Of a stretch of DNA of 35,925 bases, positions 1 to 35,925 are shown piece after piece. The notes under the pieces were generated by a model. It was not told the DNA's origin and did not search any database. It was given only the letters and a program-made list of their open reading frames with translations. Source of the stretch: Bacteroidales bacterium. GTDB taxonomy: Bacteria > Bacteroidota > Bacteroidia > Bacteroidales > VadinHA17. The stretch spans positions 1-35,925 of the forward strand of contig JALONU010000013.1 of the NCBI GenBank assembly GCA_025454775.1. The letters are read 5' to 3'. Position 1 is the first letter of the stretch; each line of letters opens with the position of its first letter. A program made the translations under genes and the position numbers.

Positions 1-1026
1 GACAATTTCTTCAAGAATATCCTCCAGTGTAATTATCCCTGATGTCCCTCCATATTCATCAACAACAATTGCCATATGGATCTTGTTGATCTGGAACTCC
101 TTGAGCAGGTCGTTGATCTTTTTTGTCTCGGGAACGAAATATGGCGGCCTGATCAGCGTCTGCCAGCTGAATCCTTCCTGGTTGCTGAAAATGGGAAGAA
201 GGTCCTTCGCATAGAGAACTCCCTTTACTTCGTCGAAAGATTCTGCATATACGGGGATCCTTGAAAATCCTGAATCTACTATCACGGTCATAGCCTCACT
301 GAAGCTGCTTCCTATTTCGATGGCTGTTACATCTATCCTCGGACACATGACGGCGCTTACATTGAGGTTTCCGAATGAAAGGATGCCTTTCAGGATCTTC
401 TCATCCTCGTCGAGATCATCTGATGAGGCAAGTTCAAGGGCATCCGAAAGGTCGTCCATTGTTATGCTGGATCTTTGTACGGCTGTTTTTCTTTTGATGT
501 ATGATGAGGAAACAATCAGGAGAGATGCAAGGGGCCTGAAGATCTTTTCGAGGATGATCAGTACCGGCGAGATGAAGAGGGCTATCTTCACCTTATTCCC
601 CGATGCATACTTCTTTGGCAATATTTCGCCGAACAACAGGATAAGGAATGTTATTACAACTGCCTGAAGGAGGAATCCGGTGAATGGAGCAGCAGAAAAG
701 TCGAAGAGCTTTGCACTGATGAAGGCAGACAGGAGCACAATCGTCACATTTATTATAATGCTGCAGGCAAGTATTGTGCTTAGCAGTCTTTCGGGCATTT
801 CGACAAGCTTTATTGCGTAACGGGCTCTTCCTGAACTGCTGCTGCGGAAACTGTCGATATCTTCGGAGCCTAATGAAAAATATGCTGCTTCGGAGGCCGA
901 CATGAGGCCTGAGCAGAAAAGCAATAATGCAAGCAATGCAAAGCCTGTAATAACCATAATGTCGGGGGCGTTGACAACGACTTCCGAAATGAGATTCAGT
1001 ACCGGAAATGCAAAATCGGGTTCCAA
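1..1026 (-). CDS. gldE: GldE-type gliding motility-associated membrane protein, C-terminus cut off
   Basis: This is the N-terminal 342 codons of a CorC/HlyC-family membrane protein; the frame is still open at base 1, so the C-terminal part is missing. Near the N-terminus there is a DUF21-type (CNNM) membrane region with several hydrophobic segments and the motif SASEAAYFSLG. A CBS-domain pair follows, with MCPRIDVTAIE, SRIPVYAES and the end sequence DEYGGTSGIITLEDILEEI. I chose a TTG start at 1026, which gives LEPDFAFPVLNL and resembles the MDP/MEP-type starts I recall for GldE; an ATG at 957 is the alternative. It starts 23 bases after the ssb stop codon, and ssb-gldE linkage is common in Bacteroidota. 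GldE is associated with gliding and type IX secretion, but its biochemical role is not settled. A plain CorC-like ion transporter annotation is the alternative. Confidence 0.88.
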   Translation of the reverse strand, partial: MEPDFAFPVLNLISEVVVNAPDIMVITGFALLALLLFCSGLMSASEAAYFSLGSEDIDSFRSSSSGRARYAIKLVEMPERLLSTILACSIIINVTIVLLSAFISAKLFDFSAAPFTGFLLQAVVITFLILLFGEILPKKYASGNKVKIALFISPVLIILEKIFRPLASLLIVSSSYIKRKTAVQRSSITMDDLSDALELASSDDLDEDEKILKGILSFGNLNVSAVMCPRIDVTAIEIGSSFSEAMTVIVDSGFSRIPVYAESFDEVKGVLYAKDLLPIFSNQEGFSWQTLIRPPYFVPETKKINDLLKEFQINKIHMAIVVDEYGGTSGIITLEDILEEIV

Positions 1027-1049
1027 ATGGGTAGGTTTTATTTAGACCT

Positions 1050-1556
1050 TCAGAAAGGCAGATCATCCTCACTCTGTCCCGTTCCCGTGGCATCGCCGAA
1101 AGGACCTGTCTGTCCGGCATCAGTGTCGTCCGGTGTCTGCCTGGAGCGGTAAGACGTCCCCGGTTCGTTGACCTCCGGCTGACTTCCTCTCTCCTGTGAT
1201 ACGGTTCTGCCATTTTCCTGGGTGCCGGTCTTTTTCTCCAGCACCAGCATTGTGTCGGCAAGTATTTCGGTTATGTACTTGTTATTACCATCCTTGTCGA
1301 CATACGACCGGGTCTTGATTTTACCGACAATATAAAGCTGTGTTCCTTTCCTGACTGTTTTTTCTGCCACTTCAGCCAGCGACCGCCAGAGCACGATGTT
1401 ATGCCATTCCGTAGATGTAATTGTTTCTCCCTGCTGATTTGTGAATGTCTCGCTGGTAGCCAGGGGGAAGCTGGCTTTGGCAACTCCCTTGTCGAAGTAC
1501 CTTACTACGGGGTCTTTACCGACATTTCCGACAAGTATGACTTTATTGATTGACAT
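1050..1556 (-). CDS. ssb: Single-stranded DNA-binding protein
   Basis: SSB coats single-stranded DNA during replication, repair and recombination and recruits partners through its acidic tip. The 168-residue protein starts with MSINKVILVGNVGKDPVVRY and carries the OB-fold core to about residue 108, including WHNIVLWRSLAEVAEKTVRKG and YIVGKIKTRSY. A low-complexity linker follows and ends in the acidic tip EDDLPF, which is the canonical partner-binding end. Length is normal for the family. It is probably co-transcribed with gldE just downstream and is driven by a promoter-like sequence at about 1595-1623 on the minus strand. Confidence 0.97.
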   Translation of the reverse strand: MSINKVILVGNVGKDPVVRYFDKGVAKASFPLATSETFTNQQGETITSTEWHNIVLWRSLAEVAEKTVRKGTQLYIVGKIKTRSYVDKDGNNKYITEILADTMLVLEKKTGTQENGRTVSQERGSQPEVNEPGTSYRSRQTPDDTDAGQTGPFGDATGTGQSEDDLPF

Positions 1557-1594
1557 GTAGTTATGTAATAATGGTTATTATAAATTCAGGCATG

Positions 1595-1623
1595 TAAAGT
1601 TAAGAAAAAAAAGCTTTCTGCAA
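1595..1623 (-). promoter_or_regulatory. Probable ssb promoter
   Basis: Read on the minus strand, TTG (1623-1621) is followed after 18 bases by TAACTTTA (1602-1595). This is close to the Bacteroidota consensus TTTG-N19-TAnnTTTG. Initiation would be about 30 bases upstream of the ssb ATG. The -7 box misses only the final G. Confidence 0.5.
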
Positions 1624-1800
1624 TTCCGGTCCTTTTTAATGAAAGATTTCGGGATCAGCGGGGGCAGGGGTTTTTAAGGTTATGTTTTTAATTGCACGGT
1701 CATAGGCCCCGGACATGCCATGAACAATACCGTCCTATGTCTATTTCATTGTATTTTAAGCAATAATAATCGGGTTTAAAAAAAAATTATTACGTAAGTG

Positions 1801-1833
1801 TTTCAATTTAAACAAATAATATTTTTATATTTG
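1801..1833 (+). promoter_or_regulatory. Probable promoter of the HU-rng operon
   Basis: TATATTTG at 1826-1833 matches the Bacteroidota -7 box TAnnTTTG exactly. TTTC at 1801-1804 is a weak -33 element, with 21 bases between the two. The predicted start near 1840 leaves a leader of about 50 bases before the ATG at 1890. Confidence 0.6.
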
Positions 1834-1889
1834 CAGGGTTGAAAAAAAGATACTCAAAATAATTTGTTGAATTTTAAATTCCAAGAAAA

Positions 1890-2177
1890 ATGACTAAAGC
1901 AGACATTGTTAATGAGATTGCCAAGAACACTGGTATTGAAAAGGTTACGGTTCAGAAGACTGTTGAAGCCTTAATGGAAACTATAAAGCACTCGATGGTA
2001 ACTGGTAATAACGTATATCTCAGGGGATTCGGCAGCTTTATTGTAAAGAAAAGAGCCAAGAAGACTGCAAGGAATATTTCAAAGAACACCACAATAATTA
2101 TACCTGCACACAATATCCCGGCATTTAAACCGGCAAAAACATTCATTACAAAGGTTAAATCACACGTTAAGAAATAG
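1890..2177 (+). CDS. HU/IHF-family DNA-binding protein
   Basis: This is a nucleoid-associated protein of the HU/IHF family, which bends and packages DNA as a dimer. The 95 residues begin MTKADIVNEIAKNTGIEK, the usual N-terminal helical part. The beta-arm region has VYLRGFGSFIVKKRAKKTARN, followed by the AHNIPAFKPAK segment containing the family's NxxPAFKP-type signature. Length is typical. It is the first gene of a group with the small basic ORF (5 bases downstream) and the RNase E/G-family gene, an arrangement I recall as recurrent in Bacteroidota. Whether it acts as HU or as an IHF subunit cannot be told from the sequence. Confidence 0.96.
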   Translation: MTKADIVNEIAKNTGIEKVTVQKTVEALMETIKHSMVTGNNVYLRGFGSFIVKKRAKKTARNISKNTTIIIPAHNIPAFKPAKTFITKVKSHVKK

Positions 2178-2182
2178 GTTTT

Positions 2183-2272
2183 ATGCCAAGCGGTAAAAAG
2201 AGAAAAAGACATAAGATGGCCACTCACAAACGTAAAAAGCGTTTGCGGAAGAACAGACATAAGAAGAAATAG
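2183..2272 (+). CDS. 29-residue highly basic protein, AURKAIP1/COX24 (mS38/bS22)-like candidate
   Basis: A complete small frame starts with ATG five bases after the HU stop codon and ends in TAG. The 29 residues begin MPSGKKRKRHKMATHKRKKR, and more than half of all residues are Lys, Arg or His, with no acidic residue. The spacing KKRKRHKM-THKRKKRLRKNRHKKK resembles the COX24_C/AURKAIP1 family, known as mS38 in mitochondrial ribosomes and, from memory, bS22 in mycobacteria. A role as a small ribosomal protein is therefore plausible, but it is inferred from composition and a short motif. A standard length cut-off would miss it. Position, tight spacing and a clean start support a real gene. Confidence 0.75.
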   Translation: MPSGKKRKRHKMATHKRKKRLRKNRHKKK

Positions 2273-2305
2273 CAGAGATCATAGAGTGGTCTTCAGTAAA
2301 GTGAT

Positions 2306-2340
2306 AAGCCTAAAGGTCCGATGATCTTTAGGTTTATTGT
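2306..2340 (+). terminator. Weak hairpin terminator or attenuator before rng
   Basis: AAGCCTAAAG (2306-2315) pairs with CTTTAGGTTT (2326-2335), one G-U pair included, around a 10-base loop. The following tract is only moderately T-rich. It could reduce read-through from the HU genes into rng or set 3' ends. Confidence 0.45.
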
Positions 2341-2390
2341 ATATACCTGCCGGGTTTTTACATAGATATTAACTCAGATTAATACAGGAA

Positions 2391-3950
2391 GTGGCAAATA
2401 AGGATCTCATCATTGATGCAAGTGATTCCGAGGTCTCTTTAGCGTTGTTGGAAGACAAGCAGTTAATTGAGTTAAACAAGGAAAAACGAAATATAAGGTT
2501 CTCAGTCGGGGATATCTACCTTGGAAAGGTAAAGAAGATTATGCCCGGACTGAATGCCGCATTTGTCAACGTAGGTTATGAACGTGATGCATTTCTGCAT
2601 TACCTCGACCTTGGTGCACAGTTTCGGACACAGCATAAATATTACCAGTTAGCCCTCCAGAAGCAAGGCAAGGTGGTGCCTGTTCATAAATTCAAGCCTG
2701 ATCAGGATATCGACAAGGACGGAAAGATCACCGATGTTCTGACGCAGGGGCAGACAGTGTTAGTCCAGATCACCAAAGAACCCATTTCAACGAAGGGCCC
2801 AAGGCTCGCCTCCGAAATCTCACTCGCAGGAAGGAATCTTGTGCTCATCCCTTTCTCCGATAAGGTCTCGATATCATCGAAAATCGAAAATCCCGATGAA
2901 AAGAACAGGCTGAAAACTCTCCTTCAAAGCATCAAGCCGAGGAATTACGGTGTGATAGTCAGAACTGCCGCCGAAGGCAAGAAAGTAGCAACCCTCGACG
3001 CAGAGCTGAGGGAACTGGTAAGGAGATGGGAATCTGCTTTTACATCGGTCAGGAAGGAAACCAAATCCCCCCGGCTGTTCATCGGCGAATTGAACAGGAC
3101 TTCCACCATCCTCCGCGACATGCTGAACGTCACCTTCAACAGCATTTATACAAACGATGCCTCGCTGGCCGATGACGTTAAGAAATACATCAGGGAGATC
3201 GCTCCCGAAAAATCGAATATTGTAAAGCTATATAAGGGAACAGTCCCGATATTCGACCATTTCGGCATAAACAAGCAGATAAAGGCTCTCTTCGGCAAAA
3301 CCGTGTCCTTCAGGCACGGCGCATACCTTATTATAGATCATACCGAGGCCCTTCATGTAATAGATGTCAACAGCGGAAACAGGGCACGGAAGGGAAATGA
3401 CCAGGAACTCAATGCCCTTGAGGTTAATATGGAAGCGGCAACGGAAATAGCCAGGCAACTGAGACTCAGGGATATGGGAGGCATCATAGTCATCGATTTC
3501 ATCGATATGCAGTCGCAGGAGAATAAACAAACTCTCTTTGAAAAGATGAAGGAGGTGATGGCCAACGACAGGACCAAGCATAATATCCTTCCGCTTACCA
3601 AGTTCGGCCTGATGCAGATCACGCGCCAGAGAGTGCGCCCGGAGATGAACATCATAACAAATGAAAAATGCCCTGCATGCCTTGGCTCCGGGGAAATAAA
3701 GCCTACCATACTCTTCACCGATGAGCTTGAAAGCCACCTGGCATTCATAGTTGACAAAATAAAAACGAGACGCCTTGTGCTGAATGTTCATCCCTTTGTT
3801 GCAGCCTGGCTCCTGAAGGGCTTGATATCGATACGCCGGAGATGGAATTTCAAGTACAGGATCAGCCTTAAAGTCCAGCCGGTCACTGCTTACCACATGC
3901 TCGAATATCATTTCTACGATACAGAGGATAATGAGATAGACCTGGCCTGA
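2391..3950 (+). CDS. rng: RNase E/G-family endoribonuclease
   Basis: This single-strand endoribonuclease processes rRNA and mRNA. The 519-residue protein has an S1 RNA-binding region at about residues 38-130 (IYLGKVKKIMPGLNAAFVNV). The DNase I-like catalytic part carries the metal-binding aspartates Asp325 in HVIDVNSG and Asp369 in IIVIDFIDM, spaced about as in E. coli RNase E. A zinc-link CPAC motif is at residues 427-430. There is no long disordered C-terminal scaffold as in E. coli RNase E, so RNase G is the better name. The start is a GTG at 2391; the next residues ANKDLIIDASDSEVSLALL match family starts. It follows the HU gene and the small basic ORF. Confidence 0.95.
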   Translation: MANKDLIIDASDSEVSLALLEDKQLIELNKEKRNIRFSVGDIYLGKVKKIMPGLNAAFVNVGYERDAFLHYLDLGAQFRTQHKYYQLALQKQGKVVPVHKFKPDQDIDKDGKITDVLTQGQTVLVQITKEPISTKGPRLASEISLAGRNLVLIPFSDKVSISSKIENPDEKNRLKTLLQSIKPRNYGVIVRTAAEGKKVATLDAELRELVRRWESAFTSVRKETKSPRLFIGELNRTSTILRDMLNVTFNSIYTNDASLADDVKKYIREIAPEKSNIVKLYKGTVPIFDHFGINKQIKALFGKTVSFRHGAYLIIDHTEALHVIDVNSGNRARKGNDQELNALEVNMEAATEIARQLRLRDMGGIIVIDFIDMQSQENKQTLFEKMKEVMANDRTKHNILPLTKFGLMQITRQRVRPEMNIITNEKCPACLGSGEIKPTILFTDELESHLAFIVDKIKTRRLVLNVHPFVAAWLLKGLISIRRRWNFKYRISLKVQPVTAYHMLEYHFYDTEDNEIDLA

Positions 3951-3961
3951 TCCCTGCTCCG

Positions 3962-3999
3962 GTTAACAAAAACCGTATTTTCATTGTTAACTGTTTTTA
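3962..3999 (+). terminator. Rho-independent terminator after rng
   Basis: GTTAACAA (3962-3969) and TTGTTAAC (3984-3991) form a perfect 8-bp stem around a 14-base loop, followed by TGTTTTTA. It lies 12 bases after the rng stop codon and before dsbD. Confidence 0.65.
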
Positions 4000-4033
4000 T
4001 ACTTTTAAGCCGAATATTAAATTATACACTCTC

Positions 4034-6073
4034 ATGAGAAGACCACTGCCATACCTGTCAATAATATTGTTGCTGGTGCCTTTTCTTTCTCTCAGGGCTC
4101 AGATCTATGATCCGGTGACATGGGCCTTTTCCTATGAAAGAAAAGGTGAAAATGATTACGAGATAGTTTTTAAGGCTGCCATTGAGCAAGGTTCCCATAT
4201 TTATTCACTGGAAGTCCCTGACGGAGGCCCCATACCAACGACCTTCACCTTCGACACCGTGGAATCATATTCATTCGATGGCAGGGTTTTTGAGGTGACT
4301 GTGCCCGAGGAGAAATTTGATGACGCATTCGGTTTTAAGATCAAAAGCTTCAGCGAAAAAGCGGAATTCCGTCAGAAGATAAAGGCAAATGCAGCAGGAC
4401 TTGTGGTTAAGGGTTTTGTAACCTACATGTCGTGCAACAATACCACCTGCTCACCCCCGAAAGATGTGGATTTTGAAATAAGAATAGGTGTGCCGGTGGC
4501 AGATCAGAAACCGGATACTGCCGCAACAGAAGACACAACTGACAGCGGCGGCAAGGGAAAGGGCCTTCTGCTGTTCTTCCTGCTGTCAATGCTGGCAGGC
4601 TTTGCAGGAGTTCTGACTCCATGCGTATTCCCAATGATACCGATGACAGTTGCCTTCTTCTCGCGCGACAGCGGCAACAGGAAGAAATCTGTGATGAATG
4701 CCATTATTTTCGGGATTTCCATAATACTGATTTATTCATCTCTCGGCCTCATAGTGTCGCTCACCAGTGCTGGCGCAGGGTTTGCAAACACCTTAAGCAC
4801 ACACTGGATACCGAACATAATCTTTTTTGCACTTTTTCTTGTCTTTGCCATTTCCTTCCTAGGTGCCTTCGAGATCGTACTTCCCAACAAGTGGGTTGCC
4901 GGAGCCGATTCAAGGGTCGACAGGGGAGGACTGCTGGCATCTTTTTTCATGGGACTCACAACCGTGATAGTGTCATTTTCATGTACAGGCCCGATCATAG
5001 GGGCTCTTCTTGTTGAGGCCGCCAGCGGTGATGTGCTTCGTCCCCTGGCCGGAATGTTCGGCTTCGGACTTGCCTTTGCCCTGCCTTTTACTCTGTTCGC
5101 ATTGTTCCCTTCAGTTCTGAACAGGATGCCCAAATCGGGAGGATGGCTCAACTCAATAAAAGTCTTCCTTGCATTCATTATGCTTGCATTCAGCATGAAA
5201 TTTCTCATGACGGTTGACAGCGTATATAATTTAGGTGTAGTTACCAGGGATATTTTCCTTGCGGTCTGGATAGTGCTTTTTTCACTTCTCGGTGTCTACC
5301 TGTTGGGTGGGATCCGTTTTGCCCACGACAGCGAGGTGAAGCATACAGGTGTTTTCAGGTTCTTCCTGGCCGCAGCGGTATTTACCTTCGCGCTGTACCT
5401 TCTTACAGGGTTGTTTGGAGCACCGCTCAAGGGACTCTCTTCGCTTTTACCTCCCCAGGAAACGTCGTGGTTTTATAAAAAGCAGTCTGTCAGCTACATC
5501 GAAACACCTGCTGCTTCAGTCTCCGGCCTGTCCGTCAGTCGGATCTGCTCTGAACCAAAATACAGCAACATCTTTGAGATGCCTCACGGACTTAAAGGCT
5601 ACTTCGATTTCAAGCAGGGCCTTCAGTGTGCCAGCGAACAGGGGAAACCGGCACTCATAGATTTCAAGGGCCACGCATGTGCAAACTGCAAGCTCATGGA
5701 GGCAAAGGTATGGTCGGACCCGGCGATACTTAAACGACTCAGGGAAAACTTTGTGATAATTTCACTGTATGTCGATGACAGAACACAACTCCCTGAAAAT
5801 GAGTGGTATGTTTCAGAGCTTGATGGTAAGCTTAAAAAGACAATAGGCAAGCAGAATGAGGATCTTGAGATATCCAGGTACAAGACCAATGCCCTTCCTT
5901 TCTATATAATTGCCGATCATGATGGTAATCCCGTAAACACTCCGATGCCTACGAACCTTGATGTTGAGGAATACGGTAAGTGGCTTGATGAGGGATATGA
6001 AATGTTCAGAAGCAAGTATCGGAACCTTCCTCAAAAAAGCCCGGGCCCTGGGTTTTTACCTGTAGCTGATTGA
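4034..6073 (+). CDS. dsbD: Thiol:disulfide interchange protein DsbD
   Basis: DsbD carries electrons from cytoplasmic thioredoxin across the inner membrane to periplasmic reductive partners. The 679-residue protein shows all three parts. A signal peptide (about 1-23, ending LRAQ) leads into an N-terminal periplasmic domain with the redox pair Cys134 and Cys139 (SCNNTTC). A multi-spanning domain (about 178-460) has Cys197 in LTPCVFPMIP and Cys317 in SFSCTGPIIG. A C-terminal thioredoxin-like domain carries CANC at 549-552. All expected cysteines are present. It stands alone, downstream of the rng terminator. A weak TACTTTTA -7-like box lies at 4000-4007. Confidence 0.95.
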   Translation: MRRPLPYLSIILLLVPFLSLRAQIYDPVTWAFSYERKGENDYEIVFKAAIEQGSHIYSLEVPDGGPIPTTFTFDTVESYSFDGRVFEVTVPEEKFDDAFGFKIKSFSEKAEFRQKIKANAAGLVVKGFVTYMSCNNTTCSPPKDVDFEIRIGVPVADQKPDTAATEDTTDSGGKGKGLLLFFLLSMLAGFAGVLTPCVFPMIPMTVAFFSRDSGNRKKSVMNAIIFGISIILIYSSLGLIVSLTSAGAGFANTLSTHWIPNIIFFALFLVFAISFLGAFEIVLPNKWVAGADSRVDRGGLLASFFMGLTTVIVSFSCTGPIIGALLVEAASGDVLRPLAGMFGFGLAFALPFTLFALFPSVLNRMPKSGGWLNSIKVFLAFIMLAFSMKFLMTVDSVYNLGVVTRDIFLAVWIVLFSLLGVYLLGGIRFAHDSEVKHTGVFRFFLAAAVFTFALYLLTGLFGAPLKGLSSLLPPQETSWFYKKQSVSYIETPAASVSGLSVSRICSEPKYSNIFEMPHGLKGYFDFKQGLQCASEQGKPALIDFKGHACANCKLMEAKVWSDPAILKRLRENFVIISLYVDDRTQLPENEWYVSELDGKLKKTIGKQNEDLEISRYKTNALPFYIIADHDGNPVNTPMPTNLDVEEYGKWLDEGYEMFRSKYRNLPQKSPGPGFLPVAD

Positions 6074-6175
6074 ACGGCAGGGGAGAAGCTGGCCCATCAT
6101 ATTACGGGTGTTCGACACAATAAACCGCAGGTTTGTCCACATTTTGGCGGCGCTTGTGAAAATTAGCGAATTTTG

Positions 6176-6206
6176 TTGTTTTTCGGGTGGATTTTTTGTA
6201 TATTTA
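6176..6206 (+). promoter_or_regulatory. Probable promoter of the small T9SS-sorted protein
   Basis: TTG at 6176-6178 and TATATTTA at 6199-6206 are separated by 20 bases, close to the Bacteroidota consensus, with only the last base of the -7 box differing. The expected start near 6213 leaves about 30 bases before the ATG at 6244. Confidence 0.5.
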
Positions 6207-6243
6207 CAGTTGGTATTATTCCAAAAAGGACATATTCCTGATC

Positions 6244-6735
6244 ATGAAACGTCCGGTATTGATAGTTGTAATGCTCTTTATTGGCGTGGCTGCATACTCT
6301 CAGACGCTACCGAAGCAGGATGTCATTGCCAGCGCCGGGGGATTTAACCAGGCAACTGGAATATCCATAAGCTGGACTCTTGGCGAAACCATAGTCCCTA
6401 CATTCACGGCCACCGACAACTCGATTATCCTCACACCCGGATTTCAGCCTCAGCTGCTTATAACAGCTGTTGAGGAGAACATCGATGTAAAGGTTAGTGT
6501 AACGGTCTATCCCAACCCTGCCAGCGATGTTGTGAACCTTAGGTTTGAAGAGGCTGTCCAGGATGAAATCAGGGTTACGATCATAAGTTCCGGCGGCAAA
6601 CCGGTGAAATCACTTATTATTGAGCCGTCAACCCTCGAGAAGCAGATCAATCTGCAGGATCTGCCGGCAGGAATATATTACCTGAGACTTACAAAGGAGA
6701 AACTTTCAAACGTATATAAAGTTGTAAAACTTTAA
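6244..6735 (+). CDS. Small secreted protein with type IX secretion C-terminal sorting domain
   Basis: The 163-residue protein starts with a signal peptide (1-20, MKRPVLIVVMLFIGVAAYSQ). About 55 residues follow, with the pattern VIASAGGFN...SWTLGE...LTPGFQP. From about residue 78 to the end there is a type A T9SS sorting domain, seen in VYPNPASDVVNL (88-99), PAGIYYLRL (141-149) and the basic end YKVVKL. Such proteins cross the outer membrane through the type IX system and are usually anchored on the surface or released. The mature part before the sorting domain is unusually short and has no recognisable enzyme domain. An in-frame ATG at 6187 exists, but it lies inside the promoter and would hide the signal peptide, so I start at 6244. 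Confidence 0.88.
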   Translation: MKRPVLIVVMLFIGVAAYSQTLPKQDVIASAGGFNQATGISISWTLGETIVPTFTATDNSIILTPGFQPQLLITAVEENIDVKVSVTVYPNPASDVVNLRFEEAVQDEIRVTIISSGGKPVKSLIIEPSTLEKQINLQDLPAGIYYLRLTKEKLSNVYKVVKL

Positions 6736-6782
6736 AGAAGCTTTTACTGTCCAAAAGCAATTTTTCCATTCTTTTCATGGCT

Positions 6783-6813
6783 GCCCCGACAACACAATGT
6801 CGGGGCTTTTTTT
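6783..6813 (+). terminator. Strong rho-independent terminator
   Basis: GCCCCGAC (6783-6790) and GTCGGGGC (6799-6806) form a perfect GC-rich 8-bp stem around an 8-base loop, followed directly by seven T. It ends the T9SS-sorted protein transcript and separates it from the TPR gene. Confidence 0.93.
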
Positions 6814-6866
6814 GTATTTTTATTCTTGCCGTCGACTTAAGCCAACGGCAAATAAAAGTAGATTCC

Positions 6867-8057
6867 ATGAAAAAAACATTATTGTCACTCATTACGCTCG
6901 TTTTCAGTGCTGCGATGACTGCACAGGTGAATACAACAGTGCAGTTCGTCGACCAGCTTCTCCTCCAGGGCGATTACCAGAACATACTCGATGAAGACCT
7001 GGCAATTGAAAGCTTTTCACGAGCCTGCAGCCTCAGTCCCGAGGACAGAATTTACAGCTTCATGCTGGCCAAAGCCCTCTACGGAAGGGCAGACTACGGA
7101 CCATCACTGCAGATCCTCGAAAAGCTCTGCATGACCGATACAGCCAACTGGACTTATTCATCGTACCTCTCCAGCATATACATGCAGATGAACCGCTTTG
7201 ACGATGCAATAAAAATATACAGCAGGTTCCTTCCCGCTGATTCCGTGAATGTCAGGTATCTCAACATGACAGGTTTTGCATACCTTAAGAAAGGCGATCA
7301 TCATACAGCAAAAAAAGTCTATAATAAAGCACTGTCGGTAAATGACAAGGACCTGACAGCCATGAAGAACCTGGCCTATCTTTATTCGGCCGGAGGGAAG
7401 CCCGACACGGCCATAGCAGTACTCACCAGGGGAATCCGGATTGATTCATCCGATGTCAGCCTCTTTTCGCTCAGGGCTCAGATCTACTACCTTCGGAAGT
7501 ATACCAAACGGGCAATGGACGACTACCTCGTGGTACTGGCCTCCGGCGACTCCTCAAAGCTGGTTCTGAAGAGGATAGGCATAGGATATTGCAACAACTT
7601 CCAGCCCCGGATGGCGACTGGTTATCTTCTTAAAGCACACAAACTTGACAGCCTGGATTATGAAACCTGCAGCTACCTGGGCCAGAGCTATGCTTCATTA
7701 ATGGAGATGGACAAAAGCATATTCTACTACAGTAAAGTGATTGATATCCTTACTCCAATTTACAAGCAGATGGGATTGTCATACATGCTTCTTGCAGAAA
7801 CACAGATGAAGGCTTCCTCCTTCCGGGAGGCGCTTGACAGTTATCAGAAAGCGCAGAGAATTGCCGACAATCCCATGCTGTACATTAACATCGCCAATGT
7901 TTATGATGAAAAGCTGGGCGATCGCAAAAATGCCATTTCCTATTACCAGGCTTTCCTGGACGGAATAAGGAAGAGCGGGGGCACATTCGACAAGAAATAC
8001 CTGGATTCGATCAGGGACAGGCTTGAATATCTGAAAACTGATCCAGGCAGGCAATAA
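6867..8057 (+). CDS. Secreted tetratricopeptide-repeat protein
   Basis: This 396-residue protein has a signal peptide (about 1-20, MKKTLLSLITLVFSAAMTAQ), then a solenoid of consecutive TPR-type helix pairs to near the C-terminus. Examples are the repeated WTYSSYLSSIYMQMNRFDDA, YLNMTGFAYLKKGDHHTA and MKNLAYLYSAGGKPDTA. TPR solenoids act as protein-interaction scaffolds; the partner is unknown. No catalytic domain or lipobox is visible, so it is probably periplasmic. The ATG at 6867 places the signal peptide at the N-terminus. An upstream in-frame ATG at 6777 would make the gene read through the terminator hairpin and is rejected. It is likely a single-gene unit, with no strong terminator after it. 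Confidence 0.87.
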   Translation: MKKTLLSLITLVFSAAMTAQVNTTVQFVDQLLLQGDYQNILDEDLAIESFSRACSLSPEDRIYSFMLAKALYGRADYGPSLQILEKLCMTDTANWTYSSYLSSIYMQMNRFDDAIKIYSRFLPADSVNVRYLNMTGFAYLKKGDHHTAKKVYNKALSVNDKDLTAMKNLAYLYSAGGKPDTAIAVLTRGIRIDSSDVSLFSLRAQIYYLRKYTKRAMDDYLVVLASGDSSKLVLKRIGIGYCNNFQPRMATGYLLKAHKLDSLDYETCSYLGQSYASLMEMDKSIFYYSKVIDILTPIYKQMGLSYMLLAETQMKASSFREALDSYQKAQRIADNPMLYINIANVYDEKLGDRKNAISYYQAFLDGIRKSGGTFDKKYLDSIRDRLEYLKTDPGRQ

Positions 8058-8122
8058 GTACTACTTTATGTTTTTTAAGTTAATTAGTGTTAAAATCCTG
8101 TGTAATGGCCTAACCGGCGGCT

Positions 8123-8142
8123 TGCAATTTTGTTAAATTGCA
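8123..8142. repeat. Perfect inverted repeat upstream of the dipeptidase gene
   Basis: TGCAATTT and AAATTGCA flank TGTT, giving a perfect 8-bp dyad 19 bases before the dipeptidase ATG at 8162. No T tract follows, so it is not a typical terminator. It could be an operator or a short RNA hairpin near the ribosome entry site. Confidence 0.5.
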
Positions 8143-8161
8143 TTGATAAAAACACCGGAGG

Positions 8162-9367
8162 ATGAAAAGATATTTGGCCATTCCGTTTTCACTGCTTTTA
8201 GTTGCTGGCTGCGGAACCTCAGAAGAAAAGCTTGTCAGGCAGGCAGACAGGATCCACGCCGACATACTTACGGTTGATACCCATTGTGACACACCTATGA
8301 ACCTGGCCCGCGACAATTTTGATCTCGGTGTCAGGAACGACAGGGGATGCGTGGACTTCCCGAGGATGAAGGAGGGTGGTCTTGATGCAGAGTTCTTCGC
8401 AGTCTTTACCGGACAGGGGCCAAGGAACGATTCTGCCTATAACGAAGTCTACAGGGAAGCCCTTGAGATATTTGATGCAATTCATTCCAACGTGAAGAAG
8501 AATTCTGCGTTAGCCGAGATTGCACTCTCACCGGGCGATGCATACAGGCTCAAGAGAAAGGGAAAAATAGCTGCATTCATAGGGGTTGAGAACGGATATC
8601 CGATTGGGAAAGACCTTTCGCGTATCAGCGAGTTTTATAATCTTGGCGCAAGATATATAACGCTAAGCCATTCATCTAATAACGACATATGTGACTCCTC
8701 TACCGATCCGGCCGGCCCTGAAAACAACGGCCTTTCCTCTTTCGGTGCTGAAGTGGTCAGGGAGATGAACCGTATTGGAATGATGGTGGATGTTTCGCAT
8801 ATCTCCGATGAATCCTTCTCCGATGTCATTCATACTTCAAAAGCGCCGGTGATAGCTTCGCACTCGTCTTGCCGGGCACTGTGCTCAAGTCCCAGGAATC
8901 TGACTGACGAGATGCTGCTTGCTCTTAAGGAGAACGGCGGAGTGATCCAGATCTGTATACTCAGCAATTACATTAAGGCTCCGGAACCTAACCCCGAACT
9001 TGATGCAAAGATGAAGGAACTGAGGGATAAATACGGTGATACCGGCAGGCTTACTGAAGAACAGAGACGTGCTATGCGCGAAGAACGGAGAGAGATCTAT
9101 AACACATACAGGAAACTGGCAACAGTTCCCGACGTCGTTGATCATATCGATCATGTTGTCCAGGTGGCAGGAATAGATTACGTAGGGATAGGCACCGATT
9201 TTGACGGAGGCGGGGGCGTTGAGGGCTGCATGACGGTTGCCGAAATGAAGAATATTACAATAGAACTCCTCAGAAGAGGGTACTCAAAGGCTGACATTGA
9301 AAAGATATGGGGCGGAAATGTAATGAGGGCCTTCCGGGAAGTTGAGAGAGCTGCCCAAAGCTCCTAG
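8162..9367 (+). CDS. M19-family (renal dipeptidase-like) lipoprotein dipeptidase
   Basis: This zinc dipeptidase of the amidohydrolase fold hydrolyses dipeptides. The 401 residues begin with a lipoprotein signal peptide whose lipobox LVAGC puts the acylated Cys at residue 17. Expected metal ligands are visible: His41 and Asp43 in DTHCDTP, the bridging Glu143 in IGVENGYP, His213 in DVSHISD and His234 in ASHSSCRAL. GIGTDFDGG near the C-terminus completes the family pattern. Length is typical. GGAGG lies just two bases before the ATG, too close for a good ribosome binding site. The lipobox implies a membrane-anchored enzyme exposed to the periplasm or surface. It is convergent with the VOC gene, only 23 bases away. 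Confidence 0.93.
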   Translation: MKRYLAIPFSLLLVAGCGTSEEKLVRQADRIHADILTVDTHCDTPMNLARDNFDLGVRNDRGCVDFPRMKEGGLDAEFFAVFTGQGPRNDSAYNEVYREALEIFDAIHSNVKKNSALAEIALSPGDAYRLKRKGKIAAFIGVENGYPIGKDLSRISEFYNLGARYITLSHSSNNDICDSSTDPAGPENNGLSSFGAEVVREMNRIGMMVDVSHISDESFSDVIHTSKAPVIASHSSCRALCSSPRNLTDEMLLALKENGGVIQICILSNYIKAPEPNPELDAKMKELRDKYGDTGRLTEEQRRAMREERREIYNTYRKLATVPDVVDHIDHVVQVAGIDYVGIGTDFDGGGGVEGCMTVAEMKNITIELLRRGYSKADIEKIWGGNVMRAFREVERAAQSS

Positions 9368-9390
9368 TTTATCTCGCGCAGAATAAGGTT

Positions 9391-10473
9391 TCAAAGTTTT
9401 ATCCTCGAGAACCTGAGGGTTTTAACCATCCATCCGGGAAGAGGTTTGTAAGGATCTCTTTTCTGAAGGTCAAGATACCAGTTAAGCTTTTTGATGAGCG
9501 GTATTTTATGCGATTCGACAAATTCTATCAGAGTGCCGTCGGGATCCTCTATATATGCAAAATGGCCTGCTGCCTCTCCCATGTCGAAACTGTTTCCTTC
9601 ATGGCTTTTCTTGCTGTCGACTTTGAAAGGAAATCCTCTTTCTTCGCATCTTGCCTTAAGTGCATCCATATTCCGGATGTCGTAGCAAAGATGGATAAAT
9701 CCCAGGTCTCCCCAGAATCTTCCTTCAAACAGTTTCCTTCCTTTATTACCCGGTACTGAAACCAGCTCTATCTCACTTTTGCCGAAAAGGCGGCTGAATG
9801 GTCCTGCCTCCGGTAAGGTTCTCCTGAGGAGTACTCTCCTGGTCTCAGCTTTTCCTCCGGGCAGAACCTCCAGGTCAGGGAATATCCCTGTCCTGTCATA
9901 CGTAACTTCGTCATATCCCAGGATATCGGAATAGACCGGAAGTGATTTATCAACGTCGGAAACGCCGATTATGGCTCCGTACGAGCCGCCTGACGGTTTA
10001 TTTTCATTCATTAACCATCCCTGGCGCTCTATCATCTGAAAAATATTGCCGTAAGGATCCCTGACAAAAAAGCTAAGTGTCCCGTCAGGTCCTGTTTTGG
10101 GTTCTTCCGGCAGAACAGTACCCTTGTTTTTATAGAATGAGTATGCTTCTTTAATGTTTTTTACCTTCATCTTGCAGACAAGTATCCCCAGGTCTCCTAT
10201 TCCAGGCTCTCCGCTGAAGGCTACCGGTTCCCTTCCCTTATACTGCCAGATCTCAAAACCGCCTCCGCTCTGCAGGTTTATTGCAAGCACAGCATGCCTG
10301 CTTCTCGGCTTGCCGCCCGTATATGGAAGCATCAGCCTGGCTTCAGACTCATCCTCAAATATCCTGCAATCCATCCCGAACTGGCTGATATACCATTTCC
10401 AGGCTTCACGGAGATCCTTAACCCCGATGCCTATCTGCTGAATCCCGCAGATCACATAATCCTTCATCACCAT
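9391..10473 (-). CDS. VOC-family protein with two tandem glyoxalase-like domains
   Basis: The 360-residue protein contains four beta-alpha-beta-beta-beta modules, that is two vicinal-oxygen-chelate domains, at about residues 8-152 and 164-320. Modules open with IGIGVKDLREAWKWY, LGILVCKMKVKNIKEAY, IIGVSDVDKSLPVY and FIHLCYDIRNMDAL. Glutamates that usually bind metal remain (NIFQMIE, TLIEFVE), but the first-strand histidine appears replaced in three of the four modules, so metal use is uncertain. The family covers glyoxalases, dioxygenases and epimerases, and I cannot choose among them. It is the last gene of a three-gene minus-strand operon, six bases after the dehydrogenase stop. That context suggests lipid or aldehyde chemistry, by inference only. 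Confidence 0.85.
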   Translation of the reverse strand: MVMKDYVICGIQQIGIGVKDLREAWKWYISQFGMDCRIFEDESEARLMLPYTGGKPRSRHAVLAINLQSGGGFEIWQYKGREPVAFSGEPGIGDLGILVCKMKVKNIKEAYSFYKNKGTVLPEEPKTGPDGTLSFFVRDPYGNIFQMIERQGWLMNENKPSGGSYGAIIGVSDVDKSLPVYSDILGYDEVTYDRTGIFPDLEVLPGGKAETRRVLLRRTLPEAGPFSRLFGKSEIELVSVPGNKGRKLFEGRFWGDLGFIHLCYDIRNMDALKARCEERGFPFKVDSKKSHEGNSFDMGEAAGHFAYIEDPDGTLIEFVESHKIPLIKKLNWYLDLQKRDPYKPLPGWMVKTLRFSRIKL

Positions 10474-10479
10474 ACTTTA

Positions 10480-11286
10480 TTATGTCGATTTAACTTTATC
10501 TCCTATCCTGAAGAACAGCCATGGCCATATCCTTCTTATATGAAGCATAATAAGCTCTCCTCCTCCTACGAGTATCTCCCTTTTGTTCCGGGCGAGGCCT
10601 TTCAGGATAATCCAGGCTGCTTTCTGAGGAGTTATGCCCCTGTCGAGCCCCTGGTCCATTCTGCCGTGTTCCTTACCTGCTGCATCGAGTGCGTGCAGTG
10701 AAATGTTTGTCCTTACCCTTCCTGGTATTATGACGGTTGTCCTTATGTTATTATTTTTATTCTCGAGATAGAGAGTCTCGAAGAAACCGTGCAAGGCCTG
10801 TTTTGATGCCGAATAAGCCGATCGCAGGGGAAACCCGAACCTTCCTGAAATGCTGCTGGTAGCGGCAATGTGCCCCGACCGCTGCCTGATCATATGTGGT
10901 AGCACGGCTTTGGTGAGAGCAATAGTCCCGAAGTAGTTGATCTCGAATATTTTCCTGTCAAGCCACAAGGGTGTTTCATCAATCCTCGCACGCTGGCTTA
11001 TTCCGCCTATGTTGATGAGAAAGTCGATACCTCCCAGCTCAGATATCTTTTCTTCTGCAAATGAAAGAATATTATCCGTTGATGCCAGGTCGAAGGGAGC
11101 GATGACCAGCTTTTGTGTTTTTTCACCACAAAGGCCTGCAACCCTCTTAAGTCCTTCTTCATCATTTGATGATATTATCAGGGAGACTCCAATATCAGCC
11201 AATTCATGTACAATAGCTTCGCCTATTCCGGATGAGGCGCCGGTAACCCATACTTTTTTCCCCTGGAAATACTTCTTCACCCTCAT
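10480..11286 (-). CDS. Short-chain dehydrogenase/reductase (SDR)
   Basis: This 268-residue classical SDR is an NAD(P)-dependent oxidoreductase. The cofactor motif TGASSGIG is at residues 15-22. The usual NAGG is NIGG here (92-95). The catalytic set is Asn117 (INYFG), Ser145 and Tyr158 with Lys162 (YSASK). A hydrophobic C-terminal stretch (IRRIWPWLFFRIGD) may associate with the membrane, as in lipid-acting SDRs. The substrate is unknown. It lies three bases after the acyltransferase gene and six before the VOC gene, so all three are probably co-transcribed. A DHRS7-like or 3-oxoacyl-reductase-like role is possible. Confidence 0.9.
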   Translation of the reverse strand: MRVKKYFQGKKVWVTGASSGIGEAIVHELADIGVSLIISSNDEEGLKRVAGLCGEKTQKLVIAPFDLASTDNILSFAEEKISELGGIDFLINIGGISQRARIDETPLWLDRKIFEINYFGTIALTKAVLPHMIRQRSGHIAATSSISGRFGFPLRSAYSASKQALHGFFETLYLENKNNNIRTTVIIPGRVRTNISLHALDAAGKEHGRMDQGLDRGITPQKAAWIILKGLARNKREILVGGGELIMLHIRRIWPWLFFRIGDKVKST

Positions 11287-11289
11287 TTG

Positions 11290-12618
11290 TCACAGACTTG
11301 ACACAAGCTTTACAAGCTCATCATGATTATTCCTGAGCTTCAGGAAGTAGCTGTTCTTCTTTCCGAGGTAATATTTAATCCTGAATCCTCCTATGACACG
11401 CATAAGCAGCAGATAGTAATTCCACGCAAATAAGCCTGCCATGGGTAAAGAAAGGAAGATAAGGAGAGCGATCCACCATTTGGGAATGAAAACCAGCATT
11501 AGAATAAGGAAGACCGGGGTCAGAATGAGATAGAATGCGAGGGATAATCCGAATTTTACTGTGGAACGGAATTGTTCGTCCTTTATTTTCCGGCTCTGCA
11601 GGTTTGGAAATTCAAGAAAAGCCAGGTTGAAAATGTTGCCGTAAAGGAAGAGGGGGAATGTTGCCACGAGTCCAAGTGCTCCGGCCAGAAGCCATCCAAG
11701 AGGATGTCTTTTCTTCGCCAGGTACCTGTAACCCGTTTTAAGCTCTTTTGCCTTTTTCCTGACCTCAAGGCTCAATAAACATATCTTGTTGTAAAGTGGC
11801 AGGTCGGATATTTTCAGCCTGTTCATCTTGTCAACCAGGATCCTGTCGCGAAAGAGTTTGGGTATTTTTATTTTGTCGCTGTAACGGTCGTTTATTATAG
11901 TCCTGAGCTCATTAATAGCCTCATAATCTTCCTCAGACTCGATGTGGACAATGATCTTTTTCATTTCAGAGGATAATCTGCTGCGCAGTTCATTGAAGGC
12001 AACTTCAGGGCTCTTTTTATAAATCTCGTGATATTCCGAAACTTCAATGGGTTTGCCATAAATGACTGTAAGTACCTCCCTGTACCTGAAATAATGTGAG
12101 AATTCGAGTCCAACAGGGATGATCTGTATATTGAGCTTGAAATCCGATGCTTCTTCTGCCTGGAATGCCACTCTGCAGATACCCTTCTTCAGCTGCCGGA
12201 GTCTCCTGAATCCTGCATGGTTTCCTTCGGGAAGTATCACAAGCCCTCTCTTATTGCGGATCACTTCAATTGTCTTGTCAAAAGTCTCATCGTTGCCTAT
12301 TACGCTTCTGAAACCGTCACGTATCCTGTAAACAGGAAGCATTTTCAGGAAGTACAGGAGTCTTGCAATGAATTTGTTTTTAAAAATATCAGCACGCGTG
12401 AGAAAAACAGGCTGCCCCCTGAGGGTGAACAGAACGGCGAGTGCATCCATCAGTGCATTCTGATGGTTGGGAGCAAATATCAGATGTTTATCGGGATTGA
12501 CATTATCGAGTCCGAGAACTATGATCTTTCTGTAAAACACATTGTTATGCCAGAATCCAACTATCTTCTTGAGGATCGCATATCTATCCGAGTATTTCTC
12601 GATGTTTTTTCTGCTCAT
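11290..12618 (-). CDS. PlsC-like (LPLAT family) acyltransferase with C-terminal membrane segments
   Basis: This protein belongs to the glycerolipid acyltransferase superfamily, which moves acyl chains to a glycerolipid acceptor. The 442 residues show a catalytic block APNHQNALMDAL with His52 and Asp58. The spacing is H-X5-D rather than the usual H-X4-D, in the style of the NHxNALxD branch. The second block is ILPEGNHAGFRRLRQLKKG around Glu131-Gly132. After about residue 310 there are several hydrophobic segments, giving a membrane-anchored C-terminal half absent from simple PlsC. It is the first gene of the acyltransferase-SDR-VOC operon. The exact acceptor (glycerol-3-phosphate, lysophosphatidate or another lipid) cannot be read from the sequence. 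Confidence 0.87.
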   Translation of the reverse strand: MSRKNIEKYSDRYAILKKIVGFWHNNVFYRKIIVLGLDNVNPDKHLIFAPNHQNALMDALAVLFTLRGQPVFLTRADIFKNKFIARLLYFLKMLPVYRIRDGFRSVIGNDETFDKTIEVIRNKRGLVILPEGNHAGFRRLRQLKKGICRVAFQAEEASDFKLNIQIIPVGLEFSHYFRYREVLTVIYGKPIEVSEYHEIYKKSPEVAFNELRSRLSSEMKKIIVHIESEEDYEAINELRTIINDRYSDKIKIPKLFRDRILVDKMNRLKISDLPLYNKICLLSLEVRKKAKELKTGYRYLAKKRHPLGWLLAGALGLVATFPLFLYGNIFNLAFLEFPNLQSRKIKDEQFRSTVKFGLSLAFYLILTPVFLILMLVFIPKWWIALLIFLSLPMAGLFAWNYYLLLMRVIGGFRIKYYLGKKNSYFLKLRNNHDELVKLVSSL

Positions 12619-12671
12619 TCCGATTGATTGTCAGGCAATAAAACCAGGGCTGAATGATATTGTTGCAAGTT

Positions 12672-12700
12672 AAAAAAAATGCCATCTCTGGTCAGGGATG
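12672..12700 (-). terminator. Rho-independent terminator of the prs-rplY-pth-S4 gene group
   Basis: Read on the minus strand, CATCCCTG (12700-12693) pairs with CAGAGATG (12690-12683), one G-U pair included. After three more bases comes a run of eight T (12679-12672). It lies 60 bases beyond the stop of the S4-domain gene and before the acyltransferase gene. Confidence 0.75.
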
Positions 12701-12760
12701 ATGACGATTTTAAACTTTTTTATAAGTTATTTACGTCTTTATACTACCTTTTGCCGGCTG

Positions 12761-13147
12761 TCAGAATCCATCCTGCCACCTGTCGATACTCCTTCTCTCT
12801 TTCTTGGTGGGACGTCCTGTTCCCTTTCTCCTGTAGCCGGTCGTAACGGAACGGCTTATCTCAATCTTTTGCTTTTCGGATTCCGGGGTAAGGTCCTCAA
12901 GAAAACCGGGGACAAGCTTTGCGGAAACGCGGTTTTCGACCGGGAGCTTTATTCTGTATGTATAGTTTACAGGGGGTTTCTTTACCGTCAGCATTTCTCC
13001 GCCTTCGATCATCCTTGAAGGCTTGGTCGGCATATTATTCACAAGTATCCTTCCCATGCGGCATTCATCAGAGGCAATGCTTCTTGTTTTGAATAGCCTG
13101 ACGGCCCAGAGGAATTTATCGATCCTGACCTGAGTTATTTCAGTCAT
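12761..13147 (-). CDS. S4-domain RNA-binding protein, Hsp15/HslR-like
   Basis: The 128-residue protein carries an N-terminal S4 RNA-binding domain: RIDKFLWAVRLFKTRSIASD, then GRILVNNMPTKPSRMIEGGE. In E. coli, Hsp15 binds stalled 50S subunits that still carry peptidyl-tRNA. The basic C-terminal stretch (RRKGTGRPTKKERRSID) is typical of this group. The start codon overlaps the pth stop by four bases (ATGA), so the two are translationally coupled. That fits a shared role in clearing or recycling peptidyl-tRNA. Confidence 0.9.
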   Translation of the reverse strand: MTEITQVRIDKFLWAVRLFKTRSIASDECRMGRILVNNMPTKPSRMIEGGEMLTVKKPPVNYTYRIKLPVENRVSAKLVPGFLEDLTPESEKQKIEISRSVTTGYRRKGTGRPTKKERRSIDRWQDGF

Positions 13148-13743
13148 TTCCCTTCCTCTCCGCTGTTTTCTGTCATTTTGCCAGCCTTGTTAAAGGCTGT
13201 CATGGTCAGTTCCGTACCTGCTGTACCAAATGAAAGTATCATTTCGCTGACGGTAGGGATACTTTTGCTGAGTATCTTCTTTTCCTCCTCGTCCCATACG
13301 CTGAGAACGTAATCGACCTGTGATCCCTTTCTGAAGTTGCTGCCGATCCCTATCCGTATCCTTGCGTAGTTATCTGTACCGAGCGTGGAGATGATATGTG
13401 CGAGTCCGTTATGTCCCCCGGCGCCTCCCTTGGGTCTCATCCTGAAGCTCCCGAGCGGGAGTGCCAGATCATCGACAATGACAAGGAGGTTTTCAACGGG
13501 TATTTTTTCCTTTTGCAGCCAGTATCTTACGGCATTACCACTGAGGTTCATGAAGGTAGTTGGCTTGAGAAGGACAAATTCCCTTCCCTTATGCTTCAGG
13601 GAGCATACAAAGCCGTACCTCCTGTCCTTAAAAGAAGCATTGGATGTCCTGGCAAGGGCATCCAATACCGTGAATCCTATGTTGTGACGCGTGTCTGAGT
13701 ATTCGTCACCTGCGTTTCCCAGGCCAACTATCAGATATTTCAT
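13144..13743 (-). CDS. pth: Peptidyl-tRNA hydrolase
   Basis: Pth releases tRNA from peptidyl-tRNA that has dropped off the ribosome. The 199 residues begin MKYLIVGLGNAGDEYSDTRH, with the catalytic His20 and Asn10. TFMNLSG, the VIVDDLALPLGSFRMRPKGG segment and GGHNGLAHI are all canonical. Length is normal. It sits between rplY and the S4-domain gene in the order prs, rplY, pth, S4 protein, which I recall as conserved in Bacteroidota, and it overlaps the S4 gene by four bases. Confidence 0.97.
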   Translation of the reverse strand: MKYLIVGLGNAGDEYSDTRHNIGFTVLDALARTSNASFKDRRYGFVCSLKHKGREFVLLKPTTFMNLSGNAVRYWLQKEKIPVENLLVIVDDLALPLGSFRMRPKGGAGGHNGLAHIISTLGTDNYARIRIGIGSNFRKGSQVDYVLSVWDEEEKKILSKSIPTVSEMILSFGTAGTELTMTAFNKAGKMTENSGEEGK

Positions 13744-13770
13744 TGTGCCTGTTTATGTTAGTCTTTGAGA

Positions 13771-14460
13771 TTATTTTTTCTCCTTCTCTTTGTCCTTCTC
13801 TTTATCTTTTTCCTTACCCTTTTCCTCTGCAGGAGCAGCACCTTCAGCTCCTTCGGCAGCAGCGGCAGCGGCAGCGGCAGCTGCTTCAGCAGCTTCTTCC
13901 TCTTCTGTCTTGAGCGCGACACGTGAAGTAGTTACTGTGACTACGGTTGTAAATTTGGGCTCGATAAGTTCGATATTATCATATTTAAGTTCTCCCGCCT
14001 TTATTGAATGGGCGATTTTAAGCTCGGTAACATCAACCAACAGCTCCTCGGGAAGCTTGTCTGCCATACCTTTGACCTTAAGATGCCTTCTGTTGACGAT
14101 AAGCTTACCGCCGGCTTTTACTCCGACTGATTCACCTGTTACCGTCACCGGAATATCGATGATCACCGGCTTGTTCTCATGTATTTGAGTGAAATCGGCA
14201 TGTAGTATTCTGTCGGTTACAGGATGGAACTGCATATCATGGAGAACTGCATTATACTCCTGGTCTTCAAGGCTTATCTTCACGAGATGAGCTTCATGGG
14301 TATATACCAGGTTCTTAAAGCTCAGCTCGGGAGCGGTAAAATGGATGTTCTTTTCCTGTCCGTAAATAACGCAGGGAACTCCTCCTTCTTTTCTTACCTG
14401 TTTTGTGCTTCTTTTCCCAAGCTCATTCCGGAGACTTCCTCTGATTTCTATAGTCTTCAT
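13771..14460 (-). CDS. rplY: 50S ribosomal protein L25/general stress protein Ctc
   Basis: L25 of the Ctc/TL5 type binds loop E of 5S rRNA in the large subunit. The 229 residues comprise the L25 core (about 1-92, MKTIEIRGSLRNELGKRST), the beta-rich TL5 C-terminal domain (about 95-183) and a 45-residue tail. The tail starts with acidic and alanine-rich sequence containing ten consecutive Ala, then becomes alternating Lys-Glu/Lys-Asp repeats. It is encoded by short tandem repeats of GCN and KEKD codons. The gene is preceded by its own promoter inside the end of prs and by a 37-nt structured leader that resembles 5S loop E, which suggests autoregulation. Confidence 0.96.
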   Translation of the reverse strand: MKTIEIRGSLRNELGKRSTKQVRKEGGVPCVIYGQEKNIHFTAPELSFKNLVYTHEAHLVKISLEDQEYNAVLHDMQFHPVTDRILHADFTQIHENKPVIIDIPVTVTGESVGVKAGGKLIVNRRHLKVKGMADKLPEELLVDVTELKIAHSIKAGELKYDNIELIEPKFTTVVTVTTSRVALKTEEEEAAEAAAAAAAAAAEGAEGAAPAEEKGKEKDKEKDKEKEKK

Positions 14461-14475
14461 TCTTAATGGTTTTGT

Positions 14476-14512
14476 GTGCTACTAAATCCCGTGTAACGGG
14501 ACCCCATCGCAC
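14476..14512 (-). promoter_or_regulatory. Candidate rplY leader element resembling 5S rRNA loop E
   Basis: On the minus strand the leader folds as outer helix GTGC/GCAC (4 bp), internal loop GATGGGG opposite TTTAGTA (7x7), inner helix TCCCGT/ACGGGA (6 bp) and a TAC loop. Loop E of bacterial 5S rRNA is, from memory of E. coli, GATGGTA opposite GAGAGTA, also 7x7 and flanked by helices. Five of seven bases on one strand and four of seven on the other agree. All four pairs next to the outer helix are identical, and the other three become G-T oppositions. L25 binds loop E, and the element ends 15 bases before the rplY ATG. An autoregulatory decoy is therefore likely but untested. Confidence 0.6.
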
Positions 14513-14537
14513 GTTCGACATCTAAAAAATTGGACTG

Positions 14538-14568
14538 CAAATATATATCAAAGGAATCAGAATACAAA
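14538..14568 (-). promoter_or_regulatory. rplY promoter inside the 3' end of prs
   Basis: On the minus strand TTTG (14568-14565) is followed after exactly 19 bases by TATATTTG (14545-14538), a full match to the Bacteroidota sigma consensus. The predicted start near 14531 gives a leader of about 70 bases containing the hairpin element. The -33 box lies in the last codons of prs. Confidence 0.8.
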
Positions 14569-15495
14569 ATTAATGCTGATGGACGAGTTTGTATTGACAG
14601 CCTGGATGGTGCTGGCGAATATTTCGGCGATTGAAAGGACCTTGATCTTTTCTGAGTGAACGCTGATAGGGATGGAATCTGTAACTACGAGCTCCTCAAT
14701 GGAGGATTTGTTGATTCTTTCCACTGCATTCCCCGACAATATGGGGTGTGTAGCGAAAGCCCTGATGCTTTTTGCGCCTCTTTCCTTCATCATTTCTGCG
14801 GCAAGGACCAATGTGCCTGCAGTGTCAACCATGTCGTCAACGATAACCACATTTCTGCCTTCCACCTCCCCGATTATCGACATTTCCTCGATTACATTGG
14901 GTTTTTTCCTGAGCTTATAGCAAAGAACCATTTCCGACTGGAGGTGCCTGGAATATGCGTTTGCCCTCTTTGATCCTCCCATGTCGGGTGCCGAGATTGT
15001 CAGGTTATCGAGATTAAGGTTGCTGATGTAGGGAGCAAAGAGTGCCGAGCTGTACAGGTGGTCGACCGGTACATTGAAGAAACCCTGTATCTGGTCGGCA
15101 TGCAGATCCATGGTTATTATCCTGTCCACCCCCGCTGCGCTGAGCAGGTCGGCGGTAAGCTTTGATCCGATGGATACCCTCGGCCTGTCCTTCCTGTCCT
15201 GGCGTGCATAGCCATAATAGGGGATGACGGCAATGACCTTGTAAGCGGAAGCCCTTTTTGCAGCATCGATCATCAGAAGGAGTTCAAGCAGGTTTTCTGC
15301 AGGAGGATTCGTTGACTGGACAATGAAGACCATATCGCCCCTGACGGATTCATCAAAGGAGGGCTGAAATTCGCCATCCGCAAACCTGGTTACAGAGCTT
15401 TTTCCCAGTTCCATCCCAAGCTGCTCCGCTATCTTAACGGATAACTGCCTGGAAGCCCTGCAGGAAAAGAGTTTCATAGGAGCTTTCCCGTACAT
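14557..15495 (-). CDS. prs: Ribose-phosphate pyrophosphokinase
   Basis: Prs makes phosphoribosyl pyrophosphate from ribose 5-phosphate and ATP for nucleotide, histidine and NAD synthesis. The 312-residue protein has VIPYYGYARQDRKDRPR (ATP site), MDLHADQIQGFF and the PRPP-binding loop VIVDDMVDTAGT. Length is typical. The start MYGKAPMKLFSCRAS aligns with family starts; an internal Met seven residues in is possible. A -7 box TAATTTTG lies upstream. rplY has its own promoter overlapping the prs 3' end, so prs and rplY can be expressed separately. Confidence 0.97.
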   Translation of the reverse strand: MYGKAPMKLFSCRASRQLSVKIAEQLGMELGKSSVTRFADGEFQPSFDESVRGDMVFIVQSTNPPAENLLELLLMIDAAKRASAYKVIAVIPYYGYARQDRKDRPRVSIGSKLTADLLSAAGVDRIITMDLHADQIQGFFNVPVDHLYSSALFAPYISNLNLDNLTISAPDMGGSKRANAYSRHLQSEMVLCYKLRKKPNVIEEMSIIGEVEGRNVVIVDDMVDTAGTLVLAAEMMKERGAKSIRAFATHPILSGNAVERINKSSIEELVVTDSIPISVHSEKIKVLSIAEIFASTIQAVNTNSSISINFVF

Positions 15496-15534
15496 GTCGT
15501 TTAAATTTGCTGTTGTGATTCACTCATTCCCCTG

Positions 15535-15542
15535 CAAAATTA
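15535..15542 (-). promoter_or_regulatory. Probable -7 box of prs
   Basis: On the minus strand TAATTTTG (15542-15535) matches TAnnTTTG exactly, about 40 bases before the prs ATG. No clear TTTG is found at the expected -33 distance, so this is a partial promoter call. Confidence 0.45.
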
Positions 15543-15558
15543 AATATTCTATGCGACA

Positions 15559-16167
15559 TCAGAACCCGTTTGATAATTTGTTGATAGATTCCTCAATGAA
15601 CTGATGGATCTCTTCCTTCCCTCTTTTCCTGACTGAGGAAGTAATGAAAGTTGTCGGCAGGGATTCCCAGTTCTGAAGCATCATCTCGTCAAATATACTT
15701 ATAGATTTCTCGAGTGACGGCTTAGTAAGCTTGTCACTCTTTGTGAAGATCCTTGCGAAGGGTACCCCGTTCAGTCCCAGGAATTCCATGAATTCCATAT
15801 CGCTTTTCTGAGGCTTGAGCCTTGAATCGAGCAGGACGAAAAGGCAGACAAGGTTCTCCCTGCCCATGATGTATTGCCGCGCTGTCCGGGTCCATTTTTC
15901 CCTGACCGATACCGGTACTTTTGCGTAACCGTAACCGGGGAGGTCGACCAGGTACCAGCTCCCATTTACCAGGAAATGGTTTATGGTTCTTGTTTTACCC
16001 GGTTCCCCGGAAATCCTGGCCAGCCTGTTGTTGCCTGAGAGCATGTTTATGAGCGATGACTTGCCCACATTTGATCGTCCAATGAAGGCGAATTCGGGAT
16101 AGATTCCCGGGGGACACATCTTCAGGGTGGTGCTGCTCTTGACAAAGGTAGCCGACCGGATGATCAT
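15559..16167 (-). CDS. engB: Ribosome biogenesis GTPase EngB (YihA/YsxC)
   Basis: EngB is a small GTPase needed for late 50S subunit assembly. The 202-residue protein has the P-loop GRSNVGKSSLIN (residues 30-41), the switch motif PGKTRTINHF, the G3 motif DLPGYGYAKV and the G4 motif TKSDK. Length is typical. It lies nine bases after the MORN-repeat lipoprotein gene and is probably transcribed with manA and that gene. A separate prs -7 box lies just downstream. Confidence 0.97.
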   Translation of the reverse strand: MIIRSATFVKSSTTLKMCPPGIYPEFAFIGRSNVGKSSLINMLSGNNRLARISGEPGKTRTINHFLVNGSWYLVDLPGYGYAKVPVSVREKWTRTARQYIMGRENLVCLFVLLDSRLKPQKSDMEFMEFLGLNGVPFARIFTKSDKLTKPSLEKSISIFDEMMLQNWESLPTTFITSSVRKRGKEEIHQFIEESINKLSNGF

Positions 16168-16176
16168 CCCTGATAT

Positions 16177-16944
16177 CTATTTCAGGTCGTTGTATGGAAG
16201 ATCTATCTTTTTGGCTGCTATGTGCCTGTTACCCAGCGGTGTCGGTATCTCGGCAATAAAGCTGATATATCGGGGCCCCTGGCTGTTGCTTTTTGTCAGT
16301 GTCACTGATGCTTTCCCGTTTATGGTTTTTATCAGGCTGACCTTTGTGGTGTCGAAGCGTCCGTCGCTGAACTCTCCCCTGTAGAATTTTATCCTTTCGC
16401 CGGTGCTTTTATCTGAAAGTGACAGGTCAAGTTTGAATTTTCCGGTTGCCGCATACTGGTCAGTGACGTTGATTACTATTTCAGGATAGCCGGTTATCAT
16501 TTTCCCGTTCGAATGGTATTCCTGGATGAAGGGAGTCCTCATTCCCTTGCTGTATCCTATCCTGGCACGAACAGCTCCGGTCCTGTAGAACTGTTTCTGG
16601 ATACCGTCGACCGTATCATTTTTATAAGGAGTGGTCCTGAAAAGCTCACCCGTCTTGTAGTACCATCTTGCCGAATCCTGCTTCAGCCCTTTCTCGTACC
16701 AGAAGGTTGTCCGGACTTCCCCGGTCTCGTAAAATGTTTTCATCAGGCCGTCGCGAACACTGTTCTTGAACGTGACCTCGCTTACTTTATACTGGCCGCT
16801 CATAAACTGCTTTATCCCGGTAAAACCTGTATCAGGGACCGTTACAAGATCAGTTTCAGCTGCCTTCTTACCGGAGCTTTTACCTGTGCAGGATGCAGCA
16901 GCCAAAGCCAGAACTATAAGAATAAGGGATAAGAGATTTTTCAT
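16177..16944 (-). CDS. MORN-repeat lipoprotein
   Basis: The 255-residue protein begins with a lipoprotein signal peptide (LAAASC, acylated Cys19). Residues from about 55 to 150 form several MORN_2-type repeats of the form 'G..K.FY.TGEV', such as LMKTFYETGEVRTTFWYEKG, ARWYYKTGELFRTTPYKND and IQKQFYRTGAVRARIGYSKG. Proteins with this repeat in Bacteroidota are often labelled YwqK-like, but no toxin partner is present here. The C-terminal third is beta-rich, without a recognised domain. It is separated from manA by four bases and from engB by nine, so it is co-transcribed with both. The function is unknown. Confidence 0.85.
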   Translation of the reverse strand: MKNLLSLILIVLALAAASCTGKSSGKKAAETDLVTVPDTGFTGIKQFMSGQYKVSEVTFKNSVRDGLMKTFYETGEVRTTFWYEKGLKQDSARWYYKTGELFRTTPYKNDTVDGIQKQFYRTGAVRARIGYSKGMRTPFIQEYHSNGKMITGYPEIVINVTDQYAATGKFKLDLSLSDKSTGERIKFYRGEFSDGRFDTTKVSLIKTINGKASVTLTKSNSQGPRYISFIAEIPTPLGNRHIAAKKIDLPYNDLK

Positions 16945-16948
16945 TATG

Positions 16949-17959
16949 TTAGTTTTTTAATTTGTTTCTTCCGATGTCTTCACTGATGAATATCTCAAGC
17001 ACTTTTGCCTCCGGGGAGGGTTCAAGCATAACGTCCTTTATCATGGCAGGAAGCAGAACAGTCTCGCCCTTGATAACCGGTTCGGAGTTATTCTCCCAGC
17101 GGATAAGGAACTCCCCTTCAGTGCATATATAGATGACGAATGAATCGATGAGATTATAGTCCTTGACTATGATTTCATTGAAATGGATAATGTTTGTGGT
17201 GAAGAATTCGCAGTTTACCAGGTTTTCCGTTCTGTTTGGGACCGGATAGATCTTTTTACCTCCGTTTCCTGAAGCTTTGAAGTCGATGGCAGTGAGAGCC
17301 AGGTCGGTATGCAGTTCCCTTTCTTTGCCGCCGGGGTCCTTCCTGTCCCAGTCATATATTCTGTACGTGATGTCGGAAGTCTGCTGTATTTCAGCCAGAA
17401 GGATTCCGGCTCCTATGGCATGAATTCTACCTGCCGGTGTAAAGAAGAAGTCTCCCTGCCCTGGAAATTCAACATTAAGAAGATTAGCCAGTTTTCCTGA
17501 ACTGAGTGCCTTCAGATAGGTTTCCTTGTCTGTGGCTTCCCTGAATCCGGTATAGATCTTCGATCCTGGTGCAGCTTCAAGAATATACCACATCTCAGTC
17601 TTCCCGTATGCATTATGTCTTTCCCTGGCCAGCTGATCGCCGGGATGAACCTGGATGGAAAGATCCTCCCTCGCTTCAATGAGCTTTATAAGGAGGGGAA
17701 ATTCCACACCAAATTTATCGTAAACTGCATCTCCGGTGATATCTCCCATGTACACCTCAATAAGCTCCTCCAGGTTATTTCCGGCAAGGAAACCATTGCT
17801 TACAACTGAAAGGTTGTCTGAGACACCTGAGATTTCCCAGCTCTCGCCATATTTGTGGTCGGGTTCCCCTTTTTTATAGAAATGGTTTACCAGGGCTGAT
17901 CCTCCCCAGATCTTCTCTTTCAGCACAGGTTCGAATTTGAGGGGATATAGCTCAGACAT
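16949..17959 (-). CDS. manA: Class I mannose-6-phosphate isomerase
   Basis: ManA interconverts mannose 6-phosphate and fructose 6-phosphate using zinc. The 336-residue protein starts MSELYPLKFEPVLKEKIWGG. Zinc-ligand motifs are SIQVHPGDQLA and KTEMWYILEA, with FFTPAGRIHAIGAGILLAEI further on. YRIYDWDR is part of the active-site signature. Length fits the short bacterial type. It is the first gene of manA-lipoprotein-engB and is divergent from udk across only 51 bases, where the two -7 boxes face each other. Confidence 0.95.
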   Translation of the reverse strand: MSELYPLKFEPVLKEKIWGGSALVNHFYKKGEPDHKYGESWEISGVSDNLSVVSNGFLAGNNLEELIEVYMGDITGDAVYDKFGVEFPLLIKLIEAREDLSIQVHPGDQLARERHNAYGKTEMWYILEAAPGSKIYTGFREATDKETYLKALSSGKLANLLNVEFPGQGDFFFTPAGRIHAIGAGILLAEIQQTSDITYRIYDWDRKDPGGKERELHTDLALTAIDFKASGNGGKKIYPVPNRTENLVNCEFFTTNIIHFNEIIVKDYNLIDSFVIYICTEGEFLIRWENNSEPVIKGETVLLPAMIKDVMLEPSPEAKVLEIFISEDIGRNKLKN

Positions 17960-17972
17960 GCCAACTTTTAAT

Positions 17973-17980
17973 TATTTTTG
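17973..17980 (+). promoter_or_regulatory. Probable -7 box of udk
   Basis: TATTTTTG matches TAnnTTTG exactly. Initiation would be near 17987, about 24 bases before the udk ATG. The expected -33 area falls in the first codons of manA and is not a clear TTTG. Confidence 0.5.
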
Positions 17981-17994
17981 ATAATTCTTGTAAA

Positions 17995-18002
17995 CAAAAA
18001 TA
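17995..18002 (-). promoter_or_regulatory. Probable -7 box of manA
   Basis: Read on the minus strand this is TATTTTTG, an exact TAnnTTTG match. Initiation would be near 17988, about 29 bases before the manA ATG. It faces the identical udk box across 14 bases. Confidence 0.5.
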
Positions 18003-18010
18003 CAAATTAA

Positions 18011-18658
18011 ATGCTAATTGTCGGAATTGCCGGGGGAACTGGTTCAGGGAAAACAACTGTGGTGAGAAAGCTGATGGATGTTCTCCGCGGAGGAGAAGTC
18101 GTTGTAATGCCCCAGGATTCATATTACAGGGATAACAGTCACATACCTCTTGAGGAGAGGCAGAAGATAAATTTTGACCACCCCGATTCGGTTGAGTTCC
18201 CTCTGCTCATCGATCACCTGAAGCAGCTTCGCAGAGGCAGATCCGTGGAAATGCCCATATATTCCTATCTGACTTGCGTGAGGGCAAGGGAAACGATTAC
18301 GATCAATCCCACAAAGGTGATCCTTGTCGAGGGCATCCTGGTCCTCACTGATAAAGGCCTCAGGGACATCCTCGACATAAAGGTATTTGTCGATGCCGAT
18401 GCTGACGACAGGCTTGGCAGGGTTATCCAGCGCGACATTGTCGAAAGGGGAAGGTCGGTGATGAAAGTCCTTGAACGATATCACGATACTGTAAAACCTT
18501 CTCACCTTCAGTTTATTGAGCCCTCCAAGAGGTATGCCGACATAATCATTCCCGGTGGAGGAGAGAACCAGGTTGGTATCGAGGTCCTTATTTCGATAAT
18601 TGAAAAGCACCTGAAGACCGAAACAAAGAAAAGAAATGCTGACAGACGTAAAGGTTGA
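18011..18658 (+). CDS. udk: Uridine kinase
   Basis: Udk phosphorylates uridine and cytidine in pyrimidine salvage. The 215-residue protein carries the P-loop GIAGGTGSGKTTVVRK near the N-terminus, MPQDSYYRD, NFDHPDSVEF and VILVEGILVL, all typical of the family. DADADDRLGRVIQRDIVERGRS is the arginine-rich LID-like part. Its last 23 bases overlap the next gene in another frame, so the two are translated from one transcript. Promoter elements face those of manA. Confidence 0.96.
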   Translation: MLIVGIAGGTGSGKTTVVRKLMDVLRGGEVVVMPQDSYYRDNSHIPLEERQKINFDHPDSVEFPLLIDHLKQLRRGRSVEMPIYSYLTCVRARETITINPTKVILVEGILVLTDKGLRDILDIKVFVDADADDRLGRVIQRDIVERGRSVMKVLERYHDTVKPSHLQFIEPSKRYADIIIPGGGENQVGIEVLISIIEKHLKTETKKRNADRRKG

Positions 18659-19361
18659 AGACGTACTATTTCTTGACATAGAGACTGTTCCGCAGGTTTC
18701 ATCGGCGGAGAACCTTGATGAGAAAACGCTTACCCTGTTGGACAGGAAGAGCAGGTTCTTCCGTACTCCTGAACAGAAGGCTGAAGAGGTATGGGAACGT
18801 GCAGGCATATATGCAGAATTCGGAAAGATAATCTGCATTTCCGTTGGCTTCGTAAGGGAAAGGAACCCATACAGTTTCAGGATCAAATCTTTTTTCGGTG
18901 ATGACGAAAAATTATTGCTGACTGACTTTTCAGGGATGCTTGCAAAGTTCTGCTCCGGACGAAAGGAAGCTCTTCTGTGTGCACATAACGGCAGGGAGTT
19001 TGATTTTCCTTTCATCGCCCGCCGGATGGTAATCAACGGGATGGTCATTCCTGACATCCTTGACAATGCAGGGAAAAAACCCTGGGAGGTGAAGATGCTC
19101 GATACCATGGAACTGTGGAAATTCGGTGATTACAAGAGTTTCACCTCGCTGGAGCTGCTGACGCATATCCTTGGAATACCATCGCCAAAGGATGATATCG
19201 ACGGGAGCATGGTGGCAGGAATATATTATGTTGAAAAGGATATGCCCCGGGTTGTGCGCTATTGTGAAAAGGACGTGCTGGCAATAGCCAGGATACTGCT
19301 TCGCTTTATGAACAAGCCTGGTATCCCGGATGAGAGTGTGGAATCAGTTACCCTGTTCTGA
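18636..19361 (+). CDS. Predicted 3'-5' exonuclease, DNA polymerase B exo2-like
   Basis: The 241-residue protein fits the DEDD-type 3'-5' exonuclease superfamily of the DNA_pol_B_exo2 kind. Exo I is LFLDIETVP with Asp14 and Glu16. A long insert follows, then CAHNGREFDFPFIARR (exo II) and a final YCEKDVLAIARILLRF (exo III). No polymerase domain is attached. It is probably a stand-alone nuclease of unknown substrate. It starts 23 bases inside the udk coding end. I take the ATG at 18636 because the family core begins 13 residues later. Confidence 0.9.
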   Translation: MLTDVKVEDVLFLDIETVPQVSSAENLDEKTLTLLDRKSRFFRTPEQKAEEVWERAGIYAEFGKIICISVGFVRERNPYSFRIKSFFGDDEKLLLTDFSGMLAKFCSGRKEALLCAHNGREFDFPFIARRMVINGMVIPDILDNAGKKPWEVKMLDTMELWKFGDYKSFTSLELLTHILGIPSPKDDIDGSMVAGIYYVEKDMPRVVRYCEKDVLAIARILLRFMNKPGIPDESVESVTLF

Positions 19362-19452
19362 TTATTTTCCGCAGGTCTCCATCCTTCGTACCGTGCCCGT
19401 GACTACGGATGGGGCATCTCAGATTTCCGCAGATCAGCACAGTTTGACATAC

Positions 19453-20250
19453 CTATGTAAGAAGGCTAAAAAAAGCAGCGCAGACTTCGTCGGGGTTATC
19501 TGCATGGATCCAGTGACCGGCATTACTGATTATCAGGAATTCTGCGGCAGGGAACAAGCGGATAATTTTGGGAAAATCGCCTGCCGGAAGGTATTCCGAT
19601 TTCTCCCCTTTAAGAAACAAGACCGGAAAGCCCGTTACGGGTTCAACAGTTTCACCCTCATCTGCAACACTCTCAGCGATCCTGTCGAGATTTTTCAGCA
19701 GGGCCTTGTTATTTATCTTCCATTCAAATCCGCCGGCAGCCTTTCTTCTTGCATTTTTCATCAGTAGTGATCTTGTTCTTGCTGAAGGTATACTTTCAGA
19801 GAACAGTTTCTCAAGCTCGTCGCGCGAAGCGGCTCTGGATATATCAGTTCCGGCAAGTACCTGCAGTAATTCAAGGTGCTGCCTGAATGTGCTTGCATTA
19901 CTGATCTTTGTCTCAAAGGGCGAGATATCCGCCACTACAAGTCCACTGATCCTCCCGGGCCAGCGCCTGGCAAAGAGCACAGCCGTCTTTCCCCCCATGC
20001 TGTGGCCGGCAAGGAAGAAGCTTTTCAGACCCTGATCATCAGCGAGTTCTTTAATATCATCGCACATCGATGGATAATCGTGAACATCGGAATGGGGAGA
20101 TTCCCCGTGATTCCGCTGATCGGGGAGATAAACACTGAACTTACTGCTTAATCTCCTGGCTATTGAAGCCCAGTTGTCTGATGATCCGTATAATCCGTGT
20201 AGTATTACGAGTGGCGGCCCTTCACCATATCTCCTGAAAAAAAGCTTCAT
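19453..20250 (-). CDS. Alpha/beta-fold hydrolase, YbfF-like esterase
   Basis: The 265-residue protein is an alpha/beta hydrolase, probably an esterase. The oxyanion-loop region is VILHGLYGSSDNW, followed by LPDQRNHGESPHSD. The nucleophile elbow GHSMGG has Ser84, and a late His occurs in GHWIHADNP. An acid residue is expected around VLFLKGEKSEY. Length and motifs resemble E. coli YbfF, and the substrate is not known. It follows pdxJ by three bases, so the two form an operon. It converges with the exonuclease gene across 91 bases that hold only an imperfect hairpin. Confidence 0.9.
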   Translation of the reverse strand: MKLFFRRYGEGPPLVILHGLYGSSDNWASIARRLSSKFSVYLPDQRNHGESPHSDVHDYPSMCDDIKELADDQGLKSFFLAGHSMGGKTAVLFARRWPGRISGLVVADISPFETKISNASTFRQHLELLQVLAGTDISRAASRDELEKLFSESIPSARTRSLLMKNARRKAAGGFEWKINNKALLKNLDRIAESVADEGETVEPVTGFPVLFLKGEKSEYLPAGDFPKIIRLFPAAEFLIISNAGHWIHADNPDEVCAAFFSLLT

Positions 20251-20253
20251 TTT

Positions 20254-20970
20254 TCAGATGGTCAGCTGGCTCTTGTACATCCGGATTGTGGTTTCCAACC
20301 CCAGGTAAAGAGCGTCGGAGATAAGTGCATGACCTATCGATACCTCGAGGAGCCACGGGATGTTTCTGTGAAAATAGGCGAGATTGTCGAGGTTAAGATC
20401 GTGGCCGGCATTTACGCCAAGTCCTGCCTCCCTGGCAAGCATTGCAGCCCTTACAAAGGGTTCGATCGCTGACGCTGCATCGGTGTTGAATCCTGAAGCA
20501 TAAGGTTCAGTATAAAGTTCAACCCTGTCGGTACCGGTTACGGCCGCATTCTCTATATTTACCGGATTTGTGTCGACAAATATGGAAGTCCTGATTCCTG
20601 CTTTTTTAAAAGTTGTTATGACATCCGAGAGGAATACTCTGTAGCGGAGAGTGTCCCAGCCGGCATTTGAGGTTAAGGCGTCATGCTTGTCGGGAACAAG
20701 GGTCACCTGGTCTGGCTTCACAGAGAGGACAAGGTCGATGAAGCTGTCGGAGGGATTGCCCTCTATGTTGAATTCAGTCTTGATCACAGGCCTTATCTCA
20801 AATACATCCCTGTACCGGATATGTCTTTCATCCGGCCTCGGATGAACCGTGATACCATCGGCGCCATAGTTCTGACAGTTAATGGCAGCATTCAGGACAT
20901 TTGGTGTATTACCCCCTCTTGCATTCCGCAATGTGGCGATCTTATTGATGTTTACGCTGAGCCTTGTCAT
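20254..20970 (-). CDS. pdxJ: Pyridoxine 5'-phosphate synthase
   Basis: PdxJ joins 1-deoxy-D-xylulose 5-phosphate with 3-amino-2-oxopropyl phosphate to make pyridoxine 5'-phosphate, the last de novo step of vitamin B6 synthesis. The 238-residue protein starts [20 protein letters not shown], followed by [14 protein letters not shown] with the active-site His. VELYTEPYA and [13 protein letters not shown] are also typical. Length is normal. It is divergent from the CBS-domain gene and nadK, a pairing I recall as common in Bacteroidota. A palindrome covers its predicted transcription start. Confidence 0.97.
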
Positions 20971-20977
20971 ATAATAA

Positions 20978-21007
20978 TACTGCTTAGAATACGTAGTATT
21001 AGCAGTA
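20978..21007. repeat. Palindrome at the predicted pdxJ start site
   Basis: TACTGCT pairs with AGCAGTA, and inside that AATAC pairs with GTATT around GTA. The only irregularity is an unpaired TAG on one side. It begins immediately downstream of the pdxJ -7 box and would cover the transcription start, so an operator is as likely as an RNA hairpin. Confidence 0.55.
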
Positions 21008-21015
21008 CAAAGTTA
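21008..21015 (-). promoter_or_regulatory. Probable -7 box of pdxJ
   Basis: On the minus strand TAACTTTG (21015-21008) matches TAnnTTTG exactly. Initiation would be near 21001, about 30 bases before the pdxJ ATG. The -33 element is not obvious. Confidence 0.55.
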
Positions 21016-21060
21016 GCAGAACTGGCTTTTTTTTGTTATTTTGGTTGAAAATTATCCAAG

Positions 21061-21726
21061 GTGGTTGCGAACGATCTGATATCCGAGATAATACCTGCAC
21101 TGAAAACCTCTGACACGGGGCAGACAGCCCTTAACTGGATGGAGATCTTCAGGATATCTCATCTTCCCATAGTGAACAACCAGGATTTTCTCGGACTGAT
21201 CTCCGACACAGATATATATGACATGAATCAGCCCGAAGAACCAATTGGTAATCACGAGCTTACGCTGTTAAAGCCTTTTGTTACAGACAGTCAGCATCTC
21301 TTTGAGGTGATCGGACTGGTGGCACAGCTTAAATTAACTGTGGTACCGGTGCTCGACAATCACGGTTATTACAAGGGCGTGATAACAACCAACGATCTGG
21401 TGAGGCATATTGCGGGGATCTCTTCAATGGACCAGCCTGGAGGGATAATCGTGCTGGAGATGACAGACAGGGATTACTCGTTATCCCAGATTGCCCAGAT
21501 AGTAGAGAGCAATAATGTCAAGGTGCTGAGCATGTATATAACCTCCCCGAAAGAGTCGACCAGGCTGGAAGTAACCATTAAGGTCAACACTACTGATATG
21601 CTGGCGCTTGTGCGTACTTTTGAACGTTACAATTACGATGTAAAAACCTGGGTCACTTCAAACGATTCCATCGACAGGTTCTACTCTGAAAGATTTGACC
21701 TTCTGATGAAATACCTTAATATGTAG
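21061..21726 (+). CDS. CBS-domain protein with C-terminal ACT-like region
   Basis: The 221-residue protein has two CBS motifs (about residues 5-60 and 70-125), visible as FRISHLPIVNNQDFLGLISD and LTVVPVLDNHGYYKGVITT. An ACT-like region follows, from about residue 135 (GGIIVLEMTDRDYSLSQIAQ). CBS pairs typically bind adenine nucleotides, and ACT regions sense small ligands. The start is GTG at 21061, about 90 bases from the divergent pdxJ ATG. It ends six bases before nadK, so an operon is likely; a sensor of nucleotide or NAD state is an inference. Confidence 0.88.
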   Translation: MVANDLISEIIPALKTSDTGQTALNWMEIFRISHLPIVNNQDFLGLISDTDIYDMNQPEEPIGNHELTLLKPFVTDSQHLFEVIGLVAQLKLTVVPVLDNHGYYKGVITTNDLVRHIAGISSMDQPGGIIVLEMTDRDYSLSQIAQIVESNNVKVLSMYITSPKESTRLEVTIKVNTTDMLALVRTFERYNYDVKTWVTSNDSIDRFYSERFDLLMKYLNM

Positions 21727-21732
21727 AAGTTT

Positions 21733-22566
21733 ATGCTCCGCAGTGTCATAATTTTCAGCAAGGATACCAATACCCGGACGAGGGACGGAGTTCAGAAGCT
21801 TCTGGAAGAGCTCAGGCGGAGAAACATCCGTGCAACTGTATGCCACAAGTCTGAAGAACCATATTCCCTGACCGAAGCGCCTGACCTGGTGTTAAGTGTC
21901 GGAGGCGACGGTACCTTCCTCGAAACAGTGCTCCGGTTCGGAGATCTCGGAGTTCCGGTAGCCGGTGTCAACACCGGCAGGATGGGATTCCTGGCAAACA
22001 TACCGGGAGACGAGATAGGGAAATCCGTCGATCAGCTTTGCAGCAATGATTATGATGTTATTGAACGTTCAAGGCTGGAGATTATTCGTCCGGATCACTT
22101 TTTTGAAGGGGAGAGGGGTCTGGCGCTCAACGAGGTTACAATACAGAAGGCCAACCTCAGCATGATAACGATCAGTGTGTATGTCGATGAAGTCTTCCTG
22201 AGCACTTACTGGGCTGACGGACTAATAATTTCGACAGCCACGGGATCTACTGCATATAACTTAAGTGCGGGAGGGCCTATACTCTCGCCGGGTGATGAAA
22301 GTATAATAATCTCTCCCATTTCGCCGCACAATCTTACTGTAAGGCCGATCCTGATCTCCGGCAGAAGCAGGCTGAGGATGGTTACTGATGCGCGCACCGG
22401 TGAGTGTCTTGTGACCTGTGATTTCAGGTTCAGGAAACTGCCGATCGGGGAGGAAATCCAGATTGCCAGATCAGATTCAAAGCTCAGGACTGTCATGCTT
22501 CACGGAAGGGATTTTTACAGTACACTTAGGAACAGGCTCATGTGGGGTGTGGATAAGCGTAACTGA
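21733..22566 (+). CDS. nadK: NAD kinase
   Basis: NadK makes NADP from NAD and ATP. The 277-residue protein has the GGDGTFLETV motif (residues 57-66) with the catalytic Asp59. NEVTIQK, the STATGSTAYNLSAGGPIL segment and ISPHNLTVRPI are the other family signatures. Length is normal. It directly follows the CBS-domain gene. A short AT-rich hairpin (AAAGTTT 22567-22573, AAACTTT 22578-22584) begins right after the stop codon but has no T tract. Confidence 0.97.
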   Translation: MLRSVIIFSKDTNTRTRDGVQKLLEELRRRNIRATVCHKSEEPYSLTEAPDLVLSVGGDGTFLETVLRFGDLGVPVAGVNTGRMGFLANIPGDEIGKSVDQLCSNDYDVIERSRLEIIRPDHFFEGERGLALNEVTIQKANLSMITISVYVDEVFLSTYWADGLIISTATGSTAYNLSAGGPILSPGDESIIISPISPHNLTVRPILISGRSRLRMVTDARTGECLVTCDFRFRKLPIGEEIQIARSDSKLRTVMLHGRDFYSTLRNRLMWGVDKRN

Positions 22567-22610
22567 AAAGTTTATGAAAACTTTAACGGTTGTGCCGGCA
22601 AAACCCTTGA

Positions 22611-22638
22611 TTGGATTCAGATTTAATGGTTATTTTTG
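22611..22638 (+). promoter_or_regulatory. Candidate distal promoter of the envelope gene block
   Basis: TTG at 22611-22613 and TATTTTTG at 22631-22638 are separated by 17 bases. The -7 box is a full match to TAnnTTTG. Initiation near 22645 would leave about 60 bases before the ATG at 22708. Confidence 0.5.
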
Positions 22639-22674
22639 TATCAGGTTACTGCCACGATAATTATCATTAAATTA

Positions 22675-22682
22675 TATATTTG
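22675..22682 (+). promoter_or_regulatory. Candidate proximal -7 box of the envelope gene block
   Basis: TATATTTG matches TAnnTTTG exactly and lies 25 bases before the ATG at 22708. The -33 element is weak. Together with the box at 22631 it suggests two tandem promoters for the outer-membrane block. Confidence 0.45.
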
Positions 22683-22707
22683 TATCGGCAATCAAACCAG
22701 ACAAATC

Positions 22708-23454
22708 ATGAAACGGTCGACATTAGTCCTGCTTATAATCTTACTCGCAGCTCCTTTTTCATATTCACAGCTATGGAAGATGAGAAGGTGGGAAGCAAAC
22801 TTAGGCGCCGGACCGTCTTTTTTCTTTGGTGATGTCGGAGGTTACACAATAGGAAAGAACCTTCTTGGCTTCAAAGACCTGACATATCTGCAAACCAGGT
22901 TTAATGTCAACGGCAATTTCAAATACAGGTTTACAAGGAATCTGAACGGCAGGGTAAGCCTGACATACGGCATTTTTCATGCCACCGACCAGAGAGGATC
23001 AAATGAAGGACGTGAACTGGAGGCTACAACCTCACTCTTTGAACCTTCGGTAATGGCGGAATACTATTTTGTCAAGAATTACTCTGAAACCAGCTGGCTC
23101 TTTGCGCGGAGGAAGAGAGCATTTATTTTTGACCTGCTCAAGTCCCTCGATTTGTACGCATTTGGAGGAGTCGGAGGAGCTTCCTATGCCGTGAAAGGAA
23201 ATGATGAGCTCATTTCCAGGGAAATGCAAGATGGAGGATTTACCATGGTTATCCCGGCTGGACTGGGAGCCACACTGATTTATTCACCAAACCTGAATTT
23301 TGGCCTCGAGGTTGGAGGCAGATATGCCTTAACCGATTATCTCGACGGTTATACATCGCAATATTCCAAGGCTAACGACGTTTATTACTTTGCAAATTTG
23401 ACTATCACTTACAAGCTGAAGACAGGGCGGAACGGTTTGCCCAGGTTCAGGTGA
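22708..23454 (+). CDS. Outer-membrane beta-barrel protein, porin-like
   Basis: The 248-residue protein has a signal peptide (about 1-20, ending FSYSQ). Alternating hydrophobic and polar beta strands follow, for example WEANLGAGPSFFFGDVGGYT, LNGRVSLTYGIFHA and NLNFGLEVGGRYALTDYL. This is typical of small Bacteroidota outer-membrane barrels. I see no ligand or enzyme motif. It precedes a DUF6089-like protein, uppS and bamA and may be a paralogue of the next gene. The ATG at 22708 puts the signal peptide at the N-terminus; an upstream TTG (22636) overlaps the distal -7 box and is rejected. Confidence 0.8.
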   Translation: MKRSTLVLLIILLAAPFSYSQLWKMRRWEANLGAGPSFFFGDVGGYTIGKNLLGFKDLTYLQTRFNVNGNFKYRFTRNLNGRVSLTYGIFHATDQRGSNEGRELEATTSLFEPSVMAEYYFVKNYSETSWLFARRKRAFIFDLLKSLDLYAFGGVGGASYAVKGNDELISREMQDGGFTMVIPAGLGATLIYSPNLNFGLEVGGRYALTDYLDGYTSQYSKANDVYYFANLTITYKLKTGRNGLPRFR

Positions 23455-23475
23455 AAATGAGCGGGATCAGTTTTA

Positions 23476-24156
23476 ATGAAAAGGTTACCTTGGATTCTTC
23501 TTCTGATAAGTTTTTCTTTTAGCGCTGCTGGCCAGCGTAATGCCGACTATGGAATTTGTGCAGGCGTTTCCTCCTATATTGGTGACATAAATCCCGGCAG
23601 ACTGTTATATTCCCCGCTGCCTGCAGGGGGAGTATTCTACAGGTATAATTTTCACCCCCGGCATTCCTTGCGTGCAGATATCCTGGTTGCAGGAATCAGG
23701 GCTAATGACCTTGATTTCAATAACAGCTTTCAGCAGACAAGGGCTGCATCCTTCTCGGGGATAACCGGAGAACTTGCTGTTCAGTTTGAATTCAACTTCC
23801 TTCCCTATTCAACAGCCGGAAAACTGTGGGACTGGTCTCCCTACTTCGCAGCAGGTGTAGGCGCTGCTGTTGTGAACTCATCAGTCCTTACCATAGAACC
23901 TGTGATCCCTTTCTCGGGAGGCGTCAAGGTCAATATCTATAAAAATATGGGGCTTGAAGTGGAATACGGCTTTCGTAAAACATTTTATGATAACTTTGAC
24001 GGCCTTAAAGACATGGTTGAGCCGTCCGATTATGCATGGCTTCATAATAATGACTGGTACTCGTTTCTGGGTGTTGGGCTCACCTGGAAGATATACAACA
24101 AACTGGCAGGATGCCCCGCCTACGACGATGAGGACGGTAAAAGAAGAAGAAGGTAG
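23476..24156 (+). CDS. DUF6089-like outer-membrane beta-barrel protein
   Basis: The 226-residue protein has a signal peptide (about 1-19, ending SAAGQ), then beta-barrel strands. The N-terminal pattern ISSYIGDINPGRL-like (here GVSSYIGDINPGRLLYS) and SPYFAAGVGAA are features I associate with DUF6089 proteins next to uppS. It ends in a charged tail (YDDEDGKRRRR). uppS begins two bases after its stop codon. The function is unknown; a structural envelope role is likely from location and composition. Confidence 0.82.
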   Translation: MKRLPWILLLISFSFSAAGQRNADYGICAGVSSYIGDINPGRLLYSPLPAGGVFYRYNFHPRHSLRADILVAGIRANDLDFNNSFQQTRAASFSGITGELAVQFEFNFLPYSTAGKLWDWSPYFAAGVGAAVVNSSVLTIEPVIPFSGGVKVNIYKNMGLEVEYGFRKTFYDNFDGLKDMVEPSDYAWLHNNDWYSFLGVGLTWKIYNKLAGCPAYDDEDGKRRRR

Positions 24157-24158
24157 TT

Positions 24159-24905
24159 ATGTCACTCCGCGAACAAATTAACACTGAAAAGCTCCCCGTT
24201 CACATTGCCATTATAATGGACGGTAACGGAAGGTGGGCTGTTCAGCATGGGAAAGACCGGATTTTCGGGCATCACCAGGGAGTCGAATCAGTGAGAAGCA
24301 TCATTGAAGCTGCCGCAGAGCTCGGCATCGGATACCTTACCCTATATGCTTTTTCAACCGAAAACTGGGGAAGGCCAGGGAATGAGGTTGAAGCACTGAT
24401 GGGAATAATGGTTCAGTCGCTTAATAACGAGACAGATACATTGCTGAAGAACAACATAAGGCTTACTGCCGTCGGTGATCTGGACAGACTCGCTGATGAT
24501 GTCAGGGATAGGCTCTCTGAAACGATCAGGATCACCTCGGCATCGAGTGGGCTGACCCTTATAGTCGGCCTCAGCTACAGCGCAAGATGGGAGATAACTG
24601 AGGCTGCCAGGAAGATCGCTTACGAAGCGGCGACTGGCAGGCTGGATCCCGGATCGCTGACCGAAGAAAAATTTGAAAAATACCTGACTACACAGGGTGT
24701 GCCGGATCCCGACCTTATGATCAGGACAAGCGGTGAACTGAGAATCAGTAATTTCCTGCTCTGGCAGCTTGCATACTCTGAATTGTACTTTACTGAGAAA
24801 CTTTGGCCTGATTTTGGTAAGGAGGATCTCTATGAAGCAATAATCAGTTACCAGAAAAGGGAAAGAAGATTTGGGAAAACAAGTGAACAGATACTGGATA
24901 AATAG
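24159..24905 (+). CDS. uppS: Isoprenyl transferase (undecaprenyl diphosphate synthase)
   Basis: UppS extends farnesyl diphosphate with isopentenyl diphosphate in cis to give the C55 carrier used in peptidoglycan and surface-polysaccharide synthesis. The 248-residue protein starts with HIAIIMDGNGRWA, the catalytic Asp21 included, then GHHQGVESVR, LYAFSTENWGRP and the late DPDLMIRTSGELRISNFLLW. Length is normal. It lies two bases after the DUF6089-like gene and six before bamA, so it belongs to the envelope operon. Confidence 0.98.
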   Translation: MSLREQINTEKLPVHIAIIMDGNGRWAVQHGKDRIFGHHQGVESVRSIIEAAAELGIGYLTLYAFSTENWGRPGNEVEALMGIMVQSLNNETDTLLKNNIRLTAVGDLDRLADDVRDRLSETIRITSASSGLTLIVGLSYSARWEITEAARKIAYEAATGRLDPGSLTEEKFEKYLTTQGVPDPDLMIRTSGELRISNFLLWQLAYSELYFTEKLWPDFGKEDLYEAIISYQKRERRFGKTSEQILDK

Positions 24906-24911
24906 CATTTA

Positions 24912-27428
24912 ATGAGGAGTTTAAAGCTTAACAAGGCAGTTTTGGTTTTGATCCTTTTTCTGGGGGTGATTACGCTCAGGGGACAGGAGCCCCAGGAGAT
25001 AGTCAACTACCTGGAAGTTGAAGATTATATTATAGGAGGTGTTTCGGTATCAGGAGTAAGATACCTTGATGTAAACGCACTGATCAGTATTTCGGGCCTT
25101 AGGGTGGGACAGGAGATCACAATACCCGGTGATGCGGTTAAGAGGGCTGTCCAGAAACTGATGGAGCAGGGCCTTTTCTCCGATGTCAGGCTGTCGATAG
25201 TATCAACCAGGAACGATACCGCTTTCCTGGAGCTGTACCTGCAGGAACAGCCCAGGATCTCAGCAGTTAAGCTTAATGGCATCAAGAACGCTGAAACACA
25301 GGATATTACTGACAAGATAAACCTTCCAATAGGATCGCAGATAACATCGTACATCCTGAATAATACACAAAAGATCATCCGCGATCACTACATCGAAAAG
25401 GGCTTCCTGAACACTACTGTTGATTTTGTCCAGAAGGATGATCCCGATCAGCCAAATAACATAATCCTTTACGTGAATATTGACAAGAAGGAGAAGGTAA
25501 AGATTGGAGAACTGACCTTCGTAGGTGCTGAGAGTTTCAAGGAAAGCAAGCTCCGGAGGCAGATGAAGGGAACCAAGGAAAAGAATCTTAATATCTTCAA
25601 GGTATCCAAATACATCGACGACAAGTACACCGAGGATAAGGAAAAGCTTATCACTTTCTATAACGATAACGGTTTCAGGGATTTCACAATTCTATCCGAT
25701 TCACTTTACAAGATTTCTGACGATCGTGTAGGCTTGTTGCTGAGATTGGAAGAAGGCAACCAGTATTTCCTGAGAGATGTGGAATGGGTCGGGAACAGCG
25801 TGTATAAAAAGGAAGACCTCAACAAAGTATTCAACGTAGAAAAGGGATCTGTATACAATCAGTCCCTGATCAGCGACAGGCTGAACGGTACCAGCGGAGC
25901 AGAAGATGCAGTGAGCAACCTCTACCTTGATTACGGTTATCTCTTTTCGCACCTCGACCCTGTGGAAGCAAAGGTTGAAGGCGATTCGATAGATCTGGAG
26001 ATAAGGATATTTGAAGGTGAACAGGCATACATAAACAACATCTTCATCACCGGCAATACCAGGACTAATGAGCATGTGGCAAGACGTGAGCTTTTCACCC
26101 TGCCCGGAGACCTTTTCAGCAAGGATAAGATAATCCGGTCAATTCGGCAGCTGGGTGTAATCGGGCATTTTGATCCTGAGAAAATAAATCCCACACCGCT
26201 GCAGGATCCTATAAACGGAACTGTCGACCTGCTCTATCAGCTCGAGGAAAGAGCCAACGACCAGTTTGAGATTTCAGGAGGATGGGGTTCAGGGATGCTT
26301 GTCGGAACCGTAGGGGTACGGTTTAATAACTTCGCCATGCGCAACTTCTTCAAACTCAATGAGTGGCGACCATATCCTTCCGGTGACGGACAATCACTGT
26401 CGATCAGGGCGCAGTCGAACGGACGTATTTACCAGTCGTATAATATTTCGTTCGTTGAACCATGGCTCGGCGGGAAAAAGAACAATACCTTTTCGGTGTC
26501 GCTCTACAGGTCGATAATGACCAACGGAACAAAAAAAGGTGAGGAAGGAAGACAGTCGATGGTCATCGATGGTGCCTCCCTGGGGTTGGGAAAAAGACTC
26601 GAATGGCCGGATGACTTTTTCTCAATTTACAGCGAGCTCAGCTACTCAAAATATGACCTGAACAACTACACCTATATGAGATTCCTCTTCGATGAAGGTC
26701 AGTCGAACCTGCTCAGCCTGAACCTCAGGCTTACAAGGTTTTCGACAGGGCCGAACCTGATCTATCCCAGAAGCGGATCTTCATTCACATTTTCTGTTCA
26801 GGCAACACCGCCCTATTCGTTTATAAGCGGGAAGGATATGTCCGCCTCTGATATCACAGACCAGGAAAAATACAAATGGATTGAATTCCACAAATGGACA
26901 TTCAAAGCTGACTACTATTATCCGCTCACAAGGGATGACAAGCTTATCCTTAATGCAAGGTTTGCCTTCGGGTACCTGGGTTACTACAATAAACATATAG
27001 GTCCGTCACCATTTGAGAACTTTTATGTAGGCGGCGACGGTATGACAGGCTACAGTTTCTATGGAAGGGAAGTCATTGCCCTGAGGGGTTACTCAAACGG
27101 ATCCCTTACTCCGATAGACTCCAGGACAAATGCTCCGGCAGGAAACGTGTACAACAAAATAACCTTTGAACTGAGATATCCTATCTCCCTTAACCAGCAG
27201 GCAACTATATACGGCCTTGCCTTCCTCGAAACCGGAAGGGCCTGGAGCAAGCTCAGCGAGTATAATCCGTTTAAAATGAACCGTGCTGCAGGTATAGGAC
27301 TGAGGGCCAACCTGCCGATGTTCGGGCTGCTCGGTATCGACTGGGGCTATGGCTTCGATGAAGTTCCCACGGGAGAATCGGGTGCCAACAAATCACAGTT
27401 CCATTTCGTCCTGGGTCAACAGTTTTAA
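24912..27428 (+). CDS. bamA: Outer-membrane assembly factor BamA
   Basis: BamA is the central Omp85 protein that folds outer-membrane barrels. The 838-residue protein has a signal peptide (about 1-25, ending LRGQ). POTRA domains fill about residues 38-420; segments such as ISAVKLNGIKNAETQDI and VKIGELTFVGAESF show their repeated pattern. The C-terminal half is a beta barrel ending in an aromatic residue (FHFVLGQQF), and the PRSGSSFTF segment matches the Omp85 barrel. Length is normal. It is followed 21 bases later by an ompH gene, the usual periplasmic-chaperone partner arrangement. Confidence 0.97.
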   Translation: MRSLKLNKAVLVLILFLGVITLRGQEPQEIVNYLEVEDYIIGGVSVSGVRYLDVNALISISGLRVGQEITIPGDAVKRAVQKLMEQGLFSDVRLSIVSTRNDTAFLELYLQEQPRISAVKLNGIKNAETQDITDKINLPIGSQITSYILNNTQKIIRDHYIEKGFLNTTVDFVQKDDPDQPNNIILYVNIDKKEKVKIGELTFVGAESFKESKLRRQMKGTKEKNLNIFKVSKYIDDKYTEDKEKLITFYNDNGFRDFTILSDSLYKISDDRVGLLLRLEEGNQYFLRDVEWVGNSVYKKEDLNKVFNVEKGSVYNQSLISDRLNGTSGAEDAVSNLYLDYGYLFSHLDPVEAKVEGDSIDLEIRIFEGEQAYINNIFITGNTRTNEHVARRELFTLPGDLFSKDKIIRSIRQLGVIGHFDPEKINPTPLQDPINGTVDLLYQLEERANDQFEISGGWGSGMLVGTVGVRFNNFAMRNFFKLNEWRPYPSGDGQSLSIRAQSNGRIYQSYNISFVEPWLGGKKNNTFSVSLYRSIMTNGTKKGEEGRQSMVIDGASLGLGKRLEWPDDFFSIYSELSYSKYDLNNYTYMRFLFDEGQSNLLSLNLRLTRFSTGPNLIYPRSGSSFTFSVQATPPYSFISGKDMSASDITDQEKYKWIEFHKWTFKADYYYPLTRDDKLILNARFAFGYLGYYNKHIGPSPFENFYVGGDGMTGYSFYGREVIALRGYSNGSLTPIDSRTNAPAGNVYNKITFELRYPISLNQQATIYGLAFLETGRAWSKLSEYNPFKMNRAAGIGLRANLPMFGLLGIDWGYGFDEVPTGESGANKSQFHFVLGQQF

Positions 27429-27449
27429 TTGAATATCAGTATATTAATC

Positions 27450-27965
27450 ATGAAAAGAGCAGTTATTATCATAGGATTCATACTTCTGTCAACGGCTATG
27501 GCTGTAGCACAGAAGTACGCATTTGTTGATTCTGATTATATCAGGAAAAACATACCGGCATTTACAACAGCCCAGGAGCAGCTCGACAAGCTTTCCCAGC
27601 AATGGGAAAAAGAAGTTTCCGACGGCTATGCAGTTGTGGAACAGATGTACAAATCGTACCAGAATGAAGCTCCTCTTCTTTCGCAGGAAATGAAATCGAG
27701 GAGGGAAGAAGCAATTATTGCGAAGGAAAAGGAGATCAAGGAGCTCCAGAACAAGTATTTCGGAATGGAAGGAGAACTCTTCAAGAAAAGGGAAGAACTG
27801 GTTAAGCCTGTCCAGGACGAGATACTGAAGGCGATCAAGGATATCGCTGTTGAAGGAAGCTATGCGGTCATTTTCGATACAGCTTCAGGAGGCAACATTC
27901 TCTTCGCAAATCCGAAGTATGATATTAGCGATCAGGTACTTGAAAAATTAGGTATTAAGAATTAA
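27450..27965 (+). CDS. OmpH/Skp-family periplasmic chaperone, first copy
   Basis: The 171-residue protein has a signal peptide (about 1-21, MKRAVIIIGFILLSTAMAVAQ). A long coiled-coil helical part follows, about residues 40-120 (charged heptads such as REEAIIAKEKEIKELQNKYF), and then GSYAVIFDTASGGNIL. The fold is that of Skp/OmpH, which holds unfolded outer-membrane proteins for BamA. The ATG at 27450 is chosen because it starts the signal peptide; a TTG at 27429, immediately after the bamA stop, is the alternative. A second copy follows. Confidence 0.93.
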   Translation: MKRAVIIIGFILLSTAMAVAQKYAFVDSDYIRKNIPAFTTAQEQLDKLSQQWEKEVSDGYAVVEQMYKSYQNEAPLLSQEMKSRREEAIIAKEKEIKELQNKYFGMEGELFKKREELVKPVQDEILKAIKDIAVEGSYAVIFDTASGGNILFANPKYDISDQVLEKLGIKN

Positions 27966-27970
27966 ATAAT

Positions 27971-27978
27971 TACTTTTG
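27971..27978 (+). promoter_or_regulatory. Candidate -7 box of the second ompH gene
   Basis: TACTTTTG matches TAnnTTTG exactly, 22 bases before the ATG at 28001. No -33 element is found at the normal distance, so this could be chance in AT-rich sequence. Confidence 0.35.
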
Positions 27979-28000
27979 CAAAACATTTAAAATCTTTGAA

Positions 28001-28513
28001 ATGAAAAAAATACTAGCTATTACAGCTCTTACTCTCTTTGTGGCGGCCGCCGGATTTTCACAGACGCTAAAGTTCGGACATGTAAACGGAAATGAACTCG
28101 TGCAGGCACTACCCGAATTTGACACGGCACAGGTGAAGCTCCAGAAGTATCAGCAGGAACTGATAAATACACTCGAAATAATGCAGGTCCAGCTAAACAA
28201 CATGAATGATGCTTATTCTAAGGACAGCAAGAACTGGACGGATCTCGTAAGGCAGACAAAGGAACAGGAGATGATAGATCTTAACAAGCGCATCCAGGAT
28301 TACAATGCAAAAGCCAACGATGACCTTCAGGCTAAACAGGTTGAAATGTTCAGGCCCATCCAGGAGAAAGTGGACAAGGCTATCAAGGAAGTAGGGAAGG
28401 AGAATGGTTTTGTTTATATCATTGATGCCGGAAGCGGTGTTCTTCTGTACTTTGATGAAACCAAGAGCACAAACGTTATGCCGCTTGTAAAAGCCAAGCT
28501 GGGCATTAAATAA
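28001..28513 (+). CDS. OmpH/Skp-family periplasmic chaperone, second copy
   Basis: The 170-residue protein has a signal peptide (about 1-21, MKKILAITALTLFVAAAGFSQ), a helical coiled-coil middle and the end segment GFVYIIDAGSGVLLYFDETK, close to the first copy in layout but clearly diverged in sequence. Two consecutive ompH genes after bamA are usual in Bacteroidota. The two may form a heteromeric chaperone or serve different clients. It is followed by a terminator. Confidence 0.94.
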   Translation: MKKILAITALTLFVAAAGFSQTLKFGHVNGNELVQALPEFDTAQVKLQKYQQELINTLEIMQVQLNNMNDAYSKDSKNWTDLVRQTKEQEMIDLNKRIQDYNAKANDDLQAKQVEMFRPIQEKVDKAIKEVGKENGFVYIIDAGSGVLLYFDETKSTNVMPLVKAKLGIK

Positions 28514-28531
28514 AAAGTTAAGATGAGTAAT

Positions 28532-28567
28532 ATGACCATCCTCCGTCAGGCGGGTGGTCATTTTTTT
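28532..28567 (+). terminator. Rho-independent terminator after ompH
   Basis: ATGACCATCC (28532-28541) pairs with GGGTGGTCAT (28552-28561), one G-U pair included, around a 10-base loop, and seven T follow (28561-28567). It ends the ompH transcript just before murI. Confidence 0.88.
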
Positions 28568-28580
28568 AAATTCACAACCT

Positions 28581-29381
28581 TTGAAAGCACAGCCTATAGG
28601 TATCTTTGATTCTGGAGTCGGCGGACTTACTGTTGCTCATGCAATAAAGCAGATACTTCCCGGGGAGAGCCTGATTTATTTCGGCGATACAGCACACCTT
28701 CCCTATGGGGATAAATCTGCCGAATCGATAAAACAGTATTCCCGGAAGATAACCGAGTTTCTGCTTGAACGCGACGCCAAGGTAGTCCTGGTAGCCTGCA
28801 ATTCAGCCTCGGCATCTGCATTTGATACGCTGAAGGAGGAATATTCTGACAGAACAATTCTTATTGATGTAATCGATCCGGTGGTAAGCTATCTTGCCAC
28901 AAGGAATTATTCCAGGATAGGGGTTATAGGCACGAAGAGAACAATAAGTTCCGGCACCTATGAGGCAAAAATCCTGAAGAATACCCCCGGTACCTCAGTG
29001 GTTTCCCTTGCCACACCTCTCCTTGTACCGATGATAGAGGAAGGTTTCATTTTTGATGATATAAGCAACGCAATAATCAGGGTCTACCTTTCTGATCCCT
29101 CCCTCAGGGGAATAGAGGCGTTGATACTGGGCTGCACGCATTATCCGATCATCAGGAACCAGATAAGCAAGATTTTCAATTTCAGCGTCGACATAGTTGA
29201 TTCAGCCAGGATAGTGGCTGAAACCCTTCGCCAGACCCTGGAACAGAACAACCTTCTCAGCACGGGGAAAAAGGTTAATGACCAGTTCTTCATTTCCGAC
29301 TATACTACCTATTTCGTGAAGATCGCCAGGATGTTCTTCGAAGGCGAAATAGACCTGCGGAAAGCTGACATATGGAGCTAA
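28581..29381 (+). CDS. murI: Glutamate racemase
   Basis: MurI makes D-glutamate for peptidoglycan. From a TTG start at 28581 the 266-residue protein reads KAQPIGIFDSGVGGLTV, the usual start of the family. The two catalytic cysteines are Cys73 in VACNSASA and Cys185 in LGCTHYPI. Length is normal. An in-frame GTG at 28554 would add nine residues but lies in the stem of the preceding terminator, so I do not use it. A full promoter is not obvious, so expression may rely on read-through. Confidence 0.93.
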   Translation: MKAQPIGIFDSGVGGLTVAHAIKQILPGESLIYFGDTAHLPYGDKSAESIKQYSRKITEFLLERDAKVVLVACNSASASAFDTLKEEYSDRTILIDVIDPVVSYLATRNYSRIGVIGTKRTISSGTYEAKILKNTPGTSVVSLATPLLVPMIEEGFIFDDISNAIIRVYLSDPSLRGIEALILGCTHYPIIRNQISKIFNFSVDIVDSARIVAETLRQTLEQNNLLSTGKKVNDQFFISDYTTYFVKIARMFFEGEIDLRKADIWS

Positions 29382-29389
29382 GAGTTAAA

Positions 29390-29407
29390 GCATGATCAAA
29401 ATCATGC
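29390..29407. repeat. Perfect inverted repeat after murI
   Basis: GCATGAT and ATCATGC flank CAAA, eight bases after the murI stop codon. There is no adjacent T tract, so a standard terminator is doubtful; an operator-like dyad or a 3'-end hairpin is possible. Confidence 0.55.
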
Positions 29408-29448
29408 ACAATGTCAGCTTATAATGTTTTTTTCGAAGTTTAATAAGT

Positions 29449-29456
29449 TAATTTTG
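29449..29456 (+). promoter_or_regulatory. Probable -7 box of korA-korB
   Basis: TAATTTTG matches TAnnTTTG exactly. Initiation near 29463 would give a leader of about 54 bases before the ATG at 29517. The -33 element is not a clear TTTG. Confidence 0.5.
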
Positions 29457-29516
29457 TATTGACTTAAGAAATTGAAAGAGTGTAACTAAACTCATCTTTA
29501 TAATCCCGGTTTTATC

Positions 29517-31361
29517 ATGGCCAAGAATTCACAGGTTATCCAGAGAGAAGAAGTTGTTATCCGTTTCTCAGGTGACTCAGGCGACGGTATGCAGCTGACA
29601 GGTACGCTTTTTTCCGATACTGCCGCTTTGTTTGGAAACGATTTGTCGACTTTTCCCGATTATCCTGCAGAGATACGTGCCCCTCAGGGCACAGTCGGAG
29701 GTGTATCAGGCTTCCAGGTGCATCTTGGACATTCGGAGATAAACACACCGGGCGATTTTGCCGATGTCCTTGTTGCGATGAATCCGGCTGCCATCAAAGC
29801 CAATGCAAAATGGGTGAAACCTGGCGGCACAATAATCTACGACAAGGATAATTTCACGGATAAGAACCTTGAGAAGGCAGGCTATAAAAGCGATCCCATT
29901 GCCGAGGAGAAACTCGAAAATTATAACATCATCGCCGCACCCGTTTCCTCAATGGTGAAGGAAGCCCTCAAGAATTTCGGACTTGATCCAAAGTCAGTGC
30001 TGCGTACGAAAAACATGTTCGCACTGGGGATGGTGTACTGGCTTTTCGACAGGAAGCTGAAATACACCGAGCAGTATTTTGACAAGAAGTTTTCCAAGAA
30101 GCCGGAAATTGCAGAGGCGAACAAAGTGGCGCTGAGATCGGGTTATTACTATGCCGAGACCATTGAAGCTCTTAATCCGGTAATAAAGATCGCCCCGGCA
30201 CAGATTGCAAAGGGAACCTACAGGAATATCAGCGGAAACACTGCCACCGCCTGGGGGCTGATGGCTGCTGCAGAAAAGGCAGGACTTAAACTTTTCATAG
30301 GATCTTATCCCATAACTCCCGCAACAGGTATCCTCGAAGAGCTAGCGGCACGCAAGGATCTTGGCGTCAAGAGCTTCCAGGCAGAAGATGAGATTGCCGG
30401 TATATGTACGGCATTGGGAGCCAGCTTCGCGGGCAGGCTTGCCGTAACCTCAACCTCCGGACCCGGGCTCGCTCTCAAATCGGAAGCTATCGGACTGGCT
30501 GTGATGGCAGAACTCCCGATCGTGATCGTAAATGTGCAGAGGGGAGGACCCTCAACAGGACTTCCGACCAAAACCGAACAGGCCGACCTTTTCCAGGCCC
30601 TTTACGGAAGGAACGGGGAATGCCCCGTGGTTGTCCTGGCAGCAAGCACTCCGGCCGACTGCTTCGATTATGCATTTGAAGCTGCAAGGATAGCTCTTGA
30701 ACATATGACTCCGGTAATCCTCCTTACCGACGGTTACCTGGCAAATGGCTCAGAACCATGGAAGATCCCTGCAATGAAGGACCTTCCGGTGATCAAACCT
30801 CCGTTTGCTGACAACAAGGAGATCCCTTTCATGCCATATAAACGTGACTGCGAGACACTTGCACGATCCTGGGCAATACCGGGAACCCCGGGTCTTGAAC
30901 ACAGGATAGGAGGCCTTGAGAAAACGCTCAAGGGCACTGTCTCATATATACCCGAGAACCATGAAATGATGGTGAATTTCAGGGCTGACAAGGTTGCCAG
31001 GGTTAGCAGCAAGATACCTGAACTCAAAGTGCTTGGTGACCACGAAGGCGACCTTCTTCTGGTTGGTTGGGGAGGAACTAAGGGCTACCTGATGACGGCA
31101 GTAAGGGAGCTTCAGCAGGAGGGATACAAAACAGGGCTTGCAGCCTTCAACTATCTAAACCCGATGCCCATGAATGTCAGTGATGTATTCAGGCGGTTTA
31201 AGAAGATAGTTGTTGCCGAGCTTAACCTTGGACAGTTTGCAGATTACCTGAAAATGAAATACCAGGAATTCAGCTATTCCAGGATAAACAAGGTACAGGG
31301 ACTGCCCTTCACAATTCAGGAAATTAAGGATAAGTGTATTAAACTTCTGGAGGAAAAATAA
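29517..31361 (+). CDS. korA: 2-oxoacid:ferredoxin oxidoreductase, fused gamma-alpha subunit
   Basis: KorAB oxidatively decarboxylates a 2-oxoacid, usually 2-oxoglutarate, to the acyl-CoA and reduces ferredoxin; some work in the reductive direction. The 614-residue subunit has an N-terminal gamma-type domain (IRFSGDSGDGMQLTG, then PAEIRAPQGTVGGVSGFQVH). An alpha-type pyrimidine-binding domain follows from about residue 230, with GSYPITPATGILEELA, EDEIAGICTALGAS, TSTSGPGLAL and QRGGPSTGLPTKTEQADL. The C-terminal part binds CoA in related enzymes. The substrate cannot be fixed from sequence; 2-oxoglutarate is the common case for this gamma-alpha fusion. korB starts one base after its stop. Confidence 0.94.
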   Translation: MAKNSQVIQREEVVIRFSGDSGDGMQLTGTLFSDTAALFGNDLSTFPDYPAEIRAPQGTVGGVSGFQVHLGHSEINTPGDFADVLVAMNPAAIKANAKWVKPGGTIIYDKDNFTDKNLEKAGYKSDPIAEEKLENYNIIAAPVSSMVKEALKNFGLDPKSVLRTKNMFALGMVYWLFDRKLKYTEQYFDKKFSKKPEIAEANKVALRSGYYYAETIEALNPVIKIAPAQIAKGTYRNISGNTATAWGLMAAAEKAGLKLFIGSYPITPATGILEELAARKDLGVKSFQAEDEIAGICTALGASFAGRLAVTSTSGPGLALKSEAIGLAVMAELPIVIVNVQRGGPSTGLPTKTEQADLFQALYGRNGECPVVVLAASTPADCFDYAFEAARIALEHMTPVILLTDGYLANGSEPWKIPAMKDLPVIKPPFADNKEIPFMPYKRDCETLARSWAIPGTPGLEHRIGGLEKTLKGTVSYIPENHEMMVNFRADKVARVSSKIPELKVLGDHEGDLLLVGWGGTKGYLMTAVRELQQEGYKTGLAAFNYLNPMPMNVSDVFRRFKKIVVAELNLGQFADYLKMKYQEFSYSRINKVQGLPFTIQEIKDKCIKLLEEK

Positions 31362-31362
31362 C

Positions 31363-32385
31363 ATGGCAGAACAACAGACATCAGGCTATACTCCGAAAGA
31401 TTTTAAAAGCGACCAGGAAGTCAGATGGTGCCCTGGATGCGGCGATCATGCAGTTCTTAATGCGGTGCAGAAGGCACTCCCGGAGCTGGGTATACCGAAG
31501 GAAAAGTTTGCGTTCATCTCGGGAATAGGGTGTTCATCGAGATTCCCCTATTACATGGATACATACGGTTTTCACGGTATCCACGGGAGAGCTGCGGCCA
31601 TAGCTTCCGGAGTTAAGACGGCAAACCCCGAACTTTCGGTATGGGATATAACCGGCGACGGAGATGCCCTCGCTATTGGAGGGAACCACTTCATCCATGC
31701 GATCAGAAGGAACATCGATATTAATATCATTCTCTTCAATAACGAGATATACGGCCTGACGAAAGGACAGTATTCACCCACCTCTGAAAAAGGCCTCGTT
31801 ACAAAAACATCACCGTTCGGAACCGTTGAAGAACCATTCTCGGTAGGAGAACTGGTGATAGGCGCAAAGGGAAAGTTCTTTGCACGGACAGTCGATTCCA
31901 ATGTAAGCCTGTCGACCCAGATATACACTGAAGCTGCCAGGCATAAAGGAACTTCTGTGGTGGAAGTCCTTCAGAACTGCGTTATTTTCAACGACGGGAT
32001 CCATGATGGGGTAACAGGGAAAGAAGTAAGGGAAGACAGGACAATAATTCTCAGGCACGGTGAGCCTATGATTTTTGGTAAGAACAACGATAAGGGGCTT
32101 ATTCTTCAAGGGCTCAAGCTCAAAGTGGTCAGTCTTGGAGAGAACGGCATCACGGAAAAAAAGCTTCTTGTCCATGATGCCAGGGAGCCAAACCCCGGGA
32201 TCCAGTACATGCTTGCCAATATGAGATATCCTGAATATCCTGTGGCACTGGGTGTTATACGGTCGGTTGAAGGACACACCTATGATGCTGACGTTGAGGA
32301 ACAGATAAGCAGGATCAGTCAGGATTCAAAGATAAAGTGCATGGACGACCTGTTGCATAGCGGATCTGTATGGGTCGTTGACTAG
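31363..32385 (+). CDS. korB: 2-oxoacid:ferredoxin oxidoreductase beta subunit
   Basis: The beta subunit carries thiamine diphosphate and an iron-sulfur cluster. The 340-residue protein begins MAEQQTSGYTPKDF, then WCPGCGDHAVLNAV. GIGCSSRFPYY follows, and the diphosphate-binding motif GDGDALAIGGNHFIHA leads to NNEIYGLTKGQYSPTS. Cysteines in CPGC, GCSS and LQNC fit a single cluster, as in related beta subunits. GGAGG lies 11 bases before the ATG in the korA end, an uncommonly good ribosome-binding match for this phylum. No separate ferredoxin subunit is encoded nearby, so it is a two-gene enzyme. Confidence 0.95.
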   Translation: MAEQQTSGYTPKDFKSDQEVRWCPGCGDHAVLNAVQKALPELGIPKEKFAFISGIGCSSRFPYYMDTYGFHGIHGRAAAIASGVKTANPELSVWDITGDGDALAIGGNHFIHAIRRNIDINIILFNNEIYGLTKGQYSPTSEKGLVTKTSPFGTVEEPFSVGELVIGAKGKFFARTVDSNVSLSTQIYTEAARHKGTSVVEVLQNCVIFNDGIHDGVTGKEVREDRTIILRHGEPMIFGKNNDKGLILQGLKLKVVSLGENGITEKKLLVHDAREPNPGIQYMLANMRYPEYPVALGVIRSVEGHTYDADVEEQISRISQDSKIKCMDDLLHSGSVWVVD

Positions 32386-32415
32386 AATCTGTTTTCAAAT
32401 ATGACTGGTGGGTGT

Positions 32416-32552
32416 CTCAAAAGTCAGTCTTAACCGCAAAGCACGCTAAGTAAAGGCAAAGGACGCAAAGTTAAGAATCACTTAATTGATACTTTGCGCT
32501 CTTTGCGCAAAATCTTTGCGACCTTTGCGGTTAATGGATTTCTTCTTTTGAG
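32416..32552. repeat. Intergenic inverted-repeat element built from CGCAAAG units
   Basis: The core (32430-32534) begins TTAACCGCAAAG and ends with its exact complement. Between the ends, further CGCAAAG-type units on the left (CGCTAAG, GCAAAGGA, CGCAAAGT) have CTTTGCG-type partners on the right, so the whole could form a long hairpin. Outside lies another pair, CTCAAAAG (32416-32423) and CTTTTGAG (32545-32552). No coding frame is present. It is of the kind seen as dispersed intergenic repeats in Bacteroidota; only one copy is in this window. Confidence 0.75.
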
Positions 32553-32568
32553 GCGGCCTCTTTTTTTT
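32545..32568 (+). terminator. Probable terminator at the edge of the repeat element
   Basis: GAGG-CGG-CCTC (32550-32560) is followed by eight T (32561-32568). The stem may be longer when the outer repeat arm pairs with its distant partner. It lies 165 bases after korB and 39 before the next start codon. Confidence 0.6.
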
Positions 32569-32606
32569 GCTTATTTTCGTACTGAATCCCTACCTTTCTT
32601 CTGCCA

Positions 32607-35600
32607 ATGGAAGAAGACAATAAAATACCCCGTGAATACCACCGCCTGCTCCACGACCAGCAGGAGAGGGTGAAGGAACTCTCCTGCATCAACCAGACAA
32701 CCTACATACTCAAGGAGGGGAAACCGATAGAAGAAACACTGCAGCAGATAGTCCTTCTGCTGCCGGATGCATGGCAGTATCCTGAATACACGCAGGCAAG
32801 GATCCGTTACATGGGCAAGACATTTGAAACCCCTGAGATGAAGGAGACATCATGGAAGATGTTCCAGGAGTTTGACACCATCGACAACGAAAAAGGTGCC
32901 ATAGAGATCTATTACACCCGCGAATTCAACGTTGAATCCGAAGGGCCCTTCCTGAAGGAGGAGCGCGATCTGATAAGGAATATAGCAAGCCTCATCACAG
33001 GCTACATAAACAGTTACAAGGCCCGCGACCTGATCAGGATGTCGCAGGTGCAGCAGGAACCGGAAGACGATCCCAGGACCGTTTCAAGCAGGAAACTGCT
33101 GCAGAAGTTCCTTGAGAGGCATAATGCAGAGAGGGATGTGTTCCACGACCTTCAGCCTTTCAAGGTTAAAGAAATACTTCTTGTGGCAAATCTCTATGAT
33201 GCCTACTCGATTGAGGGAGAAGGAAGGTTTTCCGATCACATGCTTGGCGAATATTATCAGCTGAGCCTTACATCACTGCCTAGAGTAACCGGGGTTTCGG
33301 GCGAGGATGAAGCTTTCAACAGGCTGAGAGCGAGGCATTACGACATGGTGATAATAATGATCGGTGTACATAAGGAGAGCCCGATGACACTCTGCAGGAA
33401 AATAAAGGACAGGTATCCCTACCTTCCGACTTTCCTCCTTCTGAACAATCCTTCGGATGTTCCCTTCGTAATGAAGCAGAAGAGTGCAGGAATACCTTTC
33501 GACAATTATTTTGTATGGACGGGAGAATCGAAGGTTTTCTTTGCTATGGTCAAGCTGCTGGAAGACAGGGTAAACGTTGAGAACGACACAAAAAAAGGCC
33601 TTACCAGGGTTATCCTTATAGTCGAAGATTCAGCCGAGTATTATTCAAGTTACCTCCCGATGCTTTATACCCTCGTAATGGAACAGACGAAGAATCTTAT
33701 CGAGGACGTGTCGACTGATGACCTTTACAAGGTGCTTAAACTGAGAGCAAGACCAAAGATACTGCTGGCTTCGAACTGGGAAGAAGCAATTACGATCTAC
33801 AACAAGTACAGGGAAAGCCTGCTGTGTGTCATATCCGATATGAGATTCCCAATGAATGGGACACTTCATGATACTGCCGGGTTTGAGCTGATAAAACAGA
33901 TCAGGCAGGAGTCACCTAACCTTCCCACGGTACTGCAATCTTCCGATCCTGAAAATGCCCAGTATGCCTTTACCGTAAAATCGAATTTTATAAACAAGAA
34001 CTCGGAGAGCCTGCTTCAGGATCTGAAATCATTTATCAATTACTATCTCGGGTTCGGCCATTTCGTATACAGGGACAACAAGGGAAGACAGATAGCCGTT
34101 GCCCGGTCGATGAAGGAATTTGAAGCTTATCTCGAGACAGTCCCTGAGGATTCACTTGCATACCATGCAATGAAGAATCACTTTTCACTCTGGCTTATGG
34201 CAAGGGGTGAGGTTAAGATAGCCAAGCTGATCAATCCGATAAAAGTCTCGGATTTCAGCTCGTTGAAGGAGCTCAGGGAGTTCCTTATAGATATCATTCG
34301 TAAAAGGAGGCAGGAAGCTAATAAGGGGAGGGTTGTCAATTTCGAGGAATCTGCAGTAATTGATGAAACGAATGTTGTAAGCCTTGCGGGTGGATCTCTT
34401 GGGGGAAAGGGAAGGGGACTGGCTTTTATAAATACTCTGATTTACAGCTTTGAACTGGGCAGGCTACTGCCGGGAATTAACATCAAAGCTCCTGTTACTG
34501 CCATAATCGGTACAGATGAGTTCGACCTGTTTATGGAACGCAACCATCTCTGGGAGATAATCAAGGAAGAAAAGGATTCCGTGAAGCTTAACCAGAGGTT
34601 CATTGAGGCGAACCTGAGCTACACCCTTGAAAAGGAACTCAGGGTTTATCTCAGGCACATAGATAAGCCTATTGCCGTGAGGTCTTCCAGCCTTTTTGAG
34701 GACTCACTGAGCCAGCCTTTCTCCGGCATATTCGGGACTTATCTGCTTCCTAACAACCATCCCGATTTTGAGGTAAGGCTCAGGCAGCTCGGGCAAGCTA
34801 TAAAGCTGGTCTTTGCTTCAATTTATTCGAGGAGTGCAAGAACCTACTTCGAAGCCATAAATTACAAGATAGAACTCGAAAAGATGGCTGTTGTGATACA
34901 GGAAGTTGTCGGGAACAGGTTCGGAGATGTGTTTTACCCGCACATCAGCGGAACTGCACAGTCGTTTAATTTCTATCCGGTAGCCCACATGAGCCCGCAG
35001 GATGGTTTTTCTGTCATTGCCGTCGGGCTTGGACATTACGTTGTGGAGGGAGAAAGGGCTTACAGGTTCTCACCTGCCTATCCCGCTCTCGATATTATAT
35101 CGAATCATGACCTGTACATCAACTCACAGGTTCACTTCTACGCTGTCGACCTTAACAAAAAGGACCTGAATCTGCTGGAGGGTGAGAATGCAGGACTTAT
35201 CAATCTTGACATAGGAGCCGCTGAAGTGCATGGAACGCTTAAACACTGTGCATCAGTGTTCAACCCCGACAATGATACAATTATCCCAGGACTCGATTCT
35301 CCCGGCCCGAGAGTTGTTAACTTTGCCGACTTACTGAAATACAATTACATTCCGCTGGCTTCAACCCTGAAAACCATACTTGACGTTGTTACTGAAGCCA
35401 CGGGGAATCCCTCAGAAATTGAGTTCGCAGTTGACCTGAACAGGGATAAGGACGGGAATGCCTCATTTTATCTTCTGCAGATAAAACCCCTGCTGGGTTC
35501 AGGGGCAGGTTATAATATCGATCCCGATACTGTTGATTATGAAAATCTTCTTCTTGAGTCACCCAGGGCGATGGGGAATGGCGCTATATGCAACATAAGC

Positions 35601-35925
35601 GACCTGGTTTACCTGGAACCTGACAAGTTTGACAACATGCGCACCCTCGAGATGGCAGCCGAGATAGACGACATCAATGATGAAATGCTCAGGGAAAACT
35701 GCGGATACGTGCTGATAGGTCCGGGGCGCTGGGGAACAAGGGACCGTTTCCTGGGTATTCCGGTATTGTGGCCCCAGATCTCAAATGCAAGAGTGATTGT
35801 TGAGATAGATCTTCCCGGTTTTAACCTTGATGCGTCACTTGGATCACACTTCTTTCATAATGTCACATCGATGAATGTAGGTTATTTTTCAGTGAACCAG
35901 GCTCACAACAGGGGAAAGGTGAATT
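32607..35925 (+). CDS. GAF-like/receiver/PEP-synthase-type fusion protein, C-terminus cut off
   Basis: At least 1106 residues are present and the frame is open at the window end. Residues 1-150 resemble the GAF-like N-terminal module of many sensor kinases (ERVKELSCINQTTYILKEG). A receiver-like domain at about 185-310 (KEILLVANLYDAYS) lacks an obvious phosphoacceptor. A second at about 332-474 keeps Glu340-Asp341, Asp411 (VISDMRF) and Lys464. From about 590 a PEP/pyruvate-binding ATP-grasp domain follows, with GGSLGGKGRG (Lys601) and IAVRSSSLFEDS (Arg692), as in PEP synthase. It may be a signal-controlled phosphotransferase; activity is not established. It lies just downstream of korAB and the repeat element. 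The start is the ATG at 32607. Confidence 0.85.
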   Translation, partial: MEEDNKIPREYHRLLHDQQERVKELSCINQTTYILKEGKPIEETLQQIVLLLPDAWQYPEYTQARIRYMGKTFETPEMKETSWKMFQEFDTIDNEKGAIEIYYTREFNVESEGPFLKEERDLIRNIASLITGYINSYKARDLIRMSQVQQEPEDDPRTVSSRKLLQKFLERHNAERDVFHDLQPFKVKEILLVANLYDAYSIEGEGRFSDHMLGEYYQLSLTSLPRVTGVSGEDEAFNRLRARHYDMVIIMIGVHKESPMTLCRKIKDRYPYLPTFLLLNNPSDVPFVMKQKSAGIPFDNYFVWTGESKVFFAMVKLLEDRVNVENDTKKGLTRVILIVEDSAEYYSSYLPMLYTLVMEQTKNLIEDVSTDDLYKVLKLRARPKILLASNWEEAITIYNKYRESLLCVISDMRFPMNGTLHDTAGFELIKQIRQESPNLPTVLQSSDPENAQYAFTVKSNFINKNSESLLQDLKSFINYYLGFGHFVYRDNKGRQIAVARSMKEFEAYLETVPEDSLAYHAMKNHFSLWLMARGEVKIAKLINPIKVSDFSSLKELREFLIDIIRKRRQEANKGRVVNFEESAVIDETNVVSLAGGSLGGKGRGLAFINTLIYSFELGRLLPGINIKAPVTAIIGTDEFDLFMERNHLWEIIKEEKDSVKLNQRFIEANLSYTLEKELRVYLRHIDKPIAVRSSSLFEDSLSQPFSGIFGTYLLPNNHPDFEVRLRQLGQAIKLVFASIYSRSARTYFEAINYKIELEKMAVVIQEVVGNRFGDVFYPHISGTAQSFNFYPVAHMSPQDGFSVIAVGLGHYVVEGERAYRFSPAYPALDIISNHDLYINSQVHFYAVDLNKKDLNLLEGENAGLINLDIGAAEVHGTLKHCASVFNPDNDTIIPGLDSPGPRVVNFADLLKYNYIPLASTLKTILDVVTEATGNPSEIEFAVDLNRDKDGNASFYLLQIKPLLGSGAGYNIDPDTVDYENLLLESPRAMGNGAICNISDLVYLEPDKFDNMRTLEMAAEIDDINDEMLRENCGYVLIGPGRWGTRDRFLGIPVLWPQISNARVIVEIDLPGFNLDASLGSHFFHNVTSMNVGYFSVNQAHNRGKVN

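Follow-up and report, generated by a model that had tools for sequence, protein, structure and literature searches.

In the classical arrangement for feedback repression, an rRNA-like target of a ribosomal protein lies upstream of that protein's start codon. An mRNA segment that imitates 5S rRNA occurs in plants, where P5SM, part of the TFIIIA pre-mRNA, is recognised by a ribosomal protein that binds 5S rRNA; P5SM is eukaryotic, acts on splicing, involves a different protein and is unrelated to the leader described here. Among ribosomal protein leaders, those of uS8, uL1, bL20 and some of uS15 combine rRNA mimicry with autogenous repression, according to the accessible part of a review (PMC10931766). 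These leaders copy 16S or 23S sites, whereas the L25 leader copies a 5S site. The same part of that review reports that E. coli L25 represses its own translation via a leader hairpin, in competition with the 30S subunit, and confines the known L25 operator features to species with a short bL25 (PMC10931766).

Ribosomal protein leaders for L13, S4, S15 and S16 have been described in Bacteroidota, in the accessible part of a 2020 survey of new leaders (PMC7247131); they come from the same phylum and are the same kind of element as the L25 leader, but have other ligands. That part of the survey names an L25 leader for Enterobacteria and none for Bacteroidota (PMC7247131). Our search of the accessible literature found no Bacteroidota L25 leader either, which does not prove that none has been described. 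The L25 leader that we describe here, in which 5S rRNA loop E is copied in part, is new and widespread.

The closest described family is the Gammaproteobacterial L25 leader, RF03131, which is a different hairpin; the first-pass annotation had noted that L25 leader candidates had been proposed in Gammaproteobacteria. Both lie shortly upstream of rplY, but the RF03131 hairpin (26 nt; eight pairs, a one-by-one mismatch and two pairs) does not contain the GAUGG/GAGUA loop of the Bacteroidales leader. The E. coli rplY leader matched RF03131 at 46.9 bits, and neither of our covariance models (R1 and R2, below) matched the E. coli rplY locus. Conversely, RF03131 had no match in L064, L065, L036, L022 or the window (the whole 35,925-nt stretch of DNA that was analysed). 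The RF03131 features are said to go with a short, one-domain bL25 (PMC10931766), and the L25 encoded in the window is long (229 aa). No Rfam family reached its gathering score in the window; the 141-nt region gave three weak matches, all to lncRNA or sRNA families and none of them plausible. The E. coli leader was also considered as a loop-E mimic, on account of a faint GNUGG/GUA likeness; because Rfam draws a helix at that place, we do not claim it as one.

A hairpin upstream of rplY

As the first-pass annotation had proposed, a hairpin is present at 14476-14512 on the minus strand (GTGCGATGGGGTCCCGTTACACGGGATTTAGTAGCAC), ending 15 nt before the ATG of rplY (13771-14460, minus strand, as are all parts of the element given below). 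The rplY product is a bL25 (NCBIfam NF004132, 246 bits against a cut-off of 225) of the two-domain CTC type; it matches the long bL25/CTC family across residues 1-190, and also bL25 chains from solved ribosome structures. E. coli bL25 is the counterpart of the N-terminal domain of the long form, a domain that helps 5S binding, as stated in the accessible part of the review (PMC10931766). The C-terminus of the protein (13771-13860, minus strand) consists of an alanine run followed by a lysine- and glutamate-rich tail. The gene upstream is prs (14557-15495), and downstream lie pth (13144-13743) and an Hsp15-like gene (12761-13147) whose match, at 56 bits, is under the curated cut-off.

The outer helix, at the place of 5S helix V, is formed by a 5' arm GUGC (14509-14512) and a 3' arm GCAC (14476-14479), and relatives carry compensatory variants of it. 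Enclosed by it are the two strands of the loop-E copy, GAUGG (14504-14508) and UAGUA (14480-14484; GAGUA in most relatives), which correspond to 5S positions 72-76 and 100-104 in the numbering that we assume for 5S rRNA. Between these strands, at the place of 5S helix IV, is a variable inner stem-loop, GGUCCCGU-UAC-ACGGGAUU (14485-14503), and an A-rich spacer of 15 nt (14461-14475) separates the hairpin from the start codon. The helices are as first described, GTGC/GCAC and TCCCGT/ACGGGA. For the 37-nt element the folding energy is -16.6 kcal/mol (z = -3.74), a stability equalled by 1 of 200 shuffles, and the element is the sole R1 match in the genome (E 1.3e-6); the rplY leader hairpin is real, well beyond chance.

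The element accompanies rplY in the Bacteroidales

When 29 rplY loci from 31 genomes (the window's own included) were picked by the L25 protein alone, the hairpin pattern was found upstream of the ATG in 25, and this simple pattern found no hairpin in L021, L025, L028 or L029. A covariance model built from 22 sequences (R1, with matches accepted up to E 0.1) matched 107 of 295 genomes sampled from the order to which the window belongs, representing 73 of 183 genera, exactly once per genome. L25 was the next gene on the same strand after 106 of the 107 matches; the remaining match (G591) lies at a contig edge, and the rplY of that genome lies at the edge of another contig. The spacer between hairpin and start had a median of 15 nt in the 107 matches (10th-90th percentile, 13-19), and the length of the element ranged among leaders from 32 to 63 nt. 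Leaders are present in L064 (Marinilabiliaceae) and L065 (Bacteroidaceae).

Since rplY is present in 276 of the 295 genomes, 169 genomes with rplY were R1-negative, and the rplY loci of 80 of these were read. A second model built from 100 sequences (R2) matched 33 of the 80, all 8-31 nt upstream of the start and on the same strand, and had no match in the other 47. A separate scan for the module was positive at 28 of the 80 loci; its controls were positive in 21 of 18,700 windows after shuffling and in none of 905 windows taken downstream. In one of these 28, L161 (G488), the stretch directly upstream of rplY, at a contig end, looks like the 3' half of a 5S rRNA gene; Rfam made no call there. 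A mixed alignment (A5) of 12 true and 9 chance matches was left out of the counts, and a fold of a stretch of L268 that took in just half of the element was disregarded.

The large scans with R1 and R2 used strict filters. R1 matched 2 of 395 genomes in a phylum sample (the genome of the window and G377, which belong to the same order), in a scan that missed four further genomes of the order that R2 later found. R2 matched 10 of 295 genomes in a class sample, eight of them of the order, in a scan that missed even the window's own genome; two weak matches (E 0.07 and 0.095) had no L25 within 1.5 kb. Reading of 28 of the 57 class-level rplY matches outside the order revealed no element, and an R1 match outside the order, in L236 (15 nt, E 0.035), was discarded because it was not at rplY.

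Both helices covary

Because the loop letters are part of the models that select the matches, and because A3 and A4 are alignments fitted to the models, the figures for invariance and pairing given here and below are somewhat overstated. In 94 distinct leaders, 96.1% of cells were paired, versus 82.2% in shuffles, and cells with a double change numbered 165 versus 44.2. The covariation score was 0.426 versus 0.192 in shuffles, and sliding the partners by 1-3 columns destroyed the signal (score at most 0.123). Changes on both sides occurred at 10 of 13 pairs, where the shuffle mean was 8.2 and 5 of 500 shuffles equalled the observed number; within the inner helix, 8 of 9 model pairs had changes on both sides across the family. 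Among 33 loci outside both models, 98.5% of cells were paired and double changes occurred at 12 of 12 pairs. The outer helix is usually GUGY/RCAC but also occurs as UUG/CAA, GCG/CGC, AUG/CAU and GGG/CCC, and its GUG/CAC form is kept more strictly than pairing alone would require. On this comparative evidence, both helices are maintained by compensatory changes.

The pair adjacent to the loop is non-standard in 10 of the 94 distinct leaders, and in alignment A3 (columns 4/76) it has C opposite A in 10 of 100 leaders, a combination that a plain helix does not favour.

The internal loop copies part of 5S loop E

The conserved internal loop is a near-invariant 5x5 loop, RAUGG opposite DAGUA. Its 5' strand among the 107 order matches is GATGG in 77, AATGG in 29 and GATGA in one, and its 3' strand is GAGTA in 84, TAGTA in 15 and AAGTA in eight. 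The loop had originally been described as exactly 7x7, a claim that did not hold, since the next steps inward are real pairs: among 100 aligned leaders, the first is G-U in 95, G-C in three and A-U in two, and the second is A-U in 66, G-C in 24 and G-U in eight. The copy therefore comprises 72-76/100-104, five of the seven steps of loop E. Better founded were the four agreeing positions per strand (GATG and AGTA), which are as described, and the sequence of loop E that the first-pass annotation had given for E. coli: the organism's own 5S rRNA (G000:C30:9135-9244:-) has the same letters, GATGGTA opposite GAGAGTA. The window's leader agrees with this part of loop E at nine of ten letters, with U where 5S has G100; at this position the 107 matches have G in 84, U in 15 and A in eight.

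5S rRNA was located in 42 of 80 leader genomes, and loop E was read in 30 of these and in the organism's own 5S (by pattern in 30 of the 31 loci, and by eye in L223). All 31 read RAUGGUA/RAGAGUA; position 72 is G in 28 of them and A in three, so that leader and 5S agree at 72-76/100-104 even in the freedom between G and A at position 72. Loop E (within RF00001) and the leader's majority consensus share these ten letters, in the same strand order and with helices on both sides; the helices themselves are unrelated in sequence, and the leader has five of the seven steps. Of the full motif RAUGGUA/RAGAGUA, then, the leader contains 72-76/100-104, and its other two steps are pairs. Steps 77-78/98-99 are absent from the copy, but one family retains part of step 77/99. 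A99 is kept in G260, G381, G873, G424 and G268 of this family and in the Bacteroidaceae MAG L065; three of the six have it opposite U, the 5S arrangement, two opposite C and one opposite A. In the leaders of L260, L264 and L287 (also L263, L288 and L065), A99 is kept opposite U77, C or A, so that the mimic is nearly 6x6.

rRNA genes were scanned in three leader genomes (16S, 23S and 5S in L231 and L233; 23S and 5S in L232). On the rRNA strand of these genomes, the exact 5x5 module with at least three adjoining outer pairs occurred solely at 5S loop E, and other matches to the module had at most two outer pairs, in line with the reading first proposed, that the leader mimics the rRNA target of L25. 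R2 does not recognise 5S rRNA (best E 0.33 across 34 rRNA loci). The crystallised L25-5S fragment (1DFU) includes loop E, as stated in PMC8793689.

Some rplY loci carry divergent forms. In the leaders of L148, L154 and L277 the 3' loop strand is AGGUA instead of GAGUA, and the remaining hairpin is intact. Those of L160 and L169 have a 5' strand GUGAUGUGG or GUAAUGUGG opposite UUAGUARCAC; R2 still recognises this form, which is either shifted or extended. L177, L187 and L266 have GAGUACC upstream of rplY with no clear RAUGG partner, possibly a diverged element.

The first-pass annotation had offered to give up its idea if neither the helices nor the GATGG/AGTA loop were conserved upstream of rplY in related genomes. 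That check was run and the idea survived it: the helices covary, the loop is near-invariant and the element travels with rplY.

A promoter-like box precedes the leader

Upstream of the hairpin in the window are a likely -7 box (TATATTTG, 14538-14545), 25 nt from the hairpin, and a possible -33 box (TTTG, 14565-14568) within the 3' end of prs, which by eye seems conserved in loci of the same genus; both follow motifs that we take to be of the Bacteroidota type. A TAnnTTTG box occurs within 90 nt upstream of the hairpin in 104 of the 107 matches, compared with 1331 of 21,400 shuffled controls and 31 of 945 windows taken downstream.

The first hairpin pattern had left 39 loci blank, three of which were later R2-positive. 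In 22 of the 39, by reading, the prs stop codon lies just 20-51 nt upstream of rplY, which leaves too little room for a promoter and a leader. Similarly close spacing (10-56 nt, by reading) was found in at least 18 of the 28 class-level loci outside the order. From the contrast between the close spacing to prs at leaderless loci and the box at 104 of 107 leaders, we infer that the leader came together with rplY's own promoter.

Proposed mechanism and alternative explanations

An autogenous ribosomal protein leader is expected to be conserved in RNA structure ahead of the coding sequence, as this element is. It also has the frequent though not required likeness to the protein's rRNA site, here to part of loop E only. 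We consider it highly likely, from these sequence patterns, that the hairpin is a cis-acting autogenous leader in which L25, bound to the partial loop-E copy, keeps its own mRNA from being translated. rplY would be transcribed from its own promoter, with the -7 box 25 nt upstream of the hairpin, and the RNA would display the helix-V-side part of loop E (72-76/100-104) between two helices in the strand order of 5S. L25 in excess over free 5S rRNA would bind this copy; the bound hairpin, about 15 nt upstream of the AUG and within reach of the initiating 30S subunit, would then lower rplY translation, probably by translational repression rather than by decay. Fresh 5S rRNA would presumably compete for L25 and reclaim it, lifting the repression. 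Bacteroidia start translation without Shine-Dalgarno pairing, as described in the accessible part of a further source (PMC9976891); because of this and of the short spacer, a protein-clamped hairpin would be expected to hinder initiation.

The same conservation would be seen if L25 bound the leader but acted through mRNA decay or transcription elongation instead of 30S access. We regard this as unlikely, since the 75-nt leader folds without a terminator-like stem and U-run, and the short, narrowly distributed spacer to the AUG points to initiation. Less likely still is that the ligand is not L25 but another ribosomal protein, an sRNA or some other factor, and that the likeness to loop E is coincidental. 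That just a part of loop E is copied, and that the outer helix is conserved in sequence as well, would fit such a ligand; however, the ten majority loop letters are those of the 5S stretch, one of 2520 arrangements at fixed composition (by arithmetic), 5S alone among the rRNA genes searched fits with at least three outer pairs, and rplY itself codes for a protein that binds 5S rRNA.

Two further explanations are very improbable. A conserved upstream ORF could start at the AUG of the loop and stop at the UAR of AGUARCAC, which is always a stop triplet (TAA in 60 and TAG in 47 of 107) because R is always A or G, but we rejected this reading because the frame is not kept across the 107 leaders (the distance from AUG to UAR modulo 3 is 0, 2 and 1 in 44, 35 and 28) and because the stems covary as RNA. 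Equally, the inverted repeat lies between prs and rplY, where a DNA operator palindrome or a prs terminator hairpin might be found, but its G-U pairs, freely varying inner stem, length of 32 to 63 nt, asymmetric near-invariant loop, position between a promoter-like box and the adjacent AUG, and lack of a T-run after the hairpin on the sense strand all speak against both.

Significance

If L25 binds the leader as proposed, long bL25 would have a leader of its own, whereas the known operator features are tied to the short form; the element would be an example of 5S rRNA mimicry in a bacterial leader and would add a new RNA family for annotation. Because many natural helices surround one nearly fixed loop, the alignment of leaders resembles the outcome of a selection for those features of loop E that L25 requires. 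On balance we favour, with some reserve, the broader view that this widespread Bacteroidales RNA reveals a minimal, helix-V-side loop E that suffices for CTC-type L25, that it arose within this order where rplY gained a promoter and left the prs transcript, and that it makes L25 synthesis depend directly on how much 5S rRNA is supplied. In many Bacteroidota, as judged from sequence, surplus L25 can very probably bind its own message and so reduce its own production.
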